From: an uncultured Bacteroidota bacterium | GTDB taxonomy: Bacteria; Bacteroidota; Bacteroidia; Bacteroidales; VadinHA17 | Direction of reading: 5' to 3' | Assembly: GCA_903844815.1 (NCBI GenBank) | Contig: CAIMVD010000372.1 | Span: forward strand, 19,030-83,029 | DNA length: 64,000 nucleotides | Position numbers and translations under genes: made by a program | Notes under the pieces: model-generated | Databases searched by the model: none | The model's input: only the letters and a program-made list of their open reading frames with translations | Told to the model about the DNA's origin: nothing | Shown here: in pieces, positions 1-64,000 of the stretch | Position numbering within the stretch: the first letter of the stretch is position 1 | Layout of the letters: each line of letters opens with the position of its first letter

Positions 1-1
1 A

Positions 2-223
2 ATACTCGATCTTCTTGAAGACGGCAGAAATGGTTTCTTCTTTGACCAATATCCTTCACTTGAAAATGTCTATGATGTATGCAAAAAAACACTTCAGAAA
101 AGCAAAACTGAACTGATTGAAATGGGTGAGCAGAGCAGGCAGATGGTTAAAGAAAGGGCTACATTGCAAAATATGGTTGACAATTTTGAGAAGGCGATCA
201 TCTTTACAAGAGATTTTAAATAA
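2..223 (+). CDS. Glycosyltransferase C-terminal fragment (truncated by window edge)
   Basis: Open frame from base 2 to TAA at 221-223: ILDLLEDGRNGFFFDQYPSLENVYDVCKKTLQ...; the 'DGxNGFFF' context resembles GT4-type glycosyltransferase C-termini. The listed ORF 117-299 is in another frame. Confidence 0.55.
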   Translation: MLDLLEDGRNGFFFDQYPSLENVYDVCKKTLQKSKTELIEMGEQSRQMVKERATLQNMVDNFEKAIIFTRDFK

Positions 224-279
224 CAGAAACCCAATAGCAAAAGAAGTAAAAGATCACAAAAGAAAATTTAAATACAAGC

Positions 280-1461
280 ATGTACAACAAAATCCTTGAA
301 TCGTTCCTGAAACTATCTGCCTGGTGCAGCGATCGGGAGTTTAAAGGGTATGATCCCTATGACGGGCTTAACAGTCCTTTTTTCAGAGCTTTGCCTGGTA
401 TTAGCAAAAACAGGTTTGCGCGTCTTGTATGGATTCAGGGATTTAAAAAATCACCGATTAACTTCAGGCCTGTATTTGGTATTAAGAAAGATTATAACCC
501 TAAAGCTCTCGCACTTTTTCTTTCATCTTATGCTACCCTTTATAAAGCTGAAAGCAGGAAGGAATACCTTGACAAGATTGAGTTTTTTGCAGGAAAGATA
601 CTGGAAGTTGCAACACCAGGATATAGTGGTCAATGCTGGGGTTATAATTTCGACTGGGAATCAAGAGCATTTTTTCTGCCTAAATACACACCTACAATCG
701 TTGTCTCCTCGTTCGTGGCTAACGCATTGCTTGATGCATACGAAATTATTCCAGATGATCGTTTTCTCAAGGCGGCCCGAAGCACCTGCGACTTTATCCT
801 TAAAGACCTCAACCGTACATGGGATGATCAGGGCAATTTTATTTTCTCATACTCAAAGTTTGACAATAGTTCTGTTTTCAATGCTTCACTTCTGGGGAGC
901 AGGTTGCTTGCCAGGATATCTTCGATTACTGGAGAACCGGAACTTGCCGCAGAGGCTAAGAAATCAGTGGAATATGTTTGTTCATGTCAGAAGGCCGATG
1001 GGGCCTGGGGTTATGGAAAGCTTCCATTCCATCAGTGGATTGATAACTTTCATACCGGCTTTAACCTTGAATGCATTTCAGATTACATGAAATACTCGGG
1101 CGACAATTCATATACTCAAAATCTGGAGAGGGGCCTGGAATATTATGTTAATACTTTTTTTACACCTGAGGGAGTCTCAAAATATTATAACACATCGATT
1201 TATCCTGTAGATATTCACGCCCCTGCACAACTTGTGGTAACATTGAGCAGGTTGGGAAGATTCGGTCAGTACAGGGAACTGATCGACAGGGTGCTAGGCT
1301 GGACTATAAACAATATGCAGTCGCCTAAAGGTTATTTTTATTATCAGGTATCAAAACATTATACGGTGAAGATACCTTATATGCGCTGGTCGCAGGCCTG
1401 GATATTTTATGGCATGAGTACTTATCTGCTCAGTGCAAAATCTGACGTTGCCGGTCATTAA
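280..1461 (+). CDS. Hypothetical polysaccharide-biosynthesis-associated protein, probable alpha/alpha-toroid fold
   Basis: 393-aa ORF with repeated helical WGYNFDW / CQKADGAWGYG segments typical of alpha/alpha-barrel proteins; inside the EPS operon. Confidence 0.75.
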   Translation: MYNKILESFLKLSAWCSDREFKGYDPYDGLNSPFFRALPGISKNRFARLVWIQGFKKSPINFRPVFGIKKDYNPKALALFLSSYATLYKAESRKEYLDKIEFFAGKILEVATPGYSGQCWGYNFDWESRAFFLPKYTPTIVVSSFVANALLDAYEIIPDDRFLKAARSTCDFILKDLNRTWDDQGNFIFSYSKFDNSSVFNASLLGSRLLARISSITGEPELAAEAKKSVEYVCSCQKADGAWGYGKLPFHQWIDNFHTGFNLECISDYMKYSGDNSYTQNLERGLEYYVNTFFTPEGVSKYYNTSIYPVDIHAPAQLVVTLSRLGRFGQYRELIDRVLGWTINNMQSPKGYFYYQVSKHYTVKIPYMRWSQAWIFYGMSTYLLSAKSDVAGH

Positions 1462-1537
1462 CTTCATGACTGCACTTTGTTTTTATATCTTTGTATGATG
1501 GCATAATAATTTAGTAGTAACCTAAAATAATAACCGG

Positions 1538-2569
1538 TTGAAGAATATGAAGATTTGGATCGATTTTATTAATACTCCGCAGGTGACCTTCTGGATCCCG
1601 TTTATAAACGAATTCAGAAAGAGCAACCACCAGATGCTGCTTACCTGCCGCGATTCGGGAAACACTGTAGCCCTTCTCCGGCAATATGATCTTCCTTTTG
1701 AGATCATTGGAGAGAGAGCCGGAAAGGGAATGATGCAGAAACTTCTCCTTTTCCCAAGAAGGATGATTAACCTTTACAGCTATATCAGAAAAAACAGGCC
1801 CGACATTGCCTGCAGCCAGAGCAGTTTTTACCAGCCTGTTGTTGCCCGTTTCCTGGGCATCCCAAGTCTTTATACAAACGATAACGAGCATGCAAAAGGA
1901 AATATTTTCGGGTTCTTGTTTGCGAAAAGGGTTATTTTGCCTGTCGCTCTTGAGAATGAAGATTTTGTAAATAAATGGCCGCTCAGGAAAAAGGTCCTTT
2001 TCTATCCCAGTGTCAAAGAAGCCATTTATCTGTCGCAGCGTTCTGATCTTGTTGCACTCACATCGGGCACAAAATCAAAAATCTACTTCAGGCCAGAGCC
2101 CTGGTCGGCACAGTACTATACTGGTCCTCTGAATTTTTTTGACGAGACCTTGCTTAAACTCTCTGAAGAACATGAGGTCGTTATCCTTCCCAGGGACAAG
2201 AACCAGACCACTCACTACCAGCAGGAAAAATTCAAGGCAATAACGGTTGCAGAAAAGCCTCTTTCCCTTGATAAAATTGTATCCGACTGTCTGCTTTTTA
2301 TCGGAGCAGGAGGTTCAATGACACGTGAGATGGCAGTACTTGAAATTCCTGTTATCTCAATTTACCAGGCAGAATTGCTGGCCGTCGACAGGTACCTTAT
2401 CGAGAAGGGCCTGATGATGATAAACAGCAAAATATCTTATGAGGAAATTAAATCCTTCCTTGGCTCATTCTCCGGTTCCGAAAGCAACTGGCTGATCCTG
2501 AAAGAGGGAGAACAATCATATTCAATAATAAAAAAACTAATTTATAACCTGCAATATGAACAAAATTAG
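1538..2569 (+). CDS. DUF354-like (glycosyltransferase-B/epimerase-like) protein
   Basis: MKIWIDFINTPQVTFWIPFINEFRKSNHQMLLTCRDSGNT... and FIGAGGSMTREMAVLEIPVISIY, typical of DUF354; overlaps the next gene by 14 nt. Confidence 0.8.
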   Translation: MKNMKIWIDFINTPQVTFWIPFINEFRKSNHQMLLTCRDSGNTVALLRQYDLPFEIIGERAGKGMMQKLLLFPRRMINLYSYIRKNRPDIACSQSSFYQPVVARFLGIPSLYTNDNEHAKGNIFGFLFAKRVILPVALENEDFVNKWPLRKKVLFYPSVKEAIYLSQRSDLVALTSGTKSKIYFRPEPWSAQYYTGPLNFFDETLLKLSEEHEVVILPRDKNQTTHYQQEKFKAITVAEKPLSLDKIVSDCLLFIGAGGSMTREMAVLEIPVISIYQAELLAVDRYLIEKGLMMINSKISYEEIKSFLGSFSGSESNWLILKEGEQSYSIIKKLIYNLQYEQN

Positions 2570-3578
2570 AGGATCGATTATTGGTCTTGGAAAAATGGGG
2601 CTCTCACATGCTGCCATTGTAGGCGCCCATCCCGCTGTGGAATTTGCTGCCGTGTGCGATACTTCTTCAATGATTCTTGATGGTTTCAAGAAGTACACAA
2701 AGGTACATACCTACAGTGATTATAAAAAGATGATCGATAACGAGAAGCTTGACTTCACCGTTATCGCCACGCCTACAAAGTACCATTACCCGATGGTTAA
2801 ATACGCCTTCGATAATAATGTTAATGTGTTCTGTGAGAAACCTTTTACTCTGCTCTCATCTGAAGGACAGGAACTGGTTGAGATTGCGGCAAGCAAATGG
2901 CTTGTAAACCAGGTGGGCTATCATAATCATTTTATTGGGACTTTCAGGGAACTTAAAAGGCTTCTCCAGGAAAACGTCATCGGCGAGCTTGTTCATTTCT
3001 CCGGTGAGGCATACGGACCTGTAGTAACTATGGAAAAAGGCAGTACATGGCGTTCAAAACCTGAAGAAGGCGGAGGGTGCCTGTTCGATTACGCTTCGCA
3101 TGTAATCAACCTCATCCAGGAAATAATCGGCAGGCCTGAACAGGTTAACGGAGCACTGCTTAAGAGCATCTACTCCAAAGGTGTTGAAGATGCTGTCTAC
3201 TCACTTCTAACCCTTGAGAGCGGCCTTACAGGCACTCTCCTGGTTAACTGGAGCGATGAGACCTATCGTAAAATGTCGACTTCACTGTCACTTCAGGGCA
3301 AAAAGGGGAAGATAATCTGCGATGCCACTGAAATTAAAATATACCTTAAAGAACCGAATCAGAAGGAAAAACTCGAAAAAGGGTGGACCATAAAGTATAT
3401 TACTGAATTTGCACTTCCGGTCAACTTCGAGCTCAGGGGTGAAGAGTACTCTGCCCAGATCGATTACTTCGTTGATAATATCATCAGTAAGAAGAATGGC
3501 AGTTTAAATACTTTCAGCCAGGGACTTTACACCGATAAGGTAATTGAGATGATAATTGAAAAAGCTAAAAAAAATTAA
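2556..3578 (+). CDS. Gfo/Idh/MocA family oxidoreductase
   Basis: N-terminal GLGKMGLSHAAIV Rossmann motif, FCEKPF motif, downstream GGGCLFDYASHVINL. Confidence 0.9.
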   Translation: MNKIRGSIIGLGKMGLSHAAIVGAHPAVEFAAVCDTSSMILDGFKKYTKVHTYSDYKKMIDNEKLDFTVIATPTKYHYPMVKYAFDNNVNVFCEKPFTLLSSEGQELVEIAASKWLVNQVGYHNHFIGTFRELKRLLQENVIGELVHFSGEAYGPVVTMEKGSTWRSKPEEGGGCLFDYASHVINLIQEIIGRPEQVNGALLKSIYSKGVEDAVYSLLTLESGLTGTLLVNWSDETYRKMSTSLSLQGKKGKIICDATEIKIYLKEPNQKEKLEKGWTIKYITEFALPVNFELRGEEYSAQIDYFVDNIISKKNGSLNTFSQGLYTDKVIEMIIEKAKKN

Positions 3579-3581
3579 GAC

Positions 3582-4439
3582 ATGGATAAGGTACTATTTG
3601 GTGATAATCAGTTTTTTGCAGTTAATCATGCCTCCGATGAGAAATCAAGAGCACAGGCAATAAGGTTTAAGGATGATTCTGCAATTATCGGTGTGCTCGA
3701 TCAGGCTATAGATCTGGGCCTAAATACCTTTATGTGTACAACACACGACCGTATTGCAAATATTTGTGACCATATGAGATCGAATCCCGGAAGATACAAG
3801 GACTTCAATATCTTTCCCTGTATGCCCTATGCGCATAAATATGCTAATGCAGTTACCGAACTGGGTATAATGGGAACTATCAAGCAATATGTTCCCGGCA
3901 ATATTTTCGGAACATTTGCCAAGGGCGGTATGGCATTCCTGTCGAACGACTTCAGCAAACTCATGCAGATTCTTATCGATGCCGAAATGAAAATGTTCAA
4001 GGGTATTAATACTCCCGTCATCTTTATACAGAATGTTCTGGTCGACCTTATTCTAGGTCTTGGAATGTTCGAAGTATTTAAGGAATACGACGAGTATATC
4101 AGGAAAAAATATGATGCTGAACCCGGATATATTACAATGAATATGCCGATGCTTCTGGATGCTTTGGAAGGTTTGGGGATTAAAAATCCTATTATTTGCA
4201 CTTCTATCAATAAGATCGGATTCAGGATGGCGGGCGGAAATGAGATTTATGAAAAATATCTTCAGGAAAGAGAGTTCAGGCCGATTGCAATGCAGGTACT
4301 TGCCGCAGGAGCACTCAGGCCTAAGGAAGCCATTGAATATCTCGGAAAGTTCCCGAAAATTGAATCTGTTCTATTCGGGGCTTCTTCAAAAGGTCATATA
4401 AAGGAGACTCAGGAGCTGATACATCAGTACCTGAAATAA
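3582..4439 (+). CDS. Hypothetical protein, possibly TIM-barrel / aldo-keto-reductase-like
   Basis: 285-aa ORF 3 nt after the oxidoreductase; C-terminal ESVLFGASSKGHIKETQELI resembles an AKR-like phosphate-binding end. Confidence 0.65.
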   Translation: MDKVLFGDNQFFAVNHASDEKSRAQAIRFKDDSAIIGVLDQAIDLGLNTFMCTTHDRIANICDHMRSNPGRYKDFNIFPCMPYAHKYANAVTELGIMGTIKQYVPGNIFGTFAKGGMAFLSNDFSKLMQILIDAEMKMFKGINTPVIFIQNVLVDLILGLGMFEVFKEYDEYIRKKYDAEPGYITMNMPMLLDALEGLGIKNPIICTSINKIGFRMAGGNEIYEKYLQEREFRPIAMQVLAAGALRPKEAIEYLGKFPKIESVLFGASSKGHIKETQELIHQYLK

Positions 4440-4478
4440 AAAAAGTGGAAATTTAAAGCCGGTAAAGTTAGCATCTGT

Positions 4479-5735
4479 ATGATCGAAAAGGTTAGCCAGC
4501 GAGGCAGTGGGAGGAAACTATTGAAAAAAAGACTGGTTTCAGTCTTTTTTATATTGGCCTTTTTGGTTGTTGTTTTTCTTTTCATTGATTTTGTTGGTCC
4601 TTCAAAAATCACGGTTAGTGATGATAAAGTCTTTGGCCTGGAATGTCTTAGAGCCCGCGATCTGATTGTACAGGAGTATGACAAGGATGGGAACCTGTGG
4701 GCATCAAGGGGAATGAAGATTTACATGCTGGAAAAGGGAAGTCGTGATTTTAAGCGCATTGCCCATGTTCCAACAGGCTTAACGATTTTATGGCTTCGCG
4801 ATTTCTCAATTGTTCGATGGGCTTTATTAAGGCCCGAATGCATTGAAATGACAGTTGCCGGAAATGGCGATATTCATGCATTATCGGCTGGAAGGATGTG
4901 GCTTCGGAAGAGTAATTCAAAAAAATTCATTGAAACACATCGTCTTGAACATTATGGTTTTGGCGATCAGGGAATAAGGAACGATGGCATCCTGAGCGTA
5001 AATGAAAACACAATTTATCTCGGGGAATATTTCCAGAATCCTGACAGAACGAGTGTGAATATCCTTAAAAACAGTGGTGACGGAATCGGCTGGACAAAAG
5101 CTTATGCTTTTCAGCCTGGTCAGATACGGCACATTCACGCATTGCAGAAAGATCCGTTCACCGACAGTTTATGGGTATGTACTGGTGATTCGGATGAGGA
5201 ATCAATGATTGCACGTTCGGGTGATGGATTTATGACAATCAATAAACTGGGAGAAGGGAGCCAGCTTTGGCGTGTTTGTCAGTTGGTATTCACAAAAGAT
5301 GAAGTTATTTGGGGAACAGATAACGGGGATGAAGAAATTGCCGGAATCTATGGGTGGAACAGGAGAACTTCAGAGTTGAAGAAATATTGCAGCGTGCCTG
5401 GTGCAATTTTCTTTGCAACAAGCCTGCAGGGAGGAACCATAGTTATGAGCACCAATCGCGAAAGGATGGCAAACGAAAAGGATGACAAGGTTCGTCTGTA
5501 TATTAAACCTGAGGGCGGAGATATTAAGGTTGTTGAATGCGGAACCTGGAATCATAACAAACCCGGATTCTGGTACAAGTATGCAATGCTTCGGTTTCAA
5601 CGATATCAGGGAGGACCCGCACTCGCTTTTACCTGCCTTAACCAGAAGGAATTGCCCGACAGTGAATTGATTATTGTTTCTGAGGAATCCCTTCTTAAAG
5701 CCGGGGTAACTGCAGAGAACAACAAGAAAAAGTAA
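4479..5735 (+). CDS. Membrane-anchored hypothetical protein with propeller-like (BNR/Kelch-like) ectodomain
   Basis: 418-aa ORF, N-terminal TM (FFILAFLVVVFLFIDFV), then W/G-rich repeats. Confidence 0.65.
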   Translation: MIEKVSQRGSGRKLLKKRLVSVFFILAFLVVVFLFIDFVGPSKITVSDDKVFGLECLRARDLIVQEYDKDGNLWASRGMKIYMLEKGSRDFKRIAHVPTGLTILWLRDFSIVRWALLRPECIEMTVAGNGDIHALSAGRMWLRKSNSKKFIETHRLEHYGFGDQGIRNDGILSVNENTIYLGEYFQNPDRTSVNILKNSGDGIGWTKAYAFQPGQIRHIHALQKDPFTDSLWVCTGDSDEESMIARSGDGFMTINKLGEGSQLWRVCQLVFTKDEVIWGTDNGDEEIAGIYGWNRRTSELKKYCSVPGAIFFATSLQGGTIVMSTNRERMANEKDDKVRLYIKPEGGDIKVVECGTWNHNKPGFWYKYAMLRFQRYQGGPALAFTCLNQKELPDSELIIVSEESLLKAGVTAENNKKK

Positions 5736-5742
5736 CCAGATT

Positions 5743-6984
5743 ATGAAAAGCTATTCTACTACCACCGATAACATGACAATGCAGAAAACTGCATTTGTCT
5801 TCCTGCTGTTACTCTCCCTCCATTTCTGGGAGCTCAAATACATCCCTCAGGTACTTAATATCGAAAACCTGATTACCTGGGTCATAAGTATTATTGCCTT
5901 CGCTATGGTCAGCAAGAAATCAGGTATGCATTTTACCTATGCAATTTTTATCTTCCTTGCCGGACTTGTTTTTAATAGTATAGCAGCTTATGTTAATCTT
6001 GGGCAGAATCCGGTAAAGACTATACTTTCTTTCGAGTTCTCCTATTTTATTTTGTTATATTTCGTCCTTCATTACCTTAACCTTAGCCGCAAATACCTCG
6101 AAAACCTTATAATTGTCTTTGCCTTAATATATTCATTTATTTTCATCCTGCAATACACTGTTTATCCTACTGTTATTTTCAGGAGTGATAAGAATACAGC
6201 AGTATGGAGCAAACAATTTGAGATAATAGGCAATGGTTTCCTGATGCTGGGATATTTTCTTGTGTTAAACAGGTATCTTCTTTATCAGAAACTTGTTAAC
6301 ATTCTGATGGCCCTCTTCTTTTTTGCGGTACTTTTTTACAGTGACTTCCGGACTCTTATTGCAGGTGCCGCTGTAGTAACGGTTGTTATGCTGCTTAGAA
6401 TATTTCACAGGCCTCAGGATATTGCAAAAATTGTTTTTGTAGGCTTACTGTTTGTGGCAATCACACAACAGAGTGCGATTTCGAAGGTAATGACAAAAAT
6501 GGTTACTCAAACCCAAAGCAATTTAAAAGAGGGAAAAAAGTATGTCAGACTTGTACAGACTGAGTTCTTTTTCAAGAAATATCCGAGAAACCTGTCATAC
6601 TTCATAATCGGAGGGGGAAAACCATCGGGTCCAAACCTTTTTAAATTTAACAGGTCTATTTTTTTTGGAATGAATTATAACATCGTCTGGGTCGATATAG
6701 GATTACTCGGATTTTATATTGTTGTGGGGGGAGTTGCTACTTTGGGCCTTCTTCTCTGGGTTTTAAGGGGTATTTTAACCCGGTTGCCCAGAGACAGAAT
6801 ATATCTGAGTTCGTACTTTCTTTATCTTCTGCTTGTCTCTTTTACAAATGAGGAAATATACAGGAATGGAATTTTTACAGTTCAGGCTATAGCATTATAC
6901 CTTATCGATCAAGCAATACAAGAAAGGGATGATGTTGAAAATAAGATGGTAACTGATGTAAATGAAATCCCGGCAACCTCCTGA
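5743..6984 (+). CDS. O-antigen ligase/polymerase (Wzy-like) membrane protein
   Basis: 413-aa polytopic ORF in an EPS operon, with a large loop before the C-terminal TMs. Confidence 0.75.
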   Translation: MKSYSTTTDNMTMQKTAFVFLLLLSLHFWELKYIPQVLNIENLITWVISIIAFAMVSKKSGMHFTYAIFIFLAGLVFNSIAAYVNLGQNPVKTILSFEFSYFILLYFVLHYLNLSRKYLENLIIVFALIYSFIFILQYTVYPTVIFRSDKNTAVWSKQFEIIGNGFLMLGYFLVLNRYLLYQKLVNILMALFFFAVLFYSDFRTLIAGAAVVTVVMLLRIFHRPQDIAKIVFVGLLFVAITQQSAISKVMTKMVTQTQSNLKEGKKYVRLVQTEFFFKKYPRNLSYFIIGGGKPSGPNLFKFNRSIFFGMNYNIVWVDIGLLGFYIVVGGVATLGLLLWVLRGILTRLPRDRIYLSSYFLYLLLVSFTNEEIYRNGIFTVQAIALYLIDQAIQERDDVENKMVTDVNEIPATS

Positions 6985-7046
6985 AAATGTTGCTATTTGA
7001 GATATTCTTAACAGAAGGCCCCCATGATGGCTATAAAAAAAGTAAA

Positions 7047-8702
7047 ATGCGTAAATCTCTTTCCCTGATTCTTTTAATCTGTCTGTTAAACTTGCAGCAT
7101 ATTTCAGCTGTAAAGTATTATGTGAGCAACAGTAAAGGATCCGACGGTTCTTCAAGAAATGGCAAGACGGAAGCATCTTCATGGAAGACTTTATCGTGGG
7201 TAAGCAAAAAATCATTTTTGCCCGGAGATTCTATCCTTCTACGGAGAGGAGATACCTGGAGGGAGACTTTTACAATTCCCTCCGCCGGGGCTCAGGGTTC
7301 ATTTTTATTTATTGGCAGTTACGGTAAAGGATCAAATCCCCGGATTCTTGGTTCGGAACCGGCTTTGAAATGGACAAGGCTCGAAGGAAACTTATGGAGT
7401 TCCGAGGCTTCTTTTTCCGACCCCTATTCTGCAGGAAAATATGGATCTGAAATTTTTTTCGTTAATACTGACAGCACTGTTTCGTGGGGAGTTCATAAGC
7501 TTAAATCAGGTGATTGCCTTGCAGAATACGACTGGACATTTGCCTCAGGAAAACTATTTGTCTTTTGTACTGTAGATCCTGCTTCCCGTTATGTGGTTGT
7601 TGAGGCTCCTCAAAGGCGGAATGCAATTAATCTCAATGATAAAAACTATCTTCATATCAATGGAGTAGATCTTTCCTACGTAGGCGAGGCGGCAATCTCC
7701 TATAAATCAAAACCCCAGCGCCAGCAGAAGGGATTAATTATTGAAAATTCTGAAATTGCATATGTATCTATCAAAGATTCGGAACTGGGTTACGGAATCG
7801 ACGCTGCCTATTCCGACATGATAGTCAGGGGATGCGAAATTCACAATTGCGGCAGACGTGGAATCTCATTTCATATTTATGGAAGCGTGAACCTGTCAAA
7901 TGTTCTGATTGAGAACAACTATTTTCACGATGGGTTTCACACTACTGGCCCTGATTTCAGTGTCGGCTCCAAATCATATTATCTGTCACATATTAATGGG
8001 GTGATTGTCAGACGAAATATATTCTATGACCCTCCAGCAAGCAAAGCAAATACAAACCACATTTTTATTCAGAATTATCGTTTTTCGGAATTGGATGCGA
8101 CAATAAGTAATATTTACATCTATTCAAATATTTTTATTGCTCCTTCGGAGTCTGCCGTGCAAATGGAAGGGACACAGAGCGTCTATATTTATAATAATAC
8201 CTTCTTCAATCATAATACATCGCGATCCGAAACCATTTCTCATGTCTGGGTGGATAAACATAATTCCTCGGTAGAGGTGAAAAACAATATTTTTTATTCC
8301 AGCCTGAAGAGCGATGACAACGGCAGCGGAGTTGAACTGTTTTTACGACAAGGGCAGGATCCCCAAAAAGTCGTTGCAGATTATAATTTATATTACAGGA
8401 TCAATAACAACCTTAGGATTATTGAGAAAGAATACGCCGGAACCTGGTATATGAATAGTATTGCCTCTATCAGATCTGAAACAGGATGGGAAAAACACTC
8501 TCCTACGCCAGGGGACCCTCTTTTTACCGACCCTTCAACGAATAATTTCACATTAAAGGAAGGATCACCCGCCATTGGCAAGGGGAGTAATTTAAATCTT
8601 CCCTTTGATTTCTACGGGAAGAGTTTTAATGCCGTAAATCCATCAATCGGAGCTTGTGAATTTGGTCAAAAAAAAACTTATCCTCCGTCAAAGAAAAAAT
8701 GA
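7047..8702 (+). CDS. Secreted right-handed parallel beta-helix protein (paralog 1)
   Basis: Start placed at ATG 7047 (MRKSLSLILLICLLNLQHISA signal peptide) within ORF 6987-8702; beta-helix motifs IVRGCEIHNCGRRGIS, IENNYFHDGFHTTGPDFSVG. Confidence 0.85.
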   Translation: MRKSLSLILLICLLNLQHISAVKYYVSNSKGSDGSSRNGKTEASSWKTLSWVSKKSFLPGDSILLRRGDTWRETFTIPSAGAQGSFLFIGSYGKGSNPRILGSEPALKWTRLEGNLWSSEASFSDPYSAGKYGSEIFFVNTDSTVSWGVHKLKSGDCLAEYDWTFASGKLFVFCTVDPASRYVVVEAPQRRNAINLNDKNYLHINGVDLSYVGEAAISYKSKPQRQQKGLIIENSEIAYVSIKDSELGYGIDAAYSDMIVRGCEIHNCGRRGISFHIYGSVNLSNVLIENNYFHDGFHTTGPDFSVGSKSYYLSHINGVIVRRNIFYDPPASKANTNHIFIQNYRFSELDATISNIYIYSNIFIAPSESAVQMEGTQSVYIYNNTFFNHNTSRSETISHVWVDKHNSSVEVKNNIFYSSLKSDDNGSGVELFLRQGQDPQKVVADYNLYYRINNNLRIIEKEYAGTWYMNSIASIRSETGWEKHSPTPGDPLFTDPSTNNFTLKEGSPAIGKGSNLNLPFDFYGKSFNAVNPSIGACEFGQKKTYPPSKKK

Positions 8703-9016
8703 TTTTGATGTAATCACCTGAATCAGCCCTGTTTTTTACTGTAACTCAGGGTAAATATTTGAATTATAGCTAATTGACTTTCAAAGGCTGTTTGGCAGTC
8801 TAAATATGTGAACATTAACCTGTATTGGTATTGCTATGATATTCAATAAAATAGTTATTTGCTAAAATTCCAGAAAAATTTAGAACAACAAAATGCATTA
8901 TTTCTGCGGGTTAACAAATTGGGCTATCTTTGTGTTTAAAGTAAGAATTAGTGAATTGCCGATTAAGAAAAACTGATTTTTAAGGATCCAATATTTATAA
9001 AAAAATTATAGCACCA

Positions 9017-10228
9017 ATGAAGAAAAAGATTCTTCCTTTTTTTCTCCTTATATTTTTTAATTCATTACTTGCCGGTAATGCAGATGGAGTAAAAGTCGTT
9101 TTCCGTTACGATGATTTCCTTCTCAAACCATCCCCTTTGAATGATTCCCTTCTGAATACATTCGCCAGAAATAATATCCCGTTATGTATCGGAATTGTTC
9201 CGTTTGATACATCTGGAAACTTTCTTAACGGATTGGATTCAGCTCAAATCTCAGCCCTCCGATCCAGAATATCAAGGGGTGAGGTGGAGGTCGCTCTTCA
9301 CGGGTTTAACCACAGAAATCATCTTAAACCCGGTCGGTTCACAAAATCTACTTACAGTGAGTGGGCAGAAATGCAATACGACGACCAGGTGAAAAAGTTG
9401 TCGTACGGTAAAAATATCCTCGACAGTGTACTTGGGACAAATATTAAGGTTTTCGTTCCCCCGTTTAATACCTACGACGACAATACTCTGAAAGCCCTGG
9501 AAACACTTGGTTTTGAGATTGTATCGGGAAGTCGTCAAGGCTCATCAAACGGGCAAACCATTCAATTCATACCCTCAACCTATGAGGATTTTTCTTCCCT
9601 TTCAGAGATAATTGAGAAAAACAGGGATAATGATGTTTCGGTTATTGTATATTTTCACCCATATACCTTTAAGGGGGGAAGCGACAAATACTCAACAAGA
9701 GAAGAAGGAAATATGTCACTTGAAGATCTGGATTCGCTTCTGGCGAAGCTAAATTCAGCGAATACATCATTCTTTTCTTTTTCAGGCCTTGATGAAACGG
9801 GAGACTTTAACAGTGGCTCCTTTAGGAACAATACTATGAAATACAACCTGTTAAAGAAGACACTTTTATATACAAAACTATATAATTATGGCACTTTGCG
9901 TTCTTCGGGCTCTACCGGAACCGACAATGCGCTGACAGCAGCGAACATTCTGCTTCATATTCTGATTTTTTTAATAACCTTTTCACTTACAGGCCTTTTC
10001 CTAAAGATTTTTCATCCGGAAATTACAACTGTTCTCGTACTTCTGATTTTATGGCTGGTTCCTGTTTCAGCATACCTGGTTTATATAAGAAACGATTTCA
10101 GCTTCGGAATGGTTGTAATTATGTTGTTGGTGATTTTCAGTTCTTTGATATCCGCGATACTGTGGAAGTACACTGGTTTATTTCCTATTAGACGGAATAA
10201 ACAGCATGTTTCAGTTGTTGTATCTTAG
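9017..10228 (+). CDS. Polysaccharide deacetylase (NodB/DUF2334-like) with C-terminal transmembrane region
   Basis: VVFRYDDF, VEVALHGFNHRNH, VFVPPFNTYDDNTL, IVYFHPYTF motifs; hydrophobic segments from ~9950 to ~10180. Confidence 0.8.
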   Translation: MKKKILPFFLLIFFNSLLAGNADGVKVVFRYDDFLLKPSPLNDSLLNTFARNNIPLCIGIVPFDTSGNFLNGLDSAQISALRSRISRGEVEVALHGFNHRNHLKPGRFTKSTYSEWAEMQYDDQVKKLSYGKNILDSVLGTNIKVFVPPFNTYDDNTLKALETLGFEIVSGSRQGSSNGQTIQFIPSTYEDFSSLSEIIEKNRDNDVSVIVYFHPYTFKGGSDKYSTREEGNMSLEDLDSLLAKLNSANTSFFSFSGLDETGDFNSGSFRNNTMKYNLLKKTLLYTKLYNYGTLRSSGSTGTDNALTAANILLHILIFLITFSLTGLFLKIFHPEITTVLVLLILWLVPVSAYLVYIRNDFSFGMVVIMLLVIFSSLISAILWKYTGLFPIRRNKQHVSVVVS

Positions 10229-10298
10229 AGGATATATTTATTTATTTTTGAATGTTTTTTACTACAGACCAATTATCACATAACCTATTATATCGCTT

Positions 10299-13200
10299 GT
10301 GAAGAAGATATTAGTTTTCTGTTTTTCATTATTGGCGTTTCAGGCTTATGCCCAGAACTATAATGACCGCAGCACTACCGGACCAGTGCCACCGAAAGGA
10401 ATAGATGTTGTGGGTTATGTTTCGACATCTAAAGCCGCTAATGTTACCCAGCTTATATCGGGGGTTCCGGCTTATTTGTGGACGGAAGGTTGCGGACCTA
10501 CTGTTGTAGGTATGCTCGCAGGATATTATGATTCGCATGGTTTTCCAAATCTTTTTCCGGGTGATGCATCAACCAGGACGACAGCTGTTAGTAGTGCCAT
10601 AGCCTCGACGCAACACATCGATGACTACGCCAAGCCTAATGAGAATACGCTTCCGGTGCAGGCCGACAAATCAGAACTTCCGGCAGGTGATGAGCATACC
10701 AACAATTGTATTGCCGATTATATGCTGACATCACGAAGCATAATCGGGAACATCTGGGGATGGAGCAAGGGTGTCGATATAAAACCATCGTGGGAAAACT
10801 ATATTGCAAACTTTACCCCTGAATATACCGGCAGTGCTACCCAGTATTATTACAACAGTTCAACATGGGATACGCTGATCAGCAATATCGATCGCAATAA
10901 ACCGATGCTGCTTCTGGTTGATACAAATACTGACGGACTAACGGATCATTTCGTTATTGCAAACGGATATAAAATAGAGAATGATATAAAATACTATGGC
11001 TGTTTCAATACCTGGGACGTGGTTCAGCACTGGTATCAGTTCCAGCAGATGGCTGCCGGAGTTTCATGGGGTGTTGCCCGATGCTATACTTTTTCAATCC
11101 ATAATAAACTGCCTGTTCCGGCAGGAACAATTACCGGGCCTTCCAATGTTTGCAGAGGTTCTAATCCGGTTGATTACACGGTTCCTGTGATTGCAGATGC
11201 GACTTCATACGTCTGGACTTTGCCTTCGGGAGCGACCGGGACCAGTTCGACAAACAGCATATCCGTTACCTTCGGAACCGGCTCAGTTTCGGGAAATATT
11301 ACTGTGTTTGGGCGTAATTCAAATGGAGACGGAACTGCTTCCTCATTGTCAGTAACAGTTAATACACCACCCTCTGCACCAACTGTTGGGACTGTTACCC
11401 AGCCAACCTGTGCTGTTCCCTCAGGAAGTGTTGTGCTTTCAGGCCTGCCATCGTCTGGAACCTGGACTCTGACAAGAAGCCCTGGAGGAGCCACTTATCA
11501 GGGAACCGGAACCAGTACGACAATATCAGGCCTTTCTACGGGAACTTATGTATTTACCGTGACAAATGCCTCTTCGTGTGTATCTTCATCTTCATCAGAT
11601 GTTTTAATAAATGCAAATCCGGCTAACCCGGCTACTCCTGTTACTACCCTAACCCAGCCTACTTGTTCCGTTTCAACCGGATCTATTCGCATTACCTCGC
11701 CAACAGGCAGTGGAATGACATATAGTATTAACGGGTCAACCTATACTAATACAACGGGAATATTTTCTTCAGTCGCATCAGGAAATTATACAGTTACAGC
11801 TAAGAATTCTTCAGGATGCATATCTTTGGGTGCGTCTGTAGCTATTAATGCCCAGCCCGCAACACCATCAAATCCCGCTGTGACCCTTGTGCAACCTTCA
11901 TGTTTTGTATCAACAGGTACTATAACGATTACTTCACCGATTGGTCTGGGCATGACTTATAGTATTGATGGTTCAACATATTCTAACACGACCGGAATAT
12001 TCGGTTCAGTCAGCTCCGGTACTTACGTAGTAACTGCCAAAAGCTCTTTAGGGTGCATATCCTCAGGTACCAGCACGACAATTAACTCGCAACCATCAAC
12101 ACCCTCAACACCAGCAATAACGCTTACGCAGCCTACATGCTCTGTATCTACAGGAACCATAACAATTACTTCCCCCAAGGCCGTAGGGATGACTTACAGT
12201 ATTGACGGTACAACATACACAAACACCACAGGGATTTTTACCCCGTTGGCAGCAGGAACCTATTCAGTTACCGCTAAGAATTCATCGGGGTGCATCTCAT
12301 CTGCGTCATCTGTTTCTATAAATGTTCAGCCGGCAACTCCTGCTGCACCCGAAGCAACACTTACCCAGCCAACCTGTTCCTTATCAACCGGGACAATTAC
12401 GATTACATCACCAAAAGAGGGAGGTATGACTTATAGCATGAACGGCTCAACATATACAAATACTACCGGTATTTTCAGTGGAATTGTTGCTGGCCCCTAT
12501 ACCCTGACAGCTAAAAACTCTGTCGGGTGTATTTCATCAGGTTCCGGTGTCACAATAACTGCCCAACCCACCACTCCATCATCACCGGTAACGATACTTA
12601 CCCAGCCAACATGTTCATCGTCAACGGGTACTATTGTCATTACTTCTCCTTCCGGAACAGGAATGACCTACAGTATAGATGGGTCAACTTATACAAATAC
12701 AACAGGAACATTTACTTCAGTTGATCCTGAAACATATTCAGTAACTGCCAAAAGTTCAGCTGGCTGTATTTCAACTGGAACAAGTGCAACCATTAATGCA
12801 CAGCCAGCTACTCCTGTTGCTCCTGTTGCCTTACTTACTCAACCATCCTGTTCGGTATCGACAGGAACCATCTCAATAACTTCTCCAACGGGAGCAGGGA
12901 TGACCTATAGCCTTAATGGTTCTACTTACATAAATACAACCGGGACATTTTCATTTGTTGTCACAGGTACCTATACCCTTACAGCAAAGAGCTCTTCAGG
13001 ATGCATCTCTGCAGGAACCTCTGTCACAATTAACCAGCAGCCTGCAACACCATCTACTCCTGACGGCTCAATTGTTCAGCCCGACTGTTCGGTTTCAACC
13101 GGGGTTATAGAAATAACCACGCCAAAAGGGATAGGATATAATTACAGCATTGACGGGAACGACTATACAAATACCTCCGGTCTCTTTACATTAGTTCCTC

Positions 13201-13748
13201 CTGGTACATATACAGTGACTGCCCGGAATCTGGCAGGATGTATTTCCGAAGGAACTGATGTTACTATCATTGCCCATGCCGTTACACCTCAGGCACCTGT
13301 CATATCGCTGACCGACAATATTCTTCATTCCTCGTCAGTAGCAGGTAACAGCTGGTATAATCAGGATGGAATCATTAGTAGTGCAACTGCTCAGGACTAT
13401 ACTGTGATGTTAAGCGGCATTTACTATGCAATTGTTACTAAGAACGGATGCAGTTCGGTTCCTTCCAATTCAATAAACGTTATTATTACCGGGGACGAGA
13501 ACCCTGTTTTGAATGAAATAAGATTAAAAGCTTATCCTAATCCATTTGAAGATGAGCTTATTCTTGAACGGGCAGGAACAATGGAGATAGCAGGCTATGA
13601 GATATTAAATTCACTTGGGCAGGCGATCATTAAAGGGAAAACAGGAGAAAAATCTGTCATTGAAACTTCAGTTTTGCCCAGAGGGGTATATATTCTAAGG
13701 GTAAAAAATGGCAGATCTTATGATCATATTAAAATCATCAGAAAATAG
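10299..13748 (+). CDS. Secreted C39-like peptidase-domain protein with tandem SprB-like repeats and T9SS type A sorting domain
   Basis: GTG start; signal peptide; WTEGCGPTVVGMLAGYYD and DGLTDHFVIANGYK; repeats TQPTCSVSTGTITITSP...; C-terminal LKAYPNPFEDELILE...GVYILRVKNG. Confidence 0.8.
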   Translation: MKKILVFCFSLLAFQAYAQNYNDRSTTGPVPPKGIDVVGYVSTSKAANVTQLISGVPAYLWTEGCGPTVVGMLAGYYDSHGFPNLFPGDASTRTTAVSSAIASTQHIDDYAKPNENTLPVQADKSELPAGDEHTNNCIADYMLTSRSIIGNIWGWSKGVDIKPSWENYIANFTPEYTGSATQYYYNSSTWDTLISNIDRNKPMLLLVDTNTDGLTDHFVIANGYKIENDIKYYGCFNTWDVVQHWYQFQQMAAGVSWGVARCYTFSIHNKLPVPAGTITGPSNVCRGSNPVDYTVPVIADATSYVWTLPSGATGTSSTNSISVTFGTGSVSGNITVFGRNSNGDGTASSLSVTVNTPPSAPTVGTVTQPTCAVPSGSVVLSGLPSSGTWTLTRSPGGATYQGTGTSTTISGLSTGTYVFTVTNASSCVSSSSSDVLINANPANPATPVTTLTQPTCSVSTGSIRITSPTGSGMTYSINGSTYTNTTGIFSSVASGNYTVTAKNSSGCISLGASVAINAQPATPSNPAVTLVQPSCFVSTGTITITSPIGLGMTYSIDGSTYSNTTGIFGSVSSGTYVVTAKSSLGCISSGTSTTINSQPSTPSTPAITLTQPTCSVSTGTITITSPKAVGMTYSIDGTTYTNTTGIFTPLAAGTYSVTAKNSSGCISSASSVSINVQPATPAAPEATLTQPTCSLSTGTITITSPKEGGMTYSMNGSTYTNTTGIFSGIVAGPYTLTAKNSVGCISSGSGVTITAQPTTPSSPVTILTQPTCSSSTGTIVITSPSGTGMTYSIDGSTYTNTTGTFTSVDPETYSVTAKSSAGCISTGTSATINAQPATPVAPVALLTQPSCSVSTGTISITSPTGAGMTYSLNGSTYINTTGTFSFVVTGTYTLTAKSSSGCISAGTSVTINQQPATPSTPDGSIVQPDCSVSTGVIEITTPKGIGYNYSIDGNDYTNTSGLFTLVPPGTYTVTARNLAGCISEGTDVTIIAHAVTPQAPVISLTDNILHSSSVAGNSWYNQDGIISSATAQDYTVMLSGIYYAIVTKNGCSSVPSNSINVIITGDENPVLNEIRLKAYPNPFEDELILERAGTMEIAGYEILNSLGQAIIKGKTGEKSVIETSVLPRGVYILRVKNGRSYDHIKIIRK
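11643..13305 (+). repeat. Seven tandem ~79-aa (~237-bp) SprB-like coding repeats, preceded by one divergent unit (~11395)
   Basis: Seven copies of [TQPTCSVSTGTITITSPxGxGMTYSIDGSTYTNTTGIFxxVxxGTYTVTAKNSSGCISSGTSVTINAQPATPxxP]. Confidence 0.9.
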
Positions 13749-13941
13749 GTCTGGTCCCTTTTTTAGCTTATCTTTTCACTTATAGTGTTAGTGTTTTTCC
13801 AGGGAGATCGTTTTTTGATTAAATACTGGTTTAAGATGATTAACTTTCCTCTTTTGGGCCCTAATCATTAATTGAAATACACCAGAAACATAAAAAGCCT
13901 TATAAAATGGCATCATAAAGGCAATTAACAATAGGGCAGAG

Positions 13942-13972
13942 TTGTTAGAAACATTAAGTTTTTGTAGTTTTG
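13942..13972 (+). promoter_or_regulatory. Candidate Bacteroidota housekeeping promoter (TTG-N20-TAGTTTTG) upstream of the EPS export genes
   Basis: TTG at 13942-13944, TAGTTTTG (TAnnTTTG) at 13965-13972, 50 bp before the ATG at 14022. Confidence 0.4.
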
Positions 13973-14021
13973 AGGCGAATAGAATTCTTTTAGCACGAAT
14001 AATATCAATATTTTAAGAACC

Positions 14022-14789
14022 ATGTTTAAAAACTTAAGATTTAAATTCAGGGCTTTTATTCTTTTTTTTACGGTGGTTTTCGCAGTTTCCTGTGTGCCTG
14101 TGAAAAAGCTGTCATATATAAATGATGTTAAGGAGCTTCAGGCGCCATACATAAATCCTAAAGAGCACAAGCTTATATCTCCTTTTGATAAGATTTACGT
14201 AAAGGTTTACAGCATTGACGAAAAGACAAATCTTCTTTTCGGGTCAAATGAGAATATGAGCTCCACTTCATCAGCCGGTATGATCGGTTATCTTGTTGAT
14301 GAGGCAGGTGACATAAGTTTCCCTTTTGTTGGCAAGATACATTTGACAGGTCTTTCAACAAGTGAAGCCGCTGCAAAAATCAATGAGTCACTGAATGAAT
14401 ATGTACCCACATCGGCGGCAGTCGTAAGGTTTATCGAAAACAGCGTATCAGTCCTTGGAGAGGTTCTTCGACAGGGAACATATACCTTCACTCAGGATAA
14501 AATAACAATCTATGATGCCCTCTCACTTGGTGGCGGGATGACACAGTACGGAAAGCGTAAAGGTATTGTTCTTATCCGGCAGGAAGGTGATAAGATAATG
14601 CATCATACTCTTGATCTTTCCGATTCCAGAATTGCCGAAAAAGAATACTATTACATTCAGGCAAATGACATTATTATTGTTGAACCGTTGAGGTGGGCTT
14701 CGGTTCAATCCTTTAGTAATTTCTATTCTATAATACTTAGTTCAGTGTCAGTGCTTTTGACAATAGCCTTGACTTTCAAGCTTATTTAA
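14022..14789 (+). CDS. Polysaccharide biosynthesis/export lipoprotein (Wza-like)
   Basis: Lipobox AVSC; SPFDKIYVKVYS...GYLVDEAGDISFPFVGKIHLTGLSTSEAAAKI; SVLGEVLRQGTYTF SLBB-like region. Confidence 0.88.
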   Translation: MFKNLRFKFRAFILFFTVVFAVSCVPVKKLSYINDVKELQAPYINPKEHKLISPFDKIYVKVYSIDEKTNLLFGSNENMSSTSSAGMIGYLVDEAGDISFPFVGKIHLTGLSTSEAAAKINESLNEYVPTSAAVVRFIENSVSVLGEVLRQGTYTFTQDKITIYDALSLGGGMTQYGKRKGIVLIRQEGDKIMHHTLDLSDSRIAEKEYYYIQANDIIIVEPLRWASVQSFSNFYSIILSSVSVLLTIALTFKLI

Positions 14790-14923
14790 TTATTAATATA
14801 TGAAACCCATATGACTGACAACTATCAATACATGATAGCAGATTAATTTACAACCGGGCTAAACATGCTCTAAGTAGTCATAAATGTGCGGTTACATCAT
14901 ACAATTGAAATCAAAATTATAAT

Positions 14924-17431
14924 ATGATGAAAAAAAGAAACGAAACAGAGTCATCAAATGCTCTTTTCAAAGAATACCTTTTAAAGGTTTTTTATCTGAA
15001 GTATTTTTACCTCATCTGCATTGCTTTATTGTTAGTAGTGGCTGTCCTGGTAAACCATTATTCTCAAAAGGCCTATCAGATAACTGCGGTTGTCGGCCCA
15101 ACTCAGAATAACAGCGGAAATCTTCTGGCATCCGAAAGCTTTTTCAGCGGCATGGGAGCATATAAACAGGGCAGTAACATAGAGGATGCGATAAACAGTC
15201 TTAACTCCTTTACTTTGATCTCATCCACGGTTAATTCAATGAACCTCGAGGTAGGCTATTTCAGCGAGAAGCCCAATTTCCTTAAGGAGAGGGATGAGCT
15301 TTATCTTAATGGTCCATTTGAGGTTAAGATTGATAAATCACATATTCAGGCCATCGACACCAGATTTTATATCATTTTGCTTAATGATTCCACATTCAAG
15401 CTTAAAGCATTGAATAAAGATGCCTCTCTTTACAATTATATTGATAATAAAGTTGTAAGCGAGAAAGTCTTTGTGACTCATGATTCAAATTACAAGTTCA
15501 GCGAGACAGTTACAAATACTAATTTTAAATTTTCTGTTTCGTTCAATAAGGAGAATCTTCCTAAAGGAAAAAGGGCAAAAGATCTTTTCTTTTTTGAATT
15601 GTACAATTCCGAAGAGATGGCTAAAGGCTATCTTAAAAACATGAAGGTTGAAGCCGTATCAATTCTCGCCTCAATTATTAACCTTCAGTTTACAGGGACA
15701 AATATTGACAAATCAATTGCATTCGTAAATTCCTATCTGAATACCTTTTTGGATGGTAACCTTTCGAAAAAGAACCAGGTTGCAAAGAACACAATCAGTT
15801 TTATCGATTCCCAGATCTCTGAGTTATCAGATTCTCTTTCAAAGTCCGAATCGACGCTCAGAAATTACCGTTCCGCCAATCAGGTCATGGATCTTAGCTT
15901 TCAGGGTCAGAGAACTTACGATCAGATGGCCCAGTTTGAGACGCAGAAGTCAAATCTTGAGGTGCAGGGCAGATATTATGAATATGTGATCAACCTTCTT
16001 CGAACCAACCAGGATTTTTCAGGCGTCGTTCCGCCCAGTTCTGCCAATATTACTGATCCCATCATGAACAAACTGGTCACAGACCTTCTGGCCCTGAATA
16101 CAGAACGATCGGGTATAGCCATGAAGAATAACAATGAGAAGAACCTTTTCCTGGTGCAGGCTGAAAATAAGATCAAGATGCAGAAGCAGGCACTTCTTGA
16201 GAACGTAACAAATAACCTGAATACTATCAATCTCTCACTTAATGAGCTTAACGCAAAGTCGGAAAAGCTTTCCAGAGAAATTTCGAACATGCCAAGGACC
16301 GAAATGAACATGGTAAACATTCAGAGAAAATTCAAACTTAATGATAATATCTTCACCTATCTTTTACAGAAGAGATCTGAAGCCTATATCACTCTGGCAT
16401 CAACATATCCCGATTATGAAGTACTGGAGCCTGCCCGTGAGATCACATCTAAAATTGTCAGACCAAAACCAATAATAAATTACCTGATTGCACTCTTCCT
16501 GGGATTGCTGATTCCTACTATATATCTGATTCTTAAAGATCTTTTAAATGACAAGATCAGCAGCATCTTCGATGTGGAACATTTGCTCGACAGGTCGGTT
16601 TTTGGAATTATTTACTCGAATACCAAGAAATATGAAGCAGTCGTTGTAGAATCCCCCAAGTCGGCAATTGCAGAATCGTTCCGTAATCTCCGCAGTTCCC
16701 TGTTCCTGAAGCTAAAATCGGAACCGACCAGAGTATTGCTTGTCACATCTTCACAACCGGGTGACGGAAAGAGCTTTATATCATTCAATCTGGCAGCATC
16801 TATAGCTTCGGTAGGATATAAAACTGTTCTTATCGACTGCGACCTGAGGCGACCAACCTTGCATATTAAGCTAAATCAGGATAATATGCCTTCTGCAGAT
16901 TTACTTCTGAGAAATTATAAGGATAAGGGGAGACGTTTCCTGGGATTCGGAAGGAAAAATGATCATGGCGATGAAAAGAGGTTTTCAAGCCCAATGATGA
17001 ACCATCGAAGGGAAGATGAAAAAGGCGTTTCAAATTTCATGGCAAAAATGGCAAAGGAGGATGAAATTGTTCAGGAAACATCTATTCCAAACCTTTACTT
17101 CATCCCTGCGGGTCCCATTATCACAAATCCTTCAGAGCTTATCGATAAAGGTGTACTTGATGATCTTGTCGAATCGCTCAGGAATAAATATGACTATGTA
17201 ATTATCGACACCCCTCCTGTAGGACTGGTTGCTGATTCAATACAGCTGATGAAATATGCATCTCAGATACTGGTTGTTTCCAGGATTAACTCTACCCAGA
17301 AGGATATTCTTGTAAACGCACTTACTTCGATGCACATGAATAAGATTGAAAACTATGAGGTGATACTTAATGATCTAGATCTTGAGAAGAGCCCATATTC
17401 AGGCTATAAGAACTACTATCTCAAGGAATAG
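14924..17431 (+). CDS. Polysaccharide co-polymerase / tyrosine autokinase (Wzc/GumC-like)
   Basis: N-terminal Wzz region; Walker A SSQPGDGKSF; Walker A' VLIDCDLRRP; Walker B YVIIDTPPVG; C-terminal Tyr cluster SPYSGYKNYYLKE. Confidence 0.92.
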   Translation: MMKKRNETESSNALFKEYLLKVFYLKYFYLICIALLLVVAVLVNHYSQKAYQITAVVGPTQNNSGNLLASESFFSGMGAYKQGSNIEDAINSLNSFTLISSTVNSMNLEVGYFSEKPNFLKERDELYLNGPFEVKIDKSHIQAIDTRFYIILLNDSTFKLKALNKDASLYNYIDNKVVSEKVFVTHDSNYKFSETVTNTNFKFSVSFNKENLPKGKRAKDLFFFELYNSEEMAKGYLKNMKVEAVSILASIINLQFTGTNIDKSIAFVNSYLNTFLDGNLSKKNQVAKNTISFIDSQISELSDSLSKSESTLRNYRSANQVMDLSFQGQRTYDQMAQFETQKSNLEVQGRYYEYVINLLRTNQDFSGVVPPSSANITDPIMNKLVTDLLALNTERSGIAMKNNNEKNLFLVQAENKIKMQKQALLENVTNNLNTINLSLNELNAKSEKLSREISNMPRTEMNMVNIQRKFKLNDNIFTYLLQKRSEAYITLASTYPDYEVLEPAREITSKIVRPKPIINYLIALFLGLLIPTIYLILKDLLNDKISSIFDVEHLLDRSVFGIIYSNTKKYEAVVVESPKSAIAESFRNLRSSLFLKLKSEPTRVLLVTSSQPGDGKSFISFNLAASIASVGYKTVLIDCDLRRPTLHIKLNQDNMPSADLLLRNYKDKGRRFLGFGRKNDHGDEKRFSSPMMNHRREDEKGVSNFMAKMAKEDEIVQETSIPNLYFIPAGPIITNPSELIDKGVLDDLVESLRNKYDYVIIDTPPVGLVADSIQLMKYASQILVVSRINSTQKDILVNALTSMHMNKIENYEVILNDLDLEKSPYSGYKNYYLKE

Positions 17432-17502
17432 CGATTTATCCGTTTACTTTAACCCGCCTCCGCTTTTTCAGTAGAAGGCTGTGGTTTCTGAAATATTAAT
17501 AG

Positions 17503-17543
17503 AGTGCCTGCCCTTATTTTAATCAAAGAGCAGGCACTTTTAT
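17503..17543 (+). terminator. Candidate intrinsic terminator after the wzc-like gene
   Basis: AGTGCCTGC (17503-17511) / GCAGGCACT (17530-17538) 9-bp perfect stem, 18-nt loop, followed by TTTAT. Confidence 0.5.
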
Positions 17544-17683
17544 AAAGGAATAGTCCGAAGTTTTATCGGGAATGAACTTAAAGATTCCCTTACAGGCGAT
17601 TGGCAAATGCGCTGTATACTTTCATCCTTTATATTTCGTTATACTATGACATGATTTATTTGTATCCATTTAAATATCTAAAA

Positions 17684-20600
17684 ATGAATCTTTTCATTAT
17701 CAGATTGAAATGCTGGTTGGTTATGTTGTTTTTAATGATAAGTTATTCATTGTCTGCAACTAATTATTTTTTAAGTAATTCTGCAGGAAATGATGCTTCC
17801 GATGGCAGGACGATAGCAACAGCGTGGAAGTCAATTTCAAAGGCAAATTCAAAAGTATTTTCTGCAGGAGATTCAATTTTTCTTAAAAGGGGAGATGTAT
17901 GGAGGGAATTATTAACTGTAACTACTTCAGGTACTTCTGCATCTTATATCTATTACGGCAGATTTGGAACAGGAGATAATCCTAAAATACTTGGTTCTGA
18001 AGTTGCTACATCATGGATTGATCAGGGAGGCAATGTGTGGAAATCAGCAAATACTTTTATAAATCCTGCTAATGTTGGTGAATACGGGACTGAAATATTT
18101 TTTGAAAACAATGATGGATCGGTTTCATGGGGAAGATATAGCACAACATTGTCAGGTGTTTACAACTGGAATTGGTCGTCGAATTATATCTATGTTTACA
18201 GCACTGAGAATCCCTCCACGAAATTTAAGTCGGTTGAGATCCCACAGAGATCCTCTATAATTGGACTGAACGACAAGAACTACATCCATATTGACGGGAT
18301 AGATCTATATTATTGCGGTATGTCGGGTGTCACTTATTCGGCATACCCGATGATAAAACTGACAGGATTAATAATTGAAAACTGTAAGATCGCCTATGTT
18401 TCTACAAAAAACTCGGAAGCAGGGTATGGAATAGATGCAACTTACTGCGATATGATAGTGAGGCATTGCGAGATCCACGATTGCGGGAGAAGGTCAATTT
18501 CACAGCACCTGTATGGTAACTATACTGCAACAAATATTCTTATAGAAGATAATTACTTCCACGACGGGTGGCATACAACAGGCCCCGACTTCAGCGTGGG
18601 GGCAAGCGGCACAACGGGAAGCATTGACGGGGTCATTGTTCGAAGGAACAAGTTCTACGATCCTCCAAACACTTCTGCATTCTCAGAACATATCTTCCTT
18701 CAGAATTATCTCTATTCATCCCTTCAGTCGCAGGTTAAAAATGTTTACATTTATTCAAATATCTTCATTTCCCCTTCGGCCAATTCCATCAATATGGAAG
18801 GTACTCAGAGCGTTTTTATTTACAATAATGTATTCTACAATCACAATATTTCCGGAAAGGCTGCCCACATATGGATAGACAACAACAACAGTTCGGTAAA
18901 GGTGAAAAACAATATATTTTACTCCACTTCAACCAGCGATATTGGCGGGACAGAACTATTTATGCGCACCGGGCAGAATCTGGCGAATGTGGATGCTAAT
19001 TACAACCTCTATTACAGGGTAAATAGCACCTTTAGAATTATCGATAAGGAAGGAATTGGATCTTTCAATATGACCCAGATTGCACTTGTAAGAAGCCAGC
19101 TCGGGCTTGAAAAAAACTCGCCTGTTCCTGCAAATCCGCTTTTTTTGTCAAGCACAGATTACCATGTCCAGGGTGGTTCTCCTGCCATTGCATCCGGTTT
19201 GGCCATCGATGCTGTTGTGTCAGATTTTGAGGGCAAGGCTTTTTCAAATCCGCCAAATATCGGATGCTATGCAATTCCGGTTGGTACGGCAGAATTGGTC
19301 TATATAAGTTCTTCTGTTGAGAATGCATCTCCTTCGGTGCTTGAGATATCATTCAGTTCATTTCTTGCCGTTCCGGCACCTCCAGCCTCTGCATTCACAG
19401 TACTCGTAAATGGAATTGCCCGAATTGTTAGTCTTGTCTCTATCTCCGGAACCAAGGTACAACTAACGCTACCGGGTCCTGTTGTATATAATGATGTAAT
19501 AACAGTAGCTTATGCCAAGCCTGCCACAAATCCTTTACTGAGCACTTCGGGCCAGCAGGCAGCCTCATTTGCTGCCAAAACAGTTTCAAATAATGTAAGT
19601 CTGGTTGTTGTTTCGATTCCGGTTTATTTCAGTTCTTCTGTCGATAACAGTAACCCTTCTATCCTCGCAATGACTTACGACAACACCCTTGTGAGCCCTG
19701 CACCTGCTTCTTCAGCATTTTATGTTACTGTGAATTCTGTACAGAGGCCTGTAAGCCTTGTTACCATAGCCGGATCCAGGGTTCTTCTTACACTGGTAAC
19801 ACCAGTTGCTAAAGGCGATGTTATTAAGGTATCTTATACCAAACCATCCTTAAATCCTCTGCGGACTGCTTCAGGCGGACAAGCTGTTAGTATAAGTGCT
19901 ATGCCGGTCAGCAACAATGTTGGAACGGTTAATATTCCGCCGGTTATCAAAATAAATTATAAGAAGAACGTTTTTTCAGGTTTCATCGAACGCCTCGATG
20001 CATCGGGAACAACTGATCAAAATAATGATAATCTAACTTTTTACTGGATTGTCCCTTCAACAGTATCTGTTTCATCAAGAAGCAGTTCAGTTCTCAGTTT
20101 CCTGGCTCCAATTGTAAAAGCCCCGGAAACTTTTGAATTTACCCTCAATGTTTCCGATGGGAAGTCTGTTCAGTCAGTGAGTGTTGAAGTTCTCATTCAG
20201 CCCTACCAGCCTGAACTTGGTGTGCTTCCGGTAATGAGTATGGAATCTGATGGGTATATTGAATCTGACAACCCCGCCAATGTTCTGGATGGAAATCAGG
20301 GAACATGGTGGTCTTCGCAGGGAGAGGATCACTGGCTGGTTACAAGTCTGTCCAATCCAAGCCAGATAAGTTATGTCCTTTTGTCCTTTCCTGAAAGCCC
20401 TGTAGATTCATATCATTTTGATATCTACGCTTCGACTGATGACATCAGTTGGGATCCCGTATTAATAAATGCAGTTTCCTGCGCGTTTTCAGGTGATTAC
20501 CAGGTTTTTGAGTTTCCCTTAGCGCAGCGTGAGACACCCTATTCATACGTCAAGCTTTTAGTTCATGGTAACGCTGGCTCTGATATGAACTATGTTTCAG

Positions 20601-20905
20601 AATTCAGGACATTCGGGATTCAGCAGATTCCTGATGAAGCAAAAGGCATTAAGATGACTCTGTTTCCGAATCCGGCTAATAATTACTTCAGGTTACTGCT
20701 TTCTGAAGAGCCTCCTGTGCCTTACCTTATAAAAATAATTAACATGAACGGGGTTGTGGTATATGAAAAAACAGTGGAGACAACTGAAACTTATATCTAC
20801 TTGCCCGTAAGTCTCAGGTCGGGAGCTTATATAGTAGAGTTATTTTCAGGAAAAACCCTGGTGGTGAAGAACCGGCTGATTATCCATGAGCTTAGGTCAA
20901 AATAA
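17684..20905 (+). CDS. Secreted beta-helix protein (paralog 2) with 2 SwmB-like repeats, PKD/cadherin-like domain, F5/8C-like domain and T9SS sorting domain
   Basis: Start placed at ATG 17684 within ORF 17600-20905 (MNLFIIRLKCWLVMLFLMISYSLSA signal); RHCEIHDCGRRSISQHLYGNYTATNILIEDNYFHDGWHTTGPDFSVG; C-terminal LFPNPANNYFRLLL...GAYIVELFSG. Confidence 0.87.
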   Translation: MNLFIIRLKCWLVMLFLMISYSLSATNYFLSNSAGNDASDGRTIATAWKSISKANSKVFSAGDSIFLKRGDVWRELLTVTTSGTSASYIYYGRFGTGDNPKILGSEVATSWIDQGGNVWKSANTFINPANVGEYGTEIFFENNDGSVSWGRYSTTLSGVYNWNWSSNYIYVYSTENPSTKFKSVEIPQRSSIIGLNDKNYIHIDGIDLYYCGMSGVTYSAYPMIKLTGLIIENCKIAYVSTKNSEAGYGIDATYCDMIVRHCEIHDCGRRSISQHLYGNYTATNILIEDNYFHDGWHTTGPDFSVGASGTTGSIDGVIVRRNKFYDPPNTSAFSEHIFLQNYLYSSLQSQVKNVYIYSNIFISPSANSINMEGTQSVFIYNNVFYNHNISGKAAHIWIDNNNSSVKVKNNIFYSTSTSDIGGTELFMRTGQNLANVDANYNLYYRVNSTFRIIDKEGIGSFNMTQIALVRSQLGLEKNSPVPANPLFLSSTDYHVQGGSPAIASGLAIDAVVSDFEGKAFSNPPNIGCYAIPVGTAELVYISSSVENASPSVLEISFSSFLAVPAPPASAFTVLVNGIARIVSLVSISGTKVQLTLPGPVVYNDVITVAYAKPATNPLLSTSGQQAASFAAKTVSNNVSLVVVSIPVYFSSSVDNSNPSILAMTYDNTLVSPAPASSAFYVTVNSVQRPVSLVTIAGSRVLLTLVTPVAKGDVIKVSYTKPSLNPLRTASGGQAVSISAMPVSNNVGTVNIPPVIKINYKKNVFSGFIERLDASGTTDQNNDNLTFYWIVPSTVSVSSRSSSVLSFLAPIVKAPETFEFTLNVSDGKSVQSVSVEVLIQPYQPELGVLPVMSMESDGYIESDNPANVLDGNQGTWWSSQGEDHWLVTSLSNPSQISYVLLSFPESPVDSYHFDIYASTDDISWDPVLINAVSCAFSGDYQVFEFPLAQRETPYSYVKLLVHGNAGSDMNYVSEFRTFGIQQIPDEAKGIKMTLFPNPANNYFRLLLSEEPPVPYLIKIINMNGVVVYEKTVETTETYIYLPVSLRSGAYIVELFSGKTLVVKNRLIIHELRSK
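19291..19930 (+). repeat. Two tandem SwmB-like coding repeats (~105 aa each)
   Basis: Units ELVYISSSVENASPSVLEIS... and IPVYFSSSVDNSNPSILAMT..., each ending VSNNV. Confidence 0.85.
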
Positions 20906-21052
20906 AGCCCTATTCACCGCGAGAAAGTCTTAATAGTTGATTATCTCTTGATTTTCCCCCGGGACCCGGCATACTATTATCCTTCAAATTCTGTTATATC
21001 ATCGTATAATTTTTTTTTGTATCTTTATAAAAATCTAAAAATTAATTTTCTA

Positions 21053-24000
21053 ATGGTCAGACTAAAAATCTGGTTTGTTCTCTTGTTTTTTCTGATAAGT
21101 TATTCAGCATCTGCAACTAATTATTATGTTAGCAATTCTGCCGGAAATGATTCTTCAGATGGAAAGACTCAGGCCACTGCCTGGAAAACTATATCTAAGG
21201 TAAATTCAAAGACATTTGTTACAGGCGATTCAGTCTTTTTAATGAGGGGGGATCTCTGGCGGGAATTATTAACTGTTTCCACTTCAGGCACTGCAGCGTC
21301 TTATATGTATTTTGGAGGTTACGGTACTGGTAATAATCCTAAAATGCTGGGATCTTCAGTTTCAGCATCATGGACCGACCAGGGTGGAAATGTTTGGAAA
21401 TCATCTTCCACATTTACAAATCCTGCCAATGTGGGCGATTTCGGAACTGAGATTTTTTTTGAAAACAACGATGGAACGGTTTCATGGGGTGTCAACAGCA
21501 CTACACTCTCAAATATATACAACTGGTATTGGTCAGGAAGTTATATCTATATTTACAGTACCCAGAATCCTGCAACTGCTTTTAAGTCAGTAGAGATCCC
21601 TCAAAGGGCCTCAATAATTAACCTTAATGATAAGAACTATCTCCATTTTAACGGGATAGATCTTTTTTACTGCGGAATGTCGGCTATTACTTATAAAACA
21701 TATCCGATGATCAAGCTGACTGGTTTGATTGTTGAATATGCCAAAATAGCCTATGTCTCTACTAAAAATTCAGAAGCAGGTTATGGTATAGATGCCACAT
21801 ATTGCGATATGATTGTCAGACACTGCGAAATTCATGATTGTGGCAGGAGATCCATTTCGCACCATCTCTATGGAAATTATACTGCAACTAATATACTCAT
21901 AGAGGATAATTATTTCCATGATGGCTGGCATACTACAGGCCCTGATTTCAGCGTGGGTGCAAGTGGTACAACCGGGAGCATCGACGGGGTAATTGTTCGC
22001 AGGAACAAGTTCTACGATCCACCGAACAGTACTGCGTTTTCCGAGCATATTTTTATTCAGAATTATCTCTATTCATCGCTACAGTCTCAAGTGAAGAATC
22101 TTTATATTTATTCGAATATTTTCATTTCCCCTTCCGCCAATGCTATTAATATGGAGGGTTCTCAAAGCGTATTCATTTACAATAATGTCTTTTATAATCA
22201 TAACGTTTCCGGAAAATCTGCCCACGTTTGGTGCGATAACAACAACGCTGCAATAAAGGTTAAGAATAACATTTTTTATTCTACCACTACCAACGATATA
22301 GGCGGGACTGAATTATTTATGCGCTCAGGCCAGTCCATAGCCAACGTCGATGCTGATTTCAATTTGTATTACAGGGTTAATAACACTGTCAGAATAATCG
22401 ACAAGGAAGGTACAGGGTCATTCAACATGACCCAGATTGCTCAGGTAAGAACCCAGCTGGGGCTTGAAAAAAATTCGCCTACACCTGCCAATCCAAATTT
22501 TGTGTCGACCAGTGATTTTCATGTTCAGAGCGGTTCGCCTGCCATTGGTAAAGGCTTGGCAATTGATGTGGTAGTAACTGATTTCGAAGGAAGACCCTTT
22601 AACAATCCGCCTAATATCGGATGTTATGCGAATCCAACAACTACTACTGAACTTACTTACATCAGTTCTTCAGTTGAGAATTCTGCTCCTTCTATCCTGA
22701 ATATCAATTTCAACCTGGCACTTGCCAGTGTTCTGCCTGTTACATCTGACTTTACTGTAATGGTTAATTCCGTTGCAAGAGCCGTAAGTCTGGTTGGTAT
22801 TTCCGGTACAAAGGTCCTGTTATCACTTTCAAGCCCTGTTGTTTATGGTGATAAAATAACAGTAGCCTATACCAAACCGGTATCAAATCCTTTGCAGTCC
22901 ACAACCGGAAAACTGGCAATCTCATTTACTGCGCAGACTGTAACTAACAATGTTCTTCAGATAGCTCCTTCAGTTCCGGTTTATACAGGCGCTGTGATTC
23001 AGAACGCTACTCCTTCGGTATTGGAGATGAATTACAGCCTTGCACTTGCCAATATTTTACCTGCAGCTTCATCCTTTACAGCTATCGTGAATTCTGCGTC
23101 GAGAAGCGTAGTGTCCTTAACAATATCCGGGACCAGGGTACTATTGAATCTTTCATCCCCTGTTGTTTATGGCGATATTGTTACAATATCATATACCCAG
23201 CCAGCTGCTAATCCCCTTCAGATAGCCTCAGGAGGCAAGGCGGCAAGTATCAGCGTGCAACCTGTGACAAACAATGTCGGGGCTCCGGTGCCGGTATATG
23301 TGAGCTCGGTGGTTGAGGATGCTGATCCTGGCACTCTGGCTCTTACTTATGACCTTACACTCGCTGCCATATTACCCGGTACATCGGCATTTGCTGTTAC
23401 TGTTAATTCTGTCTCGAGAGGAGTTAGTTCAGTTTCGGTTTCAGGCACAAGGGTTTTGCTAACACTTTCTGCACCTGTTGCTTATGGGGATTTAATAACT
23501 GTTGCCTACACACAGCCCGTCTCCAGTCCGCTTCAGACAGCTGCCGGTGCAAAGGCGGCAACTATGACAGCAAGGACGGTTACAAATAACCTTCTTCCTC
23601 CTGTCCCGGTTTTTGCCGGTTCAGTTATAGAGAATATTACACCCGATGTCCTTACGATTACTTACGACATGACATTGGCCAATATCATACCTGGTTCTGC
23701 TGCATTTTCTGTGGTTGTGAATTCCGTGACAAGAGGTATCACGACGGTAATTGTATCAGGCACTGATGTAGTGCTAACCCTTTCATCACCGGTTGTATTC
23801 GGTGATATTGTGACTGTTTCGTATACTCAGCCTTCTGCCAATCAGCTTCAGACACCTGGCGGGTTACTGGCTGAAACTATCGCACCACAGACGGTGAGCA
23901 ATAGTGTCGCCGAAATTCCTGCATATTTAAGTTCATCAGTAGAAAATTTCGCACCTTCTATACTGATAATGAATTACAACCTTTCTTTAGCAAACATTCA

Positions 24001-27000
24001 GTCAGTACCTGAGTCCTTTGCTGTTACGGTGAATTCTGTAACAAGAATCGTCAATTCGGTTTCAATATCAGGTACTTCAGTTTTACTCACTCTCTCGTCA
24101 CCTGTTGCCCAAGGTGATATTGTTACTGTATCTTATACTCAACCAGCATCTAATCAAATTCAGACTACAGATGGTGGAATGGCAGTATCTATCGGCAGTC
24201 AGCCGGTTCTTAATAACGTTGGCGTTGTTATTCCAGTTTACGTGAGCTCAGTGATTGCGAATTCTGCACCCTCAGCTCTTTCTATGACTTACAGTCTTGC
24301 ACTGGACAATACTTCTGTGCCGGATCCGTCTTCATTTACAGTAAGGGTCAATTCATTATTAGTGGTCGTTTCCTCAGTATCAGTATCAGGTACACGGGTT
24401 ACATTAAATCTTTCCGCGCCTGTAATTTCCGGTAATATAGTAACCGTTGCTTATACCCAGCCTGCCTCTAATCCCCTTCAAACTGCTTTGGGCGGGATTG
24501 CCGGGAATTTAAGTGCACAGAATGTAACCAACCAGGTGCTTGCCATTCCTGTTTATGTGAGTTCGGTTATTGAAAATTCAGCTCCATCTTCTCTTGTCAT
24601 GACATACAGCCTGGCGTTATCCAGCAGATCCAGGCCTGCAGCGTCTTCTTTTTCCGTGATGGTTAATTCAATAGCCAGGACAGTAACTTCAGTTTCATTA
24701 TCCGGAACAAAAGTCACCCTAAGGCTTTCAGCGGCAGTTTTTTCGGGGGATATAGTTACAGTATCATATACTCCTCCTGCCAGCAATCCGCTTCAAACAA
24801 CTTCTGGAGTAAAAGCCGTATCAATCAGCGAACAGCCTGTTACAAATAATGTAATTCCTTTGCCTGTTTATACCAGCTCTTCAATTGAAAATACTGCTCC
24901 GTCAATACTTGTTATGAATTACAGCTTGCCATTGACAAATATTATTTCTTCCATAAGCGCTTTCAAAGTAGTAGTCAACTCTGTTTCACGAACTATCAGT
25001 TCAGTTTCAATTTCCGGAACGAAAGTTTTACTGAATTTATTAACACCAGTAGAATTTGGGAATACTGTAACAGTATCCTATACCAAGCCTGCAAATAACC
25101 CTCTCCAGACAACCGCAGGAGGTCAGGCTGTAACTCTTGCCGCACAGCAGGTTACGAATAATGTAGCTGCACTGCCGGTTTTTGTGAGTGCCGCTGTAGA
25201 GAATGCAAATCCTTCTGTGCTTTCAATGACCTATAATCTGGCACTAGCCAATATTGTCCCTGCAAATTCTTCATTTTCAGTGATTGTTAATACTGTGGCA
25301 AGGAATGTTTCTTCAATTTCCATTTCAGGTACAAAAGTGCTTTTGACGCTATCATCTCCCTTGGTTTCCGGCGATGTTGTCACAGTTGCATATACGCTGC
25401 CTGCTGCCAACCCAATTCAGACAGCGGCAGGTGGGAATGCGGTTACTCTCAGCGCTCAGCCGGTTACCAATAATGTTGCTGCAGTTCCGGTTTATATGAG
25501 TTCTCTTGTTGAGAATGCTACACCATCACTAATTACTTTGACATATAGTTTGACATTGACAAGTAGTGTTCCTGGTCCAACTGCTTTCACAGTAATGGTA
25601 AACTCTGTTTCCAGGACCGTGACTTCTGTAGCCGTCTCCGGTACAAAGGTTTTACTTACGCTTGCAAGCCAGGTGGCAAGTGGCAACACTGTGACAGTGG
25701 CTTATGCCAAACCTGCTTTAAATCCTCTTCAAACAGCCGCCGGTGGGCAGGCAGCAGCGTTGGCTGCACAACCAGTTACAAATAATGTGAGTGCCGTAGT
25801 TCCATTATATTTATCGTCAGTTGTTGAGAATATTGCTCCTTCAGTACTAAAGATGACTTACAGCACTTCGCTTGCCAACATTGTCCCAACTACATCTGCA
25901 TTTAGAGTAACAGTAAATACCGTTGTTCGAACGGTTTCATCAGTTTCATTATCCGGTACCAATGTTCTGCTTACCCTTTCGACCCCGGTTATTTATGGCA
26001 ATATTGTAACTGTGTCGTATACGATTCCGGCTTCAAATCAGCTTCAGACACCCGCCGGCGTGGTGGCTGCATCAATAGTAGCTCAGCCTGTAACAAATAA
26101 TGTTATTGCAATTGTTCCTGTTTATCTCAGTTCAGTTATTGAGAATGCTTCTCCTGCAAATCTTGCGCTTACTTATAATAATACGCTTGCGGGTATTGCC
26201 CCCGGGCCAGCTGCATTTGCAGTAACAGTAAATGCCCAGGCCAGAACTGTATCTTCAGTTGCTGTTTCGGGGTTCAGAGTTATTCTTACTCTCGCGACAC
26301 CAGTTGTATATGGAGATATTGTTATGGTATCTTATACAAAACCTGCCGTAAATCCACTGCAGACAACATCAGGAGGGCAGGCAATAAATTTATCACCACA
26401 GCCGGTAACAAATAATGTGAGACCTCTTATACCAGGTTATGTGAGCTCTGTTATTGAGAATGCTGAACCTGCTGTTCTTTTAATGACATATAACCTCAGT
26501 CTGGCAAATGTAATACCAGCTTCTTCGGCATTTACGGTTACTGTTAATTCGGTACCAATAAATGTGGTTACGGTTGTCATAGCAGGTGGGAAAGTGAGGC
26601 TAACCCTCGAAAGTGCAATCGTTAATGGAGATATTGTTACAGTTGCCTATACCAAGCCTTCTGCAAATCCATTACAGTCATCATCGACAGGTCAGGCAGT
26701 AAGCCTTAGCGCACAGATTGTCGTAAATAATGTTGGTAAAGTTAATAGTCCTCCGGTAGTTGTGATTTATAATGAGGAGAGTGTTTATTCCGGTTTCATT
26801 AGTGGGCTCGATGCTTCCGGAACCTATGACCAGAATAATGATAATCTTACTTTCAATTGGGTAGTTCCTTCAACAATACCGGTATCATCGGCAACCAGTT
26901 CCAAAATCCGTTTCCTTGCCCCGAAGGTGACGGCTTCCGAGATAGTTCAGTTTACTCTTAATGTGTCTGATGGCAAGGCAACTCAGTCAAAGACAGTGGA

Positions 27001-27718
27001 CATTGAGATTCAGCCATACGAACCACAATTAAGCGCTATTCCGGTATTAAGAATGGAATCAGATGGTTACCTCGGGAACGACAATCCGGGAAATGTTCTG
27101 GATGGCGATCAGGCTACGTGGTGGTCGTCCCATGGAGATAATCATTGGATTGTTACAGCCTTGGGCAAACCAAGCCTTATAACATATATACAGCTCACAT
27201 TTCCTGTTTCGCCTCTTACTTCGTACTATTTTGATATCTATGCATCGACTGATGATGTAAACTGGGAACCAATACTTATAAATGCGGCTTCATGTTCGTT
27301 TTCGGGTGATCCGCAGGTTTTTGAGTTCCCTGTTTCGGCCCGTCAGACAAATTATTCATATGTAAAGTTGCTGGTTCACGGAGGTTCAACCGATGACATG
27401 AACTATATTTCGGAATTCAGGACATTCGGAGTTCCACAGATTACTGCTATTGTAACAAGTGTGGAAATGACCATTTTCCCGAATCCTGCTAACGATTATT
27501 TCAGGATCCTCCTTTCTGAAGAGCCACCTGTGCCTTACCTTATTAAAATCATAAGTATGAACGGCACTGAGATATATCAGAAAACTCTTGATACAGCTGA
27601 AACCTATGTTAACTTACCGGTCAGCATCCGATCAGGAGCATACATTGTACAACTTAGTTACGGAAATATGATACTGGCAGTTAGCAGACTGGTGATTCAT
27701 GAATTAAGAAGCCGTTAA
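21053..27718 (+). CDS. Giant secreted beta-helix protein (paralog 3) with 13 SwmB-like repeats, PKD/cadherin-like domain, F5/8C-like domain and T9SS sorting domain
   Basis: Start probably at ATG 21053 within ORF 20948-27718 (MVRLKIWFVLLFFLISYSASA signal); near-identical core to paralog 2; C-terminal IFPNPANDYFRILL...GAYIVQLSYG. Confidence 0.88.
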   Translation: MVRLKIWFVLLFFLISYSASATNYYVSNSAGNDSSDGKTQATAWKTISKVNSKTFVTGDSVFLMRGDLWRELLTVSTSGTAASYMYFGGYGTGNNPKMLGSSVSASWTDQGGNVWKSSSTFTNPANVGDFGTEIFFENNDGTVSWGVNSTTLSNIYNWYWSGSYIYIYSTQNPATAFKSVEIPQRASIINLNDKNYLHFNGIDLFYCGMSAITYKTYPMIKLTGLIVEYAKIAYVSTKNSEAGYGIDATYCDMIVRHCEIHDCGRRSISHHLYGNYTATNILIEDNYFHDGWHTTGPDFSVGASGTTGSIDGVIVRRNKFYDPPNSTAFSEHIFIQNYLYSSLQSQVKNLYIYSNIFISPSANAINMEGSQSVFIYNNVFYNHNVSGKSAHVWCDNNNAAIKVKNNIFYSTTTNDIGGTELFMRSGQSIANVDADFNLYYRVNNTVRIIDKEGTGSFNMTQIAQVRTQLGLEKNSPTPANPNFVSTSDFHVQSGSPAIGKGLAIDVVVTDFEGRPFNNPPNIGCYANPTTTTELTYISSSVENSAPSILNINFNLALASVLPVTSDFTVMVNSVARAVSLVGISGTKVLLSLSSPVVYGDKITVAYTKPVSNPLQSTTGKLAISFTAQTVTNNVLQIAPSVPVYTGAVIQNATPSVLEMNYSLALANILPAASSFTAIVNSASRSVVSLTISGTRVLLNLSSPVVYGDIVTISYTQPAANPLQIASGGKAASISVQPVTNNVGAPVPVYVSSVVEDADPGTLALTYDLTLAAILPGTSAFAVTVNSVSRGVSSVSVSGTRVLLTLSAPVAYGDLITVAYTQPVSSPLQTAAGAKAATMTARTVTNNLLPPVPVFAGSVIENITPDVLTITYDMTLANIIPGSAAFSVVVNSVTRGITTVIVSGTDVVLTLSSPVVFGDIVTVSYTQPSANQLQTPGGLLAETIAPQTVSNSVAEIPAYLSSSVENFAPSILIMNYNLSLANIQSVPESFAVTVNSVTRIVNSVSISGTSVLLTLSSPVAQGDIVTVSYTQPASNQIQTTDGGMAVSIGSQPVLNNVGVVIPVYVSSVIANSAPSALSMTYSLALDNTSVPDPSSFTVRVNSLLVVVSSVSVSGTRVTLNLSAPVISGNIVTVAYTQPASNPLQTALGGIAGNLSAQNVTNQVLAIPVYVSSVIENSAPSSLVMTYSLALSSRSRPAASSFSVMVNSIARTVTSVSLSGTKVTLRLSAAVFSGDIVTVSYTPPASNPLQTTSGVKAVSISEQPVTNNVIPLPVYTSSSIENTAPSILVMNYSLPLTNIISSISAFKVVVNSVSRTISSVSISGTKVLLNLLTPVEFGNTVTVSYTKPANNPLQTTAGGQAVTLAAQQVTNNVAALPVFVSAAVENANPSVLSMTYNLALANIVPANSSFSVIVNTVARNVSSISISGTKVLLTLSSPLVSGDVVTVAYTLPAANPIQTAAGGNAVTLSAQPVTNNVAAVPVYMSSLVENATPSLITLTYSLTLTSSVPGPTAFTVMVNSVSRTVTSVAVSGTKVLLTLASQVASGNTVTVAYAKPALNPLQTAAGGQAAALAAQPVTNNVSAVVPLYLSSVVENIAPSVLKMTYSTSLANIVPTTSAFRVTVNTVVRTVSSVSLSGTNVLLTLSTPVIYGNIVTVSYTIPASNQLQTPAGVVAASIVAQPVTNNVIAIVPVYLSSVIENASPANLALTYNNTLAGIAPGPAAFAVTVNAQARTVSSVAVSGFRVILTLATPVVYGDIVMVSYTKPAVNPLQTTSGGQAINLSPQPVTNNVRPLIPGYVSSVIENAEPAVLLMTYNLSLANVIPASSAFTVTVNSVPINVVTVVIAGGKVRLTLESAIVNGDIVTVAYTKPSANPLQSSSTGQAVSLSAQIVVNNVGKVNSPPVVVIYNEESVYSGFISGLDASGTYDQNNDNLTFNWVVPSTIPVSSATSSKIRFLAPKVTASEIVQFTLNVSDGKATQSKTVDIEIQPYEPQLSAIPVLRMESDGYLGNDNPGNVLDGDQATWWSSHGDNHWIVTALGKPSLITYIQLTFPVSPLTSYYFDIYASTDDVNWEPILINAASCSFSGDPQVFEFPVSARQTNYSYVKLLVHGGSTDDMNYISEFRTFGVPQITAIVTSVEMTIFPNPANDYFRILLSEEPPVPYLIKIISMNGTEIYQKTLDTAETYVNLPVSIRSGAYIVQLSYGNMILAVSRLVIHELRSR
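22645..26745 (+). repeat. Thirteen tandem SwmB-like coding repeats (~315 bp / ~105 aa each)
   Basis: Consensus IPVYVSSVIENxAPSxLxMTYxLxLANxxPxxSAFxVxVNSVxRxVSSVSxSGTKVLLTLSSPVxxGDIVTVSYTxPAxNPLQTxxGGxAxxxxAQPVTNNV, counted 13 times by eye. Confidence 0.9.
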
Positions 27719-29166
27719 AGCCCTGTTCTCTGAAAGACTGTCTTGATGGTTTTAAGGAGAATGACAAAATCAAGACGAATAGACCAGTTATCAATATATG
27801 TTAAGTCCATTTCCATCCATTTGTCGAATTTGATACTGTTCCTGTCAGGCTTGATTTGCCAGAAACATGATAACCCCGGTCTTACCGACAACCTTCTTAA
27901 TTGCCATCTCTCGTAAAGCTTTGTTTCATCGGGGAGGGGAGGACGTGGGCCAATGAGCGACATTTCACCCTTAAGAATATTTAATAGCTGAGGCAGTTCA
28001 TCCAGTCCGGTTTTACGTAAAATCTTACCTATCTTTGTCACACGCGGATCATCCTTCATTTTAAATGCAGGCCCGTCAGCTTCATTAACAGCTTCAAGCT
28101 GTTTCCTCAGAAAATCGGCATTTGCCACCATTGTCCTGAATTTATATAGTTTGAAGGGACGTCCACGCAAACCAACCCTGGTCTGACTGTAAATTATATC
28201 CCCCGGAGAGGAGAGCTTTATCCAGACTCCGATTAAAATCAATATGGGTGAAATGCAAAGAGTCAGGAAGAGGGAAACTCCTATATCGGTAATCCTCTTG
28301 AGAGCCAGAGCATAAGGATTGTATGGTATATTGATGAAAGTCAAAAATTTCTCGTGTGCAATATTCGTTTTTACGGCATTCGTGAGGTTTATCTTGTTTT
28401 CATCGTCCTTAATCCTGAATATTACCCCAAGTTCTTCGCACGATCTCATTACTTTTCTGACTTCAGCTGATACCACCCTTTTCTTGATATATACAACTTC
28501 ATCGATTATATCAGCCTCCATCAGGTCGTTTATAGTCTCAAGATATTCTTCGGGGAGCTGTATAATTGATGTCTCATATTTTTCCTTTATCAGAGCCGAT
28601 TGTGTAAAAACAGCAGTTATCCTATATCCCCACTCCTTTGTATTTAGAAGCTTTTCAATAAAAGGGAGGGCCGAATCGTCTGCAATCAGAACCAGATTTA
28701 CATAGTTGTATCCTTTAGCCCGGTAGCTTTTCAATACCTTATACTCTATAAGCCTTACAAAGAAAAGGAAGAGGAATCCGAAAAAAGCAAATTCAAGCAG
28801 GAAAAGCCTGGATATTTCATATAACTTGAATACAAAATAAAAGACCATTAGCATTACAACCACAAGAAGTGTGGATTGCAGATACTCGATGAACAGGACG
28901 AAGTAACTTTTTGTCCTTGGAATTTCAGTAATTTGAATCAGGTAAAGGATTATCAGCCAGATAGGCAGTATAAGGATAAAAAGCTTGAGAAACCTCGTTT
29001 CCTGAAAAAACAAGCCCCCGATATTAAAATAGTTTATTATGTAGGAGCACTGAAAAGCCAGAAAGATTGATACAATATCTATAAATCCCAGAATCAGATT
29101 CCAGAGATTCCATTTCTTAAGGAATGGAATTATTCTACGGTTAATCAGGGAACTGAAAAGATCCAT
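27715..29166 (-). CDS. Exopolysaccharide biosynthesis polyprenyl glycosylphosphotransferase (WcaJ-like)
   Basis: N-terminal TMs plus bacterial sugar transferase signature KRITDIGVSLFLTL...GDIIYSQTRVGLRGRPFKLYKFRTM...KTGLDELPQLLNILKGEMSLIGPRPPLP. Confidence 0.93.
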   Translation of the reverse strand: MDLFSSLINRRIIPFLKKWNLWNLILGFIDIVSIFLAFQCSYIINYFNIGGLFFQETRFLKLFILILPIWLIILYLIQITEIPRTKSYFVLFIEYLQSTLLVVVMLMVFYFVFKLYEISRLFLLEFAFFGFLFLFFVRLIEYKVLKSYRAKGYNYVNLVLIADDSALPFIEKLLNTKEWGYRITAVFTQSALIKEKYETSIIQLPEEYLETINDLMEADIIDEVVYIKKRVVSAEVRKVMRSCEELGVIFRIKDDENKINLTNAVKTNIAHEKFLTFINIPYNPYALALKRITDIGVSLFLTLCISPILILIGVWIKLSSPGDIIYSQTRVGLRGRPFKLYKFRTMVANADFLRKQLEAVNEADGPAFKMKDDPRVTKIGKILRKTGLDELPQLLNILKGEMSLIGPRPPLPDETKLYERWQLRRLSVRPGLSCFWQIKPDRNSIKFDKWMEMDLTYIDNWSIRLDFVILLKTIKTVFQRTGL

Positions 29167-29225
29167 AATAAAGTTTATAAAAATTTACCTGTGTTTTGCT
29201 GATGACAGGATAATGAATAAAGAAA

Positions 29226-29870
29226 TTACTTAATAGAGACGGTCGTCGGCATAGCTGCCTTTTGCGCTAGAAAATAAGTGAGACCGTTTATCTCTGTCAT
29301 ATTTCTGACTTTAAATCCATGTCCTTCCAGGAGTAATTCAACATTGTTTTTAGACAACTGCTTATTGGTTCTTGAGTCCATCAGGTTATAAACCATGTTT
29401 AAGAACGAGAACTTTGAAGCTATGCCATTTTCGATCTCCTGCGTATTCTTGTTTTTCTGGTAATCAGAAAGGTTGTCTGTTGCATCTGTATTACCGGAAT
29501 GTTCGTGATCAACAAAACACCCGATAAAGTTACTCCTTTGCGGAAGAATATGAAAGATGGAATGAAGGAAATTTTTGATATTCTTTATATGATTTATCTC
29601 TTTAAGATTAATGACCGTATTTACGTTCTTCATCTCTTCCGCATCATAAAAATAATTATGAAGCGATGATAGTACAACAACATTCTGGTTTTTGATCATT
29701 CCTGTACATTCAATATACTTTTTAAAGTCTTCACGGCCCTCATCAGCAAGGATATCTAAAATAGTTTTATTATCATTCAGACTGATCTTTTTGCCACCCG
29801 AATTGATAATAGACCTAAGATTATGATTACTATTACTTTCTTGTCCGTAAGTCCCCAAAGAGTTACTCAT
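29226..29870 (-). CDS. Hypothetical protein, possibly a degenerate methyltransferase-like domain
   Basis: 214-aa ORF; C-terminal NNVELLLEGHGFKVRNMTEINGLTYFLAQKA resembles the last strands of class I SAM methyltransferases, but no glycine-rich SAM motif seen. Confidence 0.6.
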   Translation of the reverse strand: MSNSLGTYGQESNSNHNLRSIINSGGKKISLNDNKTILDILADEGREDFKKYIECTGMIKNQNVVVLSSLHNYFYDAEEMKNVNTVINLKEINHIKNIKNFLHSIFHILPQRSNFIGCFVDHEHSGNTDATDNLSDYQKNKNTQEIENGIASKFSFLNMVYNLMDSRTNKQLSKNNVELLLEGHGFKVRNMTEINGLTYFLAQKAAMPTTVSIK

Positions 29871-30068
29871 TTTAGTTGCATTGATTCATACTTTAAAAGT
29901 AGGTGAAAGATCGTTATCAGTCAATAGGAGAGCCTGTAGCTTCCTGAAAGTAAGGCATTTTGATAATTGTAGTTAATCCTTAAAATACTGATGTACATCC
30001 CAGGATATAGCCTGTTCGTCTCCAAAATAACCACTTTGGTCAAAAGCGCAATCAATTTATCAGCAATT

Positions 30069-30084
30069 TGGCAAAATCGATGCT
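30069..30084 (+). promoter_or_regulatory. Candidate sigma54 promoter (-24/-12)
   Basis: TGGCAAAATCGATGCT: GG-N10-GC spacing, TGGCA and TGCT halves; ~290 bp upstream of the decayed permease and ~4.5 kb from a sigma54 response regulator gene. Confidence 0.35.
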
Positions 30085-30373
30085 TTTGCTGCTAATTGAA
30101 TTATGTAAAAAGCATTAAATCAATATTATAAACATTTGTTATTTATGTTTTGCAGCACATTAATACTCATTTCGGATTTTGACCAACGTATCTGTAATTG
30201 TGATAAAAAAACTAAAAGTAACCTTTGGTTTTGCCTGCTAAAAGCTACATCATAAATAAGGGCTTCAGGATAGTTACGCATGAACCACGGGTGCAGCATA
30301 AAGAAAAAGATTTAGTCTTTATGTTGCACTTCTGTTTTAGACATATTAATATTTTAAAATCAATCTACTTTCT

Positions 30374-31420
30374 ATGTTTAATAATCTTATCTCGCACATT
30401 ATTAGATCTTTCAAAAGACAACGTGCATACATCATCATTAATATTCTTGGACTTTCCATTGGAATAGCTTGTAGTCTTATAATTGGAGTATAGTTTCTTT
30501 CATCCTTCAATCCTTATGAAGTCTTAAAAGGGAGTGTTAAAAACAGTATGAAAAATGGAATATTGAGAAGAATTCTGGTTGTTTTTCAATTTGCTGTTTC
30601 AATACTTCTCATAGTTGGTACAATGATCATGTACCGGCAGATCTATTTCATGCTTAATAAGGATGTGGGATTCAATAAGGACCAGTTAATTGTCATAAAC
30701 AGGGCGGAAGCTCTGGGCACAAAGATGAAGTCCTTCAAGGAATCTGTAAAGAATATCCCGGGTGTTGTGAATATTGCCAGCTCAACAGGTGTTCCGGGAA
30801 GAAATAATAATAACAACGGGTACATGATTGAAGGAAGGAAGGACGAAACATTCCTGGCGATGACAAGCTGGGTAGATTATAATTTCCTTGAGACATATGG
30901 TATGACACTTGAATCGGGCAGGTCATTCAATGAATCCTTCGCCACCGATAAACATGCCTGTATGATAAACGAAAGTGCCCAAAAGGATTTCAGGATAACC
31001 GATCTTACAAAGGCGCGTTTTATGGAAGGTGGTGATTCGGGCAAGGTGAAATATTTGCAGGTAATCGGGGTTGTGAAGAATTTTAATTTTGAATCGCTTC
31101 GTAATCCGATAGGTCCCTATATTTTCAAATTTCAGAATGATGGCATGTTGTGGGGATATTTAACTGTAAGGTTGTCAGCTCAGAATTATTCCAAAACAAT
31201 TGGAGCTATTGAAGATAAATGGAAAGAGTATGTTTCAAATAACCCTCTACAGTACTATTTCGTGGACGCGGACTTTGAAGAAATGTATGTCCAGGAAAAA
31301 CAAAATGCCCAGATGGCTGTAATATTTTCAATCCTGGCCAGTTGTTTATTACATTGCAGGGAAGTGGCTTGAGAATTTCTATTACAGAATCAACCCTGGC
31401 CTGTTCACCTTTGTGGCTGG
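30374..31420 (+). pseudogene. Decayed FtsX/MacB-type ABC transporter permease
   Basis: ATG 30374: MFNNLISHIIRSFKRQRAYIIINILGLSIGIACSLIIGV then TAG (30491), continuing in frame directly into FLSSFNPYEVLKGSVKNSMKNGILRRILVVFQ...; near the 3' end the frame shifts to YYIAGKWLENFYYRINPGLFTFVAG. Confidence 0.85.
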
Positions 31421-31429
31421 TAAAACAAC

Positions 31430-31453
31430 AAAATCCCGCGAAAGCGGGATTTT
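31430..31453. terminator. Hairpin, probable bidirectional terminator between convergent units
   Basis: AAAATCCCGC-GAAA-GCGGGATTTT: perfect 10-bp stem with GNRA-type tetraloop, A/T tails both sides. Confidence 0.75.
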
Positions 31454-31495
31454 GCTGCGAAATAATAACCGGAAGATATGTTAAATAAACCCTTT

Positions 31496-31804
31496 CTAAT
31501 ACATGCTGTTTATAAGTTCTCCTATTTCATCTCTCTTCTTAAGCGGAAAACTAAGTGACCTGCCGTCCCTTGTTACGACATTCAGCCCCTTTGCTGAAAA
31601 GAGACCCTTGCTGAAATATATTACTTCAAGTATATTTTCGAACAGGATTTCGAGATTGAACTTTTCGGTTTCTTCATTCAACGTCTTGAAATAGATCCGC
31701 TGATTTGTTACAATCAGTTTTCCGGAAATTGTATTATTATCAATTAGCTGGTTAGTATCGCCGGCTTTCAGGACAACTTCATTGGGATTTAATTTTACTG
31801 TCAT
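31496..31804 (-). CDS. GRAM-like domain protein
   Basis: 102 aa: GKLIVTNQRIYFKTLNEETEKFNLEILFENILEVIYF...GLNVVTRDGRSLSFPLKKRDEIGELI. Confidence 0.7.
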   Translation of the reverse strand: MTVKLNPNEVVLKAGDTNQLIDNNTISGKLIVTNQRIYFKTLNEETEKFNLEILFENILEVIYFSKGLFSAKGLNVVTRDGRSLSFPLKKRDEIGELINSMY

Positions 31805-31965
31805 GTGATTCCTGATTTAAATGATCCGTAACTGGTATTTTATTTTCTCTTGTCTTTCATTTCAAAGACGAGTTCGGAAGATAAATGTTGCATCTGAAAC
31901 AGAAATTTGCATCTTCTTCATATCTTTATCTGTAAACAGATTTGAAATTGTGTTGAAGTAGCCAT

Positions 31966-34389
31966 TTGAATCATATTCACTATATGAATTTATTTTATTT
32001 CAAGATCGCAATAAGGAACATCCTCAAAAATTTTCTTTACTCGTTGATAAAAATCTCAGGGCTTTCTGCAGGAATAACCGCATTTCTGCTTATTCTTTTT
32101 TATGTCAGATACGAAAAGAGTTTTGATAAGTTTTATAAGAATTGTGAAAGGATTTACCGTCTCAGATATGAGCGTTCAAGCGCTGAAGGCGAATCAGTGA
32201 AGTTTGCATCATGCTGTCCCCCTGCAGCTATCAGAATAAGGGAACTCTACCCGGAAGTTGAAGATATAGCCCGGCTATTCCGATACAGGGCAACAGTAAT
32301 CCGTGACGACCGAAAGTACTATGAAGAAAGAATGTTCTTTGCAGAGCCTCAGATCTTTGATGTCTTTAATTTTGAATTTATTGCCGGAGACCCTTCAAAA
32401 GGGATCACCAGTGCCAACTGTGCCTTCATCTCCGAGTCTTATGCTGCCAGATACTTTGGCAAGAAGAACCCGATGGGGCAAACTTTTCTGGTTGATAAGG
32501 AGATGAGTTTTGTAATTACCGGCATTTTCAGGGATATCCCTGAAAATTCTCATTTGAAGATTGATATACTGCTCTCATGGCCCAATCTACTTACACACTA
32601 CGGTCCTGATATTGAATCTTCCTGGGGCGACACAGGATTCTTTACATATTTTGTTTTAAGAAAATCAGCAAACCCCGGAATATTTGAGCAAAAATTAAAA
32701 TCTCTCGTTGAAAGGGATTTCGGTGAGGTTCTTCGGTCTTATAAGCTAACTCTCGACCTTAAGGTTCAGCCTCTGACTGATATACATCTTAAGTCGGATT
32801 TTATGCAGGAACTTGAGGCCAATGGCAATTCTGATACAGTAAAATTCCTTAGCATTATTGCCTTCATTATCCTGATTATTGCATGGGTTAATTATATAAA
32901 CATAACAACAGCGAGATCTTTAACAAGGGCAGCTGAAGTTGGTCTGAGCAAAGCCGCCGGAGCTACCAGGAAGCAGTTGATCGGACAGTTTTTTATTGAG
33001 ACTTTCATTATAAACCTGGCTGCATTTCTTATTTCGCTGATTCTTATTATTTTATTTATGCCTGTTTTCTGCAGACTTACAGGTATTTCCCCTGACAATG
33101 TTATTTGGAAGCAAGGGTGGTTTTGGCTGGCATTTGCCGTTTTGCTTGTCGTAAGTACTATTCTTTCAGGCGTTTATCCTGTATTTGTTCTGACTTCATT
33201 TAAGACTGAAGAAGTATTAAACGGGAGGTATGCTCATTCACGGGGCGGAATTCTGATCAGGAAAATTCTTGTTTTTTTTCAATTGCTTATGGCCATAGGT
33301 ATGATTACCTGTACGCTTCTTATATTTAAGCAGTTGCGTTTTCTTCAGAATCAGGATAAAGGAATTTCAATTTCGAATATACTTGCAGTCCGTGCCCCGA
33401 GAATACGGGATTCTTCTTTTGGAAGCAGGCTTATTACATTTAAAAGTGAACTGATAAAAAATCAGATTGTTGAGAAATTCAGTGTTGGGACGGAGGTTCC
33501 GGGCCGGCAGATTTTATGGGATGCCGGAGGGATATTCAGGGTAGGATCAGATCAGAGTAAAAACTATCAGATTTTAGGAATTGATTATGATTACCTCAAT
33601 CTGCTTAATGCCAGAATTATTTCAGGAAGAAATTTTGACAAAACATTTTCCGACTCCTCTTCGCTTATACTTAACGAAAAAGCCGTTAAATGGATGGGCT
33701 TTCAGTCCGCAGCAGAAGCAGTAGGTCAAAAGGTAAATTATTGGGATAAGATATATTCGATTGTCGGTGTTGTTAAAGATTATCGCCAGCAATCACCCAA
33801 GGTTGCATTTGAACCCCAGATACTCAGATTTATGCCTCATGGTCGTGATATCAGGGGATTCTTTATGATGAAAATATTCCCGGGTAGTGAAAAGAAAGTA
33901 CTGAAAATGGCAGAAGAAAAATATTCAGAGTTTTTTCCTGATAACCCTTTCGATTATTTCTTTCTGGATGATTACTACTCACAGCAGTATAAAAATGAAA
34001 TGCTGCTGGGGAAAGTCTTTGGCGCCTTTGCCCTGCTTGCGATTATTATAACCTGCCTCGGAATTTACGGGCTGACATCATTTCTGGTGCTTCAAAAAAG
34101 AAGGGAAATAAGTATGCGAAGGGTATCAGGAGCGGGAATGTTTGAAATTATGAAACTGTTTTCCGGAAATTTTATAATGATGACACTTCTTTCATTCGTA
34201 CTTGCAGTGCCAATTTCTTATTATTGGGCGACGGAGTGGCTAACGAAATTTGAAATAAAAATGGATATCACAGTTTGGAATTTCGTAATTCCATTAGCTG
34301 TTGTGTTGTCAACGACACTTATTACAATTGGGGTTATTGTAAAAAAAGCTGCTTCAGTCAATCCTTCCGGGAATCTGCGGAGCAATTAG
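31966..34389 (+). CDS. FtsX/MacB-type ABC transporter permease (start may be 31984)
   Basis: 807 aa: N-terminal TM, MacB-like periplasmic region, two FtsX regions (AEVGLSKAAGATRKQLIGQFFIET; REISMRRVSGAGMFEIMKLF). Confidence 0.9.
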   Translation: MNHIHYMNLFYFKIAIRNILKNFLYSLIKISGLSAGITAFLLILFYVRYEKSFDKFYKNCERIYRLRYERSSAEGESVKFASCCPPAAIRIRELYPEVEDIARLFRYRATVIRDDRKYYEERMFFAEPQIFDVFNFEFIAGDPSKGITSANCAFISESYAARYFGKKNPMGQTFLVDKEMSFVITGIFRDIPENSHLKIDILLSWPNLLTHYGPDIESSWGDTGFFTYFVLRKSANPGIFEQKLKSLVERDFGEVLRSYKLTLDLKVQPLTDIHLKSDFMQELEANGNSDTVKFLSIIAFIILIIAWVNYINITTARSLTRAAEVGLSKAAGATRKQLIGQFFIETFIINLAAFLISLILIILFMPVFCRLTGISPDNVIWKQGWFWLAFAVLLVVSTILSGVYPVFVLTSFKTEEVLNGRYAHSRGGILIRKILVFFQLLMAIGMITCTLLIFKQLRFLQNQDKGISISNILAVRAPRIRDSSFGSRLITFKSELIKNQIVEKFSVGTEVPGRQILWDAGGIFRVGSDQSKNYQILGIDYDYLNLLNARIISGRNFDKTFSDSSSLILNEKAVKWMGFQSAAEAVGQKVNYWDKIYSIVGVVKDYRQQSPKVAFEPQILRFMPHGRDIRGFFMMKIFPGSEKKVLKMAEEKYSEFFPDNPFDYFFLDDYYSQQYKNEMLLGKVFGAFALLAIIITCLGIYGLTSFLVLQKRREISMRRVSGAGMFEIMKLFSGNFIMMTLLSFVLAVPISYYWATEWLTKFEIKMDITVWNFVIPLAVVLSTTLITIGVIVKKAASVNPSGNLRSN

Positions 34390-34540
34390 GCAAGCAGTAT
34401 TTTAATTGGAAGTGCCTGCGATTCATGCATTATTTATCGATTACATAAGTGAAATGCACGTGATTCGGATATTAATAATTTATGTCCATTTATTTGACAC
34501 ATTCCGTTATTAAGTCCGTCTTTAACGAAAATGAAATCAG

Positions 34541-35905
34541 ATGATAAAAGGAACCGTTTTGATAGTAGATGAAAACAGGGGCATACTTACATCCCTTGAA
34601 CAAATTGTAAAAAGCCGGTTTGAAAAGGTAATCACCCTTCATTCGCCTGAAAGGATCAATGAGGTCTTGAGATCCTCTGATGTTGATATTGTGATGCTTG
34701 ATACAAATTTTAAATCAGTTGTCAATAATGGAAATGAAGGACTCTTCTGGATGAGGAAAATATTTGATTATGATGATAATATAAGTGTTATAATAGTAAC
34801 CGCTTCCGGTGATGTGGAACTGGCTGTTAAAGCAATAAAGGAAGGGGCAGTGGATTTTATTCTTAGACCATGGGATGAATCAAAACTTTTAGCTACAATA
34901 AATGCGGCCTGGCAGTTACGGCTCTCAAGGATCGAAGCTTCAGCGCTTAAAAGAGATAATCAGCAATTAAAGAAAGAGATCAACAAGGGAGGAGGGAAGA
35001 TAGTTACAGGCGCATCTCCTACTATGATCAATGTAATGAATATTGTAAGAAAGGTTGCCGCGACTGATGTAAATGTTCTTATAACGGGCGAGAATGGAAC
35101 GGGCAAGGAGCTGGTTGCAAGGGAAATCCATAATATGTCGAAAAGGGCACGCGAGCTTATGATTACGGTGGATATGGGTTCTATAACCGAATCCTTATTC
35201 GAAAGTGAATTATTTGGTCATGTAAGAGGTGCTTTTACCGATGCTAAGGAAGACCGTACCGGCAAATTTGAAAATGCACATGGGGGAACTCTGTTTCTTG
35301 ATGAAATTGGCAATCTTTCACTTCAATCACAGGCGAAGCTGCTCAGCGTGCTTCAAAACAGGTATATAATAAGGGTGGGCTCCAATAAACCTGTTCCGAT
35401 TGATATCAGACTTATTTGTGCAACTAACTGTGACCTCATTCATATGGTCAGGGAGGGAAGATTCCGCGAAGACCTTCTTTACCGCATAAATACTATACTG
35501 ATTGAAGTTCCTCCGCTGCGCGACAGGGTTGATGATATTCCGATTCTTGCTAATTATTTCCTTAAGGTTAATTCAGACAGATATGGGAAAAGTGGTATGA
35601 AGTTAAATACTCATGCCATGGAGAAACTTTCGAACCATGATTGGCCCGGTAATATCAGGGAACTTCAGCATTCAATTGAAAAAGCTGTAATTATGTGTGA
35701 TGCTCCGGTTCTGAAACCAACAGATTTTACCCTAAGTCCTGTGTCGGGAGTATATGCCAATAAAGAGATGACGCTCGATGAAATGGAACACAAGCTTATC
35801 TCCGACACCCTGCGACGATACGGGAACATTAGTATTGTCGCAGGGAAGCTTGGAATTACAAGACAGACTCTCTACAATAAAATGAAAAAGTACAATATAA
35901 GTTAA
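34541..35905 (+). CDS. Sigma54-dependent (NtrC-type) response regulator
   Basis: Receiver domain; Walker A GENGTGKE; GAFTDA motif; GGTLFLDEIG; C-terminal Fis-type HTH (NISIVAGKLGITRQTLYNKMKKY). Confidence 0.93.
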   Translation: MIKGTVLIVDENRGILTSLEQIVKSRFEKVITLHSPERINEVLRSSDVDIVMLDTNFKSVVNNGNEGLFWMRKIFDYDDNISVIIVTASGDVELAVKAIKEGAVDFILRPWDESKLLATINAAWQLRLSRIEASALKRDNQQLKKEINKGGGKIVTGASPTMINVMNIVRKVAATDVNVLITGENGTGKELVAREIHNMSKRARELMITVDMGSITESLFESELFGHVRGAFTDAKEDRTGKFENAHGGTLFLDEIGNLSLQSQAKLLSVLQNRYIIRVGSNKPVPIDIRLICATNCDLIHMVREGRFREDLLYRINTILIEVPPLRDRVDDIPILANYFLKVNSDRYGKSGMKLNTHAMEKLSNHDWPGNIRELQHSIEKAVIMCDAPVLKPTDFTLSPVSGVYANKEMTLDEMEHKLISDTLRRYGNISIVAGKLGITRQTLYNKMKKYNIS

Positions 35906-35911
35906 TCTGTT

Positions 35912-36586
35912 TTATCTGAGGTTTTCGGTCACAACCTGACCATCGAACAGGTTGACAATCCTGTGGGCATACCCGGCATCCCTGTCGGAGTGTGTTACCA
36001 TAATAATTGTTGTCCCCTCCTTATTAAGTTCACTCAGAAGATTTATTACCTCTATACCGTTTTTTGAATCGAGGTTACCTGTAGGTTCATCGGCAAGGAT
36101 CAGTTTCGGGTTTGCAACCACCGCACGTGCAATAGCCACTCTCTGTTGTTGTCCTCCTGAAAGCTGTTGCGGGAAATGTTTTGCACGGTGTCCGATCTTC
36201 ATTCTTTCGAGCACATCCTCAACACTTTTCTTCCTTTCGCTTGCTTTCATTTTCAGGTAGATAAGCGGAAGTTCTACATTTTCATAGACGTTAAGTTCGT
36301 CGATAAGGTTGAAACTCTGGAAAACGAATCCGATGTTTCCCTTACGGAAGATTGTCCTGTCGCGTTCCTTAAGGTTGGCAACCTCTGTACCGTTGAATAC
36401 ATAGCTTCCCGAGGAAGGATTATCAAGTAATCCGAGAATATTCAGGAGGGTTGATTTACCACAGCCCGAAGGTCCCATAACTGCAACATATTCTCCCTCT
36501 TTTACATTAAGGGTCACTTTGTTGAGAGCCGTTGTCTCGACTTCTTCAGTCCTGAAGATTTTTGTTAAATCAGTAGTTTTAATCAT
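35912..36586 (-). CDS. ABC transporter ATP-binding protein (LolD/MacB-type)
   Basis: Walker [10 protein letters not shown]; signature [14 protein letters not shown]; Walker [14 protein letters not shown]. Confidence 0.95.
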
Positions 36587-36604
36587 GGCATTTATTATTG
36601 ATAG

Positions 36605-37885
36605 TTATTTCGATTTTTTAAGTATCAGTTTCTCATTTTTTCCAAAGGTTTCATATCCCGAAACAATAACCTTTTCTCCTGGCTGTAGTCCTTCAAGAAC
36701 TTCATAGTATTTCGGATTCTTTCTCCCTATTGATATATTGCGTCGGAAGGCAAATGATTCTGTGGGGTCAAGGACAAATATCCACTGTCCGCCTGTTTCC
36801 TGAAAGAATCCTCCGATTGGCACAAGAACCGAGACTTTTGGCTGGCCCAGCTGAAGGCTGATATAGTAGGTCTGGCCCGTCCTGATGTTATCGGGCATGC
36901 TGTCCCTGAATGTCATGTCGATTTCAAAGGTACCATTCCTGACTTCGGGATAAACCCTCCTGACAAGCAGGTTAAATTCGCTTCCCTGTCTTTCAAGCGT
37001 TGCGGTTAGTTGCGTTCTCACCCTGTCGATATAATGTTCATCTATCTGTGCTTTTACCTTGTATGATGTCAAAACATTTATCTGCCCCATATTTGATCCC
37101 CTTTGGATTGATTGTCCGATTTCCGGGACCAGCAGACCAAGCTGGCCATCGACAGGAGCCCTTACATTCAGATTATCGGCTCGTTGCCTTACAAGCTGAA
37201 GGTTCTTGCGCATGTTGTCGAGGTTGGTAATCATTGTATTTATATTGATCGAGTAGAAAATAGAGTCCTGTTTCTGACGCTCCAAAAAAAGTACCCTTGA
37301 CTGTTTCGCCATATCCAGATCCTCTTTCGACCTGATGAATTCTTCCTTCGAAATTAGGTTGTCTTTTATAAGAGTATTATTCTGCTGATAGTTACGTTCT
37401 TTCCTTTCAATTTCGTACTTGAGATTTACAAGTTCCCTCTTTATCTGGAGCCTTTGCTGTTCCATATTAATCTGGGTATTTCTGAGGAAATTCTCTTTTT
37501 CAGCCAGCTGAGCTTCACTGTCGAGGATATTCAGGTGGAGATCAGGATTTGAAAGTCTAAGGATGATATCGCCCTTCTTTACCATCGATCCTTCTTCAAT
37601 TAGTTTTTCTTCAACTCTTCCACCCTCCTGCGCATCGAGAAAAATTATGGTAATAGGTTCAACAGTTCCGGGTATGGTTATGTAATCATTAAACTGGTCT
37701 TCAGTTATTGTTTCAATAATAAGTTTGTCTTTTTCAACCTTATATGTTGAGGTGCGATCGGAAAAGAAGGCCATATAGATCAGAACAACAATCGCTATGC
37801 CGATTGCCAGATATCCGAAGTGTTTTTTCTGAAGTCCTTTTTTCTTTGGGATCAATTTATCCATAGTTTCAACAGGAGTATCCAT
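36605..37885 (-). CDS. HlyD/MacA-type periplasmic adaptor subunit
   Basis: N-terminal TM, biotinyl-lipoyl-like EPITIIFLDAQEGGRVEEKLIEEGSMVKKGDIILRLSNPDL, coiled-coil, RAPVDGQLG. Confidence 0.9.
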   Translation of the reverse strand: MDTPVETMDKLIPKKKGLQKKHFGYLAIGIAIVVLIYMAFFSDRTSTYKVEKDKLIIETITEDQFNDYITIPGTVEPITIIFLDAQEGGRVEEKLIEEGSMVKKGDIILRLSNPDLHLNILDSEAQLAEKENFLRNTQINMEQQRLQIKRELVNLKYEIERKERNYQQNNTLIKDNLISKEEFIRSKEDLDMAKQSRVLFLERQKQDSIFYSININTMITNLDNMRKNLQLVRQRADNLNVRAPVDGQLGLLVPEIGQSIQRGSNMGQINVLTSYKVKAQIDEHYIDRVRTQLTATLERQGSEFNLLVRRVYPEVRNGTFEIDMTFRDSMPDNIRTGQTYYISLQLGQPKVSVLVPIGGFFQETGGQWIFVLDPTESFAFRRNISIGRKNPKYYEVLEGLQPGEKVIVSGYETFGKNEKLILKKSK

Positions 37886-37904
37886 TTCTCTTATTTTTAT
37901 TTGA

Positions 37905-39257
37905 TTAATTCAATATTACATTTTCATATTCACCGGTTGAGTACAACCGAATTGCCAGTTTTCTGACAAGAAGCTGCAGCCTGGTTCTCAGAGCTTCAGT
38001 TTCAGCTGTAAACAGAGTGGTTTTTGCTGCAGAATAGTCAGTTACATCAACGAGACCGGATTCGAATTTTTTCTCGACAGCACTGAATGATTTCTTGTTG
38101 TAATCGAAGTTTGCCACAGCTGCTCCATATTCGCTTTTACCCCGGTTATAATTGAGGCAGGCATTTTCAATTTCTGTATAGAGGTTGTTTTTCTCCAGTT
38201 CGAGCCTCAATGCTGTATCATCCTTTTTTATCCTGGCAAGTTTGATGTTTTTGCCTGTAGCGAAGTTGTTAAACAGAGGGATTTCAAGATTCAAATAGAG
38301 TGACTGGCTGTTGTTGTTTTTTAACTGGGTCTGGTAAGAATCCTGTTCAAGATTAGTTCCGCTCAGAACATTGTAATAGCCTGTAAAAATAGATCCGCCG
38401 GCTCTTAATCGTGGTGCAATATATCCCTTTGAAGCAGCGAATTGCTTTTTCGTTGCCTGAAGTTCGAAATCAATGGCTTTAAGGCGGGGAAGAACCTGAG
38501 CAGCCAGTGAGTAAATACTGTCGGTATTATAGGTGTAATCGGTTATAAGAATATTTTTCAGGTCAGGCATAAGGATATCAAAGTAGATCCCGGGCTGAAG
38601 CTGGAGCATTTGCTTAAGGGTTGTAATAGCCTGGCTGGATGTATTCTGAGCAACGGTGTATGAAAGCCGGTCAGCCGAAACACGGCTCTCAATTTCATAT
38701 TGTTTCGACAGAGCCTCTTTACCAGTTTCAACCATCTTACTTATCCTGAAAAGTTGTTTTTCCGACAGATCTAACTGCATTTTTGAGGCGTCCTCGAGTC
38801 CTCTGGCGTACAGAACCTGGTAATATTGCCCCAGGATATCGGCTATTAATCTGTTCCTTACTATTTTTTCGGTTTCGAGACCCGCTTTCAGCATAAATTT
38901 ATTGGCAGCAACCGTATTAAGATTTACAAAACCGTTGAAAAGATTGAAAGAAGAAGAAAGGTAATAGGAATTACTGAAGTTCTGTTCGAAAGTGATAGTG
39001 TTATCAACGGGGTTCACAGACCTCCCGAATCCAAAGTTTGCGTCCGATCCTAAGTTCAGGGATGGCAGGATATCCATTTTCGACTTGGCAAGATTGGTCT
39101 GAGCCGCTTCAGTCTGCAGCTTCTGCCTTTGAAGGGAAATGTTATTTGCAATGGCATATGTTATACAATCCTCAAGTGTCCATTTCTTTTCCTGGGCCTG
39201 GATTCCCCTGGAGTGGAAGAACAGAACAAGTGTTAATATCCAGATGTGCTTCATCAT
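37905..39257 (-). CDS. TolC-family outer-membrane efflux protein
   Basis: Signal peptide; KWTLEDCITYAIANNISLQRQ; duplicated coiled-coil halves. Confidence 0.9.
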   Translation of the reverse strand: MMKHIWILTLVLFFHSRGIQAQEKKWTLEDCITYAIANNISLQRQKLQTEAAQTNLAKSKMDILPSLNLGSDANFGFGRSVNPVDNTITFEQNFSNSYYLSSSFNLFNGFVNLNTVAANKFMLKAGLETEKIVRNRLIADILGQYYQVLYARGLEDASKMQLDLSEKQLFRISKMVETGKEALSKQYEIESRVSADRLSYTVAQNTSSQAITTLKQMLQLQPGIYFDILMPDLKNILITDYTYNTDSIYSLAAQVLPRLKAIDFELQATKKQFAASKGYIAPRLRAGGSIFTGYYNVLSGTNLEQDSYQTQLKNNNSQSLYLNLEIPLFNNFATGKNIKLARIKKDDTALRLELEKNNLYTEIENACLNYNRGKSEYGAAVANFDYNKKSFSAVEKKFESGLVDVTDYSAAKTTLFTAETEALRTRLQLLVRKLAIRLYSTGEYENVILN

Positions 39258-39462
39258 CTTTAATTTCTGATTAATTATTCGTTATCAGTCATGCCAAAGA
39301 TTATGCCAAAATTCCAGTAATCTTGTAATCAGTGACATGTATTAGTCTCATGCAGTATTAGTGTCTAATAAATTGACAGTGGAATGTGTGAAAATGTTAC
39401 AGTCAAAATATTACAGGCTACTTAATTTTTTTGTAAGTTTGTTTAGATCAAAAAAAAATATC

Positions 39463-40515
39463 ATGACAACATTTTCGCGCCGTGGTTTTATAAAGACAAC
39501 AATAATAGGCGGTATTGCAGCAACTTGCATAAAACCGGCCAGTGCTTTTGCCGCCCTGGGAAATCAGGAACAGTTTTCATCGCGTGTTTCGCTCACCACC
39601 GGCGACAACAGGGCCGATATGGCATTCCGGGCCCTGCAGCCATTCTCGAAGGAAATAGCAGCTGCAATCGGAAAACGAAGGGTAGTACTTAAACCGAATA
39701 ACGTCTCAATCAATATTCCCCTTTGTGCCACTCATGTAGACACTCTTGAGGGAACCCTCGAATTTCTGAAATCAATAAGGAAACTCGACAATGTTATAAT
39801 TGCAGAATCCGCAGCAGGCGGAGCTACTCTTGAAGGATATGACAATTACGGTTACTTCAGGCTTATTTCAAAGTATCCTGTTAAGCTTGTTGACCTCGAC
39901 AGTGAGCCTTTTGACCTGATTTATGTTTTTGATGAAAAGGATTTCCGTCCTCATCCCGTTAGGATGTCAAGGGTCATTCTTGATCCGGATTCATTCGTGG
40001 TATCTGTTGCCCGAATGAAGACTCACGACAGGGTCCTTGCAACTCTTTCATTGAAAAATATTGTTGTCGGCGCCCCCATAAAGGATAAAGGCTTTACCTG
40101 GACATCGGCAAGGAAACCGGGGACTATAAATGATAAACCTTTCATTCATGGAGGCGGATTCAGGGGTATAAACTATAATCTCTATTCCCTTTCCCGTCAG
40201 GTGCATCCTCATCTTGCCGTAATCGACGGGTTTGAAGGAATGGAAGGGAACGGGCCAAATTCCGGCACTCCGGTCGATCATCGTATTTGCGTTGCGGGCC
40301 TCGACTGGCTTGCAGCCGACAGGGTCGGAATTGAACTTATGGGAATCGATTTTGCTAATGTTGGATACCTTAACTATTGTGCACAGACCGGCCTCGGAGT
40401 CGCAGATCTTGGTAAAATAGAAATAATCGGAGAGCCACTCAGTAAACATATACGGTCCTACAAGATGAGCGACAATTTCAATGACCAGCTTGTCTGGAAG
40501 AAGGCGGTATCATAA
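39463..40515 (+). CDS. DUF362 family protein with Tat signal
   Basis: Start placed at ATG 39463 within ORF 39361-40515: MTTFSRRGFIKTTIIGGIAA; KRRVVLKPNNVS...MKTHDRVLATLSLKNIVVG. Confidence 0.8.
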   Translation: MTTFSRRGFIKTTIIGGIAATCIKPASAFAALGNQEQFSSRVSLTTGDNRADMAFRALQPFSKEIAAAIGKRRVVLKPNNVSINIPLCATHVDTLEGTLEFLKSIRKLDNVIIAESAAGGATLEGYDNYGYFRLISKYPVKLVDLDSEPFDLIYVFDEKDFRPHPVRMSRVILDPDSFVVSVARMKTHDRVLATLSLKNIVVGAPIKDKGFTWTSARKPGTINDKPFIHGGGFRGINYNLYSLSRQVHPHLAVIDGFEGMEGNGPNSGTPVDHRICVAGLDWLAADRVGIELMGIDFANVGYLNYCAQTGLGVADLGKIEIIGEPLSKHIRSYKMSDNFNDQLVWKKAVS

Positions 40516-40535
40516 AATCTTTCAAAATCCCGAAA

Positions 40536-42929
40536 ATGAAACATATTCTTTTTTCTCTTGCAATTCTTTGCAGCCTTACCTCGTGCACCAAGGCTCCCGA
40601 CATGGAATTATGGTACAAACAGCCTGCAGCTAAATGGACTGAGGCCTTGCCCGTGGGAAATGGTCGTCTGGGAGGCATGGTATTTGGAGGAACGGGTAAT
40701 GAAAGGATTCAGCTGAATGAGGAGAGCGTTTGGGCCGGTTCTCCGGTAAATAATAATAATCCCCTCGCAAAGGAACACCTGGGAGAAATTCAGCAGGCAA
40801 TATTTAAGGGTGAATACATGAAAGCCGATGAATTATCGAATAAATACCTTCTCGGAACGCCACCAAGGATCCGTTCGTATCAGCCATTAGGTGATCTGTT
40901 TATTAACTTTGGCTGGAAGGGAAAACCGGAAGCATACCGCCGTTCTCTGGACCTGAATACAGGTATTGCCAAAACGGAATATGTAGTCGATGGAAATAAA
41001 GTAACAACTGAAGTCTTTGCATCTGCTCCGCAAAATGCTATGGTTGTGATAATAAAAGCAGAAAAGGCTTTTGATACAGAAATTCTCATATCGAGGGAGT
41101 GTGATACAGTAAATGAATTTAAAGGGAGGAAAGCGCCTTCTGCTCCAATGTATACGAACGAATACAGTGCAGGGCAGGATATGGCCTGGTATTCAGGGCA
41201 GATCCTTGATTCTGATTCGCCGCTTGAAGGACCGGGTGGCAAGCATCTCCGTTATTCGGCCGCAATGAAGCTTCTGTCGTCTGATGGCTCATCGGAGCCA
41301 GCCTTAAATTTAAAATCCGCGGGTTTCAGGGTAAAATCCGCCAGGAATCTGGTAATTCTTCTTACAGGGGCCACAGACTATAATATTGATAAACTGGATT
41401 TTGACAGGTCGGTCGATCCTCTTGAAGTTTGCAGGGAAATAATTTCAAAAGCATCATTGCTTGATGGGGAAAAGCTTAAGGCTAACCACGAACTCGATCA
41501 CAGGTCGATGTTTGATAGGGTTAAGTTTTCACTTGGGAAGGATGAAAACGCGAATCTTGCAACTGATGAAAGATTAAACCGGGTTAAGGAGGGAAAACCC
41601 GACAACGGTCTTATTGCGCTCTATTATCAGTATGGTCGTTACCTGTTGATGGGTTCTTCGAGGTCACCGGGCAAACTCCCGGCAAACCTTCAGGGAATAT
41701 GGAATGATCTTTACTTTGCACCATGGAATGCTGATTTTCATACGAATATCAACCTGCAGATGAATTACTGGCCAGCCGAGACAGGAAACCTTCCTGAAAC
41801 ATCCCTCATTCTTACCGGTTTCATGGAGAAACTCACAGTTCCGGGTTCGGTTACAGCCCGGGAGATGTACGGAGCGGAAGGATGGACCATCCACCATCTC
41901 ACCGATCCTTATGGAAGAACCGGGGTAGCCGACGGTGTGTGGGGCATAACTCCTATGGATGGCCCCTGGATGACTTTCCCTCTGTTTGAGCATTACGAAT
42001 TTTCATCAGATACTTCATATCTTCGCAAATCGGCATACCCTGTTATCAGAGGATCAGTACAGTTCGTTCTGGATTTCCTGGTCGAATCTCCCGAAGGTTA
42101 CCTGGTTACTAATCCTTCACATTCTCCCGAAAACTCTTTTTTTGTTCCCGGAACCAAACAACAGGAGAGATCCCAGATGACATATGCGCCGACTGTTGAC
42201 ATACATATTATTAATGCTCTTTTCAATAATTTCCTGAAGGCATCAAAAACTCTTGGCGTTGACGCTGAACTCGCCGCAAAGGTTCAGGATGCTAAAAGGA
42301 AGATGCCTCCACTTAAGGTTGCATCAAACGGAACCCTGCAGGAGTGGATAAATGATTTTGAGGAAGTTGAGCCAGGTCACCGGCATATGTCGCATCTGCT
42401 CGGACTCTACCCCCTCGATTTAATTTCACCATCTGTACCTAAGTTTTATTCCGCAGCGGGAAAGACCCTTGAACACAGGCTTGCTAACGGCGGAGGCCAT
42501 ACTGGTTGGAGCAGGGCATGGATTATTAATCTCTACGCTCGTTTATATGAGCCTGAAAAAGCATCGGAACATCTTTATGCTCTTTTACAGAAAAGCACAC
42601 TGTCGAACCTTTTTGATTCCCATCCCCCTTTTCAGATAGACGGCAACTTCGGTGGTACCGCGGGAATAGCCGAAATGATTCTTCAATCGCAGAACGGAGA
42701 AATAAATATTTTGCCGGCAATACCATCCTCATGGCCCGAGGGATCGGTTCATGGTTTGCGCGCCAGGGGAGCTTGCACTGTTAACATCGACTGGAAGGCA
42801 GGCCTTCTTTCGAAGTTAGCGATCACTTCTGACAAGGGAGGCTCCTATACGTTGAAGTATAAGGATGCCTCGAGAAAGATTCAGCTTAAGGCGGGAAAAA
42901 CCGTAATATTCAACGGTTTACTGAATTAG
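40536..42929 (+). CDS. Glycoside hydrolase family 95 (alpha-L-fucosidase-type) lipoprotein
   Basis: WYKQPAAKWTEALPVGNGRLGGMVFGG; HTNINLQMNYWPAE; EVEPGHRHMSHLLGLYP; FQIDGNFGGTAGIAEMI; lipobox SLTSC. Confidence 0.93.
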   Translation: MKHILFSLAILCSLTSCTKAPDMELWYKQPAAKWTEALPVGNGRLGGMVFGGTGNERIQLNEESVWAGSPVNNNNPLAKEHLGEIQQAIFKGEYMKADELSNKYLLGTPPRIRSYQPLGDLFINFGWKGKPEAYRRSLDLNTGIAKTEYVVDGNKVTTEVFASAPQNAMVVIIKAEKAFDTEILISRECDTVNEFKGRKAPSAPMYTNEYSAGQDMAWYSGQILDSDSPLEGPGGKHLRYSAAMKLLSSDGSSEPALNLKSAGFRVKSARNLVILLTGATDYNIDKLDFDRSVDPLEVCREIISKASLLDGEKLKANHELDHRSMFDRVKFSLGKDENANLATDERLNRVKEGKPDNGLIALYYQYGRYLLMGSSRSPGKLPANLQGIWNDLYFAPWNADFHTNINLQMNYWPAETGNLPETSLILTGFMEKLTVPGSVTAREMYGAEGWTIHHLTDPYGRTGVADGVWGITPMDGPWMTFPLFEHYEFSSDTSYLRKSAYPVIRGSVQFVLDFLVESPEGYLVTNPSHSPENSFFVPGTKQQERSQMTYAPTVDIHIINALFNNFLKASKTLGVDAELAAKVQDAKRKMPPLKVASNGTLQEWINDFEEVEPGHRHMSHLLGLYPLDLISPSVPKFYSAAGKTLEHRLANGGGHTGWSRAWIINLYARLYEPEKASEHLYALLQKSTLSNLFDSHPPFQIDGNFGGTAGIAEMILQSQNGEINILPAIPSSWPEGSVHGLRARGACTVNIDWKAGLLSKLAITSDKGGSYTLKYKDASRKIQLKAGKTVIFNGLLN

Positions 42930-43212
42930 AATATCTCAACCTGGGTAATGAAGTTGTGAAAATACAGATTTCCTGTGCGAAAGCTTTGCGATCAGTGCGC
43001 GTGCTACCATAGAACTGATTTTTGGGCTTTGCATTTTCTACAGAACCGATACCCTGTTTATTAGCATATTATACATTATCCCCTTCAGGGTAAAAAAATG
43101 CCATTTCGCTGAATTGTTTCAGGGGTTCGTTGAATAAAATATTTTGGAAACTTTCGGCGTTATATATTTGTCTTAATAAATTTAAAATTGTCGAAATATA
43201 AAACAAATAGTT

Positions 43213-44277
43213 ATGAAAAGACAGGTTAGAATATTATTGTTAGCAGCTGTTGTTAGTATGGCCTTATGGAGTTGTACTAAAATTGGCAGTTCAAACCTTT
43301 CCCTTAAGCAGTCAGTCGATCAGGGAGCAGTCGACCTAAACAGTGCAATGACCGCCATAGCCTCTTCAAAAGCATACAGCATTCTTACCGTCAACGACGG
43401 AACGATAAAATCGACCGATGCTGCGGCAGCTAATTACAAGGTCTATATCACCCTGGATACAGTGAAGGGTGTTTTCAACTATAAACCCATTCAGAAACAC
43501 GACAGGTGGAACTGGTCGCTTATGAGATATTTCGAAAAATCTAAAGATGACGCCAAAATGATTGTGAAAATGCCACTGAAGAAAGTTGAGCATCCACGGT
43601 TGTTAAGGATCTTCCTTCCTGCAGATACACTTCTTACCAACAATTTCCAGATAGCTGTTTCAGACTATCACAATAATTACAACAATTATCGCGATTTTGA
43701 CTATCTGCTCAAATCGGAGCTTAGCGTTGATGATAAGGTAGCAGGTCAGCTGAACATTGATTACCTGAAAAATCCGGTAACAGGGACCAGGTATGCATCA
43801 CAATATGCTTTCGCCGATAGTTATACTGCTGATTATAAGTATGAAACAGGCGACACGACTGTTTCAAGTTTTGGCATCAGCGGTGGAGGGAAACTCCTTT
43901 ATGAAGAAAAACGCGTCACCTTTAAAAATGACACTTTGAAATTTGGAAGGGAGCACCAGTATACTCTTACAATAGGTGATGTTAAGATTGTAAGAAGCCA
44001 TGGACTTTCGACTGCTAAGGTTTATCTGAAAGATGTTCTTCAGGAAAGTGCAGCTGTAGAAGTAGTAGATAATGATGACAATGACCTTGAAGGTTCAGTA
44101 TGTAAAAAGCGCGATGTAAAAATCACCTTTGATGATGGAACATCAACAACAATACAGACACTTATCGGCGGATCTGTGACCGAGATCAAAACTCTCTTTG
44201 AATCTCTTCACGATGTCTATTTTGCAGCCTATGTTGTTGACTGGATAGCATACGACATTTACTATAAAAGAAAATAA
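43213..44277 (+). CDS. Hypothetical lipoprotein
   Basis: 354 aa, lipobox ALWSC; no family recognised. Confidence 0.75.
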   Translation: MKRQVRILLLAAVVSMALWSCTKIGSSNLSLKQSVDQGAVDLNSAMTAIASSKAYSILTVNDGTIKSTDAAAANYKVYITLDTVKGVFNYKPIQKHDRWNWSLMRYFEKSKDDAKMIVKMPLKKVEHPRLLRIFLPADTLLTNNFQIAVSDYHNNYNNYRDFDYLLKSELSVDDKVAGQLNIDYLKNPVTGTRYASQYAFADSYTADYKYETGDTTVSSFGISGGGKLLYEEKRVTFKNDTLKFGREHQYTLTIGDVKIVRSHGLSTAKVYLKDVLQESAAVEVVDNDDNDLEGSVCKKRDVKITFDDGTSTTIQTLIGGSVTEIKTLFESLHDVYFAAYVVDWIAYDIYYKRK

Positions 44278-44315
44278 AATACAGGGTAAAGTTAATTGGG
44301 TTTTGTAATAAAGGG

Positions 44316-44358
44316 AATTTCCCCGGTGCGTTTGAGTCACGCATTCGGGGATTTTTTT
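44316..44358 (+). terminator. Candidate intrinsic terminator
   Basis: TTCCCCGGTGCG...CGCATTCGGGGATTTTTTT imperfect hairpin with T7 tail, after the stop at 44277. Confidence 0.6.
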
Positions 44359-44477
44359 ATGGGTTTTTGAAATAAAAATTCAGCTTAATATTTCAGAAAC
44401 GAAAGGAAGTACTATATTTATTTCGGGGTCTGATTTATGTGACTTCGCTTTTACAGTATCTATCAAATAATGAAACA

Positions 44478-45332
44478 ATGAACCTTAAGACATTTTTTGC
44501 TTATACATTCTTACTCTGCCTGCTTCTTGCATCCTGCACAACAGAAACCGGGCCGGCCAAACCGAAGGGGAAACTTTTTATAATAGGGGGGGGAGAAAAA
44601 ACCGATGCAATGATGAATGAATTAGTTGCCCTGGCCGGGTTAGGTAAAGACGATTATGCTTTCATTCTCCCAATGTCAAGTGCAACACCCGATAGTTCGA
44701 TTATCTGGGCAAGGGCAGATTTTATCGGAACAGGGGTCAATAAAGTTACTGGTTTTAACTTTATAAAAGGAGAGGTTCCTCCTCAGGATAAACTCGATTC
44801 CCTGAAAAAGGCAAAACTGATTTTTATAAGCGGAGGCGATCAGTCCCGATTTATGGATGTTGTAAAAAACTCTCCCGTTAAGGATGCCATTTTTTATGCT
44901 TATTCGAACGGTGCGGTAATCTCTGGTACAAGTGCAGGTGCCGCGGTTATGAGCAGGAAGATGATTACAGGCAATCAGAAAAAGCATCCCGATGCAGAAA
45001 CAGGCTTTCAGACAATCGAAGCTGATAATGTTGAAATTACAGAAGGACTTGGATTTTTAACCGATGTTATTATCGACCAGCATTTTGTGAAGCGTCAGAG
45101 GCTTAACAGGCTTGTAGCTGCTTCGATTGAGAACCCGGAACAGCTTTGTGTCGGAATAGACGAATCTACGGCAATCATTGTTAAAGGCGATTCTGCAACC
45201 GTAACCGGAATCAGCCAGGTAGTAGTTATCAAAAACAATCCTTCAGAGAAAAAGGTGCAGAACGGGTTGCTTGGAAAGGAAAATATGCAGCTAAGCGTTT
45301 ATCTTCCGGGACAATCCTTCCTGCTCAGATAG
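44478..45332 (+). CDS. Cyanophycinase-like peptidase S51 lipoprotein
   Basis: Start placed at ATG 44478 within ORF 44439-45332; lipobox LLASC; GKLFIIGGGEK; ISGTSAGAAVMS nucleophile motif; LGFLTDVIIDQHFVKRQRLNRL; VGIDESTAIIV. Confidence 0.9.
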   Translation: MNLKTFFAYTFLLCLLLASCTTETGPAKPKGKLFIIGGGEKTDAMMNELVALAGLGKDDYAFILPMSSATPDSSIIWARADFIGTGVNKVTGFNFIKGEVPPQDKLDSLKKAKLIFISGGDQSRFMDVVKNSPVKDAIFYAYSNGAVISGTSAGAAVMSRKMITGNQKKHPDAETGFQTIEADNVEITEGLGFLTDVIIDQHFVKRQRLNRLVAASIENPEQLCVGIDESTAIIVKGDSATVTGISQVVVIKNNPSEKKVQNGLLGKENMQLSVYLPGQSFLLR

Positions 45333-45377
45333 ATTACGGGTAAAGGTATTTTAGAACAGTCCATTTTCAGGAGGTGC

Positions 45378-46535
45378 TTATTCGTAGGCTCCACGCATGA
45401 TTACTGCTCCATCTTTCACAGCCCATCTTCCCATTGCGAAAAGGTGAACCATCTCAAATCTCTCATTTAATAGTAACAGATCGGCATCCATTCCCTTCGA
45501 AATGAATCCTTTTTCTGGCAGTTTCAGTATCGTTGCAGGATTTGAAGTAACGGGTTTCAGTGCTACTTCAACAGACAGTAATTCAATGAGAACAGCATCG
45601 GCAAATTCCCGTAAGTTGGATGTAGGAAATCCCATCTCAAGCTTTACAAGATTGCCTTTTTCATCGAAACCGGGAAGCGAACCGCATGCATCTGATGAAA
45701 AAGTAATGTTTGTCACTGGCACACCTGCTTCAATTAAGAGCCTGAGTGCAGTAGCCGGTTTGATCTCTTCATCGGGAAAATAAGGATATGAGCTTGTTGT
45801 TATGTCGAGATATCCTTTTTTGCCATAGCTGTATGAATCCTCGAAGATATAGCTATTCCTGTTGCAATGCGTGGGAAGAAACTGGGTATACTTAAGTTCG
45901 CTTTTGGCAACTGCGTCATGAATAGGCTGGAAGGGGTTTACAGCGTCGCCAAGGTGGATGTTTACAATCCCTGCTTTTTTCCCGAGCATTCCCCCGACCC
46001 TTGCCTGTGATACAATCCTGATAAGTTCGTCGGTAGTAGGACAGGAGCTGCGGTGGTCCGACAAAGCCAGTTCCCCGATTCCGATAACCTCTTCGATCAT
46101 TGCAATATCGCGGCCAAGGCTGCCGGTAATTGTAGGAGTCGGTACCTGGTACGATCCTGTCCATATCCAGGCGGAAGCGCCTTCGTGTCTCAATGATTTT
46201 GCCTTCATAAGTACTGATTCAACCGACCTTGTAAATCCGTCAGTGCCCAGGCAGCCTATGACTGTGGTTACGCCTCCTTCAAACATCTTTGAAAGGGTAA
46301 GCTCCGGTGTACGGGTGGCTGGTCCGCCCTCACCCCCGGCACCTGCAATATGAACGTGATTGTCAATAAGGCCCGGTACAAGAATTAGTCCGCTGGCATC
46401 AATAACTTCAGCATCGGGATACTGACCGGGTTCAATTTTGTCCCTGATTTCGAGAATGGTTTTGCCACCTGTCAGGATATCCTTTTTTCCCAGGGGTTCG
46501 GGAGAGTATACAGTCGCGTTTTTAATAAGCAGCAT
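45378..46535 (-). CDS. iadA: Isoaspartyl dipeptidase (IadA-type)
   Basis: LVPGLIDNHVHIAGAGGEGGPATRTPE; TGSYQVPTPTITGS; NIHLGD; TFSSDACGSLPGFDEKG. Confidence 0.9.
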   Translation of the reverse strand: MLLIKNATVYSPEPLGKKDILTGGKTILEIRDKIEPGQYPDAEVIDASGLILVPGLIDNHVHIAGAGGEGGPATRTPELTLSKMFEGGVTTVIGCLGTDGFTRSVESVLMKAKSLRHEGASAWIWTGSYQVPTPTITGSLGRDIAMIEEVIGIGELALSDHRSSCPTTDELIRIVSQARVGGMLGKKAGIVNIHLGDAVNPFQPIHDAVAKSELKYTQFLPTHCNRNSYIFEDSYSYGKKGYLDITTSSYPYFPDEEIKPATALRLLIEAGVPVTNITFSSDACGSLPGFDEKGNLVKLEMGFPTSNLREFADAVLIELLSVEVALKPVTSNPATILKLPEKGFISKGMDADLLLLNERFEMVHLFAMGRWAVKDGAVIMRGAYE

Positions 46536-46681
46536 TTGAGTTTTATTTTTGATGGTATTGTAAAATTAGCCAAACTTTGGATTTAATACTTTCTGCTGAA
46601 TTATTTTTAACTATTTTTACCTTCATCCTGGTACATTAATCAGACATTTAGAATAATTTTTCACCGAAAAAGACCGAGAAA

Positions 46682-48283
46682 ATGCGCATTAAATTCAGTA
46701 TGCCTCACAACCTTGTAATAGTATTCAGCATTGTAATTATCTCCGCAATCCTTACCTGGGTAATTCCTGGAGGTAAATTTGACCGACATCAGGTGTCGGT
46801 AAATGGTGTTGAAAGGAGTGTAATTGTCAATGGATCGTTTCATTACGTAGAGAGCCAGCCCCAGACCTGGCAGATCTTTTCAGCATTCTACAAGGGTTTT
46901 ATAAATATGTCGCACATTATTGTCTTTATCCTGATGATAGGAGGGGCCTTCTGGGTTATGAATGATACTAAGGCGATAGATGTTGGGATCTTTGCTTTCC
47001 TCGGTTTCACAAGACGAATGGAGAAATTTACCGTAGTTAAGGGATTGGGTGTTAATAACATAATAATCACTCTTGTAATGATTCTATTCAGCCTTTTCGG
47101 CGCAGTTTTCGGAATGGCTGAAGAGACAATAGCCTTTGCGGTTATTTTTGTGCCGCTTTCGATATCGATGGGCTATGACTCCCTGGTAGGAGTTGCGCTC
47201 TGTTATTTTGCTGCCCATATAGGCTTTGCTGCTGCCATACTCAATCCATTTACCGTGGGAATTGCTCAGGGACTCGCCAGTGTTCCTCTCTTTACAGGAA
47301 TAGAATACAGGACATTGTGCTGGGTCATAATTACGCTTGCCGGAATTGCATTTGTACTTTGGTATGCATCCAGGATCAGGAAAAATCCCCGCAAAAGCCC
47401 GATGTATGAAGCTGATGAATACTGGAGGAGCAAAGGCAACTCTCATGTTGAGGAGACAAAATATTACACACCTCTATCGGCATGGATCACCGCGCTACTT
47501 ATTGGCATTGTGCTTATTATATTTGCCGTTGAATTCCCGGTTACTCATATGACAATAGGTTTATCAAAGATTTCATTGCCACTTCTCCCGGTTTTTGCAG
47601 GATTATATTTTTTAACAGGATTTATAACACTAAGGAAATCGCTTCACTTTTTTGTACTAAATATTCTGGCTTATACTATGATCTACCTGGTTGTGGGTGT
47701 TCTTGGTTATGAATGGTATATAATGGAGATAGCTGCATTGTTCCTGGCAATGGGTATCGCTACCGGTTTAGCTGCAGGCAAGGCTCCGGGCGAATTGACA
47801 AAGCTGTTTGTCGAAGGTGTCAGGGATATTGTTTCGGCTTCACTGGTGGTTGGATTTGCAGGTGGCATTATTGCAATTCTTACCGACGGACAGATAATCG
47901 ACACTGTGCTGAATTCCCTTTCGGGAGCTCTGCATGGGGCGAACCAGATGACAGCCATTACAATAATGTATGTCTTCCAGTCAATGCTAAACCTCGTCAT
48001 AACCTCAGGATCGGCGAAGGCTGCTCTCACCATTCCCATTATGGCGGAGTTTTCCGATATAGTCGGCCTTACCCGCCAGGCTACAATTATGGCATTTCAG
48101 TTTGGAGCAGGGTTCACCGATATGATTGCACCTACTTCCGGAGTACTGATAGGCGTTCTTGGAATGGCAAGGATACCCTATGTAAAATGGGTTAAATGGG
48201 TAATGCCAGTACTCATTTTGTTATTCCTGCTTGGCTTTCTTCTTCTCATACCAACAGTTAAGATGAAGCTAAACGGGTTTTAA
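46682..48283 (+). CDS. YfcC/ArcD-like (basic amino acid/dipeptide-type) permease
   Basis: 533-aa polytopic ORF; WVIPGGKFDR; GAVFGMAEETIAFAVIFVPLSISMGYDSLVG; SGSAKAALTIPIMAEFSDIVGLTRQATIMAFQFGAGFTDMIAPTSG. Confidence 0.88.
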   Translation: MRIKFSMPHNLVIVFSIVIISAILTWVIPGGKFDRHQVSVNGVERSVIVNGSFHYVESQPQTWQIFSAFYKGFINMSHIIVFILMIGGAFWVMNDTKAIDVGIFAFLGFTRRMEKFTVVKGLGVNNIIITLVMILFSLFGAVFGMAEETIAFAVIFVPLSISMGYDSLVGVALCYFAAHIGFAAAILNPFTVGIAQGLASVPLFTGIEYRTLCWVIITLAGIAFVLWYASRIRKNPRKSPMYEADEYWRSKGNSHVEETKYYTPLSAWITALLIGIVLIIFAVEFPVTHMTIGLSKISLPLLPVFAGLYFLTGFITLRKSLHFFVLNILAYTMIYLVVGVLGYEWYIMEIAALFLAMGIATGLAAGKAPGELTKLFVEGVRDIVSASLVVGFAGGIIAILTDGQIIDTVLNSLSGALHGANQMTAITIMYVFQSMLNLVITSGSAKAALTIPIMAEFSDIVGLTRQATIMAFQFGAGFTDMIAPTSGVLIGVLGMARIPYVKWVKWVMPVLILLFLLGFLLLIPTVKMKLNGF

Positions 48284-51200
48284 GAGGCTGAGTCGTTAGG
48301 GTTGGTTAACATCCGGTTTTTCAAATATTCCCTGGGTGATTCTCCAAAGTACTGACGGAATGATTTTGTAAAGTTTGAAGGATTTGATATGCCAACACTA
48401 TTTGCAACTTCTGTAATATTGCCATTTTTCCGGAGAAGAAGGTCTGCAGCCTTTTCGAGCCGGATATTACGGATTAAGGCTGCCGGAGATAATCCGGTCA
48501 GGATCCTTAATTTGCGTGTAATATGCATCCTGCTCATACCAAGATGCTCCTGCAATGATCCGGCATCGAAGTTATAATTCCTGAGGTTTTCATTCACAAT
48601 TTTCAGTGTTCTGGAAAGGAACCTGTCGTCGACAGAAAAGGAGCTTCCCGCATCGGCAGAAGGGAAGGGAAATTTTGCATACCTCCGCCTGAGCTTTTCG
48701 CGATTAGCAAGGATATTTGATATCCTTGTCATCAGCTCTTCGATATAAAACGGTTTTATTATATAATCATCCGCACCAGCGCGAAGGCCTTCGATTTTAT
48801 CATCGGTAGTGGCTTTAGCAGTCAGCATTATTACAGGGATGTGACTCGTCCTCTCATCGTTTTTAAGCTGAATACATAGCTGGATTCCATTAATGTCGGG
48901 CATAATAATGTCGGTTACAATCAGGTCGGGCATCATTGTAAACGCAGTATTTAAGCCTGTCCTGCCGTTTCCCGCAGACAGGATATTGTACTCGCTTTTC
49001 ATGTTCTCCTTTATATAGTTCCTCAAGTCATCATTATCTTCAATTATTAGTACTTTCATTTTAACCGCTTCAGTTTTTTGATCAAAAACCTCTTCAGTTT
49101 TTTCTGTTATTACCTCAAGCATTTTCGTCGGGCTCAAGACTTTTGAAGATTCCAGAATTGTATATTCTTCTCTGTCGAGATGATCCTTCCCAAGCGGCAG
49201 GAGTATTTTAAATTCTGACCCTTTTCCCTGTGTGCTGGCAATTTCTGTTTTGCCGTGAAGCAGGGTCACAAACTCCTTAACCAGCGATAAGCCTATTCCT
49301 GTGCCATAACCCCCATCCTCAGTATGACCTTCCACCCTGTAAAACCTGTCGAAAATCCTTGAAAGGTTATCCTCACTGATACCAGGTCCTGAATCCAGAA
49401 CCCTTATTTCGACATTTGGTTTTGTCTCATCATTTTTGCCCGGGTCAATTCTTATTATGCACTGAACAGTACCATTTTGAGGAGTAAACTTGAATGCGTT
49501 TGAAAGAAGGTTTGAAATTATCTTTTCCACTTTGTCCCTGTCGAACCAGGTTATATATGCCTTTTCAGGTATATCGGCTATATACATAATGTTTTTGCTT
49601 TCTGCCGATGACAGGAATTCATATATAAGCATCCTCAGGTATTTTATTAGATCATCCTCAATTAAGGTAATCTTCATATTCCCGGCATCGAGACGCGAAA
49701 TATCCAGCAACTGGTTGATAAGCATCATCATCCTTTGGGAATTCCTTTTCATTATATCCAGGTACTCAGTCAGCCTTTTATTATCAATTTCTTTCCTGGA
49801 AACTGTTTCAAGAGAACCAAGTATCAAAGTTAACGGGGTTCGGATCTCATGAGAAATGTTTGTAAAGAAATCTGTTTTGATCCGGTCGGTTTCTGCAAGC
49901 AAATTGTTTTTAATCTTTAATTCGGCAGAATGAGCCTCTATCTGAGCCTCAAGCTTTATTTTTTCCCTGATAAGAATTCTCGTCCTTATCCGGGTATATG
50001 CAGCTATTATAAACAGAAGTAAAATTATATAAGTAATATATGCAACCTTTGATCTGTACCATGGCGCCATAATCTGGATATCAATTGATTTGCCTGAGGA
50101 GTTCCACACTCCGTCATTGTTCGATCCGGTGACCCAGAATTTGTATTTGCCATTGGGGAGACTTTTGTATTCAGCCGATATTCCCTGGGCCACCAAGACA
50201 GTATCCTTGTCAACTCCCGGCATAAAATAGCGGTACAAATTGTCTCCGGGATTAAGGTAGTTCAGCGCCGCGAACTCAAATTGAATAGTATTTTTCTTAA
50301 AGGGCAGCTTTATCTTTTTAATGGAGCTAATACTGATGCTGTTGTTAGTTAGCTTGTTATCCGTTGTTCCGTTTACCAAAATATTTGTCACGTAAACCGG
50401 CGGGGCAAGTCTGTTTGAAGGGAGGTCCCTGAAAAAAACAAAGAGCTGGTTTTCATTAATATAAAATATTTCTCCGGATCTGATCTGGTATGATTGCAAA
50501 TCGTACTGAAGCCTGGGTGTTTTTATCGTACGACAGCCTCCCGTGGCAGGATTGTAAACAGTTATGCCCCTGTTATGAGCTACCAAAATTTTGTTATCCC
50601 TGCTGATGAGCAGATCATAATAATCAGAAGAATTATTTTCATCGGTGATTTTTATTTTTCTAAATGTATTGTTTTGAGCATCGAACTGACTTAGCCCTGA
50701 TTTTTCATGTAAAATCCAGATGTTTTTCCTGTTGTCTTCACCTATGCGTATGGCTGGGTTGTAAATATTAAAGTTCTGGCCATCGGCATCTGAATAATTG
50801 CTTAAATTCATTTCGGGCATCCTGAATGACATGAAGGAATCATTGGTAAGGATCCAGAAATTGTCATTGCTGTCAATCAGAAAATCTATAAGGTATGTTT
50901 GATTTGCATTTTCCGGTTCGCTCTTGAAATTGAAAATGTGCTCAAATTTTTTGTTTTCTGCCGAGTACCTTAATAATCCATGTTCCGAGGCAGCAACCCA
51001 GATCTTCCCCGATCTGTCTTCCTGGAAGAAAGGAACAAGATAGAGATCTGATTTTCCTGTTTCACAGAGATCCATAAAGGATTTATATGAGTTTGAAACA
51101 GGATTGTAGTATATTATTTTGCCTGTTTTTGATCCGAACCAAAGATTTCCCCTGCTGTCCATGAATCCGTTTCCAACTATTGAATCACCTGAAGGGAACC

Positions 51201-52611
51201 TGAACTGTTTATAATCAGGATACCTGGTTATGTCAAAATTACTGAACCTGAAAATGCCTTTATTGTAAAGCATCCAGATGTGCCCCCTGTCGTCTTCAAT
51301 AATATTCTTTTTGTGTATCCGGGCCACGTCAGAAGAATTATTAACTGTAAACGTCTGATACGGAAACTGGTCCTGGACCAGTCTCCAGATGTCATTCCTG
51401 ATACAGGCAAACCAGAATGCCCCGGTTTTGTCCATAATGCTTTTATAAACAAAAAAATTAGGAACATCATAGTAAGTAAGTTTTTCCTTTACCGGGTCGA
51501 AACGGTACAGAGCCCCCAGGTCCTTGTTAACCATCCATATCAGGCCGTCATCAGACTGGAAAGCCTGGTTTATCCATGTAGGAGAGCCTGGTTTTTCATA
51601 GACAGTATGATACCTTCCCGAAAAAGCATAATTCTTTATCCTGCCGGTTACAGGGTTGTAGTTCGAAAAAATGCTGTTTCCAAAGGCCCAGATGGTTCCG
51701 TTTTTATCACAAATAATTGCGGAAACGGAATTGAAATTTGTCTTGTTTTCTTCGGAAGGCTGTAATTCAAGCTTTTCAGTCCTTTTTAAATTGTAATTCC
51801 ATCTGAACAATCCGCTGCTGCCCGATCCAATCCAGATATTGCCTCCCCTGTCAGCTGTAACACAGTTTACCTGGCCGTTACTGTTAAGTTCACCTGATCC
51901 GCTGAAATGAAAAACCAACGCGGAAGTATTATTATGGTTATTAAGTGAATAGAGACTTTTATTGGCAATTAGCCATTTGTTTTCAAAACGATCTTCAGCA
52001 AAGTACTGATCTTCGGCAGGGAAAATATCATTTTGCAGGTATGCGGAAACAGAATCTGTTAAAAACCTTTTGAATTTTCCCAGTTGTGTGTTGAATGAAA
52101 AAATATCCCTGTTTGTCCTTAGCCATAAGATCCCATCTTTGTCTTCATTGATTGATCTGATGAAATTCGCGGGTCCGGATTTGTTTATTGAATCGGGAAA
52201 GTAAGGTATTAGCAGGCCCGAATTCTCATCTGCCTTATACAGTCCTGTTGAAGTTGCACACCAGATTGTTTCTTCCGAATCCTCAAAGATGTCTGTTACC
52301 ATCGGGCCGGGCAAATTTCCGGCAGTACGGAATTCCAGGTATTTAATACCATCGTATCTGTACAGGCAGTTTTCGGTTCCGCACCACAGGAATCCTTTTC
52401 TGTCGATCATGATTGCTGTTGATGTCTGACTTGCTTCACCTCCTTTAATCAGAAAATTATCATACTTCATGTCGGGAGGTTTAATTTCAGCTTGCAGCAC
52501 TTTCTGGCAAAAGGCAGCACAGGGGAGGAAAACCAGCAAAGCAATGTTAAAGGCTAAAACTAAAGATTTAGCTGCCGGTTTGGGATGCTTGATGTGATAA
52601 GTCAGAAACAC
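48280..52611 (-). CDS. Hybrid two-component system regulator (HTCS: propeller sensor, Y_Y_Y, histidine kinase, receiver, AraC HTH)
   Basis: 1443 aa: repeated DxxGxIWxGT propeller motifs; FFTNISHEIRTPLTLILG; GTGIGLSLVKEFV; DLIVTDIIMPDINGIQLC; C-terminal AraC HTH (ITEVANSVGISNPSNFTKSFRQYFGESPREYLKNR). Confidence 0.95.
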   Translation of the reverse strand: MFLTYHIKHPKPAAKSLVLAFNIALLVFLPCAAFCQKVLQAEIKPPDMKYDNFLIKGGEASQTSTAIMIDRKGFLWCGTENCLYRYDGIKYLEFRTAGNLPGPMVTDIFEDSEETIWCATSTGLYKADENSGLLIPYFPDSINKSGPANFIRSINEDKDGILWLRTNRDIFSFNTQLGKFKRFLTDSVSAYLQNDIFPAEDQYFAEDRFENKWLIANKSLYSLNNHNNTSALVFHFSGSGELNSNGQVNCVTADRGGNIWIGSGSSGLFRWNYNLKRTEKLELQPSEENKTNFNSVSAIICDKNGTIWAFGNSIFSNYNPVTGRIKNYAFSGRYHTVYEKPGSPTWINQAFQSDDGLIWMVNKDLGALYRFDPVKEKLTYYDVPNFFVYKSIMDKTGAFWFACIRNDIWRLVQDQFPYQTFTVNNSSDVARIHKKNIIEDDRGHIWMLYNKGIFRFSNFDITRYPDYKQFRFPSGDSIVGNGFMDSRGNLWFGSKTGKIIYYNPVSNSYKSFMDLCETGKSDLYLVPFFQEDRSGKIWVAASEHGLLRYSAENKKFEHIFNFKSEPENANQTYLIDFLIDSNDNFWILTNDSFMSFRMPEMNLSNYSDADGQNFNIYNPAIRIGEDNRKNIWILHEKSGLSQFDAQNNTFRKIKITDENNSSDYYDLLISRDNKILVAHNRGITVYNPATGGCRTIKTPRLQYDLQSYQIRSGEIFYINENQLFVFFRDLPSNRLAPPVYVTNILVNGTTDNKLTNNSISISSIKKIKLPFKKNTIQFEFAALNYLNPGDNLYRYFMPGVDKDTVLVAQGISAEYKSLPNGKYKFWVTGSNNDGVWNSSGKSIDIQIMAPWYRSKVAYITYIILLLFIIAAYTRIRTRILIREKIKLEAQIEAHSAELKIKNNLLAETDRIKTDFFTNISHEIRTPLTLILGSLETVSRKEIDNKRLTEYLDIMKRNSQRMMMLINQLLDISRLDAGNMKITLIEDDLIKYLRMLIYEFLSSAESKNIMYIADIPEKAYITWFDRDKVEKIISNLLSNAFKFTPQNGTVQCIIRIDPGKNDETKPNVEIRVLDSGPGISEDNLSRIFDRFYRVEGHTEDGGYGTGIGLSLVKEFVTLLHGKTEIASTQGKGSEFKILLPLGKDHLDREEYTILESSKVLSPTKMLEVITEKTEEVFDQKTEAVKMKVLIIEDNDDLRNYIKENMKSEYNILSAGNGRTGLNTAFTMMPDLIVTDIIMPDINGIQLCIQLKNDERTSHIPVIMLTAKATTDDKIEGLRAGADDYIIKPFYIEELMTRISNILANREKLRRRYAKFPFPSADAGSSFSVDDRFLSRTLKIVNENLRNYNFDAGSLQEHLGMSRMHITRKLRILTGLSPAALIRNIRLEKAADLLLRKNGNITEVANSVGISNPSNFTKSFRQYFGESPREYLKNRMLTNPNDSAS

Positions 52612-52846
52612 AGCCGGTATGGTGAATTACTGAGTAAAAGTTAAACATTTTTTTTGAAATGTCCAATTAACCAGGTTTGAATCGAACAGATGTTACAAAA
52701 TGACAAATTTTGGTTACAAATGAGGTGGATTTTATCTCAATGCTTTCAGAACTTTGGAATCATTAAAGACCTGTTTATTATCCTGAGGATGAGTAATATC
52801 GATTTAATAAAATTAACTTCTTCTTATTAACTAAAATCTTTAAGCA

Positions 52847-53356
52847 ATGAAGACACTTAAATTAACAATTGCGATTGTAGTAATCTTTTTTGTTGCTTCT
52901 TCAAATTATCTGCGAGCCCAGACTTATCAGTTCGAATGGACATTGAACTGTGATGGAGGAATGGCCTGGTGTCTTAATCATCCTATTTCCGGATTCATGA
53001 CTTATCACGTGACTTTTCATTTAGATCCGCAAACAGGGTTGGTTGACAGACAGTTTAATAACGTGAGAAAATACGACCTTGTTGATTTGCAAACCGGAGA
53101 AAAACTCATATGCATCGATACATCAGTTGATGACATTGGCATTAACTGGTGGTGGTGGAATGAAGTACTTGGTACAGGATTGACATTTCCGGATCAGGAA
53201 AGCTGGCCGACCGAAGGAAGGTGGATTGCTTCTAACTTCCGTTATATGTCCAGAGGAGGAACAAAATATCAGATGTCATTCTTCTTTCAACTACACCGGA
53301 ATGCTTCGGGTGAGATCATTGTGAATAACTATCGGGAGGTAATAGATTGCAATTAA
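52847..53356 (+). CDS. Small secreted hypothetical protein
   Basis: 169 aa with signal peptide (MKTLKLTIAIVVIFFVASSNYLRAQ). Confidence 0.7.
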   Translation: MKTLKLTIAIVVIFFVASSNYLRAQTYQFEWTLNCDGGMAWCLNHPISGFMTYHVTFHLDPQTGLVDRQFNNVRKYDLVDLQTGEKLICIDTSVDDIGINWWWWNEVLGTGLTFPDQESWPTEGRWIASNFRYMSRGGTKYQMSFFFQLHRNASGEIIVNNYREVIDCN

Positions 53357-53455
53357 ACTCACACTCTTTCAATACAGGATGAAAAAATCATAAAGAATAT
53401 TTTGTTCGAAAAAAGGTTGGGATGTTAGTAATAAATACCCTGTATAATTAATTTT

Positions 53456-53487
53456 AAGGAGTCTGAATTATTTCAGGCTCCTTTTTT
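53456..53487 (+). terminator. Candidate intrinsic terminator
   Basis: AAGGAGTCTGAA-TTAT-TTCAGGCTCCTTTTTT: 12-bp stem with one G.U, followed by a T tract. Confidence 0.8.
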
Positions 53488-53647
53488 GCATTGTTAAAAA
53501 TCATTAAATCCCTGATAATAAATCATTAAACCAATCAAATATTTGATTTCTTTGACTGTTTCTCACTTCCTTTGAAGAAATGCGACAATGTAATTATTTC
53601 AGAATATTCCTCAGTGTTTCTTTGTCTAATTCAAAACTACAGTTCAT

Positions 53648-55351
53648 ATGAAATCAAACCGACGTTTTTTTATTAAAACCATGGGAACAGGCGCTACCGG
53701 ACTTGCCCTGGGCTCCGCTGCATTTTCGGCCTCATCCTGCAAATCATCCGACAATATGAAGGAGGGAGATGATGAACAGGTCCTTTTAATTGGAGACAAT
53801 ATTGCAGTTACAGATACTCAATACGGAAAAGTAAGAGGATATAAGCTCCGGGGTATTTATTACTTTCTTGGAATCCCTTATGGGGCTGATACGTCCGGAC
53901 CAAACCGGTTTATGCCACCTGTGAAACCTAAATCGTGGACCGACATTTTCCCGGCAGTATGGTGGGGGAATTCGGCACCCCAGATAATGGAGAAAAGGTA
54001 CGCAAATGCCTACTCGTCTTTTGCCGACCACTGGAACTACGATGATGTTAGCGAAGATTGCCTGAGGGTGAATGTTTTTTCACCGGCTTTGAACGATGGT
54101 AAAAAGAGACCGGTGATAATGTGGCTTCATGGAGGTGGCTTTGTTAACGGAAACGGTATTGAACAGGATGGGTATAATGGTGAAAACATTGCCCGTTTCG
54201 GGGATGTTGTATTCTGTTCGGTCAACCATCGGCTCGGTGCCCTCGGTTTTACAAACCTGGCAGCCGCCGGAGGTGAGCAGTTTGCTGCCTCAGGCAATGT
54301 GGGGATGCTTGATCTGGTTGCTGCCCTGGAATGGGTAAGGGATAACATTGAAAACTTCGGAGGAGATCCGGGCAATGTGACAATTATCGGACAATCAGGA
54401 GGAGGGGCAAAAGTAACTACACTTACAGCTATGCCTTCGGCTAAAGGGCTCTTTCATAAAGCAGTAGTTCTCAGCGGAGCCGGAATAAAATCAGGAGAGA
54501 AAGATTATTCGGAAAAACTGGGTGCTTATGTCCTTAAAGAAGCCGGTTTAAAAGCTTCCGAAATTGATAAGCTTCAATCTTTGCCCTGGCTCGATTATAT
54601 AAATATTGCCAACAAGGCAGCTGCAAAACTTGCAGAGGAATCAGCTCCTCCTGCTCCTGGCATACGAAGGGGATTCAACCCGTTTGTAGATGGATTTTAC
54701 CTTCCTCAACATCCCTATTATCCTGAACCTTCACCAACGGCCGCAGATGTTCCCATGCTTATCTGTTCCACACTTAACGAGAGTTCCCCAAACCGCACCG
54801 ATGCTTCTCTTGAGAATATTACACTTGAGGAAGTAGTTGAAAAAGTAAAAGGAAGGACAGGTTTCAGTACCGGTATGGGCGACAATGCTGCTCAGGTTGT
54901 TGAGGCTTATGCCAAAGCCTTCCCCGAAAAAAGACCGGTTGAAATATGGTCAATGATTGGCAGCAACCGGCAAAACCTGTCCTTGCTTGCCGATGCAAAA
55001 TCCAGGCAGGCAGCTCCGGTTTACGTTGCCTGGTTCTGGTGGCAGCCTCCTTTGTTCGACAACAGGATGCGCGCTTTTCATTGTATCGATATCTGTTTCT
55101 GGTTTCACAATACTGATCTCATGCTTACTCACACTGGCGGAGGAGCACGTCCGAGGAAACTCTCGGATATGATGGCTTCTACCCTTCTTCAGTTCATGAA
55201 GACAGGGGATCCAAATGGCGGAGGACTTCCGGCATGGGCGAAATATACAGCAGAAAATGGCGAAACCATGGTGCTTGATGATGTCAGTATTATGAAGAAT
55301 GATCCTGATCGCGAAGCCAGAAAGGCTTTACCCGGGGTGGGAAGGATTTAA
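53648..55351 (+). CDS. Type-B carboxylesterase family protein, Tat-exported lipoprotein
   Basis: NRRFFIKTMG Tat motif then SASSC lipobox; YFLGIPYG; EDCLRVNVF; WLHGGGFVNG; nucleophile elbow GQSGGG. Confidence 0.9.
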   Translation: MKSNRRFFIKTMGTGATGLALGSAAFSASSCKSSDNMKEGDDEQVLLIGDNIAVTDTQYGKVRGYKLRGIYYFLGIPYGADTSGPNRFMPPVKPKSWTDIFPAVWWGNSAPQIMEKRYANAYSSFADHWNYDDVSEDCLRVNVFSPALNDGKKRPVIMWLHGGGFVNGNGIEQDGYNGENIARFGDVVFCSVNHRLGALGFTNLAAAGGEQFAASGNVGMLDLVAALEWVRDNIENFGGDPGNVTIIGQSGGGAKVTTLTAMPSAKGLFHKAVVLSGAGIKSGEKDYSEKLGAYVLKEAGLKASEIDKLQSLPWLDYINIANKAAAKLAEESAPPAPGIRRGFNPFVDGFYLPQHPYYPEPSPTAADVPMLICSTLNESSPNRTDASLENITLEEVVEKVKGRTGFSTGMGDNAAQVVEAYAKAFPEKRPVEIWSMIGSNRQNLSLLADAKSRQAAPVYVAWFWWQPPLFDNRMRAFHCIDICFWFHNTDLMLTHTGGGARPRKLSDMMASTLLQFMKTGDPNGGGLPAWAKYTAENGETMVLDDVSIMKNDPDREARKALPGVGRI

Positions 55352-55492
55352 GTGTCTAGAGTGTCTAGAGTGTCTAGAGTGTCTAGAGTGTCTAGAGTGC
55401 CTAGAGTTGATTATGAGAAGGTGTTTGTTAATGTGATTTTTATTCTTTAAAGTAAACTTTAGACACTCCGAACTCTAGACACTCCCAACTTT
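55352..55492. repeat. Intergenic element: 6 tandem 9-bp GTGTCTAGA units, spacer, inverted copies
   Basis: Five perfect plus one variant GTGTCTAGA units at 55352-55405; inverted TCTAGACAC / AGACACTCC copies at ~55459-55489. Confidence 0.9.
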
Positions 55493-55513
55493 CTACTTCT
55501 TTAAAAGAAATAA

Positions 55514-56761
<1,248 letters not shown>

Positions 56762-56952
56762 ACGGGTTAATGCCAGGGATAAAAATCAGGAATTTTATCA
56801 CTCATAAAGAACAAAATAATATTCTTAAAAACAGTGGCCTTATTCCGGGGTTTCATATAGTCCCGTTTTAGTGTAACATTCTGATAGATGAACCTGCTGT
56901 GATCTTTTTTTGCATTTTTTATCTGTCTCGGAACGGACTCATAGATTAAAGT

Positions 56953-57054
56953 AATCCTTTGTGCCCTTGTTTTATTCCTTATTTACCTTTGTGTTTAAAC
57001 GTATTTTAATTAAACACTAAGGCCGCTAAGGATGACGCAAAGGGCACGAAGGAA
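56953..57054. repeat. Intergenic imperfect long inverted repeat (~43-bp arms)
   Basis: Left CCTTTGTGCCCTTG...CCTTATTTACCTTTGTGTTTAA versus right TTAAACACTAAGGCCGCTAAGGATGACGCAAAGGGCACGAAGG. Confidence 0.8.
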
Positions 57055-57189
57055 TATTTATCGCCAGACTGATATGTCATCCTGCTGGAATTTCCTGAAC
57101 TTTTTGACATAAAATATTCCCTCAAAAGAAATCTGGTATTTTATCATCATGTATCTTTGGAAGAGCTCGAAATGAAAATTTAAAGGTTA

Positions 57190-58968
57190 ATGAAAAGAGA
57201 ACTTCTGAAGGTAGTAACTGTAACACTTGCGATTCTAAGTTTAAATTCAACAGTTTTTTCGCAGGATCCGCTATTCCTAAAATGGTATAACCCTGCTGAA
57301 TCATCATTCCCGGTAATTGAAGGAAGGGGATGGCAGACAGGCATGGCAAATACTTATGATCGTCTTCCTTCGAAGGCCGAAAAAGAGGTAAGACCCTCAG
57401 TCTGGTCCCTTTCCGGAAACAGTGCCGGTGAATATATAAACTTCACGACAAGCGCTAAAAATTTTGTAGTTCGTTTTGTTGTTACCGGCAATTTATCCAT
57501 GTCGCACATGCCTTCTACAGGTGTAAGCGGTGTTGACCTTTATGCGAGGGATGTCAACGGTGAATGGAGATGGGCAGGCGGGAAATTCAGTTTTGGCGAT
57601 ACAATCGTATACCGTTTCAGCTCTTTGTCATTGTCAGCACCCGAAGAAGAGTTTCGTCTTTATCTTCCCTTATATAACACTGTCAAATGGCTCAATATAG
57701 GAGTCGACGGAAAGGAAAGTTTTAAATTTCAGAGGATAAGCAGGGAGAGACCAATTGTGGTGTACGGAACATCAATCGCTCAGGGAGGCTGTGCAAGCCG
57801 CCCGGGTCTTGCCTGGACGAATATTCTGGGGCGAAAAATTGACAGGACAATAATTAACCTGGGTTTTTCGGGTAACGGCCAGCTTGAAAAACCGCTTATT
57901 GAACTTATGAAGGAGACTGATGCCTGCCTCTATGTTCTTGATTGCATGCCGAACCTTATTTCTGAGGTCAGCTTCCCAAAACAGGAGATCATGGATAGGA
58001 TACTTTCTTCAGTAAAGGAACTGCAGTCCGAAAATTCTGCGATCCCAATATTGCTGGTTGAACACAGTGGCGGTCTTTCATCGGCAAATATGAACGCTAA
58101 AATGGTGAATGATTACAAGGCAACCAGCAACATCCTTGATGAGGCTTTCGGACAAATGAAAAAAGATGGATTCAGAAATATCTACCTTTTGACCGACAGT
58201 GCAATAGGCCTCGATAATGAGAGCACCGTCGACGGAACGCATCCGAATGATATAGGCATGATGAAACATGCTGAGGCATATGAAAAAATAATCAGGGAGA
58301 TCCTTGGAGAAGAAAAGGGAATTATCAGTACTACGATTCCTATCCGCCAGCGACGCGATCATGCTACTTATGATTTTATTGAGCGACATGAAGCAGTGCT
58401 CGAAACTGTTAAATCCAGGTTACCGGCTGTAGTTTTGATAGGCAATTCAATCACCCATTTCTGGGGAGGCTTTCCTGAAGGAGCTCACAAAACAGGCAGT
58501 GAGAGCTGGGATAAATATTTTGCCCCGGTTAATACTGTGAATCTGGGATTCGGATGGGACCGGATCGAAAATGTTTTGTGGCGGGTCCATCATGGCGAAT
58601 TGGATGGTTATCTGGCTGAAAAGATTGTTATTAACATCGGGACAAATAACCTGAGCATTGGTGACGCTGATGAGAAGATCCTTGAAGGCCTGAAATTTAT
58701 GACAGCGGCAATACGTCAACATCAGGGATATGCGAAGATTTTTTTGTCAGGAATTTACCCGCGTAGAGATTTTGAGCAGAGAATTGAATCGCTGAATAAT
58801 AAAATTGAAAGTATGGCAAAGGAAATAAATGTCATATATATAAATCCGGGGGTCGTTTTGCTGGGAAAGGACAAGAAAATTGACGAAACTCTGTTCAGCG
58901 ACGGGCTCCATCCCAAAAAGGAAGGATACGAAAAACTGGGCGCCAAAATTGCCGGGTCACTGCGCTGA
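57190..58968 (+). CDS. Secreted protein with two tandem SGNH/GDSL hydrolase domains
   Basis: First: VVYGTSIAQGGCASRPGLAW...NLGFSGNGQ...VDGTHPNDIG; second: VVLIGNSITHFWGG...NLGFGWDRIENVLWR...VINIGTNNL...FSDGLHPKKEGY. Confidence 0.9.
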   Translation: MKRELLKVVTVTLAILSLNSTVFSQDPLFLKWYNPAESSFPVIEGRGWQTGMANTYDRLPSKAEKEVRPSVWSLSGNSAGEYINFTTSAKNFVVRFVVTGNLSMSHMPSTGVSGVDLYARDVNGEWRWAGGKFSFGDTIVYRFSSLSLSAPEEEFRLYLPLYNTVKWLNIGVDGKESFKFQRISRERPIVVYGTSIAQGGCASRPGLAWTNILGRKIDRTIINLGFSGNGQLEKPLIELMKETDACLYVLDCMPNLISEVSFPKQEIMDRILSSVKELQSENSAIPILLVEHSGGLSSANMNAKMVNDYKATSNILDEAFGQMKKDGFRNIYLLTDSAIGLDNESTVDGTHPNDIGMMKHAEAYEKIIREILGEEKGIISTTIPIRQRRDHATYDFIERHEAVLETVKSRLPAVVLIGNSITHFWGGFPEGAHKTGSESWDKYFAPVNTVNLGFGWDRIENVLWRVHHGELDGYLAEKIVINIGTNNLSIGDADEKILEGLKFMTAAIRQHQGYAKIFLSGIYPRRDFEQRIESLNNKIESMAKEINVIYINPGVVLLGKDKKIDETLFSDGLHPKKEGYEKLGAKIAGSLR

Positions 58969-58997
58969 ATCATGTAACTATTAAAAGATAAGGACCT

Positions 58998-59363
58998 ATG
59001 AAAATCAACTTTCAAAGTGTAGACGAATACATTTTATCTTTTACAGAGCCTGTACAGAAACTACTTGTGCAAATGCGTTCGACAATAAGAAAAGCAGCTC
59101 CCGAAGCCGAAGAAAACATAAGTTACGGAATGCCGGCATATAAATTAAAAGGTAAGGTTCTTGTATATTTTGCAGGTTTCGCGAAACACATCGGTTTTTA
59201 TGCAACCCCATCGGGGCATTCAGAATTCTCCGTGGAGCTTTCAAAATACAAACAGGGTAAGGGCTCCGTCCAGTTCCCTCTCGATAAACCATTGCCACTT
59301 GATCTTGTCTCAAACATCACAAAATTCAGGGTCGCAGAAAATATTGTAAAGTCAAAGAAATAG
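58998..59363 (+). CDS. DUF1801 family protein
   Basis: 121 aa: VDEYILSFTEPVQKLLVQMRSTIRKAAPEAEENISYGMPAYKLKGKVLVYFAGFAKHIGFY. Confidence 0.85.
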   Translation: MKINFQSVDEYILSFTEPVQKLLVQMRSTIRKAAPEAEENISYGMPAYKLKGKVLVYFAGFAKHIGFYATPSGHSEFSVELSKYKQGKGSVQFPLDKPLPLDLVSNITKFRVAENIVKSKK

Positions 59364-59368
59364 AGATT

Positions 59369-59498
59369 GCTTAAAAATACTCTGTGGACCTCTGTGGCCC
59401 CTCTGTGGTCCTCTGTGAAAGTTCTTAAATAATTGTTACACAGAGATCCACAGAGAAGCACGGAGTTACACAGAGAAAATCAAAGTGATATTTTAAGC
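59369..59498. repeat. Intergenic palindromic element with 4 + 4 inverted ~10-bp tandem units
   Basis: GCTTAAAAATA ... 4x CTCTGTGGNC ... AT spacer ... 4x CACAGAGANN ... TATTTTAAGC. Confidence 0.9.
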
Positions 59499-59732
59499 TA
59501 CTTATTAGCCTGATCGGGGGCACCTTGAATAACTTCCTAAAGAAGTGCAAATCTCCTAAATTATTCCAATCGTAAACCCGGAACTACCATCTGTGGATTG
59601 ATGCGCTTATGGATAATTTTATTGACCTATTTTCGAATCAGAAAGCAGAAATTAAATCTGCCGGAGAATTTGAAAAGAAATTATCAGAGACAATAAAAAA
59701 GGTTAATCAAGTTAAATTAAATTTTAAACGCC

Positions 59733-60218
59733 ATGAAAAAATTAGTTTTATTGACAGTACTTTTAGTAGCTATATGTACTGTTTCGTTCGGAAAAAAAGT
59801 TGTTGCAAAAGGTCAGACTTTTACAGCAATGGGTGATTACAGAATTGAAACCGTTGACAATCCCGTTCCCCTGATGGGAAATTCCTGTACAGCTTATTCG
59901 ATAAAATACGAGAACTCCCCGATGGACGTCACAGTCATTATCTGCAAAGACAACAAATGCAAAAGGTACCTGGTTATTTCCGATAAACTTTCGGTACAGT
60001 ACGTTTGCAACAAAGATTATTTTGGAGTTCAGCCCCTGGATAAAGAGTTCGAGTCGCAGGGTTACAAAACATCAAACGATCACATGAACAGAATTGAGTA
60101 TTATCATCAGAGAGTACTTGGTCCCGGTCAGAAGCCTGAACTGGAGGCAACACAGCTTATAGCAGCATACTTCCCAATGCTTATTGCCCCGGAAGAAATG
60201 CTGACGGCTTCGAAATAA
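59733..60218 (+). CDS. Small secreted hypothetical protein
   Basis: 161 aa with signal peptide MKKLVLLTVLLVAICTVSFG; overlapping ORF 59609-59836 is in another frame. Confidence 0.7.
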   Translation: MKKLVLLTVLLVAICTVSFGKKVVAKGQTFTAMGDYRIETVDNPVPLMGNSCTAYSIKYENSPMDVTVIICKDNKCKRYLVISDKLSVQYVCNKDYFGVQPLDKEFESQGYKTSNDHMNRIEYYHQRVLGPGQKPELEATQLIAAYFPMLIAPEEMLTASK

Positions 60219-60260
60219 GTTTCAAAAATGGGTTTTCTGAGTTTTAGGTTTTAACGCAGG

Positions 60261-60293
60261 AGGCTGTCTCAAAAATGAGGCAGCCTTTTTTTT
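60261..60293 (+). terminator. Candidate intrinsic terminator
   Basis: AGGCTGTCTC-AAAAAT-GAGGCAGCCT followed by a T8 tract (with one G.U pair). Confidence 0.8.
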
Positions 60294-60415
60294 GTTGATT
60301 AAATTGAATTCTGCTTTCGGTAATTGTATGGAATCTGAGTGGATTCATAAGTTCTCTGCATACCTCTTATGTTCTCAATATCCTATGCGCAAAGTGTATT
60401 GGATTTAAAGAATTT

Positions 60416-61180
60416 TTATCCTCTGAATCTTGACATGTGAATGAGGAAAATATCCTTTCTGGTTCTGGAGATTGGAACCTGCGATCCGTCGAGCATCTCA
60501 ATATAACCACCCTCGGTCTTTACATATTTTTTCACATACTTCAGGTTTATAAGGCAGGAGTTGTGGCACCTGAAGAAATACCTGTCGCCGAGAAGATCCT
60601 GAAACTCCTTAAGGTTTTTAGAGACCAGGATCTTTCTTCCTCCCGTGAGATAAAACCACGAGTAACTGCGATCGGCCTCAATTCTTATTATCTCTCTTGG
60701 ATTAAGGTACTCCATTCCATCTGAGGTGGGTATTGCCAGCCTCGAAGGAGTGGGTGTTTTTAAGTTTTCCATCAGCACCCTGAATTTCTCGTTATCACCG
60801 CTTCCCCCGGCCGACCTTTTATGAACGACCCTGGCCATGGCCTCAGTGAATTCGCTTATATTAATGGGCTTCAGAATATAATCAACAGCACTGAATTTAA
60901 TAGCTTTTATTGCATAATGGTTGAATGCAGTAATAAATACAACATCAAATTCTTTATCGGGGAAATGTGAAAGAAGATCAAAACCGGTACCATTTGGCAT
61001 CTCCACATCGAGCAGGACAAGGTCGGGCTTCTCTTTTTCGATCACTATAACACCTTCTGCCACATTATTGGCTTTTCCCACTACTTCAAGATCGATGCAA
61101 TATTCGCCAATTATGGAGGTTATGAAATCAACGGCATTTTGTTCATCATCAATAACGATGGTCCTGAGTTTCCTTTTCAT
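60416..61180 (-). CDS. LytTR-family response regulator
   Basis: Receiver DLVLLDVEMPNGTGFDLL; C-terminal LytTR IIRIEADRSYSWFYLTGGRKILVSKNLKEFQDLLGDRYFFRCHNSCLINLKYVKKY. Confidence 0.95.
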   Translation of the reverse strand: MKRKLRTIVIDDEQNAVDFITSIIGEYCIDLEVVGKANNVAEGVIVIEKEKPDLVLLDVEMPNGTGFDLLSHFPDKEFDVVFITAFNHYAIKAIKFSAVDYILKPINISEFTEAMARVVHKRSAGGSGDNEKFRVLMENLKTPTPSRLAIPTSDGMEYLNPREIIRIEADRSYSWFYLTGGRKILVSKNLKEFQDLLGDRYFFRCHNSCLINLKYVKKYVKTEGGYIEMLDGSQVPISRTRKDIFLIHMSRFRG

Positions 61181-63162
61181 GTCATCACGGGAATTTGTAG
61201 TTCAACCCGGGTACCTTCAGCTTCTCCATTTTCGTTCTTAAGGTCAGTGTAAGTGGTCTTAAGGCTTGTTCCGTAAAGCGAATTTACAAGGTCGAGTCGC
61301 GAATTTGTTATTTGTGTGCCGAGTGAATTATGTTCGGCTCCCCTGGATTTCTTATTCTCGAGTGCGGCATCCCTGCCAATACCATTGTCCTCAATTGTGC
61401 AAATAAGGGTGCCATTGTCAATCATAATATCAATTTTAACTGTCCCCTTATGATGCAGAGGCATCAGACCATGACAGATAGAATTTTCCACATAAGGCTG
61501 AATAAGCATTGACGGAACCTTATATAGCAGCGAATCGATATCTTCATCAACGGTTATGGCATAATCGAATTTATCCCTGAATCTGAGGCTTTCAAGTTCG
61601 AGGTAAAGGTTCAGGGCATCGAGTTCATCACTTAATGATATGTAAGTGTGCTGGGAATTTTCAAGAACCTTTCTGATGAGGCTCGAAAACTTAGTAAGAT
61701 AATTGTTTGTTGCCAGCTTATCATGCTGGTACATAAAATACTGGATAGAGTTCAGAGTATTGAAAATGAAATGAGGATTCATCTGCTGTCGAAGGTTTGC
61801 CTGTGTGATCTCGGAGATCTGACGCTTCATCTCGCTCAGTTTCCTTTTAGCATTGCTCTTTGAACTAATTACAATAAGCGCTGCTATCACCAGGATAAGT
61901 ACTATTAATCCTGCAAATCCAAAGATCAGGAGCCTGTTGTTTTTTAGTCTGAGTGAAAGGAGGGCAATCTCTTTTTTGTGGTTGTCAGCCTCATACCTTA
62001 TCCTGGCATCGGCAAGACCCTTACTGCTGCTTTTCTTGCTTAACGAATCGCTGTACTGCTTGTAAAGAACATAATTTAAGTAGGCTTTTGATGTATCATT
62101 GATACTGATAAAAAGCTTGCTCATATCCTGATATACCCATGAGAGATTATACCAGTCGTGAACTTTTTTTGCCTGATTTATAGATTTTTCATAAAAGTTG
62201 ATTGCAAGGGGATACTTTTTCAGATCGCGGTAGATGGTTCCAATGTTGCCAAGTGAATTGGATGATATTGAAATCTGTTTTCCCGGGATGCTGTAGTCAA
62301 GCGACATTTTATAATAGTAGAGGGAAGGATCATAGTCTTTTTCGAGATAATAGTTGTATCCGATATTTGCCGAGGAGAACCCTGTATAAAATGTATCTTT
62401 TCTGACGATTGAAATCTCAAGACATTTTTTAAGCAGGGAATCCACTTTATGAAAATTCCTGTCATTTTCGATATAAGAACTTCCAAGCCTTAGCAAGCCT
62501 TCTTCTAATCCCAGTGTATCTCCCTCGGCAGTAGATGCATCTATTGAATATCTAAGATTAGTCCTGTAACCTTTAAGATCACCTGCCGCATTCATCACAC
62601 TTGCAATTCCAAAATAGCCGTCATGGATTATTCCGGTTATTTTCCATTTTTTAGCAAGTTCAATACTTTTCATATAAGCATCACTGCTCTCCTTGAAAAA
62701 TCCGGTGCGGAGGGAGTATAATCCCTTGAAAAGCAAGATTTTGGCTAATCCGTTATTGTCCTTTTTTTCTTGGGCAAGATTTTCTGCGAGGTTTATTTCC
62801 TCTTCAACTGCAGTAAAGTCACCAATCTCGAAACTGTATCTGGCTGAAAGAAAGTGTAAATCAGCCGGGATTTCGTATCCTTCCTTTTGGCACAACTGTA
62901 TTGCTGAATCGATGTAAGCTTTTGTAATGTCAGGTTTGTACCGGTTCTTTTTCAGGTATTCATTGCCTTGTCTGATAAAGGAGTTTAACCTTGATGTGTC
63001 AACATAGAGAAATCCGGAACCGGTTCCGGAGGCAGGTTTCTGAAAGCTGTTCGGAACTCCCGCTAATGAAGGTTCCGTGAGGACAAGGGATAAAAGCAGT
63101 ATCGCTGGTATCACCCTTTTAACTGACTTATCGTTTAGCAGTTGCATAATACAAAGTTGCAT
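61177..63162 (-). CDS. TPR-containing LytS-type sensor histidine kinase
   Basis: TPR-like repeats, TM, QMNPHFIFNTLNSIQYF, MLIQPYVENSICHGL, CTIEDNGIGRD; overlaps the LytTR gene by 4 nt. Confidence 0.95.
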   Translation of the reverse strand: MQLCIMQLLNDKSVKRVIPAILLLSLVLTEPSLAGVPNSFQKPASGTGSGFLYVDTSRLNSFIRQGNEYLKKNRYKPDITKAYIDSAIQLCQKEGYEIPADLHFLSARYSFEIGDFTAVEEEINLAENLAQEKKDNNGLAKILLFKGLYSLRTGFFKESSDAYMKSIELAKKWKITGIIHDGYFGIASVMNAAGDLKGYRTNLRYSIDASTAEGDTLGLEEGLLRLGSSYIENDRNFHKVDSLLKKCLEISIVRKDTFYTGFSSANIGYNYYLEKDYDPSLYYYKMSLDYSIPGKQISISSNSLGNIGTIYRDLKKYPLAINFYEKSINQAKKVHDWYNLSWVYQDMSKLFISINDTSKAYLNYVLYKQYSDSLSKKSSSKGLADARIRYEADNHKKEIALLSLRLKNNRLLIFGFAGLIVLILVIAALIVISSKSNAKRKLSEMKRQISEITQANLRQQMNPHFIFNTLNSIQYFMYQHDKLATNNYLTKFSSLIRKVLENSQHTYISLSDELDALNLYLELESLRFRDKFDYAITVDEDIDSLLYKVPSMLIQPYVENSICHGLMPLHHKGTVKIDIMIDNGTLICTIEDNGIGRDAALENKKSRGAEHNSLGTQITNSRLDLVNSLYGTSLKTTYTDLKNENGEAEGTRVELQIPVMT

Positions 63163-63219
63163 TAAAATCTATTAATATGGCTCTTCTCCGATCAGGTTTG
63201 TCATCAAGATAACAGTTTT

Positions 63220-63291
63220 TAGCACAGATTGTCGTTTCCGGTTAACGGATTGCTGTTTTGGGTTAACGGATGGAGGGTTTTGAGCAACGGT
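63220..63291 (-). promoter_or_regulatory. Array of LytTR-like direct repeats at 21-bp period
   Basis: Minus-strand nonamers ACCGTTGCT (63291-63283), TCCGTTAAC (63270-63262), TCCGTTAAC (63249-63241) and degenerate TCTGTGCTA (63228-63220); spacing 21/21/21 bp. Confidence 0.65.
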
Positions 63292-63669
63292 TGGAAATGG
63301 AAGGAGATTGAAAGCTTGCTTTCCAGACAGATAAATAGTGAAAAAAATCCTGGGCTGGCATAAAAAACTCTTCACCGGTAAAAACCGGTTTTCTGCCTGT
63401 TCCATTTTTTTCAATACCGTAAAATACTTTTGCCTTAGAACCTCAGGAAACCCTCTCCGCAGACACAGAATAAACTGAAAATTAAATTATACTTTTGATA
63501 CTGCCTCTATTCAATTTAATTGTGTTACTAAAAAGAGAGGGGTTATGGATTACTGCGATATAACTACCATGTGGTGGTATATAATCGTTAGGCACAAGGC
63601 AGGCACAAAAAACTGTATATTACGTAATTTCCGTATTAGTTTTTTGTAAATTTGGATTAAAATTACTTG

Positions 63670-63792
63670 ATGAAACAACGGATATATCTTGACACTTCGG
63701 TTTTCGGTTGATTTTATGATTCAGAATTTGAAGAATACACAATACCCTTGTTTACAAGGATAAAGAATAAGGAATCAATGGCGTTTAGTTAA
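63670..63792 (+). pseudogene. PIN-domain (VapC-like) toxin remnant
   Basis: MKQRIYLDTSVFG-TGA-FYDSEFEEYTIPLFTRIKNKESMAFS-TAA: PIN N-terminal motif YLDTSVFG(G)xxDxEF with an in-frame TGA and truncation. Confidence 0.65.
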
Positions 63793-63857
63793 GGAATATT
63801 ATTACCAAACATGAAAAGAATATTTTGCCACAGGGACCACTCTACTATTCTTGTGTT

Positions 63858-63921
63858 TTTACCCCCCAACCCCCCAAGGGGGGATTTAAGAACACCCCCC
63901 CCGGGGGGGCAGGGGGGGTAA
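63858..63921. repeat. C/G-homopolymer palindromic element
   Basis: TTTTTACCCCCCAACCCCCCAAGGGGGGATTTAAGAACACCCCCCCCGGGGGGGCAGGGGGGGTAAAA: inverted runs of C6-8/G6-7. Confidence 0.85.
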
Positions 63922-64000
63922 AATGTGGGAGTAAGAAACTGATTACCCGGGCTTACCTAAACGACATTGAATAAGGAATTAAAAATAATCTAGTCTTCAG

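Follow-up and report, generated by a model that had tools for sequence, protein, structure and literature searches.

The closest described parallels to the locus analysed here are the LytTR regulators HdrR and BrsR of S. mutans, which act at two 9-bp direct repeats with 12 bp between them, just upstream of the -35 region, and which positively autoregulate their own operon together with downstream targets (PMC6193735). For HdrR, activation from this layout was shown by experiment (PMC6193735). Both the arrangement of repeats and the proposed mode of control recur here, the differences being a Bacteroidetes-type promoter and, as the second target, a gene for a secreted protein of unknown family. 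The LytTR Regulatory Systems (PMC6193735) consist of a regulator and a membrane inhibitor and have no kinase, whereas the locus analysed here is a two-component system: the regulator is a receiver-LytTR protein, and it is partnered by a histidine kinase with His_kinase and HATPase_c domains. AgrA of S. aureus (PMC4227749) is likewise a LytTR-domain response regulator that uses direct repeats upstream of promoters, the proximal ones centred near -60, although its setting is Gram-positive quorum sensing at the divergent P2/P3 promoters and its half-site and kinase type are different. Triple-repeat LytTR operators are also already known: CoxC of A. carboxidovorans and RcoM (PMC11347149) recognise three direct repeats two helical turns apart, similar to the triple array found in our sequence. 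These proteins differ in their TTCNNGCA-type half-sites and in being one-component sensors, with CoxC repressing from over the -35 box, and in their class all three repeats are needed for binding, while here the third half-site is confined to our sequence and a few relatives.

The window, a stretch of 64,000 nucleotides from an uncultured Bacteroidota bacterium, covers positions 19030-83029 of its contig. The kinase locus stops at the same point, so the end of the window is the end of the contig; stretches of C and of G (CCCCCCAAGGGGGG, CCCCCCCCGGGGGGG) at 63860-63920, near this end, possibly belong to a repeat that ended the assembly. The gene at 61177-63162 on the minus strand encodes a 661-residue sensor histidine kinase in which an N-terminal hydrophobic stretch, TPR repeats and a transmembrane segment (an apparent one, seen as a hydrophobic run in the translation) precede the His_kinase (PF06580) and HATPase_c domains identified with Pfam. 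The kinase resembles Porphyromonas FimS (NCBIfam NF053520) weakly in its TPR sensor part (residues 56-327, E=1e-11), and with 43.7 bits against an equivalog cut-off of 600 it is not FimS. The overlapping gene at 60416-61180, also on the minus strand, encodes a response regulator of 254 residues, presumed to be the operator-binding protein, in which both Pfam domains score over their cut-offs (Response_reg 67.9 bits; LytTR 59 bits, cut-off 22.6). At 113.2 bits against an equivalog cut-off of 246 (NCBIfam NF008677), this regulator is not BtsR. Its orthologs are 68-79% identical and lie beside the kinase wherever the contigs of the genus reach.

The start codon of the kinase is uncertain: the -7-like sequence CAACTTTG overlaps the first codons of the annotated gene (63147-63162), and the true start may be the downstream ATG at 63147. 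We rejected this sequence, which lies inside ATGCAACTTTGTATTATG, as a second promoter at the kinase start codon since its distance to the operator is variable; similar features are seen in two relatives (L030 and L035).

Direct reading of the window confirms the three AACGG cores of the original prediction, which follow one another in 21-bp steps upstream of the kinase (63244-63248, 63265-63269 and 63286-63290). The exact pattern AACGG-N16-AACGG-N16-AACGG matches once in the window, and with two mismatches allowed it matches four times (two of these within the array), compared with 0.10 expected from shuffles, none of which reached four. Genome-wide, the five-base core pair AACGG-N16-AACGG is uninformative, because it gives 24 matches against 49 for the reversed control pattern. 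The equivalent search for CCGTT-N16-CCGTT that had been proposed for defining the regulon therefore returns noise, and it would also overlook the other genuine target, at 59564-59597. The full 34-bp element with two half-sites behaves quite differently, the window site scoring 42.2 bits with a leave-one-out matrix against a control maximum of 5.2. This operator (CTCCATCCGTTAACCCAAAACAGCAATCCGTTAA) occupies 63242-63275 on the minus strand, with the proximal half-site (conserved half-site 2, TCCGTTAAC) at 63241-63249 and conserved half-site 1 (also TCCGTTAAC) exactly 21 bp upstream of it at 63262-63270. It is the best match to the model in the genome, at an E-value of 1.5e-7 that is to be read with the array itself being part of the training set. 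The nonamers of the window agree with the Gram-positive LytTR consensus [TA][AC][CA]GTTN[AG][TG] at 8 of 9 positions; the half-site consensus of the genus, TCCGTAAA, departs from it at position 6 in many species and is accompanied by an extended conserved spacer, TCAAA..TGC. A search for RNA elements near the operon gave no Rfam match.

Comparison with related genomes lends strong support to the LytTR reading. We collected 29 loci from the same genus including the window's own genome, mostly at 50-61% protein identity, together with one from another family (L057), and applied expectation-maximisation to their kinase upstream regions. A single element, TGnCATCCGTnAAnTCAAAnCTGCAATCCGTAAA, was recovered with a log-likelihood of 568, against 118-133 for dinucleotide shuffles. 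The two-half-site element, with the consensus CATCCGTnAAnTCAAAnCTGCAATCCGTAAA, is present in all 29 same-genus orthologs, in 28 directly and in L039 after setting aside an over-long ORF start, and is not recognisable at the more distant L057, whose regulator is 62% identical. Across the genus loci the half-sites are 21 bp apart in 26 cases, with at most three cases at any other distance, which is the pattern of two imperfect 9-bp direct repeats with a 21-bp period that defines LytTR operators. The element keeps its place next to the kinase even though the genes and intergenic DNA further upstream differ from one ortholog to another; therefore, its conservation is not a by-product of background synteny.

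The original prediction was that three or four sites in place of the usual two might allow graded or oligomeric binding; as to the number of sites, it is partly right. Two half-sites make up the conserved operator, to which the window and a few relatives add a credible third, whereas the fourth is rejected. The lineage-specific third half-site (ACCGTTGCT; 63283-63291, minus strand) lies distal to the pair and has a pair score with half-site 1 of 22.2 bits. Counterparts at the same position are clear in L035 and L046 and weak in a few others (6 of 27 with p<0.05, binomial 0.002). In this species it probably strengthens or extends binding. The degenerate fourth sequence (TCTGTGCTA; 63220-63228, minus strand) has a pair score of only 7.3 bits, is not conserved at +21 in orthologs and falls in the promoter spacer between operator and -7 box; it is probably no site.

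A second operator, which the original prediction had missed, lies on the other side of the operon. At 59564-59597 on the plus strand, TTCCAATCGTAAACCCGGAACTACCATCTGTGGA contains half-sites 21 bp apart and scores 29.5 bits with a matrix whose training set held nothing but the other kinase promoters and for which the control maximum is 5.2; in the genome-wide search with the sequence model its E-value is 0.0024. It precedes the gene at 59733-60218 (plus strand, convergent with the operon), with the same spacing to the -7 box as in the array. This gene encodes a 161-residue protein of unknown family with a signal-peptide-like N-terminus, for which no Pfam, NCBIfam or PDB sequence match was found. 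Its AlphaFold2 model (pLDDT 83) consists mainly of beta strands followed by helices, and a Foldseek search with this model gave no PDB match (best E=0.93). Among 35 loci from named Bacteroidales MAGs with sequence upstream of the secreted-protein gene, 29 have the element, detected with the kinase-trained matrix at a distance of 152-186 bp upstream of the ATG. Many of these MAGs are the genomes of the genus set, but the secreted-protein promoters were absent from the training data and are independent of it. The leaders of this gene (L135-L168) share further features, namely the start context GCCATG in 27 of 31, a conserved ACAGTAAA some 45 nt upstream of the ATG in 17 of 31, and possibly a small hairpin, GAAG..CTTC, within the 5' leader.

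Taken together, these observations lead us to interpret the array as the operator of the adjacent LytTR regulator, serving positive autoregulation and activation of the secreted-protein gene at 59733-60218, and we put the probability of this reading at roughly 0.88. Within it, binding by this particular regulator, activation as opposed to repression, the phosphorelay and what the secreted protein does are elements that we infer. In this model, the TPR-type sensor kinase (61177-63162) would phosphorylate the regulator (60416-61180), whose active form would bind both 9-bp half-sites, which with their 21-bp period lie on the same face of the DNA and are centred at about -46 and -67. The bound regulator would then activate RNA polymerase carrying the Bacteroidetes primary sigma factor, with the -7 box at a fixed distance downstream. 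As a result, the operon would be positively autoregulated, and the convergent gene at 59733-60218 would be co-activated through the second, weaker copy of the operator.

The geometry of the promoters bears directly on the direction of control. The -7 box of Bacteroidetes has the consensus TAnnTTTG (PMC7366714), and in the kinase promoters a TAnnTT begins 30 bp after the element in 25 of 28 cases and 29 bp after it in the remaining 3, against a mean count of 0.37 at other offsets. The secreted-protein promoters repeat this phase, with offset 30 in 24 of 31 and offset 29 in 5 more; over both promoter sets the mean at other offsets is 0.2-0.4. In the window, the predicted -7 boxes are TATCTTGA at 63204-63211 (minus strand) for the kinase operon and TATTTTCG at 59628-59635 (plus strand) for the secreted-protein gene, each 30 bp after its operator. 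Assuming a start of transcription some 4 bp beyond the -7 box, the half-site centres fall at about -46 and -67, with the distal one at -88, placing the operator immediately upstream of the -35/-33 region of this predicted start. The spacing between operator and -7 box is, by analogy with described systems (PMC6193735, PMC4227749), the geometry of a LytTR activator. The fixed -7 phase and the conservation in all 29 genus loci support the predicted LytTR-type direct-repeat operator, which lies upstream of the kinase/LytTR operon and very likely controls it. A CTGATC element (63190-63200, minus strand) is found near the predicted transcription start and also in L031, L036, L041, L043, L056 and others; of 28 kinase leaders, 10 have it at 44-56 nt from the operator on the downstream side and one more at 82.

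It is conceivable that the regulator binds the operator but represses both its own operon and the secreted-protein gene, as the repressor CoxC does from three repeats that overlap the -35 box (PMC11347149). We consider this improbable, because a gap of several bp separates the end of the proximal half-site from the position expected for a -33 box downstream, and the -7 box is left uncovered. Moreover, the layout fits LytTR activators, whose repeats lie 4-11 bp upstream of the -35 box (PMC6193735), and the -33 boxes of these promoters are poorly conserved, as expected where a promoter depends on an activator.

Likewise, the sites could be bound by some other factor, be it a LytTR protein from among the other 19 or a protein without a LytTR domain, given that the genome encodes 20 LytTR domains and that the pairing of this regulator with this operator is a prediction here. 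The distribution of the sites argues against this, and we consider it improbable as well. In the 6.4-Mb genome of the window only two sites are significant, the array and 59564-59597 at the E-values given above, with the next match at E=0.48; despite the 20 LytTR domains, both flank this one operon. Across 62 genomes of the genus, the sites track the operon and the secreted-protein gene: a site (E up to about 0.01) is found in 35 of 35 genomes with the secreted-protein gene, 30 of which also have an ortholog of the response regulator. In 34 of these 35 the E-value is below 0.01, and in the remaining one (G046) it is 0.012. Only 1 of the 27 genomes that hold neither the secreted-protein gene nor the regulator ortholog has a site (Fisher p ~3e-15), a test with some circularity, since genomes carrying the operon were used to build the model. 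Outside the genus, the rest of the family yields two marginal matches only, which also counts against this alternative.

Five genomes have the site and the secreted-protein gene with no regulator ortholog detected, and at these loci we find contig ends, gene decay or operon deletion. In L091 an apparent deletion joins the secreted-protein gene to antisense regulator sequence, and in L096 the kinase and regulator are decayed and have the secreted-protein gene next to them in two copies; the module thus appears to decay in some species. Some relatives (L099, L100, L105, L090, L102, L101, L103) have further sites, located before genes for SusC-like TonB receptors, DUF5916/CBM9 proteins and Rce1-like proteases, and therefore the regulon can be wider.

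A period equal to seven codons and two near-identical units in the window might suggest that the array arose by chance as a tandem duplication, or that it is a remnant coding repeat of the mechanical 80-residue minus-strand ORF in which it lies. The conservation pattern refutes this: half-sites, spacing and -7 phase are all retained in orthologs with 50-61% protein identity, amid unrelated intergenic sequence and different upstream genes. The ORF, moreover, has no Pfam match.

The principle of control by the adjacent LytTR regulator is known and represents ordinary LytTR biology, whereas the regulon of kinase, response regulator and secreted protein, conserved in Bacteroidales, appears to be new. 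LytTR regulators are numerous in Bacteroidetes, and we found few described LytTR operators from this group in the literature searched. Our results provide a precisely defined operator and its phase relative to the Bacteroidetes promoter, which open a direct experimental route to the signals that such kinases sense, together with a model usable for annotating related genomes. Furthermore, the two-promoter regulon draws attention to a secreted protein that is conserved and has no known function.

The linkage of kinase, LytTR regulator and secreted protein is shown by these data, the secreted-protein gene being in this genus almost always under the same LytTR operator. More tentatively, and with the odds rather against it, the three could make up an envelope signalling circuit that is self-contained, other Bacteroidales families having more distant versions linked to LytTR; it is speculation that the secreted protein feeds back on the TPR sensor part as a ligand, modulator or output. 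Distant homologs of the secreted protein occur in 8 of 295 genomes sampled across the order, all outside the genus, at low identity and in several Bacteroidales families. LytTR genes are nearby in 3 of 10 regions around these homologs, and a lag of 21 is the best repeat lag in 2 of 13 upstream regions (L175 and L176; rank 1 of 48). The sequence evidence for a LytTR link of these homologs is suggestive only: the 21-bp direct repeats of L175 and L176 are built on a different half-site, with 11/12 and 10/12 matches at lag 21.
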